Positions 1-64,000 of a stretch of 64,000 bases of DNA are shown here, piece after piece. The stretch lies in assembly GCA_028287305.1 (NCBI GenBank), contig JAQBPX010000015.1, forward strand, positions 124,001 through 188,000. Direction: 5' to 3'. The notes beneath the pieces are model-generated. The model did no database searches. It was not told the DNA's origin and was given only the letters and a program-made list of their open reading frames with translations. Both the position numbers and the translations under genes were made by a program. Source of the stretch: Gemmatimonadota bacterium (GTDB taxonomy: Bacteria > Gemmatimonadota > Gemmatimonadetes > Gemmatimonadales > Gemmatimonadaceae). Position 1 is the stretch's first letter. Every line of letters begins with the position of its first letter.

Positions 1-233
1 GTGTCGAACAGCTTCGTGTGGCGGGGATCCTGCGCGGGAATTGGCGCTGGTGCACCGATGCCGCGCACCGAGAGGTTCCCGCTCGCCTCCCGCTGCTCCC
101 CGAAGCACAACACTTCCACCTGGTGCGCCGCGCCATCCGCGCGCGCCAGCTCGCGCGCCAGGTACTCCACGTGCACTCCCGCCCCACCATACACGTGCGG
201 CGGGTACTCGTTCGTGAACAGCGAGATGCGCAT
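1..233 (-). CDS. glgA: Glycogen synthase / maltose-1-phosphate synthase, GT4 family (N-terminal part)
   Basis: This gene runs off the left edge; only the first 77 residues are present. It starts MRISLFTNEYPPHVYGGAG. The EYPPxVYGGAGVHVEYL pattern is the ADP-glucose-binding N-terminus of GT4 glycogen synthases, of the form seen in actinobacterial GlgM/GlgA enzymes that use ADP-glucose. It lies 14 bases downstream of glgC on the same strand, so the two are probably one operon: GlgC makes ADP-glucose and this enzyme transfers the glucose. Classical GlgA and the maltose-1-phosphate-forming GlgM cannot be told apart from this fragment. Confidence 0.85.
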   Translation of the reverse strand, partial: MRISLFTNEYPPHVYGGAGVHVEYLARELARADGAAHQVEVLCFGEQREASGNLSVRGIGAPAPIPAQDPRHTKLFD

Positions 234-247
234 CGTGTCCCGCCCGG

Positions 248-1516
248 TCAGATGATCGTGCCGTGCGCGATCTCCGCGTTCTTCACCACCACCACGATGC
301 CGTCGCGGATCTGGAAGCCGGGACCTTCCCCTTCCTGCACTCCCTCCCTGTTCGTGATCACGCAGTGCCGCCCCACCGAGGCGTTCTTGTCGATGATCGC
401 GTTCTCGATGTGCGTTCCCGCGCCAACACCCGGCTCCAGCGGACCCTCGATGCGGCGCCTCGTGTCCTGCTCCTCCCAGCGATAGTAGTCCGCGCCGAGC
501 ATCACCGTGCGGTGGATGATCGCGCCGGCGCCGATGTACGAGCGTACGCCGATCATCGAGTCCGTCACCTGCGCATCCACGATCACGCTCCCCTCGCCGA
601 TGATCGTGTTCTCGATGTGGGAGCGCGACACCTTGGCTGGCGGCAGCAGCCGCGCGTCCGTGTACAGGGGAAAGCGCGCGTCGTAGAGGTTGAACGCGGG
701 ATGCGGCTGCGCGAGCATGATGTTCGTGTCGAAGAACGAGCGCACGGTGCCGATGTCGTTCCAGTATCCGGTGAACGGGTACACCACCACCTTCTGCTCG
801 TGGATGGCGCGCGGGATGATCTTCTTCCCGAAGTCGTGGTCGTCGGGGTGCGCGTCCAGCACGGCCTTCAGCACGTCGCCATTGAAGATGTAGATGCCCA
901 TCGAGGCGAGGTACGTTCGCCCCTGGCCCGCCATCTCCTCCGACACCGGGCTCTCCTTGCCGCCCAGCTCGTCGCTCCGCGGCTTTTCGTAGAATTCGGT
1001 GATCCGCTGCTCGTCATCCGCCTTCAGGATCCCGAAGCCCGGCGCCTCGTCCGCCCGCACGGGGGTGGCCGCAATGGTCACGTCCGCCCCCAGCCGGCGG
1101 TGGTGCTCCAGCATCAGCCGGTAGTCCATCGTGTAAAGTTGGTCCCCAGACAGGATCAGGACTTCATCATGTGGGAAGCTCACGATATGGAGGATCGACT
1201 GCCGCACCGCGTCCGCCGTCCCCTGGAACCACTTCTCGCTGCGCGGCGTCTGCTCCGCCGCCAGGATCGTCACGAATCCGCCCCGAAAGCGGTCGAAGAC
1301 GTACGAGCGCGTGATGTGGTTGTTGAGGCTCGCCGAGTTGTACTGCGTGACCACGAAAATCCGGTCGAGCCCCGAGTTCAGGCAGTTCGAGATCGGCACG
1401 TCCACGAGCCGGTACTTGCCGGCGAGGGGAACGGCTGGCTTGGCGCGATGGCGAGTCAGGGGCGCGAGGCGGGTGCCGATGCCACCCCCGAGGATCACTG
1501 CGAGGACGCGGTTCAT
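248..1516 (-). CDS. glgC: Glucose-1-phosphate adenylyltransferase
   Basis: This 422-residue protein makes ADP-glucose from glucose-1-phosphate and ATP, the committed step of bacterial glycogen synthesis. The N-terminal nucleotidyltransferase loop GGGIGTRLAPLTRHRAKPAVP is at residues 10-30, followed by PISNCLNSG near 41-49 and the WFQGTADAVRQ motif near 96-106. The C-terminal part looks like a left-handed beta-helix, with short repeats such as SVIVDAQ and NAIIDKNASVG. The length is normal for GlgC. The start is only 24 bases from the start of the divergent TolC-like gene, so promoters must overlap coding sequence. The glycogen synthase follows directly. Confidence 0.95.
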   Translation of the reverse strand: MNRVLAVILGGGIGTRLAPLTRHRAKPAVPLAGKYRLVDVPISNCLNSGLDRIFVVTQYNSASLNNHITRSYVFDRFRGGFVTILAAEQTPRSEKWFQGTADAVRQSILHIVSFPHDEVLILSGDQLYTMDYRLMLEHHRRLGADVTIAATPVRADEAPGFGILKADDEQRITEFYEKPRSDELGGKESPVSEEMAGQGRTYLASMGIYIFNGDVLKAVLDAHPDDHDFGKKIIPRAIHEQKVVVYPFTGYWNDIGTVRSFFDTNIMLAQPHPAFNLYDARFPLYTDARLLPPAKVSRSHIENTIIGEGSVIVDAQVTDSMIGVRSYIGAGAIIHRTVMLGADYYRWEEQDTRRRIEGPLEPGVGAGTHIENAIIDKNASVGRHCVITNREGVQEGEGPGFQIRDGIVVVVKNAEIAHGTII

Positions 1517-1540
1517 TCCCCAACATTATACTTCCACGTC

Positions 1541-2791
1541 ATGAAATCGAGCGGGCGCGGCGTCCGACGACCGGAATGGTGGAAAGCCTTCGCGCTCGCT
1601 GCCGGGATGGTTGCACTACCCATCGGCGCCCGCGCCCAATCCACCCCGGCGGCGATCACCCGCGGCGATGCCGTGCGGTCGGCGCTGGCTCGGGGTGCGC
1701 GGCTCGCCGTGGCCCGGGCCGACACCTCCACCGCCTGGGCGGCCCTCCTCAGCGCCCAGGCGCTCGAGAACCCGGCCCTGTCTGCCAGCTACAGCAAGTC
1801 GCAGCCGAACTACCACGTCGCCCTCGATTTCCCCCTCGACGCGCTCCTCCTGCGCGGCCGGCGCATCTCCGCCGCCGGAGCGGGCCGCCAGTCCGCCCAG
1901 CTTCGATACGCCTTCGAGGTCGCCGCTGCCCAGCTCGAGGCGGACACGACCTACACGCGCGCCCTCGCTGCGCTCGAGCTCGGTCGGCTCTCCCGGCGCA
2001 ACGCGCTCGCCGCCGACACGCTCCTTCGCATGGCGGTCCTCCGGCGTGACGCAGGCGACGCCAGCGAGCTCGATGTCCAGCTCGCCACCATCAACGCCGG
2101 CCAGGCCGAGAACACGGCCGCGTCCGATTCCCTTACCTACCTCTCGACGCTGCTCGACCTGCAGGGCGTGATGGGCCTCCCCGCCTCCGACATCCAGGTG
2201 GTCCCGGCGGACTCCCTCACCCTTCCCGCCGGCGCGCTGGTGTCCGACAGCCTGCGGGGCGTTCCGCTCTCCGTGGCCGCCGCCCAGCTCTCACTGCAGG
2301 CCGCCGACATCACCGCCGCCCTCCAGCGACGCGCCTGGCTCTCGCCATTCAGCCTCTCACTCGGCTTCGAGACCGGCGACGCCACCGACAAGGGACTGCT
2401 CCCGACCGTCGGCTTCGCGGTGCCCCTCCCGCTGTTCAATCGCGGTCGCGCCGCGATCGCGCAGTCAGCCGCCGAACGGGAGCGCGCACGAGCCGAATTC
2501 GCGCTGGCGCAGGTCACCAGCCGCACCGAGATCGCGCGGGCACAGCGCGAGCGCGCACTGTCGCTCTCGAAGGTCCAGCGCGACCAGCAGCTCGTGACGT
2601 CGGCCAACCGCGTGGCGGCCATGTCCATCACCGCCTATCGCGAGGGCGCGTCCACGCTCCCGAACGTGCTCGAGGCGCAGCGCAACGCGCGCGAGGTGCT
2701 GTCGCAGTACATCAATGACCTGGCGGACGCGTGGATCGCCATCGCCGAACTGCGCGTGCTGACTCTCACTTCTCCGGGCACGACACCGTGA
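1541..2791 (+). CDS. TolC-family outer-membrane efflux protein (CzcC/CusC type)
   Basis: A 416-residue outer-membrane channel of an RND system. The first ~33 residues form a signal peptide ending near PIGARAQS. The rest is rich in Ala, Leu, Arg and Gln, with the two-fold helical repeat of TolC proteins: LSASYSKSQPNYHVALDFPL in the first half and GFAVPLPLFNRGRAAIAQSA in the second, the usual PLFNRG strand-helix turn. The open frame extends far upstream, but this ATG is the first that gives a signal peptide and it lies beyond the divergent glgC start. Its stop overlaps the next gene's GTG (GTGA), so it is translationally coupled to the adaptor and pump. Confidence 0.85.
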   Translation: MKSSGRGVRRPEWWKAFALAAGMVALPIGARAQSTPAAITRGDAVRSALARGARLAVARADTSTAWAALLSAQALENPALSASYSKSQPNYHVALDFPLDALLLRGRRISAAGAGRQSAQLRYAFEVAAAQLEADTTYTRALAALELGRLSRRNALAADTLLRMAVLRRDAGDASELDVQLATINAGQAENTAASDSLTYLSTLLDLQGVMGLPASDIQVVPADSLTLPAGALVSDSLRGVPLSVAAAQLSLQAADITAALQRRAWLSPFSLSLGFETGDATDKGLLPTVGFAVPLPLFNRGRAAIAQSAAERERARAEFALAQVTSRTEIARAQRERALSLSKVQRDQQLVTSANRVAAMSITAYREGASTLPNVLEAQRNAREVLSQYINDLADAWIAIAELRVLTLTSPGTTP

Positions 2792-3852
2792 CTACAAGGC
2801 TCATCGCACTGCTTGCCGTCGCCGTCGCCCTCACCGCCTGCTCGAAGGATGCCGGCGAGGGCGAGGCGAAGGCCGAAGCCGTGGTCGGCGCGCGCACCGC
2901 GATCGTCACGACGCAGCCGTTCACGGAAAGCATCGGCGCCATCGGCACGGTCGCCGGGCGCGCGGGGCACATGGCCACGCTCACGGCTCCTGCCTCGGCG
3001 CGCATCACCAGCGTGCAGGTGAGCGTCGGCCAGCACGTGACCACGGGCACGACGCTGATCGTCTTCGATCCCTCCACGTTCGCCCCGGCCGCTGCCGCCG
3101 CTGACGCCGCCCTCACCAGCGCGCAGCGCGCGTACGAGCGAACGCAGCGACTCGTGAACGAGGGAATCTCCCCGCGGAAGGACCTCGACCAGGCGTCCGC
3201 CGACCTCGCCAAGGCGCGCGCCGATGCGGCCGTGGCCCGCCGCCAGGAACAGCTCTCCGTGCTGCGCTCGCCCATTGCGGGCGTGGTCACGAGCGTGAAC
3301 GCGACCATCGGCGCCACCGCGGACCCCACCACTCGGCTCGTCGAGATCGCCGACCCTTCGGCGCTCGACCTCTTCTTCAACGTCACGCCCGCGCAGGCTG
3401 CGGAGATTCGGAGGGGCGCGAAGATCCAGCTCAGCGCCGGCCAGAGCTCCGACGGCGAGCCACTTGGCGTCGCAACCGTGGTGGACGTGGGAGGCACCGT
3501 CGATTCGGCCACGCGCAGCGTGGTCGTGCGCGCGCAGGCGCCCACAACGCGCCGGCCACTTCGCATCGGTGAGACGGTGTTCGGTCAGGTCGGGGTGGCC
3601 ACGCGACCCAACGCGGTCGTCATTCCATCCGAGGCACTCGTGCCGGAGGGCGAGGAGTTCAAGGTCTTCGTGGTGGACGCCGGCGGCATCGCCCACGCGC
3701 GTCCCGTGAAGGTCGGTGGCCGCTCGGACAAGCTGGTGGAGATCACGGAGGGGCTGAAGGCTGGTGAGCGCATCGTCACCTATGGCGCGTACGGAGTGGA
3801 CGACAGCGTGAAGGTCGCCCCGCTCGGCGGCACGCCGGCGGTCGCGAAGTGA
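2788..3852 (+). CDS. RND efflux periplasmic adaptor lipoprotein (MFP/HlyD family)
   Basis: A 354-residue membrane-fusion protein linking the inner-membrane pump to the outer-membrane channel. The chosen GTG overlaps the previous stop and gives a lipoprotein signal with lipobox LTAC, acylated Cys at residue 18. An in-frame upstream start would bury the signal sequence. Lipoyl/barrel-sandwich halves flank a helical hairpin: ASARITSVQVSVGQHV, then the helix region, then LRSPIAGVVTSVNATIG. A beta-barrel and membrane-proximal part with VVIPSEALVPEGEE follows. Its stop overlaps the pump gene as GTGA. The substrate is not evident; there is no His-rich metal-binding segment. Confidence 0.88.
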   Translation: MTTRLIALLAVAVALTACSKDAGEGEAKAEAVVGARTAIVTTQPFTESIGAIGTVAGRAGHMATLTAPASARITSVQVSVGQHVTTGTTLIVFDPSTFAPAAAAADAALTSAQRAYERTQRLVNEGISPRKDLDQASADLAKARADAAVARRQEQLSVLRSPIAGVVTSVNATIGATADPTTRLVEIADPSALDLFFNVTPAQAAEIRRGAKIQLSAGQSSDGEPLGVATVVDVGGTVDSATRSVVVRAQAPTTRRPLRIGETVFGQVGVATRPNAVVIPSEALVPEGEEFKVFVVDAGGIAHARPVKVGGRSDKLVEITEGLKAGERIVTYGAYGVDDSVKVAPLGGTPAVAK

Positions 3853-6800
3853 CGGAATACCCACCGCCGAACGGGCCGTCGGCGTCGCCCGCGTCGCCCG
3901 CGAAGCGCGGCACGCTGTTCTCGCTGCTCGCCGACCAGCGGCGCTTCGTCTACCTGCTCACGGCGCTGCTCACCGCCGTCGGCGTGTGGATGGCGTTTCG
4001 CCTGCCGTCCGCCATCTATCCCGAACTGACCTTTTCTCGCGTCACGGTGGTGGTGCAGGGCTCCGCCCTGGAGGCGCGACAGGTGCTGTTCGCCGTCACG
4101 CGCCCGATCGAGGAAGCGGTGGGCGTGGTGCCCGGCGTGACGCGCGTGAACTCGCGCTCCATCCGCGGGGGCGCCGAGATCAACATCAACTTCTCGGAAA
4201 AGACGGACATGCAGTACGCCCTGCAGCAGGTGCAGGCGCGCGTGAACCAGGTGCGGGCCGACCTCCCTCCCGGGCTCGACGTGGAGGTGGAGCGGCTCAC
4301 GCCCTCGCTCTTCCCGATCCTCTCGTACAACCTCGAGGGCGGCGACCCCGCCACCCTCTACGACATCGCGCAGTACCAGGTGCGCCCGCTCATCGCGCGC
4401 GTGCCGGGCGTGGGCCGCGTGGACGTGCAGGCGAGCGACGTGCGCGAGCTCGAGGTCGTCGCCGATCCCGCGCGCCTCGCCGCCATCGGCCTCACGTACG
4501 CGGACCTCGCGACCGCCATCCAGGCATCGAGCACGGTGACCGCGGTGGGCCGCGTGCCCGAGAACTACAAGCAGTACCTGATCGTGACCACCGCCGAGGC
4601 GCGATCGCCCGACGACGTGGGCAACGTGCTGGTGGGCAAGGGCCTGCGCGTGCGCGACGTGGCCCTCGTCCGCATGGGCACCGAGGACCACGTGCGCATC
4701 GTTGCCGGTGACGGGCGCCCCGCCGCGCTCCTCAACATCACGCGACAGGTCGGCGGCAACACCGTTGCCATCGCCGACAGCATCGCGCTGCTGGCCGCGG
4801 CGGTGCAGAAGACGCTGCCGCCCGGCGTGCACCTCAAGCCCGTGTACGACCAGGCCGCGCTCGTGCGCGACGCCGTGAAGTCCGTGCGCGACGCGATGCT
4901 CATCGGCGCGATCCTCGCCATCATCATCCTGCTGCTGTTCCTGCGGCACGCGCGCATCACGGCGATCAGCGCCTCGTCCATCCCGCTGACGATGGCGATC
5001 ACCGTGTTCGTGATGGCCATGCTCGGCCAGACGTTCAACCTGATGACGCTCGGCGCCATGGCGATCGCGATCGGGCTGGTGATCGACGACGCCGTGGTGG
5101 TCACCGAGAACATCGTGCGCCACCTGCAGTTCACGCCCGACCGCGCAACCGCCGTGCGCGAGGCGGTGCAGGAGCTCATCTGGCCCGTCACCACCTCCAC
5201 GATCACCACCGTGGTGGTGTTCCTGCCGCTCGGGCTGCTCACCGGCGTGGAGGGCCAGTTCTTCCACGCCCTCTCAATCACGCTCACGGTCGCGGTCCTC
5301 GTGTCGCTCTTCCTGGCGCTCACGATCATTCCGCTCATGGCCGAGCAGTTCCTCACGGACGCCGACGCGCAGCACGCGAGTGGTGACGCGAACGCCCCGG
5401 TGGAGCGCGGCATCCTGGCGCGCGTGGGTCGCGCGCTCGACCGCCTCTCCGATCACTACGAGCGCTCGCTCACGTCGCTGCTCCACCACACGCGCCTGAT
5501 GATCGTGGCGGCGCTGCTGCTGCTCGTGGCGGGCGTGGTGGTGCATCGCTACGTGGGCACCGGCTTCCTGCCGGAGATCGACGAGGGCGCCTTCGTGCTC
5601 GACTACTTCAGCCCCGGCGGTACCGCGCTCGCCGAGACGGACCGCCAGGTGCACATCATCGAGCGCGAGCTCATGAACACGCCGGAGGTCGCGGGCACCT
5701 CACGACGCACCGGCGCGGAGCTCGGCCTCTTCGCCACGCAGCAGAATCGCGGCGACATCGCCGTGCGGCTCTCCGGCGCCGGGCAGCGCAGCCGCTCGAG
5801 CTTCGAGGTGATCGACGATGTCCGCCTCCGAGTGGAGGCCGCGGTGCCGCGCCTCCGCATCGAGTTCGTGCAGATCCTCTCGGACGTGATCAATGACCTC
5901 GCGGGTGCGGCGCGCCCCGTCGAGATCAAGCTGTTCGGCCCCGACCTCAACGCGCTCGAGGCGTACGGGACGAAGCTCGCGTCGAAGCTCGAGGGCGTGC
6001 AGGGAGTCGAGGACCTGTACAATGGCGTGAGCGAGCCGAGCGCCGAGCTGGCGATGACCGTGAACACCGCCGAGGCGAACAAGGTCGACATGACGCCGGG
6101 CGACGTGAGCGAGCAGGTGTCGGGTGCGCTCCTCGGCGCGGATGCCGGAAGCCTGCGACTGGAGGACCGCGCCGTCGGGATTCGCGTGCGCGCACCGGAC
6201 TCCGTGCGGTTCAACGCGCGACTGCTCGAGGCATTGCCGGTTCGCTCACCGAAGGGCGCCTCGATTCCCCTCGGCATGCTCGCGTCATTCACGCCCGTCG
6301 AGACGCGCGCCGAGCTGCTGCGCGAGAACCAGCAGCAGATGATCGACCTCACCGCGGACATCAGTGGGCGCTCACTCGGCAGCATCATGAACGACGTGAA
6401 GTCGGTGCTGGCAGCGAACCCGCCGCCGAGCGGGATTCGAATGGAGCTCGCCGGTCAGTATGCCAGCCAGCAGGGTGCGTTTCGCGCACTGATGGTGGTG
6501 CTGGGGCTCGCGGCGGTGAGCGTGATCGCCGTGATGCTCATCCAGTTCCAGTCGTTCATCGAGCCGCTCGTGGTGCTGGTGGCGGCGCCCCTGTCGTTCG
6601 TGGGCGCGCTGCTGCTGCTGCTGGTGACGGGCACGCCGCTCAACGTGAGCAGCTTCATGGGGTTGATCCTGCTCGTGGGACTGATCGTGAAGAACGGCAT
6701 CATCCTGCTCGACTTCTGCCGGCACATCATGCGGGAGCAGGGACTCGCGCTGGAGCCGGCGATCATCGAGGCGGCGCGGGTACGCCTGCGTCCCATCCTC

Positions 6801-6992
6801 ATGACTACACTCTGTACCCTGTTTGGACTAATGCCGCTCGCGCTGGGACTGGGTGCGGGCAGCGAAATGCAGAAGCCACTCGCACTCGCGGTGATCGGAG
6901 GGCTCGCGCTCTCCACGCCGATCACGCTCTATCTCGTGCCGACGCTGCTCGTCGCGATTCGCGGCCGGGACTACAGGCTGCCCGTATCATAA
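3849..6992 (+). CDS. RND-family efflux pump, inner-membrane permease
   Basis: A 1047-residue proton-driven pump with the normal RND length and two-fold repeat of 12 membrane helices and two large periplasmic loops. The TM4 motif GLVIDDAVVVTENIVRH carries the adjacent aspartates (residues 413-414) of the proton relay, as in hydrophobe/amphiphile pumps, rather than the single-Asp pattern typical of heavy-metal CzcA/CusA. The second half contains SFMGLILLVGLIVKNGIIL, the matching TM10 segment. It is the last gene of a three-gene operon with GTGA junctions, and no regulator is directly linked. Drug or solvent efflux is more likely than metal efflux on the TM4 pattern, but this is inference. Confidence 0.9.
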   Translation: MTEYPPPNGPSASPASPAKRGTLFSLLADQRRFVYLLTALLTAVGVWMAFRLPSAIYPELTFSRVTVVVQGSALEARQVLFAVTRPIEEAVGVVPGVTRVNSRSIRGGAEININFSEKTDMQYALQQVQARVNQVRADLPPGLDVEVERLTPSLFPILSYNLEGGDPATLYDIAQYQVRPLIARVPGVGRVDVQASDVRELEVVADPARLAAIGLTYADLATAIQASSTVTAVGRVPENYKQYLIVTTAEARSPDDVGNVLVGKGLRVRDVALVRMGTEDHVRIVAGDGRPAALLNITRQVGGNTVAIADSIALLAAAVQKTLPPGVHLKPVYDQAALVRDAVKSVRDAMLIGAILAIIILLLFLRHARITAISASSIPLTMAITVFVMAMLGQTFNLMTLGAMAIAIGLVIDDAVVVTENIVRHLQFTPDRATAVREAVQELIWPVTTSTITTVVVFLPLGLLTGVEGQFFHALSITLTVAVLVSLFLALTIIPLMAEQFLTDADAQHASGDANAPVERGILARVGRALDRLSDHYERSLTSLLHHTRLMIVAALLLLVAGVVVHRYVGTGFLPEIDEGAFVLDYFSPGGTALAETDRQVHIIERELMNTPEVAGTSRRTGAELGLFATQQNRGDIAVRLSGAGQRSRSSFEVIDDVRLRVEAAVPRLRIEFVQILSDVINDLAGAARPVEIKLFGPDLNALEAYGTKLASKLEGVQGVEDLYNGVSEPSAELAMTVNTAEANKVDMTPGDVSEQVSGALLGADAGSLRLEDRAVGIRVRAPDSVRFNARLLEALPVRSPKGASIPLGMLASFTPVETRAELLRENQQQMIDLTADISGRSLGSIMNDVKSVLAANPPPSGIRMELAGQYASQQGAFRALMVVLGLAAVSVIAVMLIQFQSFIEPLVVLVAAPLSFVGALLLLLVTGTPLNVSSFMGLILLVGLIVKNGIILLDFCRHIMREQGLALEPAIIEAARVRLRPILMTTLCTLFGLMPLALGLGAGSEMQKPLALAVIGGLALSTPITLYLVPTLLVAIRGRDYRLPVS

Positions 6993-7011
6993 TCGGCGAC
7001 CGCCGCGTACC

Positions 7012-7025
7012 TTTCGTTTACGAAA
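7012..7025. promoter_or_regulatory. Perfect 14-bp inverted repeat upstream of a Crp-type regulator
   Basis: TTTCGT-TT-ACGAAA is a perfect dyad about 104 bases before the regulator start. It is just downstream of the pump gene and preceded by CGCGTAC, a string that recurs upstream of the second regulator. It could be an operator; nothing in the sequence proves this. Confidence 0.35.
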
Positions 7026-7128
7026 CCAACCTTCACACACAAAAAACGACACCGGACCTTCGGCGCGAATCGCGCGAAGTCCACCCTCTGCCGTCGTGGA
7101 GCACCACCCCCACAGCAGAGGTTCTCGT

Positions 7129-7854
7129 ATGTCGGACCAGTCCCTGGAACGGAATGAGCTGCTGCGCGCCATTCCCGCCTATGAGTACGAGCGGCTCAGC
7201 GGATCGCTCGAGCACATCGAGTTCAGGCAGGGCGACGTCATCGTCGAGGCGGACGGCGAGCTGGATGCGCTGTGGTTCCCGCGCGGCGCGACACTCTCGA
7301 TGATGGTCCTGCTGGATCGCTCACCGCCCACGGAGTCCGCGACCATCGGGTTCGAGGGCTACCTGGGCTTCCCGCTGCTGGCCGGCGCGCGAGTGAGCGG
7401 CGAGCTGGGACTCGTGCAGGTGCCTGGCGCGTGCGCGCGGCTGTCCCTCGAGAACTGGCACGAGCACCTTGCATCCGGCGAGTCCGTGATGGTGCCGCTG
7501 CTGCTGCGCGCCGGCCTGATGCTCTTCGAGCAGATGGCCCAGACGATCGCGTGCAACCGGCGGCACGCGGTCGTGAAGCGCTGTGCGCGCTGGTTGTTGA
7601 TGACGCACGATCGCGCGGGCAACGATCGCTTTGCGCTCACGCATGAGTATCTCTCGCGCATGCTCGGCACCCGCCGCGCCACCGTCACGGTTGCTGCCGC
7701 GGCGCTGCAGAAGGCAGGGCTGATCGAGTATTCGCGCGGCAAGATTCACGTGATCGACCGCGCCGGGCTGGAGGAAGCATCGTGCGAGTGTTACGGCCAG
7801 GTGCGCCGAAGGTCGGAGCGAATCGCGCGCGAGAGCGCCCTGGTCGAGGCGTAA
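7129..7854 (+). CDS. Crp/Fnr-family transcriptional regulator with C-terminal CxCY motif
   Basis: A 241-residue regulator starting at an ATG eight bases after AGAGG. The N-terminal cyclic-nucleotide-like beta-roll (about residues 10-125) includes IEFRQGDVIVEADGELDALW and FPRGATLSMM. A dimer helix follows near QMAQTIACNRRHAVVKRCARW, then a winged helix-turn-helix (about 165-230) with LTHEYLSRMLGTRRATVTVA as the recognition region. The wing is followed by SCECYG near the C-terminus. The cAMP-contacting PRExGE loop of true Crp is not visible, so the ligand is unknown. It is similar in plan to the next regulator and probably a paralogue. Confidence 0.88.
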   Translation: MSDQSLERNELLRAIPAYEYERLSGSLEHIEFRQGDVIVEADGELDALWFPRGATLSMMVLLDRSPPTESATIGFEGYLGFPLLAGARVSGELGLVQVPGACARLSLENWHEHLASGESVMVPLLLRAGLMLFEQMAQTIACNRRHAVVKRCARWLLMTHDRAGNDRFALTHEYLSRMLGTRRATVTVAAAALQKAGLIEYSRGKIHVIDRAGLEEASCECYGQVRRRSERIARESALVEA

Positions 7855-7874
7855 TCGGACTGGACACGCCCGGT

Positions 7875-8025
7875 CGGCGTACGCCGCGTACCGCTTGAGT
7901 CGCGCGGCGGTACGCTCCGTTCGCCATGTTCCGTACAGAGTACGGAACCGTACCGACCGGATGGGCTAACAGATTGCTACATAAGGACTTGTGTATTGAC
8001 TGTACGCCTCTCTACGTTGGCGTAC
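7875..8025. promoter_or_regulatory. Cluster of four GTAC-centred inverted repeats between paired Crp-type regulators
   Basis: Four dyads lie within 151 bases: CGGCGTACGCCG (7875-7886), GCGTACCGC/GCGGTACGC (7886-7894 and 7907-7915), TTCCGTAC-AGA-GTACGGAA (7929-7947) and GTACGCC/GGCGTAC (8002-8008 and 8019-8025). All contain GTAC flanked by CG-rich half-sites. The set fills the gap before the second regulator and is best explained as multiple operators, probably autoregulatory. The second dyad could also act as a weak terminator of the first regulator gene. No convincing -10/-35 pair was found. Confidence 0.5.
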
Positions 8026-8089
8026 GGAAGCGTCGGGCTTTCGGTGGTGCGAGTGCGTCGTAACCCGACCCAATAGTCCTCGTGGAACC

Positions 8090-8803
8090 GTGATCGAACA
8101 CTCCGCTCGAAAAAATCGGATCCTCGCCTCCCTGTCCCCCGATAGCCTCGAGCGAGTGCTGTCGCTGGGTGAGCCCTACGAGCTGTCGCTGCGTGAGCTG
8201 GTGTACGAGCCCGGCGTTCACGTGAGCCACGTGCACTTTCCGCTCACCGCCGTCATCTCGATCATCACCGTGAGCGAGGGGCGCGGCGTGGAAGTGGCCA
8301 CGGTCGGCAACGAGGGCATGGCCGGCCTGCCCGTGTTTCTCGGCGGCCAGTCCATGCCCGCGCGCGCCATTGCGCAGGTTCCCGGCAAGTCCATCCGCCT
8401 CTCGGCGGCGGGACTCGAGGACGCCGTGAATGGCGACATCGGCCTGCGCCTGATGCTCGGCAAGTACACGCAGGCGTTGCTCACGCAGATCTCCCAGTCA
8501 GCCGCGTGCAATCGCCTGCACGACGTGGAGTCCCGCTGCGCGCGCTGGCTGTTGATGACCGACGACCGGGTGGACGGCAACGAGTTCGTGATCACGCATG
8601 AATTCCTGGCGCAGATGCTCGGCGTGCGCCGCGCCAGCGTCTCCAATGCGGCGGGCGTGCTCCAGAAGCGCGGGCTCATTCGCTATTCGCGCGGCCGGGT
8701 GAGTGTCACGAATCGAGAGGGCCTCGAGGACGTGTCCTGCGTCTGCTACGACATCACGCGCAGCGAGTACGACCGCCTCCTCAGCCCGGCGATGATCGCA
8801 TGA
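8090..8803 (+). CDS. Crp/Fnr-family transcriptional regulator with C-terminal CxCY motif
   Basis: A 237-residue GTG-started paralogue of the preceding regulator. The sensor beta-roll covers about residues 15-120 (VHFPLTAVISIITV, VATVGNEGMAGLPVFLGG). The dimer-helix region has SQSAACNRLHDVESRCARW. The winged HTH has ITHEFLAQMLGVRRASVSNA near 175-195, and the protein ends with SCVCYDITRSEYDRLL. Two cysteines spaced CxC after the wing are shared with its neighbour. The gene is preceded by the GTAC dyad cluster and is translationally coupled to the next small gene (ATGA). Ligand and targets are unknown. Confidence 0.88.
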   Translation: MIEHSARKNRILASLSPDSLERVLSLGEPYELSLRELVYEPGVHVSHVHFPLTAVISIITVSEGRGVEVATVGNEGMAGLPVFLGGQSMPARAIAQVPGKSIRLSAAGLEDAVNGDIGLRLMLGKYTQALLTQISQSAACNRLHDVESRCARWLLMTDDRVDGNEFVITHEFLAQMLGVRRASVSNAAGVLQKRGLIRYSRGRVSVTNREGLEDVSCVCYDITRSEYDRLLSPAMIA

Positions 8804-9105
8804 CCGCACCACGACTGTCGAGCGCCGGCAAGCTGCTCTGCCTGGTGCAGCAGCTTCCCGGACTGTCGATGGAGGAGATCGCCGCCGCGATCTCCGCTCC
8901 CGTGGAGGCGGTCGAGGCGTGCGCGGAGGGCCGGGCACCGCTGCCCGCCGGCGCGCAACTGGCGCTGGCCGAGCTGGTGCTCACGCGAGGACCCGCGCAG
9001 GCGCGCGCGGCGCATCGCCTCAAGGGGCAGGCGCAGGCGGCGCTCCAGTTCGAGCGAGCGGACACCGCGCGACACGCCGCGCCGCCTCCGGGCTGGCCTT
9101 CGTAG
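8800..9105 (+). CDS. Small HTH-like protein coupled to a Crp-type regulator
   Basis: 101 residues; the ATG overlaps the regulator's stop (ATGA), which supports that it is a real gene. Residues 15-50 (LPGLSMEEIAAAISAPVEAV and following) look like a small helix-turn-helix. The tail is Ala/Arg-rich and the last residues are APPPGWPS. I do not recognise the family. The coupling suggests a partner or modulator of the regulator, but no function can be assigned. Confidence 0.6.
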   Translation: MTAPRLSSAGKLLCLVQQLPGLSMEEIAAAISAPVEAVEACAEGRAPLPAGAQLALAELVLTRGPAQARAAHRLKGQAQAALQFERADTARHAAPPPGWPS

Positions 9106-9196
9106 CAGGCTGGGTCCCGGTGCGCCTGCGAGACGGGCCATGGCACGCTGGGTGCGACGGCGTACGGCGTGAAGGCTCTCCCGTACCTCGTGGCCA

Positions 9197-9700
9197 ATGC
9201 TCCAGCACGTCGGATCCACCAGCGCAGATCCCGCCGACCTCGTGCGGGAGGTGCAGCAGCAGCTCGAGGCGGGCGGGCTGCGCCGCGTGCTGCGCTACCT
9301 GAATGCGCGCACGCGCCATCGCTTCACCGGCGCCTACGTGTTCGAGCCGCCGATGCTGCGCAGCGTGAGCCTCTTCGATCGCGAGAACCCCGACATCATG
9401 GTCGGCGAGCTCGCCCCGCTGGACGAGACGTACTGCTCCCTGGTGGGCGCGCGCGCATCGGCGTTTCGCACCGACGATGCCCCGCGGGATGAACGGCTCG
9501 CATTGCATCCCGCCCGGCAGTCGATTCAGGCCTACTGCGGCGCGCCGCTGGTGAATGGCGAAGGCGCGTGCTTTGGGTCGCTCTGCCACTTCGACGTGCG
9601 CCCGCGCGTGGTTCCCGTGCAGGAAGCGACCACGTTGCTGGTCGTCGCGCCACTCGTTGCCGCGGAAGTCGAGCGCATGTGGCGGGCGAAGGTGAGCTAG
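9197..9700 (+). CDS. GAF-domain protein
   Basis: 167 residues that look like a single GAF sensor domain without an output domain. Diagnostic segments are RHRFTGAYVFEPPMLRSVSL (first strands), LDETYCSLV, and IQAYCGAPLVNGEGACFGSL followed by CHFDVRPR (the usual YxGxPL...G...GSLC core of GAF proteins). Two Cys (in ETYC and SLCHFD) sit where GAF proteins may bind ligands. It may be a stand-alone sensory partner of the neighbouring regulators. The ligand is unknown. Confidence 0.8.
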   Translation: MLQHVGSTSADPADLVREVQQQLEAGGLRRVLRYLNARTRHRFTGAYVFEPPMLRSVSLFDRENPDIMVGELAPLDETYCSLVGARASAFRTDDAPRDERLALHPARQSIQAYCGAPLVNGEGACFGSLCHFDVRPRVVPVQEATTLLVVAPLVAAEVERMWRAKVS

Positions 9701-9706
9701 CGCGTC

Positions 9707-10642
9707 CTAGTCATCGCGCGGCGGGCGCATGGCGGACAGGGCGTCGAGGTTGCGGCTCACGATGAAGCTCACGATCTGGCGTGAGGCTTCCGCCTCGAAC
9801 ATCCGCGCGGTCGGCAGGATCCGCCCGCGTAGCTGCGCACCCGCCAGCTGCTGGCGCGCACTGCGGGTGACGTAGACCGGTGCTCCCTCGGGGATCACGC
9901 TCACGTCGTCTCGCCCGGCCACCAGCAGCGTGATGTGCTCGTGGCCCGGCGTCTCCGCGAAAAAGTGTCGCACAGTCTCCGCGAAGCGCTCATCGCTCAC
10001 CACCACGAACACCGGGCGCTTGAGCAGCAGTCGCCACTCCCCGCCCACCAGGTCGGCGCGCACGTCGGTCACGATCAGCGTGGCGCCGGTGCGCTCGGCT
10101 ATGGGTCGGAGCGCCGCTTCGTGCGCGCGCGTGGAGAGCAGGAGGTCCGCGTGGCGCACGGCCGGCGGAAGCTCCTCGCCCTGCAGCTCGCTGATGTTCA
10201 CGCCGGTGGTCTCGATGCCGTAGTCGTCCTGCAGCTCCCGGCACATTCCCTCGATCTGGTCGGAGGTCGACTGGATCACCGCGGCGCGCAGTCGCACCGT
10301 GGAGACCGCGCGCTGAACCCACTCCGCGATCTCCTCGAGCGGGATCTCGCGTGCGATGGCCTGGCCCACCACGTCGGAGAGCCACTTGGCCGACGGCACC
10401 GGCACGCGATCGGTGCGGCGGTCGCGCGCCACGTAGATGCCGCCGCGCGCGCGCATCTCGATCAGCCCCTCGTTCTCGAGCTCGCGATACGCGTCGAGGA
10501 TGATGCGGTAGTCCACCTTGAAGTCCGCGGCGAGCTCGCGCGCGCTCGGCAGTCGGCTGCCGGCCTCGAGCGCGCGCGCGTGCAGCGCTCGCAGGATGCG
10601 CCCTCGCAGGACGTCGGCAATGTCCGACCGCTGGTCGCTCAC
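9707..10642 (-). CDS. GntR-family transcriptional regulator
   Basis: A 311-residue, GTG-started protein. Residues 1-75 are a GntR winged HTH (RLPSARELAADFKVDYRIIL, DAYRELENEGLIEMRARGG). Residues ~130-300 resemble a two-lobed ligand-binding domain rather than the FadR or UTRA types, with segments such as HADLLLSTRAHEAAL and ITLLVAGRDDVSVI. It is divergent from the ferritin-like/esterase operon across 260 bases and convergent with the GAF gene. Control of the divergent operon is plausible but not shown. Confidence 0.8.
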   Translation of the reverse strand: MSDQRSDIADVLRGRILRALHARALEAGSRLPSARELAADFKVDYRIILDAYRELENEGLIEMRARGGIYVARDRRTDRVPVPSAKWLSDVVGQAIAREIPLEEIAEWVQRAVSTVRLRAAVIQSTSDQIEGMCRELQDDYGIETTGVNISELQGEELPPAVRHADLLLSTRAHEAALRPIAERTGATLIVTDVRADLVGGEWRLLLKRPVFVVVSDERFAETVRHFFAETPGHEHITLLVAGRDDVSVIPEGAPVYVTRSARQQLAGAQLRGRILPTARMFEAEASRQIVSFIVSRNLDALSAMRPPRDD

Positions 10643-10786
10643 GGCGCAGTGGAGTGCGGCATCATGTACGGGAATAAAGCATCTGGCGCAATTTCGTGAT
10701 CAGGGAGTCCGGCAATTCTGGTTGTCTGCGCTAATCCATCGGCGCACGAATGCAGCCACAGCGGTTCTGATCGTAATAAAGGAACA

Positions 10787-10803
10787 GTTGGCACGCGGGA
10801 TGC
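10787..10803 (+). promoter_or_regulatory. Candidate sigma-54 (-24/-12) promoter
   Basis: TTGGCACG-CGGG-ATGCA has the GG and GC dinucleotides exactly ten bases apart, as sigma-54 promoters require. The -24 half is a perfect TTGGCACG; the -12 half is ATGCA instead of TTGCA. It lies about 100 bases before the first ferritin-like gene. No enhancer-binding regulator is encoded in this window, so this remains a sequence match only. Confidence 0.45.
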
Positions 10804-10902
10804 ACGCTCTCCGCTCCGCGCACACTGCGCATGTCCGACCGCCTCGCCAGCGGTGGCCGGGCGATGTACCGGGGCTGGCTTCAGGGGAGAGGGGGAGCAA
10901 CC

Positions 10903-11754
10903 ATGATCGATCACGCAGGCCCATCCGCCATGACGGATGCGGATGGCAGCGACGGGCGCGAGCTCGTCATCGGCAGCGCCGAGCAACTCTGGCAGCCCAG
11001 TTCGCGACGAAACTTCCTGCGCCTGCTGGGCCTGGGCGGCACCGTGGTGATGCTCCCGAGCCTCTTCGCATGCAACAGTGACGATAACAGCGTCACCGGC
11101 ACCGGTACGGCCACCGCCGTCACGCTGAACCTCAGCAACGACACCGGCATCCTCAACTACGCCTTCGCCCTCGAGCAGCTCGAGGCCGCGTTCTACACGG
11201 CCGTCGTCGCCTCGAGCGCGTTCAGCGGCATGTCGGCGGAGCAGAAGGAAGTGATGGTGGACCTGCGCAACCATGAAGTCATCCACCGCGAGTTCTTCCG
11301 CCAGGTGCTTGGCAGCGCCCGCGTCGGTGATCTCGCCCTCAACAGCAGCACCGTCACCACGATCACGGCGAACACCGCCACGATCCTCAAGACGGCCGAG
11401 ATGTTCGAGGACCTGGGCGTCGCCGCGTACAACGGCGCCGGCAAGTACCTCACCGATTCCGCCAACCTGCTGGTTGCGGGCAAGATCGTGTCGGTGGAAG
11501 CGCGCCATGCCGCGGCCATCCGCGACCTGCGCGAGGGGCTGAGCCTCAGCGGCACCCCGGCCGGGACCCGCTTCGCGGGCGACGACGTGGTGAATGCGAG
11601 CGGCCTGGACGTGAAGCTCGAGCCGTCGGGCGTGCTCACGCGCGTGGCCGCGACGAACGTGATCGACATGACCAAGACGAGCGTGTCCATCGGGACGCAG
11701 CCGACCACCAAGCCGGGGACGGACGACCAGGGTCCCCCTTCGCCGACGCCCTGA
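10903..11754 (+). CDS. Exported ferritin-like domain protein (Tat signal)
   Basis: 283 residues, with a strong GGAGAGGGGGAG ribosome-binding region before the ATG. A twin-arginine signal SSRRNFLRLLGLGG occupies about residues 35-50, ahead of a hydrophobic stretch ending at LFACNSD, possibly lipid-modified. The body matches the ferritin-like family PF13668: helices with FALEQLEAAFYTAVV, NHEVIHREF, EMFEDLGVAAY and VEARHAAAIRDL. Two ExxH motifs plus the extra Glu residues would form a diiron site. A Ser/Thr/Pro-rich tail closes it. The next gene is a second ferritin-like protein 15 bases downstream. The role is probably periplasmic metal or oxidant handling; the reaction is unknown. Confidence 0.85.
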   Translation: MIDHAGPSAMTDADGSDGRELVIGSAEQLWQPSSRRNFLRLLGLGGTVVMLPSLFACNSDDNSVTGTGTATAVTLNLSNDTGILNYAFALEQLEAAFYTAVVASSAFSGMSAEQKEVMVDLRNHEVIHREFFRQVLGSARVGDLALNSSTVTTITANTATILKTAEMFEDLGVAAYNGAGKYLTDSANLLVAGKIVSVEARHAAAIRDLREGLSLSGTPAGTRFAGDDVVNASGLDVKLEPSGVLTRVAATNVIDMTKTSVSIGTQPTTKPGTDDQGPPSPTP

Positions 11755-11769
11755 GGAGGACGCGCAATC

Positions 11770-12738
11770 ATGACTGACATCAGCAGCATGCTCGGCATCA
11801 TCGAGCAACAGGAACCCGACTTCGCGCAGCACGTGGTCACGCGCCGCGAGGCGATCGCGAAGGGCGCCAAGGTCAGCGCCGCGCTCGGCGCCGCGATGGC
11901 GCTTGGCAGCGTGCCGGTCGCGCTGGCCGCGTTCTCGAAGGAAGCGTACGGACAGTCCACGGCGGCGACCGTGCAGGACGTCCTCAACTTCGCGCTCATG
12001 CTCGAGATCTTCGAGAATGAGTTCTACAAGGCGGTGCTCGGCACGAGCAGCGTGGCCGCGCAGAACAACGCGTTCGCCCCGGTGCGCGCGCTGGCGATCG
12101 CCGCGGGCGCACAGCCGGTGCTCGCGCAGATCTCCAAGCACGAAGTCGCGCACGTCGCCTTCCTGCAGGCGAACGGCGCGGTGAACGTGCTGAACCTCGG
12201 CGCGTCGAGCTTCGACTTCACGGGCGCCCGCGGCGCGGGCAACGGCCCGTTCGCCCCGGCGACCACGAACCTCGGCTTCCTCCTCGCCACGTCCCAGGGC
12301 GCGGAAGACACCGGCGTTCGTGCGTACAAGGGCCAGGCCGGCAACCTGATGAGCAACACGACGGTGCTCGAGGCGGCGCTGCGCATTCACTCCGTGGAAG
12401 CGCGCCACGCCAGCAAGATCCGTCGCCTCCGCCGCGCCACCGGCGCGACGGCCGTGAAGTACAGCGGCACGGTTTCCGGCGGCGGCGCAGCGGCGGCGGG
12501 TGCGGGCAACCTCAATCCGCCCCAGGCGATCGTGGATGCCTTCAACCTGATCTACGCCGGCGACGACAACGTCACGCATGCCGGCGTGAACGTGACGTCG
12601 CTCTCGTACTCCTCCGTGAGCGGGTTCCCGAGCGGCACCGACCTGGCCACGGCGGCCACCGAGGCCTTCGACGAGGCGCTCACCAAGGACCAGGTGCGCG
12701 CCATCGTCCAACCCTTCTTCATTCCGACCATTCCCTGA
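11770..12738 (+). CDS. Exported ferritin-like domain protein, second copy
   Basis: 322 residues, with GAGGAGG 8-14 bases before the ATG. A signal with VTRREAIAKG then a hydrophobic segment (residues ~23-55, ending LAAFSKEAYGQ) implies Tat or Sec export. The four-helix ferritin-like body again has two ExxH sites (KHEVAHVAF and VEARHASKI) and EIFENEFYKAVL. A Gly/Ala-rich insert (GGGAAAAGAGN) precedes the C-terminal ~70 residues, which lack an obvious domain. It is paired with the upstream homologue and the two may form a hetero-oligomer. No known function for this pair is claimed. Confidence 0.85.
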   Translation: MTDISSMLGIIEQQEPDFAQHVVTRREAIAKGAKVSAALGAAMALGSVPVALAAFSKEAYGQSTAATVQDVLNFALMLEIFENEFYKAVLGTSSVAAQNNAFAPVRALAIAAGAQPVLAQISKHEVAHVAFLQANGAVNVLNLGASSFDFTGARGAGNGPFAPATTNLGFLLATSQGAEDTGVRAYKGQAGNLMSNTTVLEAALRIHSVEARHASKIRRLRRATGATAVKYSGTVSGGGAAAAGAGNLNPPQAIVDAFNLIYAGDDNVTHAGVNVTSLSYSSVSGFPSGTDLATAATEAFDEALTKDQVRAIVQPFFIPTIP

Positions 12739-12740
12739 CC

Positions 12741-13856
12741 ATGAACAACTCGACTCGATGCATTGCTCCCCTCGCGCTGCTGCTCGCAGCGGTCGCGGGG
12801 TGTGGAAGTGGGGACAGCAACAAGGCCGCGACGGATACGCCGGCGATGGCCACGACGTCCACGGTGGGCAGTGAGGGAGCGATGCAATCGAGTGGGGCGC
12901 CGGACGCCCAGATGCAGCCAGTGCTCGACGAGCTGGCTGCGCTGGGTGGCAAGCCGATCGAGACGCTGACGGCGGCCGAGGCCAGGAAGCAGCCGACGCC
13001 GACGGATGCGGTGAAGGCGCTGTTGAAGAAGCAGGGCAAGCCGACCACGCCGCCGCCCGGCGCAACGAGCGTGGATCGCACGATCGCCGGCGCGGCGGGA
13101 CCGATCCCGGCGCGCATCTACACGCCCGACGGCGCGGGGCCCTTCCCCGTCGTGGTGTACTACCACGGCGGCGGCTGGGTGATCGGTAACAAGGACGTGT
13201 ACGACGGCGGCGCACGATCATTCGCGATCAATGCGAAGGCGGTCGTCGTCTCCATCGACTACCGCGTGGGGCCGGAGCACAAGTTCCCCGCGGCGCATGA
13301 CGACGCCCTCGCTGCCTACAAGTGGGCGATGGCGAACGCGGCGTCCATCAAGGGAGACCCCAAGAAGATGGCGCTGGCCGGTGAAAGTGCCGGCGGCGGA
13401 CTGGCGGTGGCCACGGCCATCGCGATCCGCGATGCGAAGCTCCAGATGCCCCTCGCGGTCATCTCCGTGTACCCGATCGCCGGTGGCGACACGACCACCC
13501 AGTCGTACACGACCAACGCGAATGCCAAGCCGCTCAATCGCGCCATGATGACGTGGTTCTTCAGGAACTACCTCAACAGCGACGCCGAGCGCATGGATCC
13601 GCGGATCAACCTGGTGGCCGCCGACCTCAAGGGACTTCCGCCGACCACGATCATCAACGCACAGATCGACCCGCTCCTCTCCGACGGCCTCTTGCTCGCC
13701 GACAAGCTGCGCGCCGCGGGCGTGTCGGTGCAGCAGAAGACGTACGACGGCGTGACGCACGAGTTCTTCGGCATGGCCGCCGTGCACGACAAGGCGAAGG
13801 ATGCCGAGATGATGGCCGCCGATGCGCTGAAAAAGGCCTTCGGAAGCGGGGGCTGA
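12741..13856 (+). CDS. Alpha/beta hydrolase esterase lipoprotein (HSL-like)
   Basis: 371 residues. A lipobox signal gives acylated Cys21 (LLAAVAGC). After a low-complexity linker, residues ~110-365 are a hormone-sensitive-lipase-type hydrolase: oxyanion motif YYHGGGW, SIDYRVGPEHKFPAAHDD, nucleophile motif GESAGGG, and acid/base region DPLLSDG and THEFFG. The catalytic triad is therefore intact. The gene starts two bases after the second ferritin-like gene, forming an operon of three exported proteins. The stop codon falls in the first GGGGCTGA unit of a palindromic repeat. The substrate is probably a short-chain ester; this is inference. Confidence 0.88.
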   Translation: MNNSTRCIAPLALLLAAVAGCGSGDSNKAATDTPAMATTSTVGSEGAMQSSGAPDAQMQPVLDELAALGGKPIETLTAAEARKQPTPTDAVKALLKKQGKPTTPPPGATSVDRTIAGAAGPIPARIYTPDGAGPFPVVVYYHGGGWVIGNKDVYDGGARSFAINAKAVVVSIDYRVGPEHKFPAAHDDALAAYKWAMANAASIKGDPKKMALAGESAGGGLAVATAIAIRDAKLQMPLAVISVYPIAGGDTTTQSYTTNANAKPLNRAMMTWFFRNYLNSDAERMDPRINLVAADLKGLPPTTIINAQIDPLLSDGLLLADKLRAAGVSVQQKTYDGVTHEFFGMAAVHDKAKDAEMMAADALKKAFGSGG

Positions 13857-13946
13857 GGGGCTGAGGGGCTGAGGATAGGGGAATGAGGACGTGAGGGGCT
13901 GGAGACCTGGTAGTCCCCAGCCCCTCAGCCCCTCACACCTCAGCTC
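13851..13946. repeat. Palindromic GGGGCTGA repeat element (family A, copy 1)
   Basis: The left side contains tandem CTGAGGGG units (13853-13875) and GTGAGGGGCTGGAGAC. The right side is the reverse complement, GTCCCCAGCCCCTCAGCCCC, then TCAC. The element lies exactly between the convergent esterase and TonB-receptor genes, and its first unit supplies the esterase TGA stop. On the minus strand it shares TGAGGGGCTGGGGACT with the copy at 41.9 kb. It can fold into a long hairpin on either strand, so it may serve as a bidirectional terminator. Confidence 0.8.
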
Positions 13947-13952
13947 CCGATC

Positions 13953-16268
13953 CTAGAACCGGAACGCCTCCACTCCCACCCGCACGGTGCGCGGCAGGCC
14001 GAAGGAGTAGATCGCCGCCGCGCCGGTGCCCGCGACGTTCACCTGGTACTGCGTGTCGCCGATGTTCTCCACCGCCACGAACCCGCGAACGCCCTGCACC
14101 AGCTCGCGCGCCACGTGCGCATCCACCACGTTGAACGGGTCCAGCCAGAGGCCGCCGAGCGTGGTCGTGTGTCCCTCGTGCCGCCACATCACGGTGTAGT
14201 CGCCGAGCATCGCGCTGCTGTAGCTGGCGCGCACGGTCTGCCGGGGACTCGGGATGCGATTGAAGTGCGCGCCGACCACGGTGCCCGCCGGGCCCGCGAC
14301 CACGCGCGCATCGTCGAAGCTCACGCTGCCGCTCAACTGCAGCGCCGCGATCGGGCGAATCGCGACGTAGGCCTCGCCGCCCTCGCTCTTCGCCTTGCTC
14401 ACGTTGAGGCGCGTGCGGCAGGTGGCGATCGCCCCGCAGTCCGCGGGCTTGTCCGCGCCAGTGACGGTCACCGGCACGTTGAAGTCCACGTAGTCGGCGC
14501 GGTACACCGTTCCCTTGAGCTGCAGGAAGCTCGCGGGCTGCCAGTCGATCCCCACTTCGCGACCATTCGCCGTCTCCGGCTTGAGGTCGGGATTGGGAAT
14601 CGTGATCTGCGTCGCGGAGATCTGCTTGCGATAGAGCTCCGCCAGGTTCGGCGCGCGGAACGACTTGTACACCGCGCCGTGCAGTGAGAGCGATGACAAC
14701 AGCTCGTAGCGCAGGCCCAGCCGCGGCGAGAATGCGGTCTTCGAGACGTCGGCGTAGCTGCGCGTGCCCGTGGCGGCATCCGTCGACTTCGCATTGGTGT
14801 TCTGCCAGCCGTCGATGCGAACGCCCAGCTCGGCGCGCAGCTTCGCGACGGGAGCGGCGATCAGCTGCGCGAACGCGCCGCTGAGTGCCTGGTCGCCGCC
14901 CGAGGAAATCGTGCGCGTCACGGTGCCGCAGTTCGCGCCCGGGCACGTGGTGTTGAAGTCCACCTCGGCGAAGTTGCCGCTGTAGTGTCGATAGTCGGCG
15001 CCGATGCTGAACGACTCGAGCCGCATCGGGAGTGCCTCGCGCGTCCACACCGCGCTTCCACCCCAGTCATGGCTCGGGATGTCCGCGATCACCGAGCTGT
15101 CTTCCGCCACGCGATTGGTGCGGATCGTGGTGGAGCGCTGGTGCTCGTCCATGCGGCCGGTCCAGCCGCGGAACTGCAGCCCGCCGCCGAGCACGTCGTG
15201 GTTGTCGATGCCGAGGTCCACGTTGCCCTGGTCGCGCGCGGTGCGGCTGAGCGTGGTGCCCGTCTCGCGCGAGTCGCCGAACCTGTGGCCCACCAGGAAG
15301 CCGGACCACGAGCTCGCCGGCGCCCAGTTGAGCCGGACGTATGCGTTGCGCGAGATGACGTCGGACTTCGTGTCCACCGCGCCGCGCTTGAGCGGGTCGA
15401 GCAGCGTGTAGCCGCCGCCCTCCTGGTAGTCGAGGTCCACGTTCGCGGTGAGCGCGCCCACCACCGGCACGCCGGCGGAGCCATAGGCATGACGCATGTC
15501 GCGGCTGCCGCCTTCCACCATGATGCGCGCGGCGCCGGGCGCCATGGGACGCGAGAAGAAGGAGATGACGCCGCCCATCGCGCCGTTGCCGTACAGGTTC
15601 GACGTGCCGCCCTCGACCACCTCCACGCGGTCGAGCATGTTCTTCGGCACGCGACCCCAGTCGATCCACTCGCCCCACGCGTCGTTCACCGGGATGCCGT
15701 CGAAGAGCACGGCGGTGCGACCCTCGTCCACTCCGCGGATCGAGACGATCTGGGCCGAGCCGCCCACCAGGCTGCTGGTGCGCGGCAGCTCGATCGCCGG
15801 GATCTCGCGCAGCATGTCCTGCGTCTCGCGCGCGGGCGTGGTGCGGATCTGCTCGGGCGTGAGCACGTTCACCGTGGAGGCGACCTTGCCGGCGTCGGTC
15901 TCGGTGCGGGTCGCCGAGACGATCACGCTCGAGAGCATCAGGGAGCCTTCCCTGAGCGACACGTCATGCGTCGCAATCGAGCCGGCGGTAACGGAGACGG
16001 TGTCACGAACCGCGGTTCGGCCGAGGGCCGTGAAGACGACAACGTGGCGGCCGGCGGGGAGGTCGCGGAGCACGTAGCGGCCCCGGTCGTCCGTGGCCAC
16101 GACGGTCGAGTTCTCGATGCCCACGCGGGCGCCGGCGATGGGGTCCCTGGACTCGCTCCTGGAAACGACGCCCCGGATGGTGCCGCGGGACTGGGCGCCG
16201 AGGATGGCCGGCGCGGCGAGGAGGGCGGCGAGCGCGGCTCGGCCGATGGTGCGGAGAGGTGACGTCAT
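13953..16268 (-). CDS. TonB-dependent outer-membrane receptor
   Basis: 771 residues from the ATG (a TTG two codons upstream is possible). Signal peptide ~1-25 (LAALLAAPAILGAQS); carboxypeptidase-regulatory-like beta-sandwich ~28-110 (GTIRGVVSRSESRDPIAGAR); plug ~115-245 with VNVLTPEQI, SIRGVDEGRTAVLFDGIPV and the NLYGNGAMGGVISFFSR loop; then a 22-strand-type barrel ending in aromatic VRVGVEAFRF. CxxNC-type cysteines in the barrel (NTTCPGANCGTV) may form a disulfide. The gene stands alone, so its substrate is not indicated; siderophore, cobalamin or sugar are all possible. An inverted repeat lies 42 bases upstream. Confidence 0.92.
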   Translation of the reverse strand: MTSPLRTIGRAALAALLAAPAILGAQSRGTIRGVVSRSESRDPIAGARVGIENSTVVATDDRGRYVLRDLPAGRHVVVFTALGRTAVRDTVSVTAGSIATHDVSLREGSLMLSSVIVSATRTETDAGKVASTVNVLTPEQIRTTPARETQDMLREIPAIELPRTSSLVGGSAQIVSIRGVDEGRTAVLFDGIPVNDAWGEWIDWGRVPKNMLDRVEVVEGGTSNLYGNGAMGGVISFFSRPMAPGAARIMVEGGSRDMRHAYGSAGVPVVGALTANVDLDYQEGGGYTLLDPLKRGAVDTKSDVISRNAYVRLNWAPASSWSGFLVGHRFGDSRETGTTLSRTARDQGNVDLGIDNHDVLGGGLQFRGWTGRMDEHQRSTTIRTNRVAEDSSVIADIPSHDWGGSAVWTREALPMRLESFSIGADYRHYSGNFAEVDFNTTCPGANCGTVTRTISSGGDQALSGAFAQLIAAPVAKLRAELGVRIDGWQNTNAKSTDAATGTRSYADVSKTAFSPRLGLRYELLSSLSLHGAVYKSFRAPNLAELYRKQISATQITIPNPDLKPETANGREVGIDWQPASFLQLKGTVYRADYVDFNVPVTVTGADKPADCGAIATCRTRLNVSKAKSEGGEAYVAIRPIAALQLSGSVSFDDARVVAGPAGTVVGAHFNRIPSPRQTVRASYSSAMLGDYTVMWRHEGHTTTLGGLWLDPFNVVDAHVARELVQGVRGFVAVENIGDTQYQVNVAGTGAAAIYSFGLPRTVRVGVEAFRF

Positions 16269-16309
16269 GCCCAACTGTACGGTGAGGGGGGCGGGAATGC
16301 TGTACGAAA

Positions 16310-16336
16310 GCTGTTCAGGATTTATTCATGAACAGC
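16310..16336. promoter_or_regulatory. Inverted repeat upstream of the TonB receptor (candidate operator)
   Basis: GCTGTTCA and TGAACAGC are perfect 8-base arms separated by 11 AT-rich bases. They start 42 bases before the receptor start, inside the 74-base gap to the DUF6624-like gene. The spacing suits a dimeric repressor. Two CGTACAG strings also occur between the dyad and the start. Confidence 0.45.
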
Positions 16337-16342
16337 GGATAT

Positions 16343-16984
16343 CTACCGCCCGGACGCCAACTTGGAAAGGCACAATGACAGCCTGAATGGGGGAAGCCCC
16401 GCTTCCCCGCGCCGCAGGTCCGCGTGGGCGGAATCCTCCATGGGGGCCAGGGAGAGCCGACCCTCAGGGCTCCGGAGGAACTGCGTTCCATAGAGCTGCT
16501 TCCGTCCCCAGGCCAGGCGCATGCGGTCCTCGAGGGTTGCCACGTCCACGGCGGCGGACTCGTCGGGGCCGGCCTCCATCATCCGCTTGAGCACTGCGCG
16601 CCCCACGGCGGTGTCGCGCTGGGCCAGGCGCCAGATGGAGTGGGTGCCGTACGACCCGACCACGCTGCGCGTGGGCCAGGTGGAGCCGCGCGTCGACGCC
16701 AGCTTCACCAGCTGCGCCACCATGGAGCTGTCGGAAGCGGACGGCGCTCCCGCGTCTCCGGCGACATGGACGCCCAGCTCGAACGCGATGGGATGCAGGT
16801 CGGTGAGGCCGGCGGCGCGAAGCAGCGACCGGCGCAGGGCACTGTCGGTCGGCGCGGCGCCCAGCTCGGAGTACATGGAGCGCTGGCGCTTCGCCCACGC
16901 CGCGCTGCTGTCCACGCGACACATCCCGCGCTGCGCGAATGCCGGCGTCGCGGCCATGACGAGCGCGATCAATGCGCGCTTCAT
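16343..16984 (-). CDS. Exported DUF6624-like protein
   Basis: 213 residues from the ATG that overlaps the previous stop (ATGA); the longer open frame upstream lacks a signal. The signal peptide is MKRALIALVMAATPAFAQRG. The body has GTHSIWRLAQRDT, LEDRMRLAWGRKQLYGTQF and other segments that resemble the DUF6624 family, in which a DR...xGxxQxYGTQ motif is conserved. It is the last gene of an ABC-exporter operon. Its biochemical role is unknown. Confidence 0.75.
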   Translation of the reverse strand: MKRALIALVMAATPAFAQRGMCRVDSSAAWAKRQRSMYSELGAAPTDSALRRSLLRAAGLTDLHPIAFELGVHVAGDAGAPSASDSSMVAQLVKLASTRGSTWPTRSVVGSYGTHSIWRLAQRDTAVGRAVLKRMMEAGPDESAAVDVATLEDRMRLAWGRKQLYGTQFLRSPEGRLSLAPMEDSAHADLRRGEAGLPPFRLSLCLSKLASGR

Positions 16985-17700
16985 CGGGTCACCGTGAAGT
17001 CGGAGAATTCCACCATGCTGTCGGTCTTCGACCAGACGCCCACCTTGCCGCTCACCGGCTCGGTGAGCGTGTGCTCGAGGAGGAGCCGGTCGTCGAGGAA
17101 GCCCTGGAGCTGCGTGCCGTGCACGGAGATCCGGAGCGTGTGCCACGTGCCCAGCTCGAGCGGCACGTTCTCGGTGCCGCGCTTCACGAACTTGCGCGTT
17201 CCATTGTTGAACGTCCACAGCACCACGTTGTCCTCGGTGCCGTTGAAGCGCACGGTGAGGTAGTCGCCGTTCGGCTTCACGTTGAAGAGGATGCCGGCGC
17301 AGCGATCCAGGCTGCCGCCCAGCATCTGGAACCGCACCGAGATGTCCCCGTCGCGGAAGTCGTCCACGCCCTTCGCGACCGCGATGGGGAAGTACGCGAA
17401 CGCCTTGATGCTCTCGATGAACTCCTCGTTGCGCGCGCCGTAGATCGCGCGTGCCTTGTCGGCGAGCCCGCCCGCGGGCTGCCCTCGCTTCCAGGCCCGC
17501 CCATCTATGAAGAGCACCTTCCTGGCGCCCTCCTTCGCGATCACCCAGCTGCCCACCATCGGCAGGAACTGCTTCGGCTCGCGCCCGGCGACTTCCTTGT
17601 CGAGCGAGATGTGGAGCGTCGCCGGCTTCTGCGCGGAGAGCGGAAGGGCGACGGCGAGCAACAGGGCGAGCGAGCGGATTGGGAGGCGCATGGTCGGCAT
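16981..17700 (-). CDS. Exported concanavalin-like protein related to DUF1080 domains
   Basis: 239 residues. The ATG shares a base with the upstream stop (TGATG), favouring this start over the Met three codons later. Signal peptide through VALPLSAQKP. Residues ~80-235 carry a jelly-roll resembling 3-keto-disaccharide hydrolase/LamG domains: GDISVRFQMLGGSLDRCAGI, NGDYLTVRFNGTEDNVVLW, GTWHTLRISVHGTQLQGFLD, GKVGVWSKTDSMVEFSDF. A glycan-related ligand is a family-based guess. It follows the ABC permease and overlaps the DUF6624-like gene. Confidence 0.75.
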   Translation of the reverse strand: MPTMRLPIRSLALLLAVALPLSAQKPATLHISLDKEVAGREPKQFLPMVGSWVIAKEGARKVLFIDGRAWKRGQPAGGLADKARAIYGARNEEFIESIKAFAYFPIAVAKGVDDFRDGDISVRFQMLGGSLDRCAGILFNVKPNGDYLTVRFNGTEDNVVLWTFNNGTRKFVKRGTENVPLELGTWHTLRISVHGTQLQGFLDDRLLLEHTLTEPVSGKVGVWSKTDSMVEFSDFTVTR

Positions 17701-19040
17701 CAGGATGCAGCGGGGCGGCGGGAGCGCGGGCGGCGGATGAGCCACCACGCGACGCATACGATAATGAACCAGGCAGCGAAGAAGGGCAGCCCGGCGCCGG
17801 GAACCGTTGTGGCGAGTGGGTAACCGGGATACGCGGGAGCGTCGCTCGCCGCTGGCGCCGGCACCCCGGCCAGCTTGTAGATCACCTCGAGCACGATGGG
17901 CTCGGTGGTGGAGCGCAGCATCTCGCGCCGGCCCCCCAGTTCGTACCAGACCTCGCCGTAGTGGTTCCCCGGCGCGGCGAATATTTCGCTGCGCTCGCTC
18001 GCCGCGTACACCACGCGCACGTCGGGCATGGTGCGGCGGAGCTTCGCGAGCACCCCGCGCTCCAGGTCGGCGAGGCGCGGATCCTCGGCGGCGAGGTACG
18101 CGGTGACGGTGAGCGGCTGCCGGATTGCGCGCAGCACGCGCTCATCGCCGGCGGCGAAGGAGTTGCGGCGATCCTCGCTCGTGTCGTGGCTCCAGCGCCA
18201 CTGGTCCGCGCCCGCGGCGGCGATCCCGAGCACGAGGAGGGCGATGAGTGCCGCGCGCGCGCGACGAGGGACTGCGACTCCCTCGCGCATCCAGATGGTG
18301 GCGGCCACCAGTCCCGCGAAGCCGAGCAGCAACAGCACCGTCACCGTTCCGGCGCGCAGCTCTCCTCGCTCGAACACGCGCAGCGCCGCCTCCGGCGTGT
18401 ACTCCGCGAACCGCGCGAACACGCCACCGCGCCCAGCGGCGATGTAGTCCACCGCCCACGTGCCGATGGTGAACGCCAGCGCGAGGATCGCCGCACTGGC
18501 GGCGCTGGCCGAGATGGCCGCCGCTGCCGCACCGATGCCGATGGTGAGGAAGCCGCGCAGGAGGTGGCCGAGCGCCACGGTCCACAGCTCGGCTGCATGC
18601 ACGTGCCCACCGCCGGCACGCCAGACAACGATGGCGAGCGCGCCCGCCATGCCGGCCGCCATCCAGCCGATGAGCAATGCAATCGCCTTCGCCACGATCA
18701 CGTCGCTGAAGCGCCCCGGCAACTGGAGCACGATCGGGAGCGCGCCGGTCTGCTTCTCGATTGCGAAGAGGCGGATGACGACGAAGGGCAGCAGCAGCGT
18801 CGCCACCAGGTCGTAGGCGCCGAGCGTGGGGACGATGATGCCGTCGAGCGGATTGAGGCCCTGCGCGAGGGCTGCTGCGCCCCCGCCCGCGCCACTGGCC
18901 TGCGCGTACACCTCGAGTGAATCGCTGAACGCGTGCGCGACCAGCGCGCCGGTCGCGAGCAGCAGCAGCCAGAATGCGCGCGATGCGGTGAGCTCGTGCA
19001 GCTCCTTGCGCAGGAGCCAGGCGCGGTCAGGTGAGCGCAA
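17700..19040 (-). CDS. ABC transporter permease, ABC-2/Gld type
   Basis: About 446 residues using a TTG start that overlaps the ATPase end by 14 bases; the start is uncertain because no ATG or GTG lies close. Hydrophobic segments include AFWLLLLATGALVAHAF, TLLLPFVVIRLFAIEKQTG, the IALLIGWMAAGMAGALAIVV helix, and a C-terminal GLPFFAAWFIIVCVAWWLI. A large soluble stretch near residues 300-400 (ERGVLAKLRRTMPDVRVVYA) resembles the extracytoplasmic part of Gld-type exporters. The VVIRLFAIEKQTGALPIVL segment is the usual ABC-2 cytoplasmic loop. It works with the ATPase encoded immediately upstream. Confidence 0.82.
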   Translation of the reverse strand: MRSPDRAWLLRKELHELTASRAFWLLLLATGALVAHAFSDSLEVYAQASGAGGGAAALAQGLNPLDGIIVPTLGAYDLVATLLLPFVVIRLFAIEKQTGALPIVLQLPGRFSDVIVAKAIALLIGWMAAGMAGALAIVVWRAGGGHVHAAELWTVALGHLLRGFLTIGIGAAAAAISASAASAAILALAFTIGTWAVDYIAAGRGGVFARFAEYTPEAALRVFERGELRAGTVTVLLLLGFAGLVAATIWMREGVAVPRRARAALIALLVLGIAAAGADQWRWSHDTSEDRRNSFAAGDERVLRAIRQPLTVTAYLAAEDPRLADLERGVLAKLRRTMPDVRVVYAASERSEIFAAPGNHYGEVWYELGGRREMLRSTTEPIVLEVIYKLAGVPAPAASDAPAYPGYPLATTVPGAGLPFFAAWFIIVCVAWWLIRRPRSRRPAAS

Positions 19041-19737
19041 GGAACACCTCCTCGAGCGCGCCCTGCTGGACACCGGCGCGCGCGCGCAATTCGTCGAGCG
19101 TGCCCTCGCCGACCACCTTCCCGCCGCTCAGGAGCACGAGGCGGTCGCAGACGCGTGCGGCGTCTCCCAGCTGGTGGATGGAGAGGAAGAGCGTGCGTCC
19201 CGCGCGGGCTTCTGCGCGGAGCACGTCCATCACGTCGCGCACCTGTCGCAGGTCGAGGCCGTCGAACGGCTCGTCGAGCAGGAGGATGGGTTGCGGCGTC
19301 ACGAGCGCGAGCGCGAGCAGCACGCGCCTGAGCTGTCCCTTGGAGAGGGTGTCGAGGCGCGCGTCGAGCAGCGGCTCGAGCGCGAGCGCGGCGATGGCGC
19401 GGTCGCGACGGCCGGTGGGGTCGCCGAACACACCCTCCATGAATCGCAGCGTCCACGACACGCGCTCGTCGGGCCAGGGGCGCGCGCCGTCGGGCAGGTA
19501 GAAAAGGACATCCTTGCGATGCTCCGGCGCGAGCGAGCTCCCCTGGTGGAGCACGGTGCCGGCATCGGCCGGGAGCACGCCCGCCACGCACTGGAAGAGC
19601 GTGCTCTTGCCCGAGCCATTCGGACCGATGAGGCCGAGGATCTCGCCATCGCGCACGGTGCAGGACACGTCGCTGAGGGCGCGCAGCTGGCCGTAGCGAC
19701 GGGAGAGTCCGTGGATCTCGAGGAGGGGTGCGGTCAC
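19027..19737 (-). CDS. ABC transporter ATP-binding protein
   Basis: 236 residues with all ABC motifs: Walker A GPNGSGKSTLF (~36-46), signature-like LSKGQLRRVLL (LSxGQ form), Walker B ILLLDEPFDGLD and switch His in LSIHQ. It heads a four-gene minus-strand operon (ATPase, permease, ConA-like exported protein, DUF6624-like protein) in which every junction overlaps. An exporter, possibly for processing or surface delivery linked to the two exported proteins, is an inference from the gene order. Confidence 0.9.
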   Translation of the reverse strand: MTAPLLEIHGLSRRYGQLRALSDVSCTVRDGEILGLIGPNGSGKSTLFQCVAGVLPADAGTVLHQGSSLAPEHRKDVLFYLPDGARPWPDERVSWTLRFMEGVFGDPTGRRDRAIAALALEPLLDARLDTLSKGQLRRVLLALALVTPQPILLLDEPFDGLDLRQVRDVMDVLRAEARAGRTLFLSIHQLGDAARVCDRLVLLSGGKVVGEGTLDELRARAGVQQGALEEVFLALT

Positions 19738-19780
19738 GCGGGAAAGGTCGGCGACGGTGGGCCGCGACTCAAGGCTCGAT

Positions 19781-19830
19781 CTTCACGAGTACTTCACGCG
19801 ATGCCTGGCGCTACTCGCGCGATCTTCACG
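19781..19830. promoter_or_regulatory. Three direct CTTCACG repeats upstream of the porin gene
   Basis: CTTCACG occurs at 19781, 19792 and 19824: an 11-base step, then 32 bases (about three helical turns). Tandem repeats 11 bases apart are the usual arrangement for OmpR-class response-regulator boxes. The convergent operon next door encodes such a regulator. This lies 22-70 bases upstream of the porin start. Confidence 0.3.
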
Positions 19831-19851
19831 CATCGCGGGCCACCCTTCGCG

Positions 19852-21198
19852 ATGCCTCGCTTCCTGCAGTTCCTCATGGTCGTGACCGTGCTTCCGTCCG
19901 GCCAGGCGCTCGCGCATCAGCACGCTGCCGACTCGACCGCCAGCGTCGCGACTGCGTCGCGCCCGGACTTCACCTGGATGAACGGGGCCGTACGACAGCA
20001 TCGGTCGCTGCTCGAGTCGCCAGTGCTGACGGGCGAGTTTCGCGCCGACATCACGTGGATCGCGGACTTCAACCGTCCGCGGGACCACACACTGGTCGGG
20101 AGCTCGGAGAGCGGCCGCACGAGCGAGGTGCAGGTACAGCAGCTGGGCGTGGGCGGCGACCTTCACGCCGGCCATGCGCGCGGCCGCGTGATGACACAGT
20201 TCGGCCTGTATTCCACCATGACGCCACGAAACGACGCGAGTCCGGGTCGCGGGCAGTGGGACCTCGCGGGCGCGTACCGATATCTCAGCGAGGCGTACGG
20301 CGGCTATCACTGGGACGTGCTGCACGGCGTGAACGCGGACGCCGGAATCTTCATGTCCTACATCGGGTTGTTCAGCTATTACAACTTCGACAACTGGGCG
20401 TACCAGCCGTCCTACGTCTCCTCGAACACACCGTGGTTCTTCAACGGGCTGCGCGTGCAGCTGTTCGTCACTGAACGACTGAAGGTCGAACCGTGGCTCG
20501 TGAATGGATGGCAGTCTTATGGGAGCTTCAACGCGGCCCCGGGAGCGGGGCTCGCCCTCCTCTGGAAGGCCACGGACCGCGTGGTCCTTCACTCCAACAA
20601 TTACACCGGCCGCGACTGGCTGGGCCTGCCCGATCGTCGTCGACTGCACACCGACAACAGCGTGCAGGTGAAGTATCGCGAGCGTCCGGGGTCGTGGCTG
20701 GCTCGCGGCGCGGTGAGCGTGACGGCTGACTATGGCTGCGAGTCCGGCGCCGGCGTGTCCTGCTCAGGTCGACAGGGGCAGCCGCGGCAGGCCTTCGCGG
20801 GATTCATGATCTATCACCGGGCGTGGTTGCGTGACCCGCGGCTGGCAATCACGCTCGGTGGCGGTCGCATGACGAATCCGGGGCGTTACCTGGTCCTCAT
20901 TCCCCCGGTGAATGGTGCGACCGCGTTCTCCGGCACGCCGTACTTCACCACCAACCCCGGGGATCCCTTCAGGGCGTGGGACACGAGCGCCACCGTCGAC
21001 GTCATGCCCGACGAGCTGACCACCCTTCGCCTGGAGCTCGTGCACCGAGCCGCGAGCGTGCCCTATTTCGCGGGCGCTGGGGGCGTGACGCCCCCGGGAG
21101 GAAACACGGGCGCCCCTGGAAGCGCCGTGCCGGGCTTCACGCCTGACCTGCGGCGGCGCGAGACACGCCTGATGCTCGCATTGCTCGTGAAGCTGTGA
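19852..21198 (+). CDS. Outer-membrane beta-barrel porin (OmpL/BBP2-like)
   Basis: 448 residues from the ATG that opens the signal peptide MPRFLQFLMVVTVLPSGQAL, cut near AHQHA; an in-frame ATG 17 codons upstream is less likely. The remainder alternates short strands rich in Tyr, Trp, Gly and Asn (YGGYHWDVLHGVNADAG, LFSYYNFDNWAYQPSYV, FFNGLRVQLFVTERLKVEPW) and ends with the barrel-like RRETRLMLALLVKL. The organisation matches putative beta-barrel porin-2 proteins. It is convergent with the KdpD-like kinase gene. The transported solute is unknown. Confidence 0.75.
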   Translation: MPRFLQFLMVVTVLPSGQALAHQHAADSTASVATASRPDFTWMNGAVRQHRSLLESPVLTGEFRADITWIADFNRPRDHTLVGSSESGRTSEVQVQQLGVGGDLHAGHARGRVMTQFGLYSTMTPRNDASPGRGQWDLAGAYRYLSEAYGGYHWDVLHGVNADAGIFMSYIGLFSYYNFDNWAYQPSYVSSNTPWFFNGLRVQLFVTERLKVEPWLVNGWQSYGSFNAAPGAGLALLWKATDRVVLHSNNYTGRDWLGLPDRRRLHTDNSVQVKYRERPGSWLARGAVSVTADYGCESGAGVSCSGRQGQPRQAFAGFMIYHRAWLRDPRLAITLGGGRMTNPGRYLVLIPPVNGATAFSGTPYFTTNPGDPFRAWDTSATVDVMPDELTTLRLELVHRAASVPYFAGAGGVTPPGGNTGAPGSAVPGFTPDLRRRETRLMLALLVKL

Positions 21199-21374
21199 CG
21201 CGTGTCGCCGATGGCACCAGCCAGCGCTCGGCACATGCGACTGCGGCGACGCTGGCGACCGCGAGGAGGACGAGCAGGATGGACACGGTTCGGACGCGCT
21301 CCCTGAAGATGCCTTCAGTCTGCACCACGGCAGCGATGGCGCGCGTGAAGGCATCGTTCGTGAGCGTGAACCTT

Positions 21375-22436
21375 TCATGAAGATCCGTCTCCCATGCGGG
21401 CGAGCTCCTCGACGCTCACGGCGGGCAGGGTCATCAGGAACGTGCACCCCGCGCCCGCGCCGGCCACGAGGGTCAGCTCGCCACCCTGCGCGCGCGCGAT
21501 GCCACGGGCGATCGAGAGCCCGAGTCCCACGCCTCCGGCGTCCGGCTGGCTGCGCGCCGGACGGTAGAACGCATCGAAGATCCGCTCGCGCTCTTCCGCC
21601 GGCACGCCGGGCCCCTCGTCGTGCACGGCAATCTCGAGCATCACTCCCATCCGGCGCACGCGGAGCTCGATCGGCCTCGCTGCGGGCCCGAAGCGCGCGG
21701 CATTCTCCACCAGGTTGGCCAGCGCGCGCAGGGTCTCCGCGAAGTCGAAGCGCCCGATCAGCAGGGGCTCGCCGGACTCGAGGTGGAAGACGAGCTCCCG
21801 GTCGCCCAGCCGCCCCGCGACGCGCTGTGCCACGGCGCCCAGCAGGTCTTCCACCTCGTTGAGCTGGATGTCGGGTGCGGCAGTGCCGCTCGTCACGCGC
21901 GAGAGGTCGAGCAGCTTGCCGACGAACGTGATCAGGCGGTCCGCCTCCTCCTCGATCACCTCGGCCCTGTCGTCGCCATCGCGCGCCAGCGACTGCGCGA
22001 GTCCCTTGATGGTGGTGAGCGGCGTGCGGATATCGTGCGAGACGCCGGCGAGCACCGCGTCCTTCGCGCGATGCGACTCCATCAGGTACTGCGCGCGCTC
22101 CCCCACCTGCGCCGCGCGCCGCGCCAGGTAGAGGAGCTGCGCCGCCACCAGGCTGGAGACGAGGAAGGCCGCGAGCACCAGCAGGTCGAGCGGGTCGCGG
22201 ATTGCGAGCGTGCCGTACGGCGGGAGGAAGAGCACGTCCATGGAGAGAAACGCGAGGGCGGCGAGGAGAAATCCCAGCCAGCGTCCGCCCCGCGCCGCGC
22301 CGAGCTGCACGACGAGCAGGAAGGCCAGCGCGACGTGCGCCTCGTTGAGGCGAGCGCGCATCGAGAGCAGCGCGGCCGTCACGATCGCGAGCGCTGCCAG
22401 CCAGAGCAGCCATTCGCGCACGACGCGAGCCGTCAC
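21375..22436 (-). CDS. KdpD-like sensor histidine kinase lacking the N-terminal KdpD/USP domains
   Basis: 353 residues from a GTG overlapping the response-regulator stop (GTGA). Residues ~7-105 contain four short membrane helices of the DUF4118 type, as in KdpD. A linker follows, then HisKA with SHDIRTPLTTIKGLAQSL (His134) and an HATPase_c domain with NLVENAARFGP, VHDEGPGVP and GGVGLGLSIARGI. E. coli KdpD is about 894 residues and has cytoplasmic KdpD and UspA-like domains; these are absent here, so turgor/K+ sensing must rely on the membrane part. It is the last gene of the permease-regulator-kinase operon. Confidence 0.88.
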   Translation of the reverse strand: MTARVVREWLLWLAALAIVTAALLSMRARLNEAHVALAFLLVVQLGAARGGRWLGFLLAALAFLSMDVLFLPPYGTLAIRDPLDLLVLAAFLVSSLVAAQLLYLARRAAQVGERAQYLMESHRAKDAVLAGVSHDIRTPLTTIKGLAQSLARDGDDRAEVIEEEADRLITFVGKLLDLSRVTSGTAAPDIQLNEVEDLLGAVAQRVAGRLGDRELVFHLESGEPLLIGRFDFAETLRALANLVENAARFGPAARPIELRVRRMGVMLEIAVHDEGPGVPAEERERIFDAFYRPARSQPDAGGVGLGLSIARGIARAQGGELTLVAGAGAGCTFLMTLPAVSVEELARMGDGSS

Positions 22437-23149
22437 GGATCGGTCTCGAAGCGATAGCCCACGCCCGGCTCGGTGCGGATCAGCTGGGGCCGCACGGGAT
22501 CGCGCTCGAGCTTGCGGCGCAAGCTGCGCACGTGCACGCGCAGGTACTGCTGCATGTCGCCGAAGGAGTTGCCCCATACCGCGCGAAAGAGCTGCTGGTG
22601 CGTGAGGGTCCGGCCCGCATGGCGCAGCATCGTCCGGAGCACGTCCCATTCGGTCTTCGTCAGGTGGATGGTGATCCCGTCCCGCTTCGCCATCGGCTTC
22701 GCGAGGTCGATCGTGAGCCCATCCATCTCGATCACCTGCGTGGCGCCGCCCACGGGTGCCACGTGGGCACGACGGAGGAGTGCGCGCACGCGGGCCACGA
22801 GCTCCGAGGTGCTGAAGGGCTTCGTGAGGTAATCGTCAGCCCCTGCGTCGAGCAGCCCGACCTTCTCATGGTCGGCGTGGCGCGCCGAGAGGACCAGTAT
22901 GGGCACCGTGGACCACTGGCGGATCTCGCCACAGACTTCCACGCCGGGCCGGTCGGGCAGGCCCAGGTCGAGAATCACGAGGCCGGGCCGCTCGGCCGCT
23001 GCCATGTCGATCGCCGCACTGGCCGTGGCCGCTTCCACGACGCGCGCAAACAGCGGCTCCAGCGCGTTGCGAAGAACGCGGCGGATCTGCGGCTCGTCGT
23101 CGACGATCAGGATCGTCTCGGTCGCGGGCGGCTCGGCGGGCCTGGACAT
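22433..23149 (-). CDS. kdpE: KdpE-like OmpR-family response regulator
   Basis: 238 residues. The receiver domain (12-125) has the acidic pair in IVDDEP, phospho-acceptor Asp61 in LVILDLGLPD and the Lys of YLTKPF. The winged-helix DNA-binding domain (~140-235) has LTKTEWDVLRTMLRHAGRTL, QQYLRVHVRSLRRKLE and GVGYRF, close to KdpE. It starts six bases after the KimA-like permease gene and its stop overlaps the kinase start. Kdp regulators normally drive kdpFABC; here the linked transporter is an APC-family potassium permease instead. Confidence 0.9.
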   Translation of the reverse strand: MSRPAEPPATETILIVDDEPQIRRVLRNALEPLFARVVEAATASAAIDMAAAERPGLVILDLGLPDRPGVEVCGEIRQWSTVPILVLSARHADHEKVGLLDAGADDYLTKPFSTSELVARVRALLRRAHVAPVGGATQVIEMDGLTIDLAKPMAKRDGITIHLTKTEWDVLRTMLRHAGRTLTHQQLFRAVWGNSFGDMQQYLRVHVRSLRRKLERDPVRPQLIRTEPGVGYRFETDP

Positions 23150-23155
23150 CCCCGC

Positions 23156-25117
23156 CTACGCTGCGTCGCCCGGGCGCCACGGCCCGCCAGCCTCGCTGAT
23201 CATGTCGACATCCTGGTCGTGATCCATCAGGTCGCGCAAGCGATAGGCATGTCCCACGAGGTATGGCACCGCGATCACCACCACGTTCGGCTTGAAGAGG
23301 AACGCGGTCCGAATGTACAGCGCGGTCTTGTTGTGCAGCAAATGCTCCCACCAGTTCTTGGGCACGATCTCCGGCACCACGACCGTCACGAGTTCGCCCG
23401 GCGTGACCATGCGCAGGTTCTCCACGAACTCCACCAGGGGCTTGAGCACGGATCGATAGGGCGACGGCACGATCTCGAGCGGCACCCCGATATCCCAGGC
23501 GTCCCACTCGGCGCGCATGCGCTCGCTGTCGCGCCTGTCCACCTCGATGCACACGGCGATCACCTCCTGTGCGATCGTCGTCGCGTAGACGAGCGCCGCC
23601 GCCGTCGCCTTGGTGATGCCGTTCACCGGCACGATCACGGTGTGGTGCAGCGGCGTGATCGGGCTCTGCCCGGAGAACCGGATCTCCTCGGCGAACTCCT
23701 CATAGTGGCGGTGAATCCGCTGCAGGAGCAGGATGATCAGCGGGATGATCACTGCGATGATCCAGCCGCCCGACGTGAACTTGGTCACCAGCTGGATGAT
23801 GGACACGAGGCCGGTGGCCACCGCCCCGATGCCATTCAGCCAGGCCTTCCAGTGCCACCCGGGGTCGCGGGTCGTGCGCCAGTGCACCACCATGCCGGCT
23901 TGCGAGAGCGTGAAGCAGACGAACACGCCGATGGCGTACAGCGGCACGAGGGCGTTGGTGTTGCCGTGGAACAGCCAGACGAGGAGCAGTGCCACGAGCG
24001 CGAGGCTGACGATGCCGTTGGAGAACGCAAGCCGATCCCCACGTGCCGCGAGCTGCCGCGGCACGTATCGATCGTTCGCGAGAATTCCCGCCAGCCGAGG
24101 GAAGTCCGCGAACGCGGTGTTGGCCGCGAGGACCAGCACCGCGAACGTCGTGTACTGCAGCGCGAAGTAGAGCGGTCCGCTGCCAAGGATGTGATGGCCA
24201 AGGATGGAGAGCACCGTCTCGCTCTGCGTCGGCATCACGTGATAGTGCTGCGCGAGCGACGACACGCCGAGAAAGAACACCGCGAGAATCGTCACCATCC
24301 ATCCAAGGGTCGTGGCGGCATTTCGCTGCGCCGGCGCCTTGAATGCCATCACGCCATTCGAGATCGCCTCCGTGCCCGTCATGGCCGCGCATCCCTCGGC
24401 GAAGCCACGCATCAGGAGGTACATCAGCGCGAAGCCCGTAACCGTCGACATGCCGCGTCCACGCGACTGGGCCGAGACCGGGTCGACCTTCAACGCTGCG
24501 GAGAGCGGCGCGAGCTCGTGCCCGCCGAAGGCGCGCCAGGTGCCCACTCCAAGCAACACGAGCATCATCACGATGAACGCATACGTCGGCAGGGAGAACG
24601 CAGCCCCCGATTCTCGCACGCCACGCAGGTTCACCACCGCGAGCAGGATGATCGCCAGCGCGCAGATCAATACGGTATGCGGCACCAGGTTGGGATACGC
24701 GGACGTCATGGCTGCGACGCCGCCCGAGATCGACACCGCCACGGTGAGGATGTAGTCGGTGAGCAACGCCGCCGCCGCGATCAGCCCAGGCAGTACCCCG
24801 AGGTTCTCGCGGGCGACCGTATAGGAGCCCCCGCCATTCGGGTACGCGAAGACCGTCTGCCGATACGAAAGCCCGACGAGCACCAGCAGCCCGACGATGA
24901 CGCCGGAGATCCCGATGACGTAGTTCACTGCGGCGAGGCCGATGGCACCGCCCAGCACGAAGAGGATCTGGTCCGTGGCGTACGCAACGGACGAGATCGC
25001 GTCGGAGGAGAGGACGGCCAGCGCCGTCTTCTTGTTCAGCCGTTCATGCTCGAGGCGCTCGCTCGCGAGCGGCCGTCCGAACACGAGATGCTTGAGGCGG
25101 CGATACGTGGAGGGCAT
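23156..25117 (-). CDS. kimA: KimA-like APC-family potassium permease
   Basis: 653 residues with about twelve hydrophobic segments followed by a ~180-residue cytoplasmic domain. The start of the transport core, SSDAISSVAYATDQILFVLG, and later FAYPNGGGSYTVARENLG match KimA/YdaO, a proton-coupled K+ importer that c-di-AMP controls in Firmicutes. The tail IVPVNGITKATAAALVYATT, VDRRDSERMRAEW, EIVPSPYRSVLKPLVEFV is also typical. It is co-directional with kdpE and the kinase gene. No ydaO (c-di-AMP) riboswitch is visible upstream. Potassium as substrate rests on family and on the Kdp-type regulators. Confidence 0.85.
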   Translation of the reverse strand: MPSTYRRLKHLVFGRPLASERLEHERLNKKTALAVLSSDAISSVAYATDQILFVLGGAIGLAAVNYVIGISGVIVGLLVLVGLSYRQTVFAYPNGGGSYTVARENLGVLPGLIAAAALLTDYILTVAVSISGGVAAMTSAYPNLVPHTVLICALAIILLAVVNLRGVRESGAAFSLPTYAFIVMMLVLLGVGTWRAFGGHELAPLSAALKVDPVSAQSRGRGMSTVTGFALMYLLMRGFAEGCAAMTGTEAISNGVMAFKAPAQRNAATTLGWMVTILAVFFLGVSSLAQHYHVMPTQSETVLSILGHHILGSGPLYFALQYTTFAVLVLAANTAFADFPRLAGILANDRYVPRQLAARGDRLAFSNGIVSLALVALLLVWLFHGNTNALVPLYAIGVFVCFTLSQAGMVVHWRTTRDPGWHWKAWLNGIGAVATGLVSIIQLVTKFTSGGWIIAVIIPLIILLLQRIHRHYEEFAEEIRFSGQSPITPLHHTVIVPVNGITKATAAALVYATTIAQEVIAVCIEVDRRDSERMRAEWDAWDIGVPLEIVPSPYRSVLKPLVEFVENLRMVTPGELVTVVVPEIVPKNWWEHLLHNKTALYIRTAFLFKPNVVVIAVPYLVGHAYRLRDLMDHDQDVDMISEAGGPWRPGDAA

Positions 25118-25183
25118 GCAAGGTCACGGTGACAGGCAACGTCGCGGGGCGACGCCTAAATGAAGCGCCCCTCAGGTCGGCCC

Positions 25184-25205
25184 TTCCATAAAGATTTCAC
25201 AAAGA
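25184..25205. promoter_or_regulatory. Pho/Kdp-box-like tandem 11-bp repeat
   Basis: TTCCATAAAGA (25184-25194) is directly followed by TTTCACAAAGA (25195-25205); nine of eleven positions match. Adjacent 11-base repeats are how OmpR/PhoB-class regulators bind, and the repeats resemble a PhoB box. They sit between the divergent kimA-like and lipoprotein genes, 66 bases upstream of kimA and 57 bases upstream of the lipoprotein start. Confidence 0.5.
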
Positions 25206-25261
25206 CTCGCGTGGACCCGGGAATCGCATACCTTCAGGGCGGATCCCCTTCCGGAGACGTC

Positions 25262-25999
25262 ATGCGCAAGCTCCTCGTCATTGCAGTCGCGCTCGTCGCG
25301 GCTTGCTCCAGCGACACCGTCACCTCCGCCGATGCTTCCGCGGCCGACGACCTCACCCTCGCGGCGAACGTCGCGTCGGCCAGCGGCGCCATCATCACCA
25401 CTGGCGACGCACAGTCGCTACTCAGGCTGGTCGCCGCGCTGCCGGATGGCGTGAAGCTCACGCGCGAGCAGCAGGCGAAGGTCAACGCGCTGCTCGACGC
25501 GCACGCCGCGGCCACGCAGGCGGATCGCGCAGCCGTGTCCGCGGGCGAGAAGGCGGCGCGTGACGCGGCACAGGCCGGCAAGGGAAAGGGCGACATCCAG
25601 CGGATCCTCGACGCCACCGACGTGATCCGGAAGCGGATTGCGGGAGCGGAGGTGACCCTCGTGGCGAACATCACGTCGCTGCTCACCGAAGCCCAGCGGA
25701 AGTGGGTGCGAGAGCACTCGCCGGCGAAGTGCGTCGCCGTGCCCACGCTCTCGGCGGACCAGCAGCAGCAGGTCGCGGCGTTGAATGCGGCGTTCGAGGA
25801 TGCGAACCGGGCAGACCTCACCGCCATTCATGATGCGAACGAGGCCGCGACGGCCGCGAAGCGCGCGGGGAAGAGCGAGGCCGACGTGCGCGCCATCCTC
25901 GACGCCGTGCAGCCGGCGGTCCGGCGCGTGAACGCGGCGCGCGAGGCGCTCGCGAAGGCCGTCTCGGCAATTGTTCCGAAACCGGCCGAATGCAAATAG
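25262..25999 (+). CDS. Lipoprotein with two Spy/CpxP-like repeats
   Basis: 245 residues from the ATG that gives lipobox VALVAAC (Cys15); the longer open frame has no signal. The mature part is highly helical and contains two copies of one domain. Copy 1 runs LTREQQAKVNALLDAHAAAT ... GDIQRILDATDVIRKRIAGA. Copy 2 runs LSADQQQQVAALNAAFEDAN ... ADVRAILDAVQPAVRRVNAA. The LTxxQ-like opening recalls Spy/CpxP periplasmic chaperones. It faces the potassium operon across the tandem regulator box, so envelope or osmotic stress is a reasonable guess. A Cys in SPAKCVAVP and another at the end could pair. Confidence 0.7.
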   Translation: MRKLLVIAVALVAACSSDTVTSADASAADDLTLAANVASASGAIITTGDAQSLLRLVAALPDGVKLTREQQAKVNALLDAHAAATQADRAAVSAGEKAARDAAQAGKGKGDIQRILDATDVIRKRIAGAEVTLVANITSLLTEAQRKWVREHSPAKCVAVPTLSADQQQQVAALNAAFEDANRADLTAIHDANEAATAAKRAGKSEADVRAILDAVQPAVRRVNAAREALAKAVSAIVPKPAECK

Positions 26000-26023
26000 T
26001 CGCATGATCGGTGCGCGCAGCGC

Positions 26024-26052
26024 TTGACGATGGCGCGCACCGCGCCTAACCT
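26024..26052 (+). promoter_or_regulatory. Sigma-70-type promoter of the riboswitch leader
   Basis: TTGACG (26024-26029) and TAACCT (26047-26052) are separated by exactly 17 bases. A start near 26059 would place the SAM-II aptamer only about ten bases into the transcript, as expected for a riboswitch leader. Confidence 0.65.
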
Positions 26053-26069
26053 GATTCGTACAACTGATT

Positions 26070-26121
26070 CCGTGGTGATTTGCCGCCCATTGCCGCCACG
26101 CTAAACAAGGTGCTAAAACGC
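26070..26121 (+). promoter_or_regulatory. SAM-II (SAM_alpha) riboswitch
   Basis: The stretch CGTGGTGATTTG (26071-26082), then GCCACG (26095-26100), TAAACAAG (26102-26109) and GCTAAAA (26112-26118) reproduces the conserved core of SAM-II RNAs. The P1 stem is CGUGG (26071-26075) with CCACG (26096-26100); the UGAUUUG loop and the 3' CAAG..GCUAAA segment form the pseudoknot that binds S-adenosylmethionine. In known cases SAM-II represses methionine/SAM genes at high SAM. Here it precedes a Cys/Met-rich leader peptide and the ATP-grasp/monooxygenase operon, the only genes on this strand downstream. Identification is by recalled consensus, not by a covariance search. Confidence 0.85.
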
Positions 26122-26129
26122 GTCCACTG

Positions 26130-26154
26130 TGCCCGGCGGCCTGTCTGCCGGGCA
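26130..26154 (+). terminator. GC-rich hairpin just after the SAM-II aptamer (candidate expression platform)
   Basis: TGCCCGGC (26130-26137) pairs perfectly with GCCGGGCA (26147-26154) around a nine-base loop. It begins about eight bases after the aptamer. Only a weak T-rich stretch (TTCGTGTTTCC) follows, so it may be a poor intrinsic terminator or a pause site. Alternatively it could just end the upstream lipoprotein transcript. Confidence 0.45.
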
Positions 26155-26192
26155 TTCGTGTTTCCGGCGGGTACCATTTCCGAAGGTCGTTC

Positions 26193-26288
26193 ATGATCGC
26201 TCGCACGCTGAATTGCATGTGCATGTGCCACCACTGGTCCCTCTGTCGAGGGCCGGGGGCGAGTTCGCGCACGCACGCGCGACGCTGA
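26193..26288 (+). CDS. Cysteine/methionine-rich leader peptide (31 aa)
   Basis: The ATG follows GAAGG by six bases. The peptide begins MIARTLNCMCMCHHWSLCRG and ends SSRTHARR, with Cys at 8, 10, 12 and 18 and Met at 9 and 11. Such a density of Cys and Met codons is what an attenuator peptide would use to sense charged tRNA-Cys and tRNA-Met. It lies between a SAM-II riboswitch and a pair of mutually exclusive hairpins, ahead of a monooxygenase of the sulfone/sulfonate type. The left arm of one hairpin overlaps codons 20-23. It is unlikely to have a function as a protein. Confidence 0.7.
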   Translation: MIARTLNCMCMCHHWSLCRGPGASSRTHARR

Positions 26289-26321
26289 TCAAGGACGACA
26301 AGTCTGCGATGCCCCCGGCCC
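26250..26321 (+). promoter_or_regulatory. Putative antiterminator stem of the leader-peptide attenuator
   Basis: GGGCCGGGGGC (26250-26260), inside the leader-peptide reading frame, is perfectly complementary to GCCCCCGGCCC (26311-26321), enclosing a 50-base loop that contains the peptide's stop codon. Bases 26317-26321 are also the 5' arm of the downstream terminator hairpin, so the two structures cannot coexist. A ribosome waiting at the Cys8-Cys12 codons would leave this 5' arm free. Confidence 0.55.
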
Positions 26322-26345
26322 CCTCCCTGTGGAGTGGGCCGTTTT
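26317..26345 (+). terminator. Candidate intrinsic terminator of the attenuator
   Basis: GGCCC (26317-26321) and CTCC (26323-26326) pair with GGAG (26331-26334) and GGGCC (26336-26340) around a CTGT loop, with one C-T mismatch. GTTTT follows at once. It lies 45 bases before the ATP-grasp start and competes with the upstream stem for 26317-26321, the arrangement of a transcription attenuator. Confidence 0.6.
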
Positions 26346-26389
26346 GCATTCCCGGCATCGCATCACCGCCATTCATGAGGAGCTCCACC

Positions 26390-27403
26390 GTGTCCGCCAC
26401 GCCCACGATCGCCATCCTGCACGAGCACCCCGACTGGTTCCGCCCGCTCTTCACCGAGCTCGAGGCTCGCGGGGTCTCGTTCGAGCGGCTCGACGCCGCA
26501 TCGCACCTCTACGACCCGTCCGAGGCACGCGTGCCCTGGTGGCTCGTGTTCAATCGCGCGAGTCCCTCCGCGTACCTGCGCGGCAATGCGCAGTCCACCT
26601 TCGCCACGCTGCACTGGCTTCGCCACCTCGAGCGGCTCGGCGTGCCCGTGGTCAACGGAAGCGACGTGTACGCCCTCGAGCTCTCGAAGGCCACGCAGCT
26701 GGACCTGCTCACCACGCTCGGCCTGCCCTTTCCGAAGTCGCGCGTGATCAATGACCCGTCGCGCGCGGTGGAAGCGGCTCGCGCGCTGCGCTACCCGGTG
26801 CTCGTGAAGGCGAACATCGGCGGCAGCGGTGCAGGCATCGTGCGCTATGAGAGCGAGGCGGCCCTGGCCACTGCCGTGCGCGAGGATCGCGTGAAGCTCG
26901 GAGTGGACGGCACCGCGCTCGTGCAGGAGAGCGCGCCACTGCGCGACGGTCACATCACGCGCGTGGAGACGCTCAACGGGAAGTTCCTCTACGCCATCAA
27001 CGTGTTCCCGGCCACGGGATCGTTCGACCTGTGCCCGGCCGATGCCTGCCAGACGGTGAGTGGCGAGGAGCTCGTGGGAACGGCGTGCGCCGTTGACGCG
27101 CCGAAGTCCGGCCTGCGCGTGGAGGGGTTCACGCCGCCGCGCGAGATCATCGAGCAGGTGGAGCGCATCGCGCGCGCCGCGAAGCTCGACGTGGGCGGCA
27201 TCGAGTACCTGGTGGATGACCGCGACGGCAGGCACTACTACTACGACATCAACGCGCTCTCGAATTTCGTGGCCGACGCGCCGCGCGTGGTGGGGTTCGA
27301 TCCCTGGCTGCCGCTGGTGGACTACCTGCAGCAGCGCGCAGGCCTCGCGGTGACCGAGGCGCGCGCGGTGGCCGGGGCTGCCGCCGCCGCGGAGGCCGCG
27401 TGA
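26390..27403 (+). CDS. ATP-grasp ligase (RimK-like)
   Basis: 337 residues from a GTG seven bases after GAGGAG; the in-frame ATG at 26375 has no ribosome-binding site. ATP-grasp features are clear: YPVLVKANIGGSGAGIVRYE (~135-155, Lys and the Gly-rich loop), ALVQESAPLRDGHITRVETL, and near the C-terminus VGGIEYLVDDRDG and the metal-binding YYYDINALSNFV (Asp and Asn). These enzymes join a carboxylate to an amine or thiol at the expense of ATP. The stop overlaps the monooxygenase ATG (TGATG). With the SAM-II/Cys-rich leader upstream, a role in sulfur metabolism is likely, but the substrate is unknown. Confidence 0.8.
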   Translation: MSATPTIAILHEHPDWFRPLFTELEARGVSFERLDAASHLYDPSEARVPWWLVFNRASPSAYLRGNAQSTFATLHWLRHLERLGVPVVNGSDVYALELSKATQLDLLTTLGLPFPKSRVINDPSRAVEAARALRYPVLVKANIGGSGAGIVRYESEAALATAVREDRVKLGVDGTALVQESAPLRDGHITRVETLNGKFLYAINVFPATGSFDLCPADACQTVSGEELVGTACAVDAPKSGLRVEGFTPPREIIEQVERIARAAKLDVGGIEYLVDDRDGRHYYYDINALSNFVADAPRVVGFDPWLPLVDYLQQRAGLAVTEARAVAGAAAAAEAA

Positions 27404-28458
27404 TGCGCTTCGGATTCTGGTTGCCCGTGTTCGGCGGCTGGCTGCGCAACGTGGACGACGAAGGGATGCAGGCGACATGGGCGTACGTGTCGCGCCTGGC
27501 GCGGCGCGCCGAGGAGGTCGGCTTCGACCTCACGCTCGTGGCGGAGCTCAACCTCAACGACATCAAGGGAGACGACGCACCGAGCCTCGACGCGTGGAGC
27601 ACCGCAGCCGCACTCGCGGCGGTGACGGAGCGCCTCGAGATCATGGTCGCGGTGCGCCCCACCTTTCATGCGCCCGCGCTGCTCGCCAAGCAGGCGGCGA
27701 ACATCGACCACATCAGCGGGGGCAGGCTCTCGCTCAACGTGGTGTCGAGCTGGTGGGCGAGTGAGGCGCGGAAGTACGGCGTGCAGTTCGACGAGCACGA
27801 CGATCGCTATGCCCGGACCGCCGAATGGCTCGAGGTGGTGCAGGGCATGTGGAGCAAGCCGCGCTTCTCGCATTCGGGCAGGTACTATTCGGTGGACGAC
27901 GCGATCCTCGAGCCGAAGCCGGTGCAGCGACCGTGGCCCACGCTCTACGCGGGGGGCGAATCACCCGCGGCCAAGGCGCTGATCGCGGCGCGATGCGACG
28001 CCTGGCTCACGCATGGCGATCCCCCCGATGTGATCGGGCGGAAGGTGGCCGACATGCGCGAGCGACGCGAGCAGCTGGCACTGCCGCCCATGCAATTCGG
28101 CGCGGCCGGCTACGCCATAGTGCGCGGCACCGAGGCGGAGGCGAAGCGCGAGCTGCAGCGCGTGATCGACCCGAATGCCAGCGCGCGCGGGTACGCGAAT
28201 TACCAGGACTGGGTGTCGAACACGCAGCTCGAGCAGCGCGTGTCGCTCGAGGACTACTCCGTGTCCAACCGCGGGCTGCGCGCCGGGCTGGTGGGGACGC
28301 CGGAGCAGGTAGCCGACCGAATCCGCGAATTCGAGGCAGCAGGAGTTGGCTTGCTGCTGCTGCAGTGCTCGCCGCAACTGGAGGAAATGGAGCGCTTTGC
28401 GTCGGAGGTCATTCCGCTGGTGCGGGGGAGCGCGCCGGTGCGCGCCTCGGCGGCTTAG
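27403..28458 (+). CDS. LLM-class flavin-dependent monooxygenase (SsuD/SfnG-like)
   Basis: 351 residues, a TIM-barrel enzyme of the bacterial-luciferase family. It starts MRFGFWLPVFGGW and contains RPTFHAPALLAKQAANIDHI, SGGRLSLNVVSSWW, FDEHDDRYARTAEWLEVVQG, LYAGGESPAAKALIAARCD and WLTHGDPPDVI, all characteristic of FMNH2-dependent alkanesulfonate (SsuD) and dimethylsulfone (SfnG) monooxygenases, which release sulfur from organic sulfonates or sulfones during sulfur limitation. That function agrees with the SAM-II and Cys/Met leader. No flavin reductase or transporter is adjacent, and the exact substrate is unknown. Confidence 0.85.
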   Translation: MRFGFWLPVFGGWLRNVDDEGMQATWAYVSRLARRAEEVGFDLTLVAELNLNDIKGDDAPSLDAWSTAAALAAVTERLEIMVAVRPTFHAPALLAKQAANIDHISGGRLSLNVVSSWWASEARKYGVQFDEHDDRYARTAEWLEVVQGMWSKPRFSHSGRYYSVDDAILEPKPVQRPWPTLYAGGESPAAKALIAARCDAWLTHGDPPDVIGRKVADMRERREQLALPPMQFGAAGYAIVRGTEAEAKRELQRVIDPNASARGYANYQDWVSNTQLEQRVSLEDYSVSNRGLRAGLVGTPEQVADRIREFEAAGVGLLLLQCSPQLEEMERFASEVIPLVRGSAPVRASAA

Positions 28459-28469
28459 TGGTTCCGCCC

Positions 28470-28587
28470 GATATGAGTATCTCGACCACGCTGCCATCAT
28501 AACGGTCGAAACGCAGATGGCCGTTGCTGTTCAGCGTCATTCGCGTTTCGACCGTTAGGATGCCGGCTTGGTCGAGATGCTCATATC
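28470..28587. repeat. 118-bp palindromic element with 45-base arms (family D)
   Basis: Arms 28470-28514 and 28543-28587 are both 45 bases long and, when inverted, match at 40 of 45 positions. Shared strings include ATCTCGACCA and TAACGGTCGAAACGC; the loop is 28 bases. It begins 12 bases after the monooxygenase stop and lies 55 bases before the next gene. Its sequence is unlike the other palindromes in the window. The symmetric arms suggest a snap-back or MITE-like insertion; it could also act as a terminator. Confidence 0.85.
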
Positions 28588-28642
28588 AGCCACACAGCCG
28601 GGCTCGTCGCCATGGCGCGCTTTTTGGATAGGGACGCCCCCC

Positions 28643-30418
28643 ATGGCCGGCAACTCCCCATCCGTTCCAGAGCTCGGAGACCTCGACGATCGCCGTGCCC
28701 TCACCCGGCGGGCGCTCGACCAGCGGGTCATGGCGGTGATCGAGGGGATGTCCGACGCCTTCATCGCGCTGGGGCCCGACTGGAGGATCACGTACGTCAA
28801 CGGGGAGGCCGCGCGGCTGAATGGCGTCGACGCGGACTCACTGATCGGCCGCAACCACTGGGAGCAGTGGCCGGAGACCGTGGGAAGCGAGGTGGAGCGC
28901 CAGTACCAGCACGTCTCGCGCGAACGCGTCCCCGTCCAGTTCGAGCACGAGTACCGGTACGAGCACCAGGTCGTCTGGCACGACATCCGTGCCTATCCGG
29001 CTGACGATGGCGGCCTCGTCGTCTTCTATCGCGACATCAGCCCCCGCCGTTGGCTCGAGCTCGAGCGCGAGCGCTTCGCCTCCGAGCTCGTGGCGACGAA
29101 CGCGCGCGCGCTGGCCGCCATGCGCGCCGCGCAGGAGGCCAGCCTGGCAAAGTCGCGCTTCCTCGCCAACACCAGCCACGAGATTCGCACGCCCCTCAAC
29201 GCGATCATCGGCTATGCGGAATTGCTCGAGATGGGGCTCGCCGGGTCGCTGGCCCCGCAGCAGCAGCACTACATCCATCGCGTGCAGGCCACCAGTCGCC
29301 ATCTGCTTTCGCTGATCAATGACGTGCTCGACCTCAGCAAGATCGAGGCGGGCGCCATGCATGCCGCCAGCGAGCCGGGCAACATCGCCGACATCGTGCG
29401 CAGCTCACTGGAGCTGGTGGAGCCGCAGGCGAACGAGCGAACGCTGCGAGTGACCAACGGCTGCCCGGCCAATGCGCGACGCACGTACATCGGCGATGCG
29501 GAGCGCGTGCGCCAGGTCCTCGTGAACCTCCTCTCGAATGCGATCCGCTTCACCGAGCCAGGTGGCCGGCTGACGGTCACCTGCGGATACGCCGAGCATG
29601 CCATGGAGGACGCCATCGTCACGCACGACGGGCCCTTCGTGTACGTCCGCGTGGAGGATACGGGCATCGGCATTGCCGACGACGAGATTGCGCACATCTG
29701 GGATGCCTTCGTCCAGGTGGACGAGAAGAAGACGCGCAAGGTCGGCGGCTCCGGACTCGGCCTCACGATCAGCCGCCACCTGGCGCGGCTCATGGGCGGT
29801 GACGTCACGGTGCACAGCCGTGCCGGCGTCGGCTCATCGTTCGTGCTCTGGCTGCCCGCGGGAGTCCCGAGTCCAGCGGTCACTCCGGAGGGCGCCGCAC
29901 AACCCGACGATGCCGTGCTCACGTCTCCGCCGCCCGCCCGCCGCGAGGGACTGCGCGAGCTGGGCGAGGCACTGGTGGTCGAATCCGAGCGGATCCTTTC
30001 CATGTATGTCGCGCGGCTTCGCGTGGACGCCGGAACCCGGAGCGCGCGGGCCCTCGCGGAGCCGGACGTGGAGAATCACACGGTCACCATGCTCGCCGAC
30101 ATCGCGCAGGCCATGTCGGCGATAGCCCACGATGGTGACCCCATGCGCGACTCCCTGAAGGACGGAAGCGAGATCCAGCGGGTGATTGCGCACCGGCACG
30201 GCCTGCAGCGTGCGCGGAATGGGTGGAGCGAGGCCGAGCTCCTGCGCGACCACGCCATCCTGCGCGAAGAGGTCGAAGCGGGCCTCAGGCGCCTCGTGAC
30301 ACGCAGCGGGGGACACGAGCTCGAGATCGCGCTCAAGGTCATTCGCCACTTCCTGCGCATGGCCGACGAGGAGAGCCTGCGCGCCTTCCGGGGAGAAACC
30401 GGCGCGAATCCTGGCTGA
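28643..30418 (+). CDS. PAS histidine kinase with C-terminal RsbRD-like domain
   Basis: 591 residues. A PAS domain (~25-135: DWRITYVNGEAARLNGVDAD, VVFYRDISPR) leads to a coiled coil and HisKA with NTSHEIRTPLNAIIGYAELL (His179). HATPase_c follows with NLLSNAIRFTEPGG, VEDTGIGIADDEI and GSGLGLTISRHLARLMGG. About 175 further residues end the protein; EALVVESERILSMYVARLRV and RARNGWSEAELLRDHAILRE resemble the RsbRD N-terminal domain of stressosome-type proteins. No membrane segment is present, so it is a soluble kinase. A lone receiver follows directly, a probable partner. Confidence 0.85.
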   Translation: MAGNSPSVPELGDLDDRRALTRRALDQRVMAVIEGMSDAFIALGPDWRITYVNGEAARLNGVDADSLIGRNHWEQWPETVGSEVERQYQHVSRERVPVQFEHEYRYEHQVVWHDIRAYPADDGGLVVFYRDISPRRWLELERERFASELVATNARALAAMRAAQEASLAKSRFLANTSHEIRTPLNAIIGYAELLEMGLAGSLAPQQQHYIHRVQATSRHLLSLINDVLDLSKIEAGAMHAASEPGNIADIVRSSLELVEPQANERTLRVTNGCPANARRTYIGDAERVRQVLVNLLSNAIRFTEPGGRLTVTCGYAEHAMEDAIVTHDGPFVYVRVEDTGIGIADDEIAHIWDAFVQVDEKKTRKVGGSGLGLTISRHLARLMGGDVTVHSRAGVGSSFVLWLPAGVPSPAVTPEGAAQPDDAVLTSPPPARREGLRELGEALVVESERILSMYVARLRVDAGTRSARALAEPDVENHTVTMLADIAQAMSAIAHDGDPMRDSLKDGSEIQRVIAHRHGLQRARNGWSEAELLRDHAILREEVEAGLRRLVTRSGGHELEIALKVIRHFLRMADEESLRAFRGETGANPG

Positions 30419-30502
30419 CATCCGCCCGCCCCTCGTTTTCCCGGCCGGGGCTGGTAGGTTTCCTCCTGCGCCACCCACCCGAACAACGCGCGAGTGCCGG
30501 CC

Positions 30503-30880
30503 ATGTCGACCATCCTGCTCGTCGAGGACAACGAGGACAATCGGATCATCTACGCGACGATGCTCCGGCACGCCGGCTACACGGTGCTGGAGGCGCACGA
30601 TGGCCAGCAAGGGGTCGACCTCGCCCTGGAGCATCGTCCCGACCTGATCCTGATGGACATCTCCATCCCCATCCTCGATGGGTACGAGGCGACCAAGCTA
30701 ATCAAGGAAAACGAGGCGACCAGCCGCATTCCGGTGCTCGCCCTCACGGCCCATGCGCTGGCCGAGGACCGCCAGCGGGTGATGGCGGCGGGTTTCGACG
30801 GGTACTTCGCGAAGCCACTGGAGCCCCGCACCCTGCTGCAGGAAGTGCAGGCGCGCCTCGGGCCGGCCACGATGGCCTGA
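30503..30880 (+). CDS. Single-domain response regulator (CheY/DivK-like)
   Basis: 125 residues comprising only a receiver: ILLVEDNEDN acidic pocket, phospho-acceptor Asp52 in LILMDISIP, the Thr/Ala of LTAHAL and the Lys of YFAKPLEP. No output domain. Located between two histidine-kinase genes on the same strand, so it probably accepts phosphate from one or both, as DivK-type proteins do. Confidence 0.9.
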   Translation: MSTILLVEDNEDNRIIYATMLRHAGYTVLEAHDGQQGVDLALEHRPDLILMDISIPILDGYEATKLIKENEATSRIPVLALTAHALAEDRQRVMAAGFDGYFAKPLEPRTLLQEVQARLGPATMA

Positions 30881-30964
30881 TCGGGGCGAAAGGCTCAAGT
30901 CCTGCGTGCCGGAGGCCGAGACTCGCTGGGGTGCATCCCCTGAATCCCGCGCCCGCCGCCGCCG

Positions 30965-33900
30965 ATGACTGAATTCCGCTCCGCATCGGCCAGCTCTTCC
31001 TTCGATCGTTTGGCGCGCCTGGCGGCGGACGTCCTGCACGTGCCGTTCGTGGTGGTCGCGGTCATCGAGGGAGATCGCGAGGTGGTGCTCAGCTCGGTGG
31101 GCGTCGATCCCACCGGCAACACCCTGGGGCCGCGAGAATCCCTCTGCCGCGATGTCGTCGCCCGCGGGAAGCCCATTGTCCTTCACGATGCGCTCGCGGA
31201 GCTTGACCGCACGGAGGCCAGCCCGCTGCGTGACCGCGGCCTCTCCGCCTTCCTCGGCGTTCCGCTGCGCTCGGCGGCCGGCGAACCGGTGGGATGCTTT
31301 TCCGTGATAGACGCATCGGCTCGCGAGTGGACCGAGCGCGAGCACCGCCTGCTCGAGCAGATGGCCGAGCACGCGAGCGTCGCCCTCGAGCTCGAGCTCG
31401 AGGTGGCGGAGCGCGCGAAGGCGGAATCGCTCGCCATGGGACAGAGCCGCGTGCTCGAGCTGGTCGCCGGCGGCACGTCGCTCCAGGAGGTGCTGCGCGC
31501 CACGGTGGATTTCGTGGAGCAGAACCTCCACGGCGCGCTGGGCTCCGTGCTGCTCCTCGAGGAGGGAACCACGCTCCGCACCGCGTCGGCGCCGAGCCTG
31601 CCGGCCGAGTACTGCGCGGCGATCGATGGGGCACAGATCGGCCCCAACACCGGCTCCTGTGGAACTGCGGCGTACACGCGCGTGCTCACCGTGGTGGAGG
31701 ACATCGCCACCGATCGCCGCTGGCGTGACTACGCGGCGCTCGCTGGCCGCTTCGACCTTCGTGCCTGCTGGTCCACGCCGATCATCTCGGGCGACCGGGT
31801 GCTCGGCACCTTCGCCGTGTACTACCGCACGCCGCGCGCGCCGCTGCCCGAGGAGCTGACCCTGATCGAGATGGCGAGCCGGCTCGCCCGCATCGCCATC
31901 GAGCGAGAGGAGACGCACCGGCTCATGGAGCGCAGCGAGACGGTGCGTCGCACGGCCCTCGCCGCCGCGCAGCTCGGCACATGGCGCGTGGACCTCGAGC
32001 TCGGGACCGACACGCGCGACGCCGAGATGAATCGCATGTTCGGCCTCCCGCCCATGGAGACGGTGACGAGCATCGAGGAGTCGCATGCGAGGATGCATCC
32101 GGATGACATGCCCGTGATCCGGCGCGCGATCGAGGCCACGATGGCGCACGGCGTGCCGTACGACGTGGAGCATCGCATCATCCGCGCGGATGGCGTGGTG
32201 CGCTGGATGCGCAATCGCGGCCGGGCCATCCCGCGTCCCGGGGGACCGCCCCGTTACGTGACCGGCGCCATTGCGGACATCACCCTGGAGCGCGAGGCGC
32301 AGTTCGCGCTGCGGGCGAGCGAGGCGCGCTTCCGCGGCGTGGTCGAGACGGCGCACGAGGGGGTCTGGGTCACCACCGCGTCCGGTGAGACGACGTACGC
32401 GAATGCCCGCATGGGCGCCATGCTCGGCGTGGACAGTGCAGCGCTCCCCGGGCGCAGCATCTTCGACTTCATGGACCCGGGCGGTGCCTTCGAGGCGCGC
32501 ACGCTCTACGCGCGGCGCTTTCGCGGCATCTCCGAGATGCACGAGACGGCATTCGTGCGGCCCGATGGCCAGGTCCTCTGGTCGCTCGTCTCCATGAGTC
32601 CCCTGCTCGACGAGCAGGGCGACCTTACCGGTGTCCTGGCGATGGTCACGGACATCACCGAGCGAAAGCGCGGCGAGGACCAGCTCGCGAAGGCGCTCGG
32701 CACGCTCGAGACGCTCATCGAGCACGCCCCACTGGGCGTCTATGCCCTCGATCGCGACCTGCAGATCACCGAGTGGAACGCTTCGGCCGAGCGCATGTTC
32801 GGCTATGCGCGGCACGAGGTGCTCGGGCAGCCGCTGACCATGCTTGCGGCCACCGGGCAGGAGGCGGCGCTGCGCGCGGAGCTGCTCGAGGAGCTGGCCA
32901 GCGGGGTGGGCGTGCAGAACGTGGAGGGCACGCTGCGGCGGAAGGATGGCCAGATGGTGGAGGTACTCCTCTACAGCGCGATCCTCCAGGACGAGGCGGG
33001 CCAGCCGTCACGCATCGTGCGGTTCGCCGTGGACCTTCGCGAGCGCAAGCTGCTGGAAGAGCAGCTGCGCCAGTCGCAGAAGATGGAGGCGGTGGGCCGG
33101 CTGGCCGGTGGCGTGGCGCACGACTTCAACAACCTGCTCACCGTGATTCGCGTGCACAGCGAGCTGCTGCTCGAGCACGGACAGCTCGACGTGCCGGTGC
33201 GCGAGGACATCGAGGAAATACGGAATGCCGCCAATCGCGCGAGCGGGCTCACGCGCCAGCTGCTGGCGTTCAGCCGCAAGCAGATCCTCAAGCCACGCGC
33301 CATCGACGCGAACGTGGTGATCGTGGAGCTGCAGCGGATGCTGTCGCGCCTGCTGGGAGTCGACGTCAAGCTCGACACCGCGCTCTCGCGCGACCTGGCG
33401 CCGGTGATGGTGGACCCCGGACAGCTCGAGCAGGTGCTGATGAACCTGATGGTGAATGCGCGCGACGCCATGCCGCAGGGCGGCACGCTGCGCGTGGTCA
33501 CGAGGAACGAGCGCATCGGCGAGCAGGTGCTGCGACACAACGTGCTTGTCGCGCCGGGCGACTACGTCCGCATCGACGTGAGCGACACGGGACTGGGCAT
33601 GGACCCGAGCACCATTGCGCGCGTCTTCGAGCCCTTCTTCACCACCAAGGCAGCGGGACACGGCACCGGGCTTGGCCTCTCCACGGTGTACGGGATCGTG
33701 AAGCAGTCCGGCGGCTACGTGTTCGTGGAGAGCGAGGTGGGGCAGGGCGCGCGGTTCACCGTGCTGCTGCCCCGGGCGGAGGCCGAGCCCCCGCGGCACG
33801 AGACACCACACGCGGCCATGCCCGCGATCGCGAGCAAGGGCACCATCCTGCTGGTGGAGGACGAGCCCGCGGTGCGCACCCTGGCACGCCGGATCCTGGT

Positions 33901-34213
33901 GCGGCAGGGCTTCGAGGTGATCGAGACGGCGAATGGCCGCGAGGCGCTGGACGTCGCCCGGGATCGCGCTGGCACGATCGACCTGGTGCTCACGGATGCG
34001 ATGATGCCGGAGATGAGCGGCCCGGAGCTGGTGGAGCGCCTCGAGCAGATCCTGCCCGACTCGCGCATCCTGTTCATGTCCGGCTACACCGATGACGACA
34101 TGGTGCGCCGGGGTGCCCGCCAGGAAGGCTTCGCATTCCTGCAGAAGCCGTTCACTCCGGCAGAGCTCGTGGCGGCCGTGCTCGCGGCCACCAGTGCAGC
34201 GCCGGCGCGCTAG
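30965..34213 (+). CDS. Hybrid sensor histidine kinase (GAF-GAF-PAS-PAS-PAS-HisKA-HATPase-REC)
   Basis: 1082 residues, soluble. Two GAF domains (about 10-150 and 160-315, e.g. LSAFLGVPLRSAAGEPVGCF and YCAAIDGAQIGPNTGSCGTA) are followed by three PAS domains (about 330-700, e.g. AAQLGTWRVDLELG, MVTDITERKRGEDQLAKALG). HisKA has GRLAGGVAHDFNNLLTVIRV (His719). HATPase_c has NLMVNARDAMPQGG, VSDTGLGMDP and GTGLGLSTVYGIV. A C-terminal receiver has ILLVEDEPAVR and Asp1011 in LVLTDAMMPEM. The GVAHDFNN class of kinase with its own receiver usually performs an intramolecular transfer. Signal and final target are unknown. Confidence 0.9.
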   Translation: MTEFRSASASSSFDRLARLAADVLHVPFVVVAVIEGDREVVLSSVGVDPTGNTLGPRESLCRDVVARGKPIVLHDALAELDRTEASPLRDRGLSAFLGVPLRSAAGEPVGCFSVIDASAREWTEREHRLLEQMAEHASVALELELEVAERAKAESLAMGQSRVLELVAGGTSLQEVLRATVDFVEQNLHGALGSVLLLEEGTTLRTASAPSLPAEYCAAIDGAQIGPNTGSCGTAAYTRVLTVVEDIATDRRWRDYAALAGRFDLRACWSTPIISGDRVLGTFAVYYRTPRAPLPEELTLIEMASRLARIAIEREETHRLMERSETVRRTALAAAQLGTWRVDLELGTDTRDAEMNRMFGLPPMETVTSIEESHARMHPDDMPVIRRAIEATMAHGVPYDVEHRIIRADGVVRWMRNRGRAIPRPGGPPRYVTGAIADITLEREAQFALRASEARFRGVVETAHEGVWVTTASGETTYANARMGAMLGVDSAALPGRSIFDFMDPGGAFEARTLYARRFRGISEMHETAFVRPDGQVLWSLVSMSPLLDEQGDLTGVLAMVTDITERKRGEDQLAKALGTLETLIEHAPLGVYALDRDLQITEWNASAERMFGYARHEVLGQPLTMLAATGQEAALRAELLEELASGVGVQNVEGTLRRKDGQMVEVLLYSAILQDEAGQPSRIVRFAVDLRERKLLEEQLRQSQKMEAVGRLAGGVAHDFNNLLTVIRVHSELLLEHGQLDVPVREDIEEIRNAANRASGLTRQLLAFSRKQILKPRAIDANVVIVELQRMLSRLLGVDVKLDTALSRDLAPVMVDPGQLEQVLMNLMVNARDAMPQGGTLRVVTRNERIGEQVLRHNVLVAPGDYVRIDVSDTGLGMDPSTIARVFEPFFTTKAAGHGTGLGLSTVYGIVKQSGGYVFVESEVGQGARFTVLLPRAEAEPPRHETPHAAMPAIASKGTILLVEDEPAVRTLARRILVRQGFEVIETANGREALDVARDRAGTIDLVLTDAMMPEMSGPELVERLEQILPDSRILFMSGYTDDDMVRRGARQEGFAFLQKPFTPAELVAAVLAATSAAPAR

Positions 34214-34431
34214 CGGCCGGCCCGCGTGGGGGAGAGCGACGCGAGCAGCTGGCGCGCATCCTCGCGGTCGCTGTCGCTGAACAGCTCGTTGCCCGTGGCG
34301 GCACGATGTGAGGCGATCACCTCGTCGCAGAGGTCCCGCAGGCGGCCCCGCGAACGACGATCGGACTGAACGGGACGCGGGCTCATGTGGGCGCGTGCGG
34401 CGGAGCGGGAGGCGATGCTGGAAGGCGTCAT
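34210..34431 (-). CDS. Small hypothetical protein
   Basis: 73 residues on the minus strand; its TAG overlaps the hybrid kinase stop by four bases. It begins MTPSSIASRSAARAHMS. The C-terminal half, RDLCDEVIASHRAATGNELF and the following DREDARQLLASLSP, reads like a short helical domain. No ribosome-binding site is obvious and no family is recognised. It fills the gap between the kinase and the divergent L,D-transpeptidase. Confidence 0.45.
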   Translation of the reverse strand: MTPSSIASRSAARAHMSPRPVQSDRRSRGRLRDLCDEVIASHRAATGNELFSDSDREDARQLLASLSPTRAGR

Positions 34432-34518
34432 GGCTCGAAGGTCGGGTTCAGGTTCGGCCCGGCATAAGGCAGCCTCCGTGCCAAGCAGGCTGGCCCGTAT
34501 TTCGCCTTTTATGAACGC

Positions 34519-36228
34519 ATGACCAACATCATCACGAAGTCCATGAACGCTTCGCGCGCGCTGCGAACTGCCGCGCTCGCATTCGCCCTCGCCGCCCTCG
34601 CCTGCAAGAAGGGATCGACGTCCAACGGCGACGTAGCCCAGCGCTGGAAGCCCGCCGCGCCAGGCACCATCGCCGGTGCGCCGATCGCCGCCGTGCAACA
34701 GGCGCTCGCCTCGAAGCTCGCGGGCGCGCGGCCGGCGCCGCTCGATGAGGACCAGTGGTCGCACGTGCAGCATGTCTACAAGCTCTACGCCGGCGTGCCG
34801 CTCTGGATGGACCAGGAAGGAGTGGCGAATGGGCGCGCCGAGGCGCTCACGCAGGCGCTGATCAACGGCGACGGCGACGCGCTGCGCCTCGATGCGTATC
34901 CCATCGGAGCGCTGGCCACCGCCCTGGCGGCGCTCAAGCAGACGAAGACGCCCACCGCCGACCAGGTGGCGCAGGCGGACCTGCTGCTCACGTCGGCGTT
35001 CACCGCACTTGGAGAGGACCTCCTCACCGGCCAGGTGAACCCCAAGGAGATGTCGCAGGACTGGCACATCGATCCGCAGGAAGAGCACGTCGACAGCGCG
35101 CTCGTGCGCTCGCTGCGCGACCCCGACCTCGCGGCGGCGATCGGGCGGATGCGTCCGCAGGACGAGGACTACGCGAACCTGCGCAAGGACCTCGTGACGT
35201 ATCGCGCACTCACGCAGAAGGGAGGCTGGAACCCGGTGCCCTCGGGCAAGGCGACCACGCCAGGCCAGCCGGACGCACCGGCTCGGCTCGAGGCGCTCCG
35301 TGCCCGACTCTCGATGGAAGGCTACCAGGTGCCGGCCACGGCGGGCGCCCTGTACGATCGCCCGCTCGCCGCGCTCGTTGCGCAGTTCCAGTCGCGCCAC
35401 GGAATCGCGGTGGACAGCACGCTCGGCCCCGAGACCATCTCCTCGCTCAACCTGTCGGCGGAGTACCGCCTCGGCCAGGTGGCGGCGAACCTCGAGCGCT
35501 ATCGCTGGCTGCCACGCTCGCTCGGCGAGCGCTACATCCTGGTGAACGTCCCGGCCTTCCGGCTCGAGGCGTACGACAAGGGGGAGAAGGCGCTCGAGAT
35601 GAAGGTGATCGTCGGTCAGGAGTACGAGGGGAAGAACACCCCGGTGTTCAGCGACACCATGCAGTACGTCGTCTTCCGTCCGTACTGGAACATCACGCCG
35701 GACATCCAGGCCAAGGAGGTCGGGCCGAAGATCGCGGCCGATCCGGGCTACCTGGATCGCGAGAACCTCGAGTACTACAAGGATGGCGGCGCTACGCGCA
35801 TCCGGCAGAAGCCCGGCCCGAAGAACTCGCTGGGGCTGGTGAAGTTCCTGTTCCCGAACAGCTTCAACATCTACCTGCACGACACGCCCGCGGACAACCT
35901 GTTCGAGAAGGACGTGCGCGCGTTCAGCCACGGCTGCATTCGCCTGGAGAAGCCCGAGGAGATGGCCCAGTTCGTCCTCGGCTGGGACGCCAACCAGGTG
36001 CGCGAGGCCATGCAGAACGGCCCCGACAACAAGAGCGTGACGCTGAAACAGACGATTCCCGTCTACATCGCCTACTTCACGGCGTACACGCGCGACGGGC
36101 AGCTCTACTTCGGCAACGACCTGTATGACCGGGACGCTGCGCTGGTGAAGAAGGTGGCCGGCGGCGCCACCACCAACGCACAAACGGCTGAGGCAGTGAA
36201 CGCGCTGAAGAGGATCGCCGAGAGGTGA
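34519..36228 (+). CDS. L,D-transpeptidase lipoprotein (YcbB/LdtD-like)
   Basis: 569 residues. A lipoprotein signal ending AALACKKG is present; a second ATG at 34543 gives a more compact signal and could be the start. A peptidoglycan-binding-1 repeat (~275-315: ALVAQFQSRHGIAVDSTLG) precedes the YkuD catalytic domain with YILVNVPAFRLEAYDKGEK, FRPYWNITPDIQ and the active-site FSHGCIRLEKPEEMA (His471, Cys473). The length and the ~60-residue insert before the active site match YcbB-type enzymes, which make 3-3 cross-links in peptidoglycan in the periplasm. Stand-alone gene; the helicase follows 13 bases later. Confidence 0.9.
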   Translation: MTNIITKSMNASRALRTAALAFALAALACKKGSTSNGDVAQRWKPAAPGTIAGAPIAAVQQALASKLAGARPAPLDEDQWSHVQHVYKLYAGVPLWMDQEGVANGRAEALTQALINGDGDALRLDAYPIGALATALAALKQTKTPTADQVAQADLLLTSAFTALGEDLLTGQVNPKEMSQDWHIDPQEEHVDSALVRSLRDPDLAAAIGRMRPQDEDYANLRKDLVTYRALTQKGGWNPVPSGKATTPGQPDAPARLEALRARLSMEGYQVPATAGALYDRPLAALVAQFQSRHGIAVDSTLGPETISSLNLSAEYRLGQVAANLERYRWLPRSLGERYILVNVPAFRLEAYDKGEKALEMKVIVGQEYEGKNTPVFSDTMQYVVFRPYWNITPDIQAKEVGPKIAADPGYLDRENLEYYKDGGATRIRQKPGPKNSLGLVKFLFPNSFNIYLHDTPADNLFEKDVRAFSHGCIRLEKPEEMAQFVLGWDANQVREAMQNGPDNKSVTLKQTIPVYIAYFTAYTRDGQLYFGNDLYDRDAALVKKVAGGATTNAQTAEAVNALKRIAER

Positions 36229-36241
36229 TTATCTTCAGTGA

Positions 36242-38092
36242 ATGACCGATATCACCACTTCCACCGAGGCTGACAACGCCGGCTTCGCCGCACTGGGCCT
36301 GGCCGAACCGCTGCTGGCCGTTCTCACGGCCCTTGGTTACGAGGAGCCCACGCCGATCCAGAGCGCGGCCATTCCGCTGTTGCTGGCGGGCAGGGACGTG
36401 CTGGGGCAGGCGGCAACCGGGACGGGGAAGACGGCGGCGTTCGCACTGCCGCTCATCCAGCGGGTGATGGAAGGCACGCCGCGCGACGAGGACGAGGATG
36501 CGCGCGGCCGTCGCCAGCCGGGCACGGGCGGCCTGGTGCTGGTGCCCACGCGCGAGCTCGCGATCCAGGTGGCGGAGGCCATGCACCGCTACGGACGTGG
36601 GCTCGGCTGCTGCGTGGTTCCGGTGTATGGTGGGCAGGACATCCGCCAGCAGCTGCGCGCGCTCAAGCGCGGGGCAGACGTGGTGGTCGCGACGCCGGGT
36701 CGTGCGCTCGACCACATCCGTCGCGGCTCGATGGCGCTCGACACGGTGCGCGTGGTGGTCCTCGACGAGGCCGACGAGATGATGGACATGGGATTCGCCG
36801 AGGACCTCGAGGCGATCCTGGAGTCGGTGCCCAAGGAGCGGCAGACCGCGCTCTTCAGCGCGACGATCGCGCCGCGCATCGCGAGCCTCGCGGGGCGGCA
36901 CCTGCGCAATCCGGAGCACATCGCGATCGGTCGTGAGCCCGTGGCGCCGGGGAGTGCGCCGAAGGTGCGCCAGGTCGCGTACGTCGTGCAGCGGCAGCAC
37001 AAGGTCGCCGCGCTCGGGCGCATCCTGGACATGGAGAGCCCCACGAGCGCGATCGTCTTCTGCCGCACGCGCAACGAGGTGGATACGCTCAGCGAGACCC
37101 TGGCCGCGCGCGGCTATCGGGCCGAGGCGCTGCATGGTGGGCTGTCGCAGGAGCAGCGCGACCGCGTAATGCGCCGCTTCCGTGATGGCAGCTCCGAGCT
37201 GCTGATCGCGACGGACGTGGCCGCGCGCGGCCTCGACATCGAGCACGTGTCGCACGTCGTGAACTTCGACATCCCCACGTCGCCGGAAGCGTATGTCCAT
37301 CGCATCGGGCGCACGGGGCGCGCGGGGCGCGAGGGCGTGGCGATCAGCCTGGCCGAGCCGCGCGAACAGCGGCAGCTCAGGATCATCGAGCAGGTCACCA
37401 AGAACAAGATCCGCCTGGAGACCGTGCCGACCGTGGTGGACCTGCGCACGCGTCGCCTCGAGCTGACACGCGGCGCGCTGCAGGAGATCCTCACCGGCGG
37501 TGACTTCGAGGAGTTCCGCGTGGTGGTGGAAGCGCTGTCGGACGAATACGACATCGTGGACATCGCGACGGCCGCGGTAAAGCTCGCGCACGAGAGCGAG
37601 GAGGGTGGCGTCACGGAAGACGACGACATCCCGACCGTGGTGATGCGTGAGGAGCGCCCCAGCCGCACGAGGAGCGCGGGCGGCTCCGACCGGCCGGCGC
37701 GCTTCGAGCGCGACCGCGAGCGTCCGCGCCGCGAGGATGGCGTGGAGAGTGAGCGGCCTCGGCCGCGCCGCGAGGGAAAGGGCGCGGGCGGTGGCGGCGG
37801 TGGCGCCCGGCTCTACCTCGGGCTGGGTCGCAGTGCGGGCGTGCGCCCGGGCGACCTGGTGGGCGCGATCGCGAACGAGTCGGGAATCGACGCCCGGAAG
37901 ATCGGCGCGATCGACATCACGGACCGCTTCTCGATCGTGGAGGTGCCGGAGGAGGACGTGGAGCAGGTGATCGACGCGCTCAAGAACGCGACGATTCGCG
38001 GGCGCCGGGTGATGGTCCGCCGCGATCGCGGCAAGGACTTCGGCGACAAGGAGTCGAAGGGCGGCGGCTACAAGGGAAAGAAGAAGTACTAG
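36242..38092 (+). CDS. DEAD-box ATP-dependent RNA helicase (CsdA/DbpA type)
   Basis: 616 residues. Helicase core: Q motif YEEPTPIQ, ATGTGKTAAFALPL, PTRELAIQ, TPGRALDHI, VLDEADEMMDMGF, SATIAPRIA, IVFCRTRNEVDTLS, TDVAARGLDIEHV and HRIGRTGRAGREG. A charged Arg/Glu/Gly-rich linker (~465-520) is followed by a DbpA-type RNA-binding domain (LYLGLGRSAGVRPGDLVGAI ... SIVEVPEEDVEQVIDALKNA) and a Lys/Gly tail. The layout matches CsdA/DeaD proteins that aid ribosome assembly and RNA turnover at low temperature. Confidence 0.92.
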   Translation: MTDITTSTEADNAGFAALGLAEPLLAVLTALGYEEPTPIQSAAIPLLLAGRDVLGQAATGTGKTAAFALPLIQRVMEGTPRDEDEDARGRRQPGTGGLVLVPTRELAIQVAEAMHRYGRGLGCCVVPVYGGQDIRQQLRALKRGADVVVATPGRALDHIRRGSMALDTVRVVVLDEADEMMDMGFAEDLEAILESVPKERQTALFSATIAPRIASLAGRHLRNPEHIAIGREPVAPGSAPKVRQVAYVVQRQHKVAALGRILDMESPTSAIVFCRTRNEVDTLSETLAARGYRAEALHGGLSQEQRDRVMRRFRDGSSELLIATDVAARGLDIEHVSHVVNFDIPTSPEAYVHRIGRTGRAGREGVAISLAEPREQRQLRIIEQVTKNKIRLETVPTVVDLRTRRLELTRGALQEILTGGDFEEFRVVVEALSDEYDIVDIATAAVKLAHESEEGGVTEDDDIPTVVMREERPSRTRSAGGSDRPARFERDRERPRREDGVESERPRPRREGKGAGGGGGGARLYLGLGRSAGVRPGDLVGAIANESGIDARKIGAIDITDRFSIVEVPEEDVEQVIDALKNATIRGRRVMVRRDRGKDFGDKESKGGGYKGKKKY

Positions 38093-38120
38093 GGAAGGCG
38101 CGGGCTGCGGAAAGCACTTG

Positions 38121-38155
38121 CCCTGCCCCGGTGCAGGGAGTCTCTTAGTGAGACT
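38121..38155 (+). terminator. Two adjacent short hairpins after the helicase gene
   Basis: CCCTGC/GCAGGG (38121-38126 and 38133-38138) and AGTCTC/GAGACT (38139-38144 and 38150-38155) sit back to back in the 87-base gap. No T-tract follows. They could form a weak terminator for the helicase or a structured leader for the next gene. Confidence 0.35.
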
Positions 38156-38179
38156 TCCTCACCCACAACACCCTTCGAC

Positions 38180-38890
38180 ATGCGTCACCCCCTGATCCGC
38201 CTCTCGGCGGCGTCGGTCGCCCTGCTGGCGCTCGCGAGCTGCGCCATGATGCACCACGACACCGATGAGGGCAGCGAGGCCCTCGAGCACGCCGGCCCCT
38301 GGAAGGCGCTGTTCGACGGTGGCTCCACCGCGGCCTTCCGCGACTGGCATGGCACCACCATCTCGCCGGACTGGCAGGTCGTGGATGGCATGTTGACCAA
38401 GTCGAAGCCGACCGAGGACCTGATCACCAGGGACCAGTACGGCGACTTCGAGCTCACCCTCGACTGGAAGATGGGACCCGGTGGCAACTCGGGAATCTTC
38501 TATCGCGCCACGGAAGACGCCGACAAGATTTATTGGACGGCGCCCGAGTATCAGCTGCTCGACGACGCCAGGCATCCCGACGGTCGCAACCCGCTCACCT
38601 CGGCCGGGGCGAGCTACGGCCTGTATCCCGCGCCGCGCGGCATCGTGAAGGCGGCGAACGAGTGGAACAGCACGCGCATCGTGGCGAAGGGCAACCACGT
38701 GGAGCACTGGCTGAACGGGACGAAGATGGTGGAGTTCGAGCTGTTCAGCCCCGACTGGATGGCGAAGTTCCAGGCGAGCAAGTTCAAGGACCTGCCGAAG
38801 TGGGCGCGCGCGCCGCGCGGCTTCATCGGCATCCAGGGTGACCACGACGGCGTGCTCGCGCTGCGCAACATTCGCATCCGGGAACTCTGA
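38180..38890 (+). CDS. DUF1080 (3-keto-disaccharide hydrolase) lipoprotein
   Basis: 236 residues; lipobox LLALASC gives Cys21. The PF06439 jelly-roll is complete: [121 protein letters not shown]. Some members hydrolyse 3-keto-glycosides. Coupled by TGATG to a sugar/nucleoside permease and close to a GMC dehydrogenase operon, which supports a role in a 3-keto-glycoside pathway. Periplasmic location. Confidence 0.88.
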
Positions 38891-40119
38891 TGGGCGCGAT
38901 CCGCACGCGGCTCTCCGTGATGATGTTCCTGCAGTACTTCGTGTGGGGCGCGTGGTTCGTGACGATGGGCACCTACCTGTCGCAGACGCTGCACTTCACG
39001 GGTCCGCAGGTGGGAGCCGCGTATGGCGCGACGGCCATCGCCGCGCTGCTGTCGCCCTTCTTCGTCGGGATGGTGGCGGATCGCTTCTTCGCCTCGGAGC
39101 GGCTGCTTGCCATCCTGCACATCGTGGGCGGCGGGCTGCTCTGGCTGGTGAGCACGCAGACGACGTTCGGCACCTTCTATCCGCTGCTGATCGTGTATGC
39201 GCTGTGCTACATGCCCACACTGAGCCTCACGAACTCGATCTCCTTCCATCATATCCAGGACCCGGCGCGGGACTTCCCGCTGATCCGGGTCCTGGGCACG
39301 ATCGGGTGGATCGCCGCCGGCATCACGGTGGGCAAGTTCCTCCATGCCGACGCGCTCGCCCTGCCCATGCGCCTGGCCGCGGGGGCTTCGGTGGTGCTCG
39401 GCCTGTTCTCGCTGGCGCTGCCGCACACGCCGCCCAAGGCGGCCGGCGCGCCCTTCAGCGCGCGCGACGCCTTCGGGCTCGATGCGCTGCAACTGCTGAA
39501 GGACCGCGACTTCCTGATCTTCGTGGTCGGCAGCTTTTTGCTCTGCATCCCGCTGCAGTTCTACTACAGCTTCGCGAATCCCTTCCTCAACGAGATACAC
39601 GTACCCGAGCCGGCATTCATCCAGACGTTCGGGCAGATGTCGGAGATCGGCTTCATGCTGCTGCTTCCCTTCGTGCTGCGGCGCGCGGGGATTCGCGTCA
39701 TCATGCTGGTCGGCATGCTCGCCTGGGCGCTGCGGTACGTGGCGTTCTCGCAGGGGAATGCGGGCGCGGGGATGTGGATGATCTATGCCGGCATCCTGCT
39801 GCACGGCGTGTGCTACGACTTCTTCTTCGTGGCCGGCCAGATCTACACGGACGAGAAGGCGGGCCCGAAGGTGCGCGCCGCCGCACAGGGGTTCATCAAC
39901 TTCGTGACGAATGGCCTCGGCTACTTCATCGGCGCGTTCGTGTCGGGTGGCGTGGTGGGGCACTACGAGACCGCTGACGCCACCTGCGCCGCGGGCGCGA
40001 CATGCGCGTCGGTGCATGACTGGCCGAGCATCTGGATGGTCCCGGCCGCGGCGGCGCTGGTGGTGTTCCTGATGTTTGCATTTGCGTTCAAGCCCAGGCT
40101 CGATACCGCCGCGGCCTGA
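38890..40119 (+). CDS. MFS transporter, NupG/nucleoside-H+ symporter-like
   Basis: 409 residues, about twelve membrane helices. It starts [20 protein letters not shown], with [20 protein letters not shown] and [13 protein letters not shown] following, as in the NupG-like symporter family (PF03825) that is common beside DUF1080 and Gfo/Idh/MocA genes. Two cysteines lie in a periplasmic loop ([14 protein letters not shown]). The ATG overlaps the DUF1080 stop. It probably imports the sugar or keto-sugar product; the substrate is not established. Confidence 0.85.
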
Positions 40120-40128
40120 ACTGCTTTG

Positions 40129-40226
40129 AACAGGACAACGGCGGAGTACTGCTGGACAGTTGCAGGACCAGCAAGAGGCAGGTCCGCAGTGGTCCAGTCG
40201 CTGTCCGTCCTGGTCCTTGCTTCATT
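40129..40226 (+). terminator. Imperfect palindrome ending in a T-tract (family E)
   Basis: The left arm from 40129 (AGGAC, CGGA, CTGGACAG, TGCAGGACC) is matched in inverse order by GGTCCGCAGTGGTCCAG ... CTGTCCGTCCTGGTCCTTGC (40181-40220), with roughly 28 of 38 positions pairing. TTCATTTTTT follows immediately. It begins 10 bases after the transporter stop and ends about 30 bases before the next GTG, so it looks like a large intrinsic terminator. Both arms are built of repeated GGAC units. Confidence 0.6.
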
Positions 40227-40255
40227 TTTTCGTTCCTTCCCCCTAGAGGAATATC

Positions 40256-41857
40256 GTGAGCGATTCGAAGCCTGACTCCACCGACATCACCCGCCGCGAG
40301 TTCGTCGAGACCACCGCGAAGGCCGCGGCGGTGATCGGCGCGCCCATGATCGTCCCGCGTCACGTGATCGGCCGCGGCTTCCGCGCGCCGAGCGACACGC
40401 TCAACGTGGCGCACGTGGGCATCGGCGGCATGGGCATGAACAACATGTCCCAGATCCTCAAGGCGGGAGAGAACGTCGTCGCCATCGCCGACGTGGACTT
40501 CCCGTACGTCGAGCGATCGCTGGCGGGCAACCTGCGGCCGAACGCGAATCGCACCGCAGAGGACGAGGCCGACGGCAACCGGCTGCTGGCGTCCTACCAG
40601 AAGGCCGCGAAGTACGCCGACTTCCGCGAGATGCTGGCGAAGTCGAAGGACATCGATGCCGTGGTGATCGCGACGCCAGACCACATGCACGCGACCGTCG
40701 CGAACGCGGCCATGCACGAGAAGAAGCACGTCTACGTCCAGAAGCCCCTCACCTTTTCCGTCTACGAGGCGCGGCTGCTTGCGCGCACGGCAAGGGAGAC
40801 CGGCGTGGTGACGCAGATGGGCAACCAGGGCCATTCGATGGACGGCACGCGACGCATCAACGAGCTGATCGCCGCTGGCGTGATCGGCAAGGTGCACGAG
40901 GTCCACATCTTCACCGATCGTCCGCAGCGCTACTGGGCACAGGGCATCCCGAGCCCCACGCCGCGCCCGCTCCCGCCTCGCCCACCCGCCACGCAGGCCG
41001 CCCGCCCGCCGTCGAAGCCGATGCCATTCATCAACCCGCTGCCCGAGCAGGGAGCGGCCGCTCCGCGATGGGGCGTGCGCACCGTGGAGCAGGCGATCCA
41101 GAAGGCGATGGCGGACAACCCGCAGACGCCACCCGCGGGGCTCGACTGGCAGCTGTTCCTCGGGCCGGTCGCGTGGGACGTGCCGTATCACCCGGTGTAT
41201 CATCCCTTCAGCTGGCGCGGATGGACGGACTTCGGCGTGAGCGCCATTGGAGACATGGGCGCGCACCTCATCGACCAGCCCTTCTGGGCGCTCGACCTGG
41301 GCTATCCCACGAGCGTGGTCTCGACGTCCACGCCATGGGGCGGGCCGGCCGGCAATCCCGGCTCGTATCCGCTCGCGATGGTCACGGAGTACCAGTTCGC
41401 GGCGCGCAGCAAGAACCTGCCCGAGGTGATGGTGAAGTGGTACGACGGCGGCCTCTCGCCGATGATCGCCCCGGAGATCCCGCGACCGGGCGGCGATGGC
41501 GGCGGCGGCATCTTCGTGGGGGAGAAGGGCTACATCACCTACGAGACGTACGGCAACAATCCGAAGGTGTACCCGGAAGCGCGGCAGCACGAGGCCGACG
41601 CGGTGAAGAAGACCTTCGCGCGCGTCACCACGTCGCACGAGCAGAACTTCGCCGACGCGTGCAAGGGGAAGACGACGGCGAGCTCACCCTTCGAGTACGC
41701 CGCGAAGCTCACCGAGACCATGCTCCTGGGCGTGGTGGCGCTGCGCGCCGGACAGGGTCGCAAGATCGAGTACGACGGCGCGAACATGAAGATCACGAAC
41801 ATCCCGGAAGCCAACCAATGGCTCACGCGGGAGTACCGGAAGGGGTGGGAACTGTAG
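40256..41857 (+). CDS. Tat-exported Gfo/Idh/MocA oxidoreductase
   Basis: 533 residues, GTG start after AGAGGA. The Tat signal has TRREFVETTAKAAAVIGAPM (residues 12-31). The NAD(P)-binding fold begins NVAHVGIGGMGMNNMS (~55-70), with VIATPDHMHATVANAAMHEK and HVYVQKPLTFSVYEARLLAR (the EKP-type segment reads QKP). A Pro-rich insert (~240-270, PRPLPPRPP) precedes the dimerisation domain with WRGWTDFGVSAIGDMGAHLI. Such proteins act on glycosides or 3-keto sugars. It lies beside DUF1080 and the GMC operon. The Gln for Glu in the catalytic EKP segment is unusual. Confidence 0.85.
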   Translation: MSDSKPDSTDITRREFVETTAKAAAVIGAPMIVPRHVIGRGFRAPSDTLNVAHVGIGGMGMNNMSQILKAGENVVAIADVDFPYVERSLAGNLRPNANRTAEDEADGNRLLASYQKAAKYADFREMLAKSKDIDAVVIATPDHMHATVANAAMHEKKHVYVQKPLTFSVYEARLLARTARETGVVTQMGNQGHSMDGTRRINELIAAGVIGKVHEVHIFTDRPQRYWAQGIPSPTPRPLPPRPPATQAARPPSKPMPFINPLPEQGAAAPRWGVRTVEQAIQKAMADNPQTPPAGLDWQLFLGPVAWDVPYHPVYHPFSWRGWTDFGVSAIGDMGAHLIDQPFWALDLGYPTSVVSTSTPWGGPAGNPGSYPLAMVTEYQFAARSKNLPEVMVKWYDGGLSPMIAPEIPRPGGDGGGGIFVGEKGYITYETYGNNPKVYPEARQHEADAVKKTFARVTTSHEQNFADACKGKTTASSPFEYAAKLTETMLLGVVALRAGQGRKIEYDGANMKITNIPEANQWLTREYRKGWEL

Positions 41858-41860
41858 GGC

Positions 41861-41945
41861 AGGTGTGAGGGGCTGAGGTGTGAGGCGCTGAGGTGTGAGG
41901 GGCTGGGGACTGCTGTCCTCAGCCCCTCAGCGCCTCAGCCCCTGA
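41861..41945. repeat. Palindromic GGGGCTGA repeat element (family A, copy 2)
   Basis: The left side has 15-16 base units of GTGTGAGGGGCTGAG (41863 onward, three copies with variation). The right side is CCTCAGCCCCTCAGCGCCTC, then AGCCCC. It lies between the convergent Gfo/Idh/MocA gene and cutC, and provides the cutC stop (GGC TGA). It shares TGAGGGGCTGGGGACT with the copy at 13.9 kb, reversed in orientation. Both copies occupy the gap between convergent genes. Confidence 0.8.
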
Positions 41946-42585
41946 GCTCCCGCAGCACGGCACGTGCTGCGGGCGCTGAACAGTGCACCTCCCGCACACC
42001 CGTGTACCGCACCAGCTCCAGCACGTTGACATCGCGCACTCCACCTCCGGCCAGGATCGTGAGGTCCTTGCCCGCGCGCTCCACCAGCATCCGCAGCACT
42101 TCCTTGCCCTCGATGGCCGTCGGCGCTCCACCGCTCGTGAGGATGCGGTCGATCCGCAGGTCGAGCAGCGTCTCGATCTCCTCCAGCGGGTCGCGCACGC
42201 GGTCGAACGCCCGATGGAACGCGACGCCCAGCCCCAGCTCGCGCGCGCGATCCACGAGCGCTGTCACGCCACTCATGTCGATCAGCCCCTCGCGCGTGAT
42301 CGCGCCGATCACCACGTCGTGCGCTCCCGCCTCGGCGCTCGCGTCGAGCTCGTGACGCATCTGCGCGAATTCGTGGTGCGAGTAGGTGAAGTCACCGGCG
42401 CGCGGACGGATCAGCACGGCCAGCGGAATCGCGACGGCCGCGCGAATGTCGCGCACCAGCGCCGGTGAGGGCGTGGTGCCGCCGACGTCGAGGTGCACGC
42501 ACACTTCCAGTCGCGCCGCGCCGAGCGCCTCGGCCTCGATCGCCTCTGCCACCGAGACTACCGCGACCTCGAGCAGCGGGCTCAT
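41935..42585 (-). CDS. cutC: CutC-family protein
   Basis: 216 residues, a TIM barrel of the CutC family: MSPLLEVAVVSVAEAIEAEA, GTTPSPALVRDIRAAV, VLIRPRAGDFTYSHHEFAQM, VAFHRAFDRVRDPLEEIE, RILTSGGAPTAIEGKEVL, LAGGGVRDVNVLEL. The family was named for copper homeostasis, but in this context (last gene of a sugar-oxidation operon, four bases after an oxidoreductase gene) a role in sugar metabolism is more likely. The stop codon is inside the family A repeat. Confidence 0.9.
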   Translation of the reverse strand: MSPLLEVAVVSVAEAIEAEALGAARLEVCVHLDVGGTTPSPALVRDIRAAVAIPLAVLIRPRAGDFTYSHHEFAQMRHELDASAEAGAHDVVIGAITREGLIDMSGVTALVDRARELGLGVAFHRAFDRVRDPLEEIETLLDLRIDRILTSGGAPTAIEGKEVLRMLVERAGKDLTILAGGGVRDVNVLELVRYTGVREVHCSAPAARAVLRELRG

Positions 42586-42589
42586 GAAT

Positions 42590-43834
42590 TCACAGTGTGG
42601 CCGACCCCTTCCACGCGCCGCGAGCCACCGCCGGCACGAACTTGTCGATGCCCTTCGCGGGGAACGAGATGGTCTTCCCCTGTTCGGCGCTCTGGTAGGC
42701 GGTCATCAGCATCTTCACCACTTCCAGCCCGTCATCGAAGGTGAGCAGCGGCTTCTCCTTGCCGAGGAACACGCGCACGAAGTGCCGGTCCTCAGCCTCG
42801 TAGCCGTACGCGACCGCCTCGTTCGCGACCACCGGCATCAATCCCATCTCGGCATTCTGCTTCTCCACCAGGTCCTCGCCGGCGCGCCCCTTCACCTCGC
42901 GACTGAAGAACAGCTTGAGGCCGGCGTCGAGCGTGTTCCAGCTCATCGAGTACTCGGGACCCAGCAGTTCGGCGGAGAGGCGCAGCCCCGCGCCGATGAA
43001 GCTCCACGACGTGGACGCCTCGCCGAGCACGCGATGCCCGTCGGCCGTCTCGAACTCGATCATCAGGCTGGCGAAGTCCTCGCTCGGCTTCCTCGAGTAG
43101 TCCACGCCCATGCTCTTCTTCAGGCGCTTCACGTACTCCGGTCGCGACCACTTGAGGCTCGCGATGTGCGCGGTGACCTTCACCGGCTTCACGCTGGAGA
43201 GCGGCTCGCCGGGCTGGGTGAGCAGGTGCCGCACCATGAGCGCCGAGTGACACATCATGTCGTTCAGCACGCCCCCGCCCTGCAGGTCGCCCTGCCAGAA
43301 CCACGGCATGTGCGGCCCGCTGTGCTCCTCGGCGGCGCGGGCCAGGTACGGGCGACCCGTGGTTGCCGCACCGCGCGCCCAGAGCAGCGCGCGCCCGGCC
43401 TCGACCTGCGGGGCGAACAGCTGGTTCTCGAGGTATCCGGTCGGCACGCCGATGCGCTTCACCAGCCGGATCACCTCCTTCGCCTCGGCCACGTTTCGCG
43501 CGAGCGGCTTCTCGCAGGCGATGCCCCTGAGCGTCCCCTTGCCGCGCTCCACCGCGCTCACGATCTCCTCGAAGTTCTCGATGCGCGCCTGGTTCGGCCC
43601 CGTGAGCCAGAGGGCGTCGATCGCCGGATCGGCGACCATGTCGGTGATGGACCTGTACGCCTTTGCCTGGCCGACGTCGAGCTGGCGCGCGTAGGCTGCC
43701 GCCGACGCAGCGTTCTTCGCGTTGGGACTCCAGACACCGAGGACGTCCGCATCGCGCACGCCCTTCCAGCCGAGCATGTGGAAGCGGGCATTGAAGCCCG
43801 AGCCGATGAAGCCGACGCCGAGCCGCTCGCTCAT
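42590..43834 (-). CDS. Gfo/Idh/MocA-family oxidoreductase (cytoplasmic)
   Basis: 414 residues without a signal. N-terminal Rossmann fold LGVGFIGSGFNARFHMLGWK; LWLTGPNQARIENFEEIVSA; GIACEKPLARNVAEAKEVIR (intact EKP). The second domain has GPHMPWFWQGDLQGGGVLND and MMCHSALMVRHLL, with the usual catalytic His of the family. Its ATG overlaps the preceding stop (ATGA). Likely an NAD(P)-dependent sugar or keto-sugar dehydrogenase working with the GMC enzyme and the epimerase of this operon. Confidence 0.88.
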   Translation of the reverse strand: MSERLGVGFIGSGFNARFHMLGWKGVRDADVLGVWSPNAKNAASAAAYARQLDVGQAKAYRSITDMVADPAIDALWLTGPNQARIENFEEIVSAVERGKGTLRGIACEKPLARNVAEAKEVIRLVKRIGVPTGYLENQLFAPQVEAGRALLWARGAATTGRPYLARAAEEHSGPHMPWFWQGDLQGGGVLNDMMCHSALMVRHLLTQPGEPLSSVKPVKVTAHIASLKWSRPEYVKRLKKSMGVDYSRKPSEDFASLMIEFETADGHRVLGEASTSWSFIGAGLRLSAELLGPEYSMSWNTLDAGLKLFFSREVKGRAGEDLVEKQNAEMGLMPVVANEAVAYGYEAEDRHFVRVFLGKEKPLLTFDDGLEVVKMLMTAYQSAEQGKTISFPAKGIDKFVPAVARGAWKGSATL

Positions 43835-44484
43835 GCGCCCCTCTTCGCGCGCTGCGACTTGAGGGAGGCGTCATACTCATCGTACGACACGCCGAGCTTC
43901 TGGGTGGCTGCGGGGGGGCAGCCGTTCCAGTTCGGGTTGAACACGTTCCCGATGTACCGGAGGTCCTGCCACCCCATCGCAGAAGAGTAGAACGCCGACG
44001 CAATCGAGTCGCGCAGCCGGTTGAACACCGCGACGCCGCGCGCCATCTCCGGCTTCGCCTTCTTCGGGAATGCGATGTCGTCGAAGATCTCGCGGTGCTG
44101 CGCACCCGTGGCCGTGATGAAGTCCACGCCGAAGCGGCGGCGCGACTCGTTGTCCATCCACGCCAGGCATCCGCGCAGGAAGGTCTTCGTGGCCTCGGAG
44201 GTCTCCTTGTCCATCATCATGAAGTCGATGAACTCCGGCGCCTTCGCGTCGGTGGCGCTCCCCGAGTGTTCGTCCTTCGGGATGATGACGTCGGCGATGA
44301 CGCGCAGCGTCTTCCACTCGTGCGCGCTGAAGAACTTCGGCGCGTAGGCAGGAGCGGTCGCGTCGAGCGCGGCGAGCTCGTTCACGAACCCGGATGCGCG
44401 GTCGAGCGCCGGCTTCGTCCAGTCGATGGACGCGACGACCGGCAGCATCGAGATGGACTTGAGTGCTTCTCGGCGAGTGGTCAC
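43831..44484 (-). CDS. Gluconate 2-dehydrogenase subunit 3-like protein
   Basis: 217 residues from a GTG overlapping the GMC gene stop (GTGA). TTRREALKSISMLPVVASID is a short Tat-like signal, after which the family pattern KFFSAHEWKTLRVIADVIIP, KDEHSGSATDAKAPEFIDFM, FLRGCLAWMDNESRRRFG is clear. In characterised complexes this small subunit chaperones or co-exports the FAD-containing GMC subunit across the membrane. The gene order GMC then subunit 3 fits that. Confidence 0.88.
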   Translation of the reverse strand: MTTRREALKSISMLPVVASIDWTKPALDRASGFVNELAALDATAPAYAPKFFSAHEWKTLRVIADVIIPKDEHSGSATDAKAPEFIDFMMMDKETSEATKTFLRGCLAWMDNESRRRFGVDFITATGAQHREIFDDIAFPKKAKPEMARGVAVFNRLRDSIASAFYSSAMGWQDLRYIGNVFNPNWNGCPPAATQKLGVSYDEYDASLKSQRAKRGA

Positions 44485-46163
44485 AGGGCCCCCTGCTTGC
44501 GCTGGGCGGAGATGTAGTCGGCAGTGCGCCACGCGAGCGCGAGGATCGTCCACGTGGGATTCTTGTCCGCCTGCGTCACGAACGGCCCGCCGTCGGCCAC
44601 GAAGACGTTCTTGCAGTCGTGCGACTGGCAGTTGGCGTTCAGCACGGAGTTCTTCGGGTCGTTGCCCATCTGCGTGCACCCGAGCTCGTGGATGATCGAG
44701 CCGCCGGTGGAGATGCCGTAGCCCTGTTCCTTCGTGGGCATCGGTGACCACACCTCGCCGCCCATCTGCTTGATGAGCGAGCGAAAGGTCTCCTGCATGT
44801 GCTTGACCTGGTTGTACTCGTTGTCGCTCCACTTCCAGTGGAAGCGCAGCACCGGGATCCCGAACTGGTCCACGGCGGTCGGGTCGATCTCGCAGTAGGT
44901 GTCCTCGTTCGGCAGCATCTCGCCGCGTCCCGAGAACCCGATCGTGGTGCCGTAGTACTTCCGGTACTCGTTCTTGAGGCTCGCGCCGTAACCGCCGCCG
45001 CCGGGATAGCGCTGGATGCCGCCGCCGTATCCGTAGCCGGGCTGGCCCAGCCCGCCCCACACCTCGATGTGGTAGCCGCGCGGGAAGTCGAGCTTCTTGT
45101 TGTCGAGCCACCAGGGCATGTACACGTGCATGCCGCCCACGCCGTCCTCGTTGTGCGGCACGTGGTCCGCCAGCTGCGGAACGAAGCCGGCGACGTCGGA
45201 CCCGGTGGTGTCGGTGAGCCCCTTGCCCACCCGTCCGGTGGAGTTGCCGATCCCCTGCGGGAAGTACGTCGACTTCGAGTTCATCATCAGGCGCGCGCTC
45301 TCGCAGGCGCTCGCGGCGAGCACCACGACCTTGGCCGCGATGTGGCGATCAGCACCGGTCTTCTTGTCGATGTACGACACGCCCGTCGCGAGGCCATCCT
45401 TGCCGACGGTGACCTCGCGCGCCATCGCGTTCGTGATGAGCGTAAGCCGGCCGGTCGCGAGCGCCGGCGCGATGAGCACGTCGGGGCTCGAGAAGTTCGC
45501 CTTCACCTGGCAGCCGCGATTGCACTGGCCGCAGTAGTGACAGGCCATGCGACCGGGCAGCGGCTTCGTGATCACCGACAGCCGGCTGGGAATGCACGTG
45601 ATGCCGAGCTGGTCGCTCGCCTTCTTCACGAGCAGCTCGTAGCAGCGCGGCTTCGGCGCCGGATGGAACTTGCCGTCCGGGTGATTGTGCAGTCCCTCGT
45701 TGCTGCCGAACACGCCGATCAGGTCGTCCACCCGGTCGTAATACGGCGCCACGTCGTCGTAGCCGATCGGCCAGTCGAGGCCGAGGCCGTTGCCCGCATA
45801 GCCCTTGAAGTCATCGGGGCCGAAGCGAAGCGAGATGCGCCCCCAGTGATTCGTGCGCCCGCCGAGCATGCGGCCACGCCACCAGTTGAACTGGGTGCCG
45901 GGTGCGCGCGTGAACGGCTCTCCCTCGATGTCCCATCCCCCGTCGCATGCGTCGAACTCGCCGAAGGGACGCGTGCGTTTCGATGCCCCGCGGCGGGGCG
46001 ACGCATACGCCGGCGTGAGCATCTGGGAGTCCTTCGACGCGTACCACTCGCCGCCCGCCTCCAGCATCACGACGCGCGCACCCGCCTTCGTGAGGGCATA
46101 CGCCGACATTCCGCCGCCGGCCCCCGACCCGATGATGCATACGTCGTACGGCTCGACTTTCAT
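44481..46163 (-). CDS. GMC oxidoreductase, FAD-dependent sugar dehydrogenase large subunit
   Basis: 560 residues. FAD-binding CIIGSGAGGGMSAYALTKAG (residues 9-28) and VVMLEAGGEW; NHWGRISLRFGPDDF; a Cys cluster CHYCGQCNRGCQVKANF; the C-terminal GMC part GSIIHELGCTQMGNDPKNSV and VFVADGGPFVTQADKNPTWT. No signal of its own; export would rely on the subunit-3 protein. Homologous complexes oxidise glucose, gluconate or glycosides (for example to 3-keto forms) and pass electrons to cytochrome c. No cytochrome gene is linked here. Confidence 0.9.
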   Translation of the reverse strand: MKVEPYDVCIIGSGAGGGMSAYALTKAGARVVMLEAGGEWYASKDSQMLTPAYASPRRGASKRTRPFGEFDACDGGWDIEGEPFTRAPGTQFNWWRGRMLGGRTNHWGRISLRFGPDDFKGYAGNGLGLDWPIGYDDVAPYYDRVDDLIGVFGSNEGLHNHPDGKFHPAPKPRCYELLVKKASDQLGITCIPSRLSVITKPLPGRMACHYCGQCNRGCQVKANFSSPDVLIAPALATGRLTLITNAMAREVTVGKDGLATGVSYIDKKTGADRHIAAKVVVLAASACESARLMMNSKSTYFPQGIGNSTGRVGKGLTDTTGSDVAGFVPQLADHVPHNEDGVGGMHVYMPWWLDNKKLDFPRGYHIEVWGGLGQPGYGYGGGIQRYPGGGGYGASLKNEYRKYYGTTIGFSGRGEMLPNEDTYCEIDPTAVDQFGIPVLRFHWKWSDNEYNQVKHMQETFRSLIKQMGGEVWSPMPTKEQGYGISTGGSIIHELGCTQMGNDPKNSVLNANCQSHDCKNVFVADGGPFVTQADKNPTWTILALAWRTADYISAQRKQGAL

Positions 46164-47014
46164 TTCTTCATCCTCGAGAGGTAATTGAAGCTCGCCGCGG
46201 CAGAGGCGAGGGAATCCTTCGGCTCGTCGTGCTCCACGAATGCGTGCTCGATGCGCGCGCTGGCGGCGAGCAGCGCAGGGAAGTCCAGTACGCCGGCGCC
46301 GACGTCGACCATGTTGCGCTCCGGCGCGGCGGTCGCGTCCTTGAGGTGCACCATGGAGATGCGCGTCGGGAATGCGCGCAGGTACTTCATGGGATCGACG
46401 CCGGCCTTCGTCACCCAGTACAGGTCCATCTCCAGTTCCACGTGGTCGGGATTCGTCTCGGCGACCAGCACGTCGTAGCCGACCTGGCCATTCAAGGTGG
46501 CGAACTCGAAGTCGTGGTTGTGATAGGCGAAGCGAAGCCCGGAGTCGTGCACGCGCCGGCCGATGTCATTGAGCGTCGCGGCGGTCTTCCTCCAGTCCTT
46601 CCGCATCGCGTCGTCGATCCACGCGAGCACCAGGAATTCGTGTCCCATGATGCGCGCGGCACTCACCGTCTCCGGCAGCCTGTCGGTGAGCTCATCGAGG
46701 CCCACGTGGGATGAAGGCGCGCGAACTCCCAGCCGGTCGAGCGTGGCGCGCAGTTGCGCCGGCGTGCGGCCGTGATAGCCCGCGAACTCGAGCTCGCGAT
46801 ATCCGATGCGCGCGACCTCGGCGAGCGTCCCCTCGGGATCCCGCTTCATGCGGTCGCGCACCGTATAGAGTTGCAAGCCCGGCGGCAGGGATTTCGGCGT
46901 GCGTCCGGCAGCCGTGCTGTCGCCGGCGTTGCTGGCCCGGGCGCAGGCCGAGGCCACTGCTGCGCCGCCGAGCGACGCGCCGAGTGTGCCGAGAAACTGG
47001 CGGCGAGTGGGCAT
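46160..47014 (-). CDS. Exported sugar phosphate isomerase/epimerase-like TIM-barrel protein
   Basis: 284 residues from an ATG giving a signal MPTRRQFLGTLGASLGGAAV, followed by AASACARA (possible lipoprotein or Tat substrate). The AP-endonuclease-2-like barrel (PF01261) follows: LQLYTVRDRMKRDPEGTLAE, GYRELEFAGYHGRTPAQLRA, FAYHNHDFEFATLNGQVGYD, ELEMDLYWVTKAGVDPMKYL, MVHLKDAT and AFVEHDEPKDSLASAAAS with Glu/His/Asp metal ligands. It is the first gene of a five-gene operon (this, GMC, subunit 3, Gfo/Idh/MocA, cutC). It may isomerise or lyse a 3-keto-sugar in the periplasm. Confidence 0.85.
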   Translation of the reverse strand: MPTRRQFLGTLGASLGGAAVASACARASNAGDSTAAGRTPKSLPPGLQLYTVRDRMKRDPEGTLAEVARIGYRELEFAGYHGRTPAQLRATLDRLGVRAPSSHVGLDELTDRLPETVSAARIMGHEFLVLAWIDDAMRKDWRKTAATLNDIGRRVHDSGLRFAYHNHDFEFATLNGQVGYDVLVAETNPDHVELEMDLYWVTKAGVDPMKYLRAFPTRISMVHLKDATAAPERNMVDVGAGVLDFPALLAASARIEHAFVEHDEPKDSLASAAASFNYLSRMKK

Positions 47015-47061
47015 GGCGAGAAAGTGCCCGCCTGCGCGGGTCGGCGCCAGTGCAGCCAGGA

Positions 47062-47224
47062 GGGCCGGCCCCACAGGAAAATTCACTCGCTTCGCTCGTG
47101 CACGCCGAAACGCGCTGGAACAGCCGAAACGGCCGCGAACTGCGAAGGCAATCTTTTTCGCGGTTCGGCGTGTTTCGGATTTTTCGGAGCTGTTTCGGCG
47201 TGCACAAATCTGTGGGGCCGGCCC
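47062..47224. repeat. 163-bp palindromic element (family C)
   Basis: Outer arms GGGCCGGCCCCACAG (47062-47076) and CTGTGGGGCCGGCCC (47210-47224) are perfect complements. Next inward, GTGCACGCCGAAAC (47098-47111) pairs with GTTTCGGCGTGCAC (47192-47205). The interior repeats CCGAAAC/GTTTCGG units. A 21-base segment (47077-47097) on the left side has only a four-base counterpart on the right. It lies 47 bases upstream of the epimerase gene start and 17 bases after the DUF1906 gene stop. Confidence 0.85.
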
Positions 47225-47241
47225 AGGGCGCACCAAGGCCC

Positions 47242-48192
47242 CTACTCCGCGCTCACCCCATTGAGCGACGGCGAGGCCCACTGCGAGATGTTGACGTCGA
47301 TCGGCAGCCTGATTCCCGCCCACGTCTGCGAGACGTCCAGGATGCCCTGCCACATTCCCGCGAAACCGTGCCCCACCTCGCTCGGCGCCTTCTCGGGCGA
47401 GAAGTCGCGCGTGCTCGCCACCCAGAACGGCGGGTCGTCGCTGTTCCCGTGCAGCGCGTAGACCGCCTTCACGTCGTCATGGATGGACACCGCATTGAAG
47501 GTGTGCGCATACACGCCGGGCTTGTACGTCCCCTCCGCAAGCAGGCGGTCCACCCATGCGCGATAGTACTCGCGCATGGCCGCGGGCACCTTGTCCATTC
47601 GCTCGATGTCGAGGAACACCACCGTGCCCTTCGGGAAGCCCTCCGCCTGCGCGCGGGCGATCGCGTCGTTGGCATCCGCACGGCCCCGGGCTGCGCTCAC
47701 GTAGTCCGCCGAGCACGTCACGCTCTGCCTGCGGGCCTTCGCCAGCGCTGACGGCGACAGCTTGCGCGGTGCCCGTCCCCAGCTCTGCTGGCCAACGTAG
47801 ACCACCGCCACGCCCCATCCCATCTGCGCGAGCGTCGTTCGCTTGCTCGCCCAGGAGTCGTCGCGATGGCAGGGCGCCACGAGGTAGTAGCCGACCCACT
47901 CGTAGGGAGAGTCGGAGGCCTTCCACGCGCGCATCGTGACGTCGCCGGGATACTCGTGCGTGTCGAATCCCAGGTGGCGTCCGGCCTCCACTTCATCCGC
48001 GAGCGCCGCATTGGTCCCGACGACTGTCGCGCTCGCCTGCGCGACCTGCGCGGTGGCGTGCGCGATCTGGTCCCGCGTGCCAGACGGAGCCAGCCGCAAT
48101 GCCGCGCCAATGGCCGAGGCCGCCAGGATCCCCGCGCCGATGCGCATGGCCACCTTCCGCTCCGCCCGCGACCAGCTCCACGATCGATCCAT
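47242..48192 (-). CDS. DUF1906 glycoside-hydrolase-like protein
   Basis: 316 residues; an N-terminal hydrophobic segment (~16-32, MRIGAGILAASAIGAALRLA) suggests export. Residues ~70-310 match the DUF1906/Rv2525c-like TIM-barrel: GFDTHEYPGDVTMRAWKASD, WVGYYLVAPCHRDDSWASKR, WGVAVVYVGQQSWG, KGTVVFLDIERMDKVPAAMR, YYRAWVDRLLAEGTYKPGVY. The Asp-x-Glu pair in FLDIER corresponds to the putative active site of lysozyme-like GH25 relatives, so cell-wall hydrolysis is possible but unproved. Confidence 0.8.
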   Translation of the reverse strand: MDRSWSWSRAERKVAMRIGAGILAASAIGAALRLAPSGTRDQIAHATAQVAQASATVVGTNAALADEVEAGRHLGFDTHEYPGDVTMRAWKASDSPYEWVGYYLVAPCHRDDSWASKRTTLAQMGWGVAVVYVGQQSWGRAPRKLSPSALAKARRQSVTCSADYVSAARGRADANDAIARAQAEGFPKGTVVFLDIERMDKVPAAMREYYRAWVDRLLAEGTYKPGVYAHTFNAVSIHDDVKAVYALHGNSDDPPFWVASTRDFSPEKAPSEVGHGFAGMWQGILDVSQTWAGIRLPIDVNISQWASPSLNGVSAE

Positions 48193-48298
48193 GCGTACAT
48201 ACAGGGCACCATATGGACCAAAAGCAGCGTTTCCCGGAGAAACTCATGATCCTCTTTGAGTGAGTGCGCGGAGGCCGGTAACTCGATGATCGGCAGTG

Positions 48299-48318
48299 TC
48301 GTTTCGCTGCCGAAACGA
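48299..48318. promoter_or_regulatory. Perfect inverted repeat between divergent genes
   Basis: TCGTTTCG-CTGC-CGAAACGA is a perfect 8-base dyad with a four-base loop, in the 184-base gap between the DUF1906 gene and the DUF4142-type lipoprotein, 59 bases before the latter. A second overlapping dyad, TCGGCAG/CTGCCGA (48290-48296 and 48307-48313), shares the centre region. Candidate operator. Confidence 0.4.
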
Positions 48319-48376
48319 TCCGCGCTGGCGTACACATTGCAGCCCGCGCCGGCCTCAACTCTCCCGGAGAACCACC

Positions 48377-48991
48377 ATGCAGTTCCGCCTCCCCACGACC
48401 CTCGCCGCACTCGCGCTCATGGCCGCCTGCGCCAAGGGCGACAACGCGGCCACCGATTCAGCGAAGATGGCCGCCGACACCACGCATCACGACACCGCGG
48501 CCATGGCGCCGGCCGCGCCCGCCATGACGGATGCGAGCATCCTCGGATTCCTCGACTGGGCCAACATGGCCGACAGTTCGGGCGGCGCACTGGCCGCGAG
48601 CAAGGGGACGAGCGCCGCGGTGAAGGCGTTCGGCAAGGACATGATGACGGACCACCACAAGCTGCGCGCCAAGGGACAGGAGCTCGCGAAGGCCCTCGCC
48701 GTGACGCCCGAGCCGATGGCCGGTGACACCTTGCCCGCGTCGCACGACAAGGCCGCCGACTCGCTCAAGGCCATGGCGAAGGGCGCGGACTGGGATCGCA
48801 TGTACATCGCGCACGAAGTGGCCATGCACCAGGAAGTGCTGAAGCGCGCGCAGGCAGGCGCGGCCGCCACTTCCACGGCGCAGCTCAAGTCGGCCATCGG
48901 TGAGGCGGCTCCCGTCGTGCAATCGCACCTCGACAAGGCGATGAAGATCCAGGGGACGCAGGGCGCCGCCGCGCCCGCCGCGAAGCCGTAG
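48377..48991 (+). CDS. DUF4142-type lipoprotein
   Basis: 204 residues from the ATG that gives lipobox LMAAC (Cys18). After a Thr/Ala/His-rich linker, residues ~55-190 form a four-helix DUF4142-like domain: SILGFLDWANMADSSGGALA, VKAFGKDMMTDHHKLRAKGQ, DWDRMYIAHEVAMHQEVLKR, VVQSHLDKAMKIQGTQ. The HH, HExxxH and H residues resemble a ferritin-like metal site. Probably periplasmic. A strong hairpin follows the gene. Confidence 0.85.
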   Translation: MQFRLPTTLAALALMAACAKGDNAATDSAKMAADTTHHDTAAMAPAAPAMTDASILGFLDWANMADSSGGALAASKGTSAAVKAFGKDMMTDHHKLRAKGQELAKALAVTPEPMAGDTLPASHDKAADSLKAMAKGADWDRMYIAHEVAMHQEVLKRAQAGAAATSTAQLKSAIGEAAPVVQSHLDKAMKIQGTQGAAAPAAKP

Positions 48992-49019
48992 CGCGGTCCG
49001 AAGCTTGAATAGCACACCC

Positions 49020-49045
49020 ACGGCCCCGCGCTCGCGCGGGGCCGT
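49020..49045. terminator. Strong 12-bp GC hairpin
   Basis: ACGGCCCCGCGC (49020-49031) pairs perfectly with GCGCGGGGCCGT (49034-49045). Only TTCG follows, so it has no T-tract, but its strength and position 29 bases after the DUF4142 gene make it the likely terminator. Confidence 0.7.
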
Positions 49046-49072
49046 TCGTGCACCCATTCCCCGAGGTGTCAG

Positions 49073-49294
49073 ATGTTCTCGCGCATCGTGCTCGTTACCG
49101 TCACTGTCGCGCTCGCCGCCTGCGGCGGGGCGAGCGACCAGCAGAAGATGTCCGCCGGTCTCGACTCCATGACCAAGGCGGACTCGGCCCACGCGCACCG
49201 CGACAGCCTCGCGCGCGACACGACGCGCCGCGACTCGACGGCGCTCGTCCCCGGACTCGCGACGCCCGCGTCCCAGAAGCCGCCGGCACCCTAG
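49073..49294 (+). CDS. Small Asp/Ser/Thr-rich lipoprotein
   Basis: 73 residues: MFSRIVLVTVTVALAACGGA is a lipoprotein signal (Cys17), then a polar, disordered tail rich in Asp, Ser, Arg and Thr (SLARDTTRRDSTA) ending PASQKPPAP. No family recognised. The stop shares a base with the next gene's GTG (TAGTG). Confidence 0.6.
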   Translation: MFSRIVLVTVTVALAACGGASDQQKMSAGLDSMTKADSAHAHRDSLARDTTRRDSTALVPGLATPASQKPPAP

Positions 49295-49716
49295 TGTCCG
49301 AGACCCCAGAGCAGGGCCATGGCAGCTTCGCGCTGGTCGACGGGTCCAACGTCGCCCATTCCAGCGAGGGTCCGCAGGCCCTGCTCGGCAACATCCTGGC
49401 GGTGCGACGCAAGCTGGTGGAGCAGGGGTTCGTGCCGATCGTCATGGCCGACGCCGCGCTGCGCCACCAGATCGATCGCGTGAAGGAGTACGAGAAGCTC
49501 ATCGACGACGGCGTCGTGCGTCAGGCTCCCGCCGGAACCGACGCCGACTACTTCATCCTCAGCTTCGCACGCGAGCTCGACGCCGCCATCGTGTCGAACG
49601 ATCGATTTCGCGATCGCCAGAAGCAGTATCCCGAAGCGCGCGACCGCATCATCCGCTACATGGTCATCGGGGACGAGGTCGTCTTCGAGCGGCGCACGAA
49701 GCATCGTCACGACTGA
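49294..49716 (+). CDS. NYN/PIN-like ribonuclease domain protein (Zc3h12a type)
   Basis: 140 residues from a GTG overlapping the lipoprotein stop. It reads FALVDGSNVAHSSEGPQALL (Asp of the active site), LVEQGFVPIVMADAALRHQI, APAGTDADYFILSFARELDA, IVSNDRFRDRQKQYPEARDR. These acidic positions (DGSN, TDADxF, SNDRF) match PIN-like NYN nucleases, metal-dependent RNases. The length equals one domain. The RNA target is unknown. Confidence 0.85.
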   Translation: MSETPEQGHGSFALVDGSNVAHSSEGPQALLGNILAVRRKLVEQGFVPIVMADAALRHQIDRVKEYEKLIDDGVVRQAPAGTDADYFILSFARELDAAIVSNDRFRDRQKQYPEARDRIIRYMVIGDEVVFERRTKHRHD

Positions 49717-49725
49717 GCTGCACGC

Positions 49726-50394
49726 ATGACCGGAAGGCTGCTGCGTGGCGTCCTCCTCGACGTGGACGGCACGCTCATCGACAGCAACGACGCGCACGCC
49801 GACTCCTGGGCGGACACGCTGACGGAGGCGGGCTATGCCATCCCCGCCTCGCGCGTGCGGCCGCTGATCGGCATGGGCGGCGACAAGTTGATCCCCAGGC
49901 TCACGGGGCTCAACGCGGAAAGCCCGCCGGCGAAGGAGCTGGCCGCGCGCCGCGCCGAGATCTTCCACGAGCGCTATCTCCCCTCGCTGCAGCCGCTCCC
50001 GGGTGCGCGCGCGCTGCTGGAGCGCATGCACGCGGCGAAGCTCGTGATGGTCGTGGCCACCAGCGCGAAGCGCGAGGAGCTCGAGGCGATGCTGGAACAG
50101 GTCGAGTTGCTCGACCTGCTGCCGCAGAAGACGAGCAGCGACGACGCCGAGGAATCCAAGCCGGATCCCGACATCATCGTGGCGGCGCTGCGCCGAGGGA
50201 AGCTCGACGCGGGGCACGCCGTGATGATCGGCGACACGCCCTACGACGTGGAAGCGGCGCTTCGCGCCGGCGTGGGCTGCATCGGATTCCGCTCCGGCGG
50301 ATGGGGAGACCGTGACCTCGCGGGCACGCTCGCGGTGTACGACGGCCCCGCCGCGCTGCTGCAGCAGTGGGACAGCTCGCCCCTGGCCGAGTAA
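49726..50394 (+). CDS. HAD-superfamily phosphatase (Gph/PGMB-like)
   Basis: 222 residues. HAD motif I GVLLDVDGTLIDSNDAHADS (~6-25) with DxDGT; cap domain; motif II VVATSAKR; motif III Lys in ESKPDPDIIVAALRR; motif IV MIGDTPYDVEAALRAG. Resembles phosphoglycolate phosphatase and beta-phosphoglucomutase-like hydrolases. Nine bases after the nuclease gene on the same strand. The substrate cannot be told. Confidence 0.88.
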   Translation: MTGRLLRGVLLDVDGTLIDSNDAHADSWADTLTEAGYAIPASRVRPLIGMGGDKLIPRLTGLNAESPPAKELAARRAEIFHERYLPSLQPLPGARALLERMHAAKLVMVVATSAKREELEAMLEQVELLDLLPQKTSSDDAEESKPDPDIIVAALRRGKLDAGHAVMIGDTPYDVEAALRAGVGCIGFRSGGWGDRDLAGTLAVYDGPAALLQQWDSSPLAE

Positions 50395-50491
50395 TCCCTT
50401 ACAGCGCGAATCCCCTCGATTGATGGCCGAGAGCGCGCGGACGCCGTAAAATGAAAGGGAAGCTCCTTCCCCGACTTCCCCACGAGGCCGT

Positions 50492-53254
50492 ATGTCCGCA
50501 GTTCGCCCCGCCATCCGCCTGGCCGCGCTCGTCGCCGCCCTGCCAATTGCCCTCTTCGCGCAGCAGCCGGCCGCGCCCGTGCCCACCAGGGTCACGAGCG
50601 TGGAGGGCATCACGGAGTACTCGCTGCCCAACGGCATGCGCGTGCTGCTCTTTCCCGATGCCAGCAAGCCGACGGTGACGGTCAACGTCACGTACCTGGT
50701 TGGATCGCGACACGAGGGACCCGGCGAGGCGGGCATGGCCCACCTGCTCGAGCACATGCTGTTCAAGGGCACACCGCTGCACCCCACGCTTCCGAAGGAG
50801 CTGGAGGCCCGCGGCGCGACCTACAACGGCACCACTTCGTTCGATCGCACGAACTACTACGAGGTGCTGCCCGCCTCGGACACCAACCTCGTGTGGGCCC
50901 TGTCGGCGGAAGCCGACCGCATGCTGCACGCGAACGTGGCCAGGGCCGACCTGCAGAGCGAATTCACGGTGGTGCGCAACGAGTTCGAGAACAACGAGAA
51001 CTCGCCCTTCATCGCGACCATCAAGACGGTACTCGGCTCCGCCTACCTGTTTCATGGTTACGGTCGCCTGCCCATCGGCAACCGCGCCGACATCGAGAAC
51101 GTGCCGATCGGCAAGCTGCAGGACTTCTACCACAAGTTCTACCAGCCCGACAACGCGGTGCTGATGGTCGCGGGCCGGTTCGAGGAGAAGAAGGCGCTCG
51201 ACGAGATCGCGAAGCGGTTCGGCACGCTCCCGCGCCCCGCGCGCACCCTCGAGCCCACGTACACCACCGAGCCCACGCAGGACGGCGAGCGCGAGATCAC
51301 GGTGCGGCGCGTGGCGGACCAGCAGCTGGTGGGCGTGTTCTACCACACGCCGGCCGGAACGCACGCGGACTTTCCGGCGATCATGGTGCTCACTGACGTG
51401 ATGGCTGCGGCGCCAGCCGGCCGCCTCTACAAGAGCATCGTCGAGGCGAAGAAGGGCTCGTCAGTCGACGACTTCCTGATGCAGCAGGCCGAGCCTGGCG
51501 GCGTCGCCTTCCTGGTGAGCTTGCGCAAGACCGACTCGATCGCTCCTGCACGCCAGGCGCTGTTCGCGACGATCGATGAGGTGCGCGGCGCGAAGCCGCC
51601 CACCGACGAGGAAGTCTCGCGCTCCAAGACGAACATCCTCAAGAACATCGACCTCGCGCTCACCAAGTCCGACCAGATCGGCCTGGTGATGAGCGAGTAC
51701 ACCGCCATGGGTGACTGGCGCCTGTTCTTCCTGCAGCGCGATCGCATCAAGGCGGTCACCACCGCCGACGTGCGTCGCGTGGCCACCGCGTACCTCAAGC
51801 CGACCAACCGCACGATCGGCAGCTTCGTGAGCACCGACAACGTGGACCGCGCCGACATTCCGGCGGGTCCCGACGTCGCAGCGCTGGTAAAGGACTACAA
51901 GGGCTCCGCCATCGTTGCCTCGGGCGAGGCGTTCGACCCCACGCCGGCCAACATCGAGGCGCGCGTGAAGCGCGGCACGATCGCCGGCACGGGGCTCAAG
52001 CTGGCGTACCTGCCGAAGAAGACTCGCGGCGAGACGGTGAACATGCTCCTGGTGCTGCGCACCGGGAACGAGAAGGCACTCACGAACCGTGGCGACGCCG
52101 GCGACGCGCTGGGCGACATGCTGATGCGCGGCACGAAGACGCTCTCGCGCCAGCAGGTGAAGGACACGCTCGACAAGCTGAAGGCGCGCGTCGGGATCTC
52201 GTCGAACTTCGGGGCCACGCGCGTGAGCATCGAGGCGGCACGGGCGAACATTCCCGCAGTGCTCGACGTGATGCGCGGCATCCTTCGCGAGCCCGCCTTC
52301 GACGCGAAGGAGTTCGATGAGGTGCAGCGCGCATCCGTGCAGGCGCTCGAGGCGCAGCGCTCGGAGCCGCTGGTGCTGGCGCAGGTCGAGTTCTCGCACG
52401 CCATCTCGGCGTACCCCAGGGGCAACCCACGCTACGCGCCGACCATCGACGAACGCCTGGCGAACATCAAGGCGGTCACCGTGGCCGACGTGAAGAAGTT
52501 CTACGACGACTTCGTCGGTGCCTCCGCGGGAGAGGCCGTGATCGTGGGCGAGGTGGACGACGCGGTGATCACGTCGAAGCTGCCGGCCGTCTTCGCGGGC
52601 TGGAAGAGCAAGGTTGCCTACGCGCCCGTGCCCAGCCGGCAGCAGGCGGTGCCTGCGTCGCGGAAGTCGCTCGAGACGCCGGACAAGGCGAATGCGATGT
52701 TCGTGGCGGGGCACACCTTTGCGATGAACGACCTCGATCCCGCGTACCCGGCGCTCGCGCTCGGCAGCTACATCTTTGGGGAGACGCCGCTGGGCTCGCG
52801 CATGATCACGCGCCTGCGCCAGAAGGATGGCCTGAGCTACTCCGCGGGTACGCAGACGGTGGTGAACTCGCGCGAGCCGTACGGCGTGTTCATCGGCTAC
52901 GCGATCTACAACCCGGCGAATGCCGAGAAGCTCGAGGCGGGCTTCTTCGAGGAGGTAGACCGCCTGCTGAAGGACGGCATCACCGCCGACGAGCTCGAGA
53001 AAGCGAAGCAGGGCTGGCTGCAGCAGCGCAAGGTCGGTCGCGCGCAGGACGCGTCGATCTCCTCGGCGCTCTCCACCGACCTGTGGCTGGGCCGCACGCT
53101 GGCGTTCGACGAGGGCATCGAGTCGAAGGTGGCCGCGCTCACAGTGGACGAAGTGAACGCCGCGCTGCGCAAGACCATCGACCCGAAGAAGATGGTGGTG
53201 GTGCGGGCCGGGGACTTCGCGAAGGCGAAGCAGGCGGTTCCCGTGAAGCCGTAG
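50492..53254 (+). CDS. M16-family zinc metalloprotease (duplicated, pitrilysin-like)
   Basis: 920 residues with signal peptide (LAALVAALPIALFAQQPA) and GAGG upstream. The zinc-binding inverted motif HLLEHMLFKG has His84, Glu87 and His88; the downstream NEFENNENSPF supplies the third ligand. A second M16 half begins near residue 490 (LKLAYLPKKTRGETVNMLLV) and lacks the HxxEH, as in PqqL or processing-peptidase-like proteins with one active and one inactive half. RMITRLRQKDGLSYSAGTQT is the conserved C-terminal substrate-binding region. Periplasmic peptide degradation is likely. Confidence 0.9.
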   Translation: MSAVRPAIRLAALVAALPIALFAQQPAAPVPTRVTSVEGITEYSLPNGMRVLLFPDASKPTVTVNVTYLVGSRHEGPGEAGMAHLLEHMLFKGTPLHPTLPKELEARGATYNGTTSFDRTNYYEVLPASDTNLVWALSAEADRMLHANVARADLQSEFTVVRNEFENNENSPFIATIKTVLGSAYLFHGYGRLPIGNRADIENVPIGKLQDFYHKFYQPDNAVLMVAGRFEEKKALDEIAKRFGTLPRPARTLEPTYTTEPTQDGEREITVRRVADQQLVGVFYHTPAGTHADFPAIMVLTDVMAAAPAGRLYKSIVEAKKGSSVDDFLMQQAEPGGVAFLVSLRKTDSIAPARQALFATIDEVRGAKPPTDEEVSRSKTNILKNIDLALTKSDQIGLVMSEYTAMGDWRLFFLQRDRIKAVTTADVRRVATAYLKPTNRTIGSFVSTDNVDRADIPAGPDVAALVKDYKGSAIVASGEAFDPTPANIEARVKRGTIAGTGLKLAYLPKKTRGETVNMLLVLRTGNEKALTNRGDAGDALGDMLMRGTKTLSRQQVKDTLDKLKARVGISSNFGATRVSIEAARANIPAVLDVMRGILREPAFDAKEFDEVQRASVQALEAQRSEPLVLAQVEFSHAISAYPRGNPRYAPTIDERLANIKAVTVADVKKFYDDFVGASAGEAVIVGEVDDAVITSKLPAVFAGWKSKVAYAPVPSRQQAVPASRKSLETPDKANAMFVAGHTFAMNDLDPAYPALALGSYIFGETPLGSRMITRLRQKDGLSYSAGTQTVVNSREPYGVFIGYAIYNPANAEKLEAGFFEEVDRLLKDGITADELEKAKQGWLQQRKVGRAQDASISSALSTDLWLGRTLAFDEGIESKVAALTVDEVNAALRKTIDPKKMVVVRAGDFAKAKQAVPVKP

Positions 53255-53267
53255 GAACTGCAAAAGC

Positions 53268-53364
53268 TTGAGCCGCGGACGACCGCGGACGACCGCGGAG
53301 CAGGCCGGATGAACGAGAAGCTATCCTGCCTTTGTTCGCGCTCGTCCGCGCTAGTCCGCGGCTA
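53268..53364. repeat. Palindromic GCGGACGAC element (family B, copy 1)
   Basis: Left arm GCCGCGGACGACCGCGGACG (three nine-base GCGGACGAC-type units), a core GAGCAGGCCGGATGAACGAG ... GCTATCCTGCCTTTGTTCGC, and right arm CTCGTCCGCGCTAGTCCGCG, then GCTAA. The core contains GCAGG/CCTGC, able to form an inner stem. It lies 14 bases after the M16 protease gene. Confidence 0.85.
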
Positions 53365-53430
53365 AGGCTGTTGCTCTTTCTGGCGTAGCGCCAAGCAGGC
53401 GGTCGTCGTCGAGGCCGGGACTAAAAATAC

Positions 53431-53526
53431 TTTGCCGCGGATGAGCGCGAACGAGCGCGAAGCAGGCCGGCTGAACGAGAGGCTATCCTGCCTTTGTTCG
53501 CGGTCGTCCGCGGTCGTCCGCGGCTA
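53431..53526. repeat. Palindromic GCGGACGAC element (family B, copy 2)
   Basis: Same orientation as copy 1 and 163 bases further on. The 41-base core differs at only two positions. The left arm is GCCGCGGATGAGCGCGAACG and the right arm CGGTCGTCCGCGGTCGTCCG. Its right end CGGCTA provides the TAG stop of the minus-strand spermidine-synthase-like gene. The arms differ more than the core, mostly at positions that keep pairing plausible. Confidence 0.85.
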
Positions 53527-56500
53527 ATGCTGTTGTTTTTTCTCCCGCAACGCCTGCCCCACGAACCCAGCGAGTATCCGGTCCCGCAGCGTCACGTCAT
53601 CCCGCGAGATGCCGAAGTCCTGCAGCCACTTCTTCGCGACATCTGGGTGGTCGAGCTTCAGGGCGGCGACTACTGCCCCTTCGCGCAGCGTCTGCGGCGA
53701 GAGCCAGTTCTCCGACTTCGCGTCACGCCAGCGGATGAGCGAGTCCGCGGCGGCATACGTCTCCGCCCAGTTCCACGTGCCCGTTCCGTGCAGGAAGTCC
53801 AGCGTCCACTGCACGCCACTGGGCGCGCCGCGTGACTTCGCGAAGCCGCGCACGCCCTCGTAGAACTTCTCGTCCACCACGCCCGCCGTGCCCTCGTGGA
53901 TGTCCTGCTCCACGTCGAGCACGCGCGCGAGCCACTTGCGCCAGTCGAGGGGCGCCGGCCCGGCGAGCTCGCGCTCCAGCGCGCGATAGTCGTACGCAGC
54001 ACGGGCGAGGGCGGTGTCGCCCTCCTCGACCGGTGCGCCGCTCCCGCGCACCGCGCGCAGGCGCTGGCCAAGTGCGAGCGCGCTCACGCGTCGTATCTCG
54101 GGCGTCACCGGCAGCGCCAGCGTGCCCCAGTCGTAGCGACGCCCGGTGAGCGCGGCGACCAGGTTGAAGCGCCCGCCACTCAGCGAGGTGAAGCCATCTG
54201 CGTTCTCGTGCAGGAAGCGCGTGCGCTCGGCGCCGAGATCGAGCACCGGGTAGAAGTCGGAGTTCGGCCCGCCGCGCGTCTCGAGGTAGGGATGCAGCGC
54301 GGCGCGACCGCCCAGCCGCATGGCCTCAAGCACCTCCGCCTCGAGCGGCACCACGCGCTTCAGCTCCGCGGCCACGCCCGGGAAGGCGAGGACGGTAGTC
54401 CACGCCGGCGCCGGCAGTGCAGCGTCATTCGACGCGACGATCAGGATGTCCAGGTTGGAGGTGAAGAACACCTCGTAGCTGGGAAAGTTGTCGTCGATCG
54501 CCTTGACGACGCTCAGCGCCAGGCGGTCGCTCAGCTCGTAGAGGTGCAGCCACTGCCCGAACACGCCGCCTGGCGCGAGGTGGCCGCGCACGCGCGCATA
54601 GAACTCGGTCGTGAACAGCCCCGACACGCCGCTCACCCACGGATTCGACGGCTCCGAGATGATGAGGTCGAACTTGCGGTTGGCCGCGGCGAAATACGAC
54701 TTCGCGTCGTCGAGCACGAAGATCGAGCGGGGGTCGTCGAAGACGCGGGCGTTGGACGGATAGAACATGCGCGACCCGCGAATCATCGCCGGCTCGATCT
54801 CGATCGTCGCCAGCCGCGACAGCCGCGGGCTGCCGAGCAGGAAGTGCGAGGTCATTCCCGAGCCCTGGCCGATCACCGCTGCCTCGCGGGCATTCGGCAT
54901 GTGCGCGAGCGTGATCAGCGGCAGCATCACCTGCGTGGACAGGTCGAGCTGCAGCGGGAAGCGCACGCTCGGCGTGGTGTCAGTCCAGAAGCCGCCGATG
55001 GACGCGTCGGGCTTGCCGTTGGTGGACAGCGTGAGCATGCCGTCATCGCCGGTGCTCTTGCGCACGCTCACCGTGGCGGTGCGGCCATCCGCGTAGAAGG
55101 GAAAGGTGTACTGTCCCTGCTTCGGGATGATCGAATGGCGATAGACGCCGCTCGCCAGCACGCGCTTCTCGAAGGACACGAACGCCGCGTTCGCGATCAC
55201 GAACACCAGTGTCGCCGCTGCGAGGGCAATGGTACGCCGGCGCGGCAGGAGCCCCTGTCGCACGGCCGGCACGATGAGCAGCGCGCCCATCGCGATGTCC
55301 ACCAGCGCACCGGTCACGAGCAGCAGCTTGAGCCCGAGCAGCGGCATGAGCAGCAGTCCCGCGAGCGCCACGCCCACGATCGAGCCGAGCGTGTTGACGC
55401 TGTACACCTGCCCGATGGAGCGCTCCCCGGCGCCCATGCGCAGCAGCATCCTGGTGATGAGCGGCAGCGTGATCCCCGCGCAGAACGTCGCCGGCAGCAT
55501 CACCACCAGGCAGATCACGTAGCGCGCCACGGAGAACGCGTCGTAGCCGGAGTCGTTCGCGCGCAATGCGAGGATCAGCCACGAGATCCACCTGAAGCTC
55601 ATCATGTAGAGCGGCAGCGTCGCGATGGCGAGCGTCCCCATCACCCATTGCACGATGCCGAGCACGCGCACGGGATGCTCCCAGCGGTCGGCGCGCGAGC
55701 GCACCCAGAATGCGCCGAGCGAGAGGCCGAGGATGAACGCGCTGAGCATCAGCTCGAACGAGTGCGTGGCGCTCCCGAGCGCGAGCGACAGCATGCGCAC
55801 CCAGGCGATCTCGTAGATGAAGCTCGCGACCGCGGTGCCGAAGGTCACGATGAGCAGCGGCCCCCAGAGCGCGCGCAGCATCGGCGAGGGGGAGGTGCCC
55901 TCTTCCTCACGATACGGCAGGCCGCTCCCCTCGGATGCCACGCTCACCTCGGCGGTGGTGAATGCGCCCGAGGGACGCACGCCCAGCGTGCCCTCGCCGC
56001 GGTCCCGTGCGCGGAGCACCACGGCCAGCGTGAGCGCCACCGCGAAGTTCAGGAGCGCCGCGGTGAGCAGCGTCCCCGGCAGGCCATAGCGCTCGAGCAG
56101 CACGAAGCCGGCGAGCAGCACGCCGCCCGCCGCTCCGAGCGAGTTGGCGAAGTAGAGCACGGAGAGGGTGCGCCCGGGCTGCGCGCCCGAGATGCGGATG
56201 GCCCCCGCGCTCATCAGCGGGAAGGTGGCGCCCAGGAGCACCGACTGCGGCAGGATCAGCAGCCCGGCAATTCCCCACTTCACGAGTGACACGCCCGCGC
56301 CGCCCGCGAGCGCGGGAAACGCCGATGCGTAGGCCCATCCCGTGACGGCCACGAAGATGTCGTGAAAGAAGAAGCCGATCACGCCGACCAGCAGTTCGAC
56401 CACCGCATACCCGATGAGCGGGCGCGCCAGCCGCGACGAGCGCCTGCCCACCAGGAATGCGCCGAGCGACATGCCGCCCAGGAAGATCACGAGCACCACG

Positions 56501-56616
56501 ATCTGCGCGTAGGCGCTGTGCCCCACGAACAATCCGAGGTAGCGAGTCCAGATGGACTCGTAGATGAGTCCCGAGGCGCCGCTGAGGACGAACAGGAACG
56601 CGAGGAAAACGATCAC
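53524..56616 (-). CDS. Membrane-fused spermidine-synthase-like protein
   Basis: 1030 residues from the GTG overlapping the DUF4198 stop (GTGA). The first ~480 residues hold about 12-14 hydrophobic helices (GASGLIYESIWTRYLGLF, ANSLGAAGGVLLAGFVLLER, NTLGSIVGVALAGLLLMPLL). Residues ~560-760 are spermidine-synthase-like, with EAAVIGQGSGMTSHFLLGSP, ATIEIEPAM and DLIISEPSNPWVSGVSGLFT. The long C-terminus (~270 residues) has no recognised domain. Membrane-fused SpeE-like proteins are widespread, but their substrates are mostly unknown. The stop lies in a family B repeat. Confidence 0.85.
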   Translation of the reverse strand: MIVFLAFLFVLSGASGLIYESIWTRYLGLFVGHSAYAQIVVLVIFLGGMSLGAFLVGRRSSRLARPLIGYAVVELLVGVIGFFFHDIFVAVTGWAYASAFPALAGGAGVSLVKWGIAGLLILPQSVLLGATFPLMSAGAIRISGAQPGRTLSVLYFANSLGAAGGVLLAGFVLLERYGLPGTLLTAALLNFAVALTLAVVLRARDRGEGTLGVRPSGAFTTAEVSVASEGSGLPYREEEGTSPSPMLRALWGPLLIVTFGTAVASFIYEIAWVRMLSLALGSATHSFELMLSAFILGLSLGAFWVRSRADRWEHPVRVLGIVQWVMGTLAIATLPLYMMSFRWISWLILALRANDSGYDAFSVARYVICLVVMLPATFCAGITLPLITRMLLRMGAGERSIGQVYSVNTLGSIVGVALAGLLLMPLLGLKLLLVTGALVDIAMGALLIVPAVRQGLLPRRRTIALAAATLVFVIANAAFVSFEKRVLASGVYRHSIIPKQGQYTFPFYADGRTATVSVRKSTGDDGMLTLSTNGKPDASIGGFWTDTTPSVRFPLQLDLSTQVMLPLITLAHMPNAREAAVIGQGSGMTSHFLLGSPRLSRLATIEIEPAMIRGSRMFYPSNARVFDDPRSIFVLDDAKSYFAAANRKFDLIISEPSNPWVSGVSGLFTTEFYARVRGHLAPGGVFGQWLHLYELSDRLALSVVKAIDDNFPSYEVFFTSNLDILIVASNDAALPAPAWTTVLAFPGVAAELKRVVPLEAEVLEAMRLGGRAALHPYLETRGGPNSDFYPVLDLGAERTRFLHENADGFTSLSGGRFNLVAALTGRRYDWGTLALPVTPEIRRVSALALGQRLRAVRGSGAPVEEGDTALARAAYDYRALERELAGPAPLDWRKWLARVLDVEQDIHEGTAGVVDEKFYEGVRGFAKSRGAPSGVQWTLDFLHGTGTWNWAETYAAADSLIRWRDAKSENWLSPQTLREGAVVAALKLDHPDVAKKWLQDFGISRDDVTLRDRILAGFVGQALREKKQQH

Positions 56617-57413
56617 CGGACCTCGAAGGTCAGCGTCGCCCACTTCGAGAGGTAGTCCACGCCAGCGCCCGCCGGCGCGCGCTTCATGGAGACGAACTTC
56701 ACGTAGGCCCGGCCGTGCGCGGGGAAGGTGAACCGCGCCTCCCCGTTCGCGTCCGTGGTCGCGCTCATCTCGCCCTTCCGCCGCTCGCTGCCCGCGAGGA
56801 TCACGTGGTGCGCGAGCGGCTTGCCGTCCACCATCGCGCGAACGCGGAGGTGCCCGCCGGTGGCCGAGTAGGGATTGGAGAGCAGCTCGATCTCCGCGTC
56901 GTAGTGAAGCGGCCGCAGCGCGGCGTCGGTGGATGCAGCGCCGACCTGGTACACGGCCTTCACGAACTTCGCGTAGCGCTCGGTGGCCCTGCGCTGCAGC
57001 TCATGCGTGCGGCGGCGGTCGGCGAGCGCGTCGAGGATGCCCTCTTCCTTCAGGTAGGCATTGAACTGCGCACCCTCGAGCGTGATCTCGCGCGGCTTCA
57101 CCGTGGCGCCGAGCACGTAGGTGCCCTCGTCGCCGGTGGTGAAGGCGATCACGCTGTGGAGCGTGTCGGGGCTCGTCCATGCGGATAGCGGCAGCGCGAC
57201 CGTGTCGCGAACTCCCACGAGCCGCAGGTCGCCGATCCGTTCGGACTCGATGTTGTTCTCGCTCTTCGTGAAGGTGCCGTTGAGCACCTGCACGCGAACC
57301 GCCGCGTGCGCCGGCAGGACGTAGTGGTCGAGCTTGAGGAACAAGTCGTGGGCGAACGCCGAGCCGGCGAGGAGCAGGGTCGCGGCCACGGAGAGCAGGA
57401 TCGGTTTGCGCAT
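56613..57413 (-). CDS. DUF4198 periplasmic protein
   Basis: 266 residues; signal MRKPILLSVAATLLLAGSAF with AHDLFLKLDHYVLPAHAAVR following, the typical start of DUF4198 proteins (mature N-terminus His). Two beta-sandwich regions; the second contains GGHLRVRAMVDGKPLAHHVI and TTDANGEARFTFPAHGRAYV. Family members often sit near nickel, cobalt or TonB systems. Here it follows crcB by 14 bases and overlaps the spermidine-synthase-like gene, so its job is not clear. Confidence 0.85.
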   Translation of the reverse strand: MRKPILLSVAATLLLAGSAFAHDLFLKLDHYVLPAHAAVRVQVLNGTFTKSENNIESERIGDLRLVGVRDTVALPLSAWTSPDTLHSVIAFTTGDEGTYVLGATVKPREITLEGAQFNAYLKEEGILDALADRRRTHELQRRATERYAKFVKAVYQVGAASTDAALRPLHYDAEIELLSNPYSATGGHLRVRAMVDGKPLAHHVILAGSERRKGEMSATTDANGEARFTFPAHGRAYVKFVSMKRAPAGAGVDYLSKWATLTFEVR

Positions 57414-57427
57414 GGTGTTCGGTAGGG

Positions 57428-57808
57428 TCAGCGGGCGAGGCGAAAGCCGGCGAATGTGGCGGCGATGGAAAGCGTCACGGAGAGCGCGGTGTAGAGCGCC
57501 GCGCGGGTGAGCTCACCCTCGCGAAGCATCACGGCGGTTTCCCAGGAGAAGGTCGAGAAGGTGGTGAAGCCGCCGCAGAATCCCACGGCCAGCAGCGCGC
57601 GCACACCGGGCGCGATGCCGGGTCCGTCGAGCGAGCTCCGCAGCAGGGCGCCGATCAGGAGGGAGCCGCCCACGTTGATGATCAGGGTGCCCCAGGGCAG
57701 GCCGTCAGGCCAGCGCGCCTGGGCGGCGCCGGACAGGAGGAAGCGGGCCATGCCACCAATCGCGCTGCCGAGCGCGACCATGCCTATGAGGGGGAGGGAG
57801 GGGCGCAT
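57428..57808 (-). CDS. crcB: Fluoride channel CrcB/Fluc
   Basis: 126 residues, four membrane helices. Signature segments: GSAIGGMARFLLSG (~14-27), GTLIINVGGSLLIGAL (~40-55) and the GGFTTFSTFSWE motif (79-90) with the phenylalanines and TTFST that line the fluoride pathway. Functions as a dual-topology dimer exporting fluoride. No fluoride riboswitch is visible in the 104-base gap to the divergent tetR, which instead holds a TetR-type operator. Confidence 0.92.
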   Translation of the reverse strand: MRPSLPLIGMVALGSAIGGMARFLLSGAAQARWPDGLPWGTLIINVGGSLLIGALLRSSLDGPGIAPGVRALLAVGFCGGFTTFSTFSWETAVMLREGELTRAALYTALSVTLSIAATFAGFRLAR

Positions 57809-57861
57809 CGAGCGTGAATATGGCCCGTCTAGCCCTGAAATACGAATTAAACATCTGTGTT

Positions 57862-57903
57862 AGCAAGTACCTGCTTGCTTCACTGACCCGCTGGTCATAT
57901 ACT
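57862..57903 (+). promoter_or_regulatory. TetR-type operator overlapping a leaderless promoter
   Basis: AGCAAG-TACCTG-CTTGCT (57862-57879) is a perfect dyad. TTGCTT (57875-57880) overlaps its right half and lies 17 bases before TATACT (57898-57903). Transcription would start near 57910, two to three bases before the tetR ATG at 57913, so the mRNA would be leaderless or nearly so. The dyad is 54 bases from the divergent crcB start and may act on both. Confidence 0.65.
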
Positions 57904-57912
57904 GCGGGCCTT

Positions 57913-58500
57913 ATGGACATCCGACAGAAAATACTCGAGGCCGCTGCGAAGACATACGCGCAGCACGGCTTCCGTGGCGCGACCACCCGCCTCATCGCCA
58001 ACGAGGCCGGCGTGAACGAGGTCTCGATCTTCCGAACCTTCGGCTCGAAGGACCAGCTCTTCCAGACGCTGATGCGCGAGCGCTCCACCGCGCTCGCCCT
58101 GGCCGAGCTTCCCGACGAGCCCGGCGACGCCCGCATCGAGTTGACCGACTGGGTCGAGGGGCAGTTGGGGATGATGAGCGCTCACAGCTCCTTCCTCCGG
58201 AAGGCCATGAGCGAGATGGAAGAGCGGCCCGATGCCGCACTCACCGCCTGCAAGGGTCCTGAGTGCGCCCGCGAACAGCTCGAGACGTACGTGCACCGCC
58301 TGCAACTCGCGAAGCGCGCCGCGGCGGACGCCGACGTCCATACAGCGGTATCGATGCTCATGTCGTCGCTCTTCGGCGACGCGATGTGCCGGGACGTGAT
58401 CCCCGGCGGCTTTCCCCAACCCGCCGATGCGGCACCCGCGCGCTACGTGGGAATCTTCCTCCGCGCGGTCGGCTACTCCTTCTCAGAAATCAAGTCATGA
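57913..58500 (+). CDS. TetR-family repressor of the second RND operon
   Basis: 195 residues from the ATG just after the promoter; a longer in-frame extension runs through the operator and is rejected. HTH domain ~5-50: RQKILEAAAKTYAQHGFRGA, TTRLIANEAGVNEVSIFRTF, GSKDQLFQ. The C-terminal ligand-binding part (~70-195) has LGMMSAHSSFLRKAMSEMEE. Its stop overlaps the TolC-like ATG (ATGA). It probably represses its own operon through the overlapping dyad. Confidence 0.9.
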   Translation: MDIRQKILEAAAKTYAQHGFRGATTRLIANEAGVNEVSIFRTFGSKDQLFQTLMRERSTALALAELPDEPGDARIELTDWVEGQLGMMSAHSSFLRKAMSEMEERPDAALTACKGPECAREQLETYVHRLQLAKRAAADADVHTAVSMLMSSLFGDAMCRDVIPGGFPQPADAAPARYVGIFLRAVGYSFSEIKS

Positions 58501-60038
58501 CATCCCCGCATAGCCGGACGCGCACCGCCCTCGTGGCGCTGCTGCTGCTGCCGGCCAGCCTGCTCGCGCAGCAGGGCGCGCCGGCCACGGTCCGCCGCCT
58601 CACCCTCGACGATGCCGTGCGCACCGCCGAGTCGCAGAGCGAGGCCATCACCATCGCCCGCGCCGGCGTGGCGCGCAGCAACGGCCAGCAGTACCAGGCC
58701 CGCAGCGCGTACCTGCCGCAGCTCGCCGGCACCGCCGCGTACACCAAGACCCTGAAGTCGCAATTCTCCGCGCTCGCCGGCAGCGGCAGCGCCGACACCA
58801 GCACGGTGCCCGCTCCGGTGTCACTTTGCGCTCCTCGCATCGCGAGCGGCGCCACCGCCGCCGAGCGCGCCGCCGCCATTGCGCAGGCCACCACCTGCGC
58901 CCAGGCGCAGTCCATCGACTTCACCAAGGTCGGCTTCGGCGCGAAGAACCAGTGGGTGCTCGGCCTCCAGGCATCGCAGAACGTCTTCACCTTCGGTCGC
59001 ATCGAGGGCCAGCTCGCGGCCGCCAACGCCGCCCGCGCTTCGGCCGACATCGAGCTCCGCGCGCAGCGCGCACAGCTGGTGCTCGACGTGACGCAGGCGT
59101 ACTTCGACGCCGCCCTCGCGAGCCGCCTCACCGAGATCGCCGACACCTCGCTCGCGCAGGCCGAGGAGATCCTCCGGCAGACGCGCGCGGCGCGACAGGT
59201 CGGCAGCCAGAGCGAGTTCGAGCTGCTGCGCGCGCAGGTCACGCGCGACAACCAGCTGCCCGTGCGCATCTCGGCGTACGCCAATCGCGACATCGCCGTG
59301 CTTCGGCTCAAGCAGCTGCTCAACCTCCCGCTCGACGAGCGCCTCGAGCTCGCGACGACCATCGACGAGCCGAGCGCGCCGGCATTCCCCGCGGGCTTCA
59401 ACGCCTCGTCGGATACCAACGCGAATGCCCGCGCGGTGGTGCGGCAGGCCGAGCAGAACGTCCGCGCGCAGGAGGGGCTGGCGCGCGTGGCTCGCTCGCA
59501 GCGCTATCCGGCCATCGCGCTCACGTCCAGCTACCAGCGCCTGTTCTTCCCGCAGAACACCTTCCCCACGCTGAGCCAGTTCAGCGAGAACTGGACGGTG
59601 GGCTTCTCGATGGGCGCGCCGCTGTTCACCGGCGGCCGCGTGCACGGCGACGAGATGGTGGCGCAGGCCAACGTGGTCGAGGCCCGCGCCCGGCTGCAGC
59701 AGGCCACCGAGTACGCCGCGCTCGACGCGCGCCTTGCCGCCACGCAGCTGCAGCAGGCCGAGGCGAGCTGGAATGCCAGCGCCGGCACGGCAGCGCAGGC
59801 GCGCAAGGCATACGAGATCGACCAGATCCGCTTCCGTGAAGGGATCTCGACGCAGACCGACCTCGCGCAGTCGCGATTGCTCCTCGAGCAGTCGCTGGCG
59901 AACCGTGCGCAGGCCGCACGCGACCTCGCGGTCGCGCGCGCCCGGCTCGCGCTCCTCGCCGACCTACCCCTCGCCACCACGCAGCAGTCCACTCGCACCC
60001 AGGGAGCCGCCGGCCAGTCCGGTGGTGCCACTCGATGA
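58497..60038 (+). CDS. TolC-family outer-membrane efflux protein
   Basis: 513 residues from the ATG coupled to tetR. Signal peptide through LLLPASLLAQQGA. The two-fold TolC pattern: TLDDAVRTAESQSEAITIAR, NVFTFGRIEGQLAAANAARA, LDVTQAYFDAALASRLTEIA, then GAPLFTGGRVHGDEMVAQAN and IRFREGISTQTDLAQSRLLL. A Cys pair (SLCAPRIASG ... QATTCAQAQ) lies in an insert near residues 105-140 that is longer than usual. Forms the outer-membrane duct of the RND system. Confidence 0.9.
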   Translation: MTSPHSRTRTALVALLLLPASLLAQQGAPATVRRLTLDDAVRTAESQSEAITIARAGVARSNGQQYQARSAYLPQLAGTAAYTKTLKSQFSALAGSGSADTSTVPAPVSLCAPRIASGATAAERAAAIAQATTCAQAQSIDFTKVGFGAKNQWVLGLQASQNVFTFGRIEGQLAAANAARASADIELRAQRAQLVLDVTQAYFDAALASRLTEIADTSLAQAEEILRQTRAARQVGSQSEFELLRAQVTRDNQLPVRISAYANRDIAVLRLKQLLNLPLDERLELATTIDEPSAPAFPAGFNASSDTNANARAVVRQAEQNVRAQEGLARVARSQRYPAIALTSSYQRLFFPQNTFPTLSQFSENWTVGFSMGAPLFTGGRVHGDEMVAQANVVEARARLQQATEYAALDARLAATQLQQAEASWNASAGTAAQARKAYEIDQIRFREGISTQTDLAQSRLLLEQSLANRAQAARDLAVARARLALLADLPLATTQQSTRTQGAAGQSGGATR

Positions 60039-61156
60039 CTACCAGCAATACCACCCGCGCGCTCGTCGCGCTCTCGCTCGGCACCCTGATGGGCGTCTCC
60101 GCGTGCAAGAAGGACGATGCGAAGGCGGCGACCACCGCCACGGCCACGATGATGATCGGCGCCGAGAACATGTCCGTCGTGAAGGCGGAGGTGCTGCGCA
60201 TGGGCCCGGCGATCTCCGGATCGCTCATCCCGGAGCAGCAGGCCACGGTGCGCGCCGAGGTCTCCGGCGCCGTGCTGCAGACCTACGCCGACCAGGGGCA
60301 GCCCGTCTCGAGGGGCGCGCTCCTCGCGCGCCTCGATGACACCGCCATCCGCGAGCAGGCACTCTCGTCGCACGCCATGGTGCTCACGGCGACCAACAGC
60401 GCGCAGATCGCACAGCGCGAGCTCGAGCGCGCCACCGCGCTCGAGAAGGCGGGCGCCATTGCGGAGCGCGCGCTCGAGCAGAGCCGCAATGCGGTGAGCG
60501 CCGCCAACGCGCAGCTCGCGAATGCGAAGGCCATGGAGAGCAACGCGCAGAAGATGCTCGACAAGACGCGCATCGTGGCGCCCTTCAGCGGCATCGTGAG
60601 CACGAAGACCATCAACGCCGGCGACCTCGCGTCACCGGGCGGCGCGATGTTCACCGTGGTCTCCCCGGGCACCATGCGCGTGGAGGCGTCGCTTCCCGCC
60701 GCGCAGCTCGCGCAGGCGCGCGTGGGGCTGCCGGTCGAGTTCCACGTGAGCGGATATCCCAATCGCGTGTTCACTGGACGCGTGACTCGAGTGAACCCGG
60801 TGGCGGATCCCGTTACCGGCCAGGTGCGCATCCTCGTTTCCATCCCCAACAGCGGCAACACGCTCGTGGGCGGGCTCTTCGCCGACGGTCGCGTGTCGAG
60901 CGAGACGCGCACGGCGCCCGTGGTGCCCGCATCCAGCGTGGATGAGCGCGGCCTCCGCCCCGCCGTCATGCGCCTGAAGAACGGCAAGGTCGAGCGCGCC
61001 GAGGTCGAGATCGGCCTGCGCGATGCGGCCGCCGAGACGGTCGAGATCCGCAAGGGACTCGCGGCCGGCGACACCATCCTCCTGGGTGCCGCGCGCGGCA
61101 TCTCGCCGGGCACGCCGGTCAGGGTCGGCGTCATCACCGACGCTGCCAAGCGATAG
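60035..61156 (+). CDS. RND efflux periplasmic adaptor lipoprotein
   Basis: 373 residues, ATG overlapping the TolC stop (ATGA). Signal with MGVSACKKD (Cys24). Lipoyl halves VRAEVSGAVLQTYADQGQPV and TRIVAPFSGIVSTKTINAGD flank a helical hairpin (~90-170: LERATALEKAGAIAERALEQ). The beta-barrel has MRVEASLPAAQLAQARVGLP and PVTGQVRILVSIPNSGNTLV, then PVVPASSVDERG. Typical MFP length and order. Partner of the pump gene that begins nine bases downstream. Confidence 0.9.
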   Translation: MTTSNTTRALVALSLGTLMGVSACKKDDAKAATTATATMMIGAENMSVVKAEVLRMGPAISGSLIPEQQATVRAEVSGAVLQTYADQGQPVSRGALLARLDDTAIREQALSSHAMVLTATNSAQIAQRELERATALEKAGAIAERALEQSRNAVSAANAQLANAKAMESNAQKMLDKTRIVAPFSGIVSTKTINAGDLASPGGAMFTVVSPGTMRVEASLPAAQLAQARVGLPVEFHVSGYPNRVFTGRVTRVNPVADPVTGQVRILVSIPNSGNTLVGGLFADGRVSSETRTAPVVPASSVDERGLRPAVMRLKNGKVERAEVEIGLRDAAAETVEIRKGLAAGDTILLGAARGISPGTPVRVGVITDAAKR

Positions 61157-61165
61157 GACCTCTCC

Positions 61166-64000
61166 ATGTTCATCTCAGATTTCGCGATCAGGAAGCCGCT
61201 CATCACCGTGGTGTCGATGCTGGCACTCGCGGTGTTCGGCCTCTTCGCCATGTTCAAGCTCAAGACCGACGAGTTCCCCGAGGTGGCGCCTCCCTTCGTC
61301 ACGGTCGCCGTGGTCTATCCCGGCGCCTCGCCGGATGGCGTGGAGAAGGAGATCCTCAAGCCGATCGAGGAGCAGATTTCCTCGATCCCCGGCGTGAAGC
61401 AGATCCAGGGGAAAGCGTTCGATGGCTACGCGCTCGTGTTCATCGAGTTCCAGTACGGCAAGGTGCTCGGCGAGGCGACGCAGGAGATCCGCGACAATAT
61501 CTCCACCATTCGCGCCGACCTGCCGGCCGAAATGAAGGAGCCGATCATCCGCAAGCTGAACGACACCGACCAGCCGATCGTCTCGCTGGCGGTGTCGTCG
61601 TCCACGCTGTCGCAGGCGGAGCTCACGCGCCTGGTGGACCCGAAGATCTCGCGCGAGATGCGCTCGATCTCCGGCGTCGCCGACGTGATCATCTCGGGCA
61701 AGGTGGAGCGGGAGCTCACCGTCGAGATCGACCCGCAGGCCATGCAGGCCGCTGGCGTCGGCGTGCAGCAGGTGGCGCAGGCCATCCAGCTCCAGAACCT
61801 CGCCGCCCCGGTCGGGCGGGTCGAGGGCGCGCTCGATGAGCGCTCCATTCGCCTCAAGGGACGCATGGAGACGCCGGGCGAGTTCGCCAACCTGGTGGTT
61901 GCCGAGCGCGCCGGCCGGTTGATTCGCCTCGGCGAAGTCGCCGTCGTTCGCGACGGCACCGAGGAGCCGCGCACGGTCGCGATGTTCAACGACAAGGACG
62001 CGGTCGGCCTCGACATCAAGAAGTCCGCCGGGTTCTCGACCACGGATGTCGCCACGCGCATCAAGGCGCGCGTGGACATCCTCCAGAAGACCATGCCCCC
62101 GGGCACGAAGATCGAGCTGGTGAAGGACGCGGGCATCCGCGTGTCCGCCGCGGTCCGCAACGTGGTGGAGGCGCTCATCGAGGGCGCCCTGCTCACCGTG
62201 CTGGTCGTGTTCCTCTTCCTGAATTCCTGGCGCTCGACCGTGATCACCGGCCTCGCACTGCCGGTGTCCGTGCTCGCGAGCTTCATCGCCGTGTGGGTCA
62301 TGGGCTTCAAGCTCGAGACCATGTCGCTGCTCGGGCTCTCGCTGGCGATCGGCATATTGATCGACGACGCCATCGTGGTGCGCGAGAACATCGTGCGACA
62401 CGTGGAGATGGGAAAGGATCACTACACGGCGGCCATGGAGGGCACCGACGAGATCGGGCTCGCCGTCGCCGCCACCACCTTCTCGATCCTCGCCGTGTTC
62501 GTGCCGATCGGCTTCATGCCGGGCATCGGCGGGCAGTGGTTCAAGCCCTTTGCACTGACCATCGCCTGCTCGGTGCTCGTGTCGCTCTTCGTCTCCTTCT
62601 CGCTCGACCCCATGCTGTCGGCCTACTGGCCCGACCCGCACGTGCCCGAGCACCAGAAGAAGTGGATCACGCGCAAGCTCGACACCTTCAACAACTGGTT
62701 CAACCGGCAGGCCGAGAACTATCGCGGCGTGATCGCGTGGGCGCTCGACCATCGCACCGCGATGTTCGTCATCGCCATCGGCACCTTCTTCGCGTCGTTC
62801 ACCCTGCCCACCAAGGGGATCCTGGCGCTCCTCGTGGCGCTCGGCGCGATCCTCGTGATCGTGTACGCGCTGAGCAGCAAGCGGCTCGTGACTCCCATGC
62901 GCTGGATCCTCGCCCTCGCAGGCGCGGCGCTGTTCTATGTCGGTCCCAAGCTCGTGCCCGAGTACCGCAAGGTCGGCACGGGCTTCATCCCCGAGGATGA
63001 CCGCAGCGAGTTCGTCATCTCGCTCGAGACTCCCCCGGGCTCCAACCTCGCCTACACGCGACTGAAGGCCGAGGAGGCCGCTCGCCTGGCGCGCGCCCAC
63101 AAGGAGGTCGCGTACACCTACACGACCATCGGTGACCCCACGGCCGGCACGGTGGACGTGGGCACCATCTACGTCCGCATGATTCCCAAGGGCGATCGCG
63201 CGATCGGCGTCGAGCAGTTCGCGCAGGACTTCCGCGCCGAGACCAAGAAGGTCGCGGGCGTCACGCTCTCCGTGTTCACGGCTGGCATCGGCGGCGGCCG
63301 CAAGATGCTGGCGCTGCAGCTGCGTGGCGACGACCAGGGTGCGCTGAACATCGCGGCCGAGCAGGTAAAGGGAATCGTGGAGGGCGTGCCGGGCGCGGTG
63401 GACGTGAGCCTCTCGACCAAGGGACAGAAGCCCGAGCTCAACGTCGAGCTCAATCGCGGCGTTGCCGGCTCGCTTGGCATCACGGCCGGGCAGGTTGCGC
63501 AGGCACTGCGCCCGGCCTTCGCCGGCGTGGACGTGGGCGACTGGCAGGATCCGAGCGGCGAGATGCGCGACGTCTACATCCGCCTGTCACCCGATGCGCG
63601 CAAGCGCGCCGAGGACCTGCGGCAGCTGCCGCTCACGGTGCAGGGGCCGAACGGCACGACCAGCACCGTGCCGCTCGGCCAGGTGGCCACGGTTCGCGAC
63701 AGCCTTGGACCGGCCATCATCAACCACCTCGATCGCGACCTGGTGGTGAACGTCGAGCTGAACACCGCGGGGCGCGCGACGGGAGACGTGACCGAGGACA
63801 TCAAGGCGCGCATGACGAAGGTCACGCTGCCACCGGGCGTGCGCCTCAGCTACGGCGGCGACGCACAGAACCAGAACGAGGTGTTCGGGCAGATCTTCTT
63901 CGCGCTCGGCGTGGCGGTGCTCCTGATGTACCTGATCCTGGTGGTGCAGTTCGGGTCGTTCCTCGACCCGCTGGCGATCATGATGTCGCTGCCGCTGTCG
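61166..64000 (+). CDS. RND-family efflux pump (HAE1 type), C-terminus beyond the window
   Basis: 945 codons are present and the frame is still open at the edge. It starts MFISDFAIRKPLITVVSMLA. TM4 holds LAIGILIDDAIVVRENIVRH with Asp400-Asp401. Residues ~552-602, just after TM7, contain an extra segment with two additional hydrophobic stretches (ILALLVALGAILVIVYAL and WILALAGAALFYVGPKL) before the usual GTGFIPEDD. In standard HAE1 pumps TM7 leads directly to that GxxFIPxxD segment. The right end reads YLILVVQFGSFLDPLAI, the TM9-10 region. It completes the TetR-controlled tripartite pump. Confidence 0.92.
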   Translation, partial: MFISDFAIRKPLITVVSMLALAVFGLFAMFKLKTDEFPEVAPPFVTVAVVYPGASPDGVEKEILKPIEEQISSIPGVKQIQGKAFDGYALVFIEFQYGKVLGEATQEIRDNISTIRADLPAEMKEPIIRKLNDTDQPIVSLAVSSSTLSQAELTRLVDPKISREMRSISGVADVIISGKVERELTVEIDPQAMQAAGVGVQQVAQAIQLQNLAAPVGRVEGALDERSIRLKGRMETPGEFANLVVAERAGRLIRLGEVAVVRDGTEEPRTVAMFNDKDAVGLDIKKSAGFSTTDVATRIKARVDILQKTMPPGTKIELVKDAGIRVSAAVRNVVEALIEGALLTVLVVFLFLNSWRSTVITGLALPVSVLASFIAVWVMGFKLETMSLLGLSLAIGILIDDAIVVRENIVRHVEMGKDHYTAAMEGTDEIGLAVAATTFSILAVFVPIGFMPGIGGQWFKPFALTIACSVLVSLFVSFSLDPMLSAYWPDPHVPEHQKKWITRKLDTFNNWFNRQAENYRGVIAWALDHRTAMFVIAIGTFFASFTLPTKGILALLVALGAILVIVYALSSKRLVTPMRWILALAGAALFYVGPKLVPEYRKVGTGFIPEDDRSEFVISLETPPGSNLAYTRLKAEEAARLARAHKEVAYTYTTIGDPTAGTVDVGTIYVRMIPKGDRAIGVEQFAQDFRAETKKVAGVTLSVFTAGIGGGRKMLALQLRGDDQGALNIAAEQVKGIVEGVPGAVDVSLSTKGQKPELNVELNRGVAGSLGITAGQVAQALRPAFAGVDVGDWQDPSGEMRDVYIRLSPDARKRAEDLRQLPLTVQGPNGTTSTVPLGQVATVRDSLGPAIINHLDRDLVVNVELNTAGRATGDVTEDIKARMTKVTLPPGVRLSYGGDAQNQNEVFGQIFFALGVAVLLMYLILVVQFGSFLDPLAIMMSLPLS

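Follow-up and report, generated by a model that had tools for sequence, protein, structure and literature searches.

A putative two-input leader pairing a SAM-II riboswitch with a Cys/Met leader peptide before an ATP-grasp operon in Gemmatimonadota

Can one leader RNA read both the level of SAM and the charging of Cys-tRNA, and use the two readings to control a single operon? The question is raised by a locus of a Gemmatimonadota bacterium lying in a stretch of 64,000 nucleotides, here called the window, in which a SAM-II core and a short Cys/Met-rich reading frame follow one another within the same leader. The original prediction took this arrangement for a two-input sulfur switch, and among the readings considered here it is the best supported on computational grounds, as the tandem recurs at other loci, the predicted folds switch and orthologous operons carry the modules. 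We consider it quite probable, from sequence and modelling, that the leader would act as two serial transcription-termination gates that stay closed unless SAM and Cys (perhaps also Met) charging are both low.

The operon and the proposed SAM-II gate

All window features described here are on the forward (+) strand. The leader is bounded by an upstream gene ending at 25999 and by the GTG start, after AGGAG, of a gene for an ATP-grasp, RimK-like protein (26390-27403). The latter is followed by a gene for an LLM-class (luciferase-like) flavin monooxygenase (27403-28458), and both were assigned from profile matches and orthologues. The best NCBIfam match of the monooxygenase, below the cut-off of that family, is SfnG (dimethylsulfone monooxygenase). 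Orthologues of the ATP-grasp protein occur in 73 of the 201 genomes of the order and those of the monooxygenase in 71 of the 201, in most cases side by side, and the operon of ATP-grasp and SfnG-like monooxygenase may serve sulfur scavenging. The 17-spaced promoter proposed for the leader is present in the letters (TTGACG at 26024-26029, 17 nt, TAACCT at 26047-26052), but it is a weak candidate, as TAACCT matches the -10 consensus at 3/6 positions and the consensus promoter scan did not list it. Promoter matches are better in orthologous leaders, for instance that of G018 (TTGACA then TACTAT).

The SAM-II core was recovered by the Rfam covariance model SAM_alpha (RF00521), which matches 26062-26133 over its full length (43 bits, with the gathering score at 36 bits; E 2.3e-06), with the core starting at 26071. 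This is the sole gathering-level Rfam match across the 64-kb window, and the alignment to RF00521 contains the P1 stem CGTGG...CCACG, GATTTG and GCTAAAA. The predicted aptamer would bind SAM. A second SAM-II copy precedes a metH-like gene in the same genome (4.37 Mb, 39 contigs), and the window copy scores as high as this one. The idea that the window holds a further aptamer, or a T-box, was dropped, since Rfam gives neither: at 26000-26420 the other families score far below their gathering scores.

Directly after the aptamer stands the GC hairpin of the original prediction, here named hairpin 1 (26129-26155; 11 bp, tail TCGTGTTTCC, -24 kcal/mol, z -4.4). Terminator scan and folding identify it as terminator-like, with the weak U-tract TCGTGTTT, and it would form the expression platform of the riboswitch. 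The sequence GCCGCC in the SAM-II loop (26082-26087) is proposed to act as an antiterminator by pairing with GGCGGC (26135-26140) of hairpin 1. Among 114 non-redundant loci, the pairing of loop and arm is better within the own locus (permutation z 5.7, p 2e-4), and the paired sequences change between loci (GCCGCC/GGCGGC, GTCGCG/CGCGAC, GAGGC/GCCTC, AGGCA/TGCCT and GACGC/GCGTC), which on sequence comparison reads as compensatory sets. Of 158 loci, 146 have a hairpin with a T-rich tail after SAM-II, and hairpin 1 in this family usually has a short T-tract like that of the window. In many Gemmatimonadaceae SAM-II loci the tail is often TTTGTCGT or TTCGTG, a recurring sequence instead of a T run.

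With SAM present, the aptamer would bind it and tie up the GCCGCC loop, hairpin 1 would form and transcription would stop; without SAM, GCCGCC could engage the 5' arm of hairpin 1, letting polymerase pass. Hairpin 1 beats this antiterminator when folding is unconstrained, which counts against the first gate, and hence the gate must be kinetic, working only during transcription.

The leader peptide and the predicted attenuator

Downstream of hairpin 1 lies a reading frame of 31 codons with an ATG start (MIARTLNCMCMCHHWSLCRGPGASSRTHARR, beginning MIARTLNCMCMCHHWSLCRG; 26193-26288), preceded by GAAGG 7 nt before the ATG and resembling Cys/Met ORFs found at orthologues. The run Cys-Met-Cys-Met-Cys had been noticed in the original prediction; a fourth Cys codon can be added to it, so that the region 26214-26246 contains Cys codons TGC 26214, TGC 26220, TGC 26226 and TGT 26244 and Met codons at 26217 and 26223. 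CMCMC is unique: nowhere else in the six frames of the 64-kb window is there a five-residue Cys/Met run with at least three Cys. Elsewhere in the same genome, we found no convincing Cys/Met ORF before three genes for PLP enzymes of Cys/Met metabolism or before a sulfurtransferase gene.

Competing hairpins ending in GTTTT had also been predicted, and folding and pairing analysis resolve them into three structures that have sequence in common. A protector hairpin (GGTCCCTC-TGTC-GAGGGCC, with a 1:2 stem) occupies 26236-26254. The 5' arm of an antiterminator (GGGCCGGGGGCG, 26250-26261) lies within the ORF, immediately 3' of the fourth Cys codon, and forms 12 bp with the 3' arm (TGCCCCCGGCCC, 26310-26321). 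As the 3' arm shares 6 nt with terminator 2 (26316-26345; CGGCCC...GGGCCG followed by TTTT, recovered by folding and hairpin search), this helix competes with the terminator hairpin at 26316-26341. All 200 shuffles tried fold less well than the region of competing hairpins (z -3.4). The T-tract of terminator 2 is weak, consisting of four T only, and the terminator scan did not list it.

The dependence of these folds on translation was modelled, as opposed to measured, by folding only the RNA outside a fixed ribosome footprint. When the A site holds the third Cys codon, the predicted fold contains the antiterminator and terminator 2 is disrupted, while a ribosome that has reached the fourth Cys codon or the stop codon lets terminator 2 form. 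Stalling at either of the first two Cys codons leaves the protector hairpin formed and terminator 2 intact, which counts against the second gate. The third Cys codon thus seems the best-placed control codon, because only a stall there switches the fold to the antiterminator. On this model the leader has the make-up of an attenuator: an ORF with control codons, an intrinsic terminator and an antiterminator that depends on the position of the ribosome.

At this second gate, a ribosome would translate the 31-codon ORF behind the polymerase. If Cys-tRNA is short, it would stall at Cys codons and cover the protector arm, the 12-bp antiterminator would form and the operon would be transcribed; if Cys is plentiful, it would move on and cover the antiterminator arm, and terminator 2 would end transcription. 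If events run in this order, the physiological logic would be that of two gates in series, and expression would therefore be expected only at low SAM together with low charged Cys-tRNA, perhaps also low Met-tRNA.

Single and tandem modules in Gemmatimonadota

SAM-II seems to be nearly universal in this order of Gemmatimonadota, as it was found in 190 of the 201 genomes, although the Rfam SAM_alpha family is titled alpha-proteobacterial. A pattern search of genomes returned 51 SAM-II loci, nearly all labelled Gemmatimonadota and many of them Gemmatimonadaceae, and together with kinship labels this assigns the window to the Gemmatimonadaceae. One locus (L160) on a contig titled Candidatus Kuenenia stuttgartiensis has a SAM-II core of the Gemmatimonadota type, possibly owing to binning contamination.

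Cys/Met ORFs were scored as at least five Cys and Met within 14 codons, at least two of them Cys. Such an ORF lies downstream, at +60 to +420, in 10 of 96 Gemmatimonadota SAM-II loci, compared with 0.36% of shuffles and 0/96 reverse strands; the 96 are the SAM-II loci with enough downstream sequence, and the score was set on that same set. A hold-out of 60 further SAM-II loci gave one clear tandem case (L214), a count that leaves out L259 (score 5). Rfam confirms SAM_alpha in all ten tandem loci besides the window.

At least four kinds of gene, predominantly sulfur genes, lie downstream of the tandem leaders, which are distributed over at least four genera (g1, g13, g21 and g33) plus lineages without genus placement. 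The first gene encodes an O-acetylhomoserine sulfhydrylase in three loci (L029, L140, L178), a sulfurtransferase in three others (L143, L149 and L173, followed in L149 by cysteine synthase), an OsmC-like protein followed by a translation-type, perhaps CysN-like, GTPase in L177 and L182, and an ATP-grasp protein in L141 and the window; the first reading frame of L214 is incomplete. The peptides before the methionine-pathway gene are rich in Met (MMCMGMRHMAMAMCRCSCMC in L178), while those before the OsmC/GTPase loci are rich in Cys (ACACMCP..CCC in L177). A comparison of the two species G076 and G209 shows identity at 16 of 21 Cys/Met positions and at 41 of 91 other positions. Moreover, sulfurtransferase and OsmC genes of other genera are preceded by Cys/Met ORFs that are not accompanied by SAM-II.

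All 11 tandem leaders have one hairpin with a T-rich tail after SAM-II and a second one after the ORF, and in 9 of the 11 a helix of 9-12 bp connects the ORF with an arm of terminator 2. The helix is specific to its own leader (mean score 26.8 for self pairs against 21.2 for mispaired leaders; permutation p 5e-5, 11 leaders), a p value that is inexact because the leaders are partly related, L143 and L173 having the same arm sequence. In another locus (L168, 4150-4540), SAM-II and hairpin 1 are followed by a strong second hairpin, GGTGGCACCG...CCGGTGCC with eight T, for which we found neither a Cys/Met ORF nor a fitting Rfam family. A T-box was suspected there from GGTGGCACC before the terminator, and was dropped as Rfam gives no support. 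In L048 (genome G019) the leader is unusually long, the gene lying about 370 bases beyond SAM-II, and both loci possibly have another kind of second gate.

Comparison of the upstream DNA of 72 ATP-grasp orthologues, including the window, shows a Cys/Met ORF within about 420 bases of the gene in 19/72 leaders and in 0/76 reverse strands (for example MTRAQTMCCCCMCLMCQPTPEGLGVHDM, MTSAQTTCMCCCSCMCCLMCQPASEALGDRM and MHRNAAPTLMCTMCMCQLMWHQPQEMGGVQH). SAM-II was found by pattern in 13 of the 72, and 7 of those 13 reach the Rfam gathering score. Relatives thus carry SAM-II only, the Cys/Met ORF only or both, and usually one element; within the 72 leaders only the window has both, and L141, outside that set, likewise carries both. 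Conservation among relatives had been proposed as a check on the original prediction, and at family level it was borne out in part: in these operons a terminator accompanies either a Cys/Met leader ORF or SAM-II, and one follows the ORF in 16/17 ORF-only leaders, but the antiterminator pairing of the latter is only suggestive (p 0.07).

The Cys/Met ORFs of four leaders (L043, L060, L094 and L097) start a few bases past a good -10 box, and in the G018 leader about 7 nt separate TACTAT from the ATG. ORFs in such leaders may be leaderless, because the ATG is so near the -10 box; Canestrari 2020, a paper on actinobacterial Cys leader peptides that is cited in PMC13236596, reportedly calls its mycobacterial polycysteine ORFs leaderless in the title. 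In genus g35 (L122-L130), Cys-rich ORFs such as MLMCCHVCRSMCCLESGRSGASVSG are located 600-700 bases upstream of ATP-grasp (about -690 to -610), and perhaps head a longer operon.

Alternative readings, known leaders and implications

The SAM-II switch might work alone, with the Cys/Met ORF as a chance frame and the second hairpin as incidental. The whole window peptide indeed fails to align with other leader peptides, and terminator 2 has the weak, unlisted T-tract described above. However, orthologous leaders have Cys/Met ORFs at the same place and not on their reverse strands, tandem cases exceed those in shuffles, the antiterminator is specific to its own leader and the CMCMC-type run is unique in the window. 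We therefore rejected a chance ORF on shuffles, reverse strands and orthologues, as the comparison across loci makes chance co-occurrence with SAM-II unlikely, and regard this reading as very improbable. Conversely, the peptide gate could be real and SAM-II with hairpin 1 a decaying remnant, as might be suggested by the single element of most orthologous leaders and by the imperfect T-tract of hairpin 1. Such decay appears very unlikely, since the aptamer scores as high as the metH-like copy, its complementarity to hairpin 1 is intact and short T-tracts are usual for this hairpin in the family.

The ORF could also act by another route that lacks an intrinsic terminator switch, namely Rho-dependent or translational attenuation, or a peptide working in trans. 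Leader ORFs of mycobacterial cys operons without conserved terminator hairpins (PMC1262725) would fit this explanation, as would the trans action of peTrpL reported in PMC7298713. Yet a hairpin and T residues follow the ORF in 11/11 tandem and 16/17 ORF-only leaders, and an alternative antiterminator pairing is present, so that we give this route little credence. Two serial gates hence remain the preferred reading.

Each part of the leader has known counterparts. Control by SAM-II and a terminator has been ascribed to the metZ gene of Sinorhizobium meliloti (PMC9373788), and its leader shares with the window the aptamer family and a terminator hairpin directly after it (PMC9373788; RF00521), but belongs to another phylum, and the window leader adds a second, translation-dependent gate. 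Similarly, uORFC-8-2, a ribosome-mediated Cys attenuator before cysS in Rhodobacterales, has a short Cys-codon ORF, stems and a terminator with a U run (PMC8632094), whereas no riboswitch is described in its leader, and the window mixes Met with Cys codons and precedes other genes. Actinobacteria, including mycobacteria, have Cys leader peptides before cys operons without clear terminators (PMC1262725); these resemble the window in their Cys-codon runs upstream of sulfur genes, and differ in having neither conserved intrinsic terminators nor a riboswitch.

Combined leaders are also on record. A survey of tandem riboswitches lists T-box(Met) with SAM-I (2 cases), SAM-II/SAM-V, SAM-II/SAM-II and SAM-I/AdoCbl (PMC9481103). 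The T-box(Met) and SAM-I pair likewise reads amino-acid charging and SAM in one leader, but with two ligand-binding RNAs, whereas the window would use a translating ribosome and SAM-II. SAM-II/SAM-V and SAM-II/SAM-II also place SAM-II with a terminator before a second regulatory element, but both of their elements sense SAM. The mgtA leader joins a Mg2+ riboswitch to the mgtL peptide (PMC6386406); there, Rho termination is tied to mgtL translation, in contrast to the two separate serial hairpins of the window.

The tandem riboswitch survey has no mention of uORFs or attenuation (PMC9481103), nor has a 2025 survey of contiguous riboswitches any of leader peptides or Gemmatimonadota (PMC12452182). 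In the literature searched, which excludes most subscription journals, we found no account of a leader peptide combined with SAM-II, and no paper that brings together gemmatimonad, SAM-II and riboswitch. The doubt in the original prediction, whether such a case had been described, is thus answered in part within that literature, although the T-box(Met) and SAM-I leaders follow the same logic (PMC9481103). The parts are each known, and the pairing of SAM-II with a leader peptide appears to be new.

We think it likely that sulfur-operon leaders of Gemmatimonadota draw on two modules that are interchangeable, the SAM-II terminator and the Cys/Met peptide attenuator, which occur singly or serially at one orthologous operon and in series would make a two-input NOR-type switch, with RNA sensing a metabolite and the ribosome sensing amino-acid supply. 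Most two-input RNA leaders in the literature reached pair a riboswitch with a T-box or consist of two RNAs that each bind a ligand. In the window leader, a riboswitch for a small molecule would work in series with a translating ribosome, a sensor in its own right, so that SAM and aminoacyl-tRNA report on one pathway. For the uncharacterised operon of ATP-grasp and monooxygenase, such a leader suggests involvement in sulfur supply. Because the tandem recurs across lineages and operons while relatives carry single halves, these leaders may offer a natural test bed for the gain, loss and stacking of leader modules.
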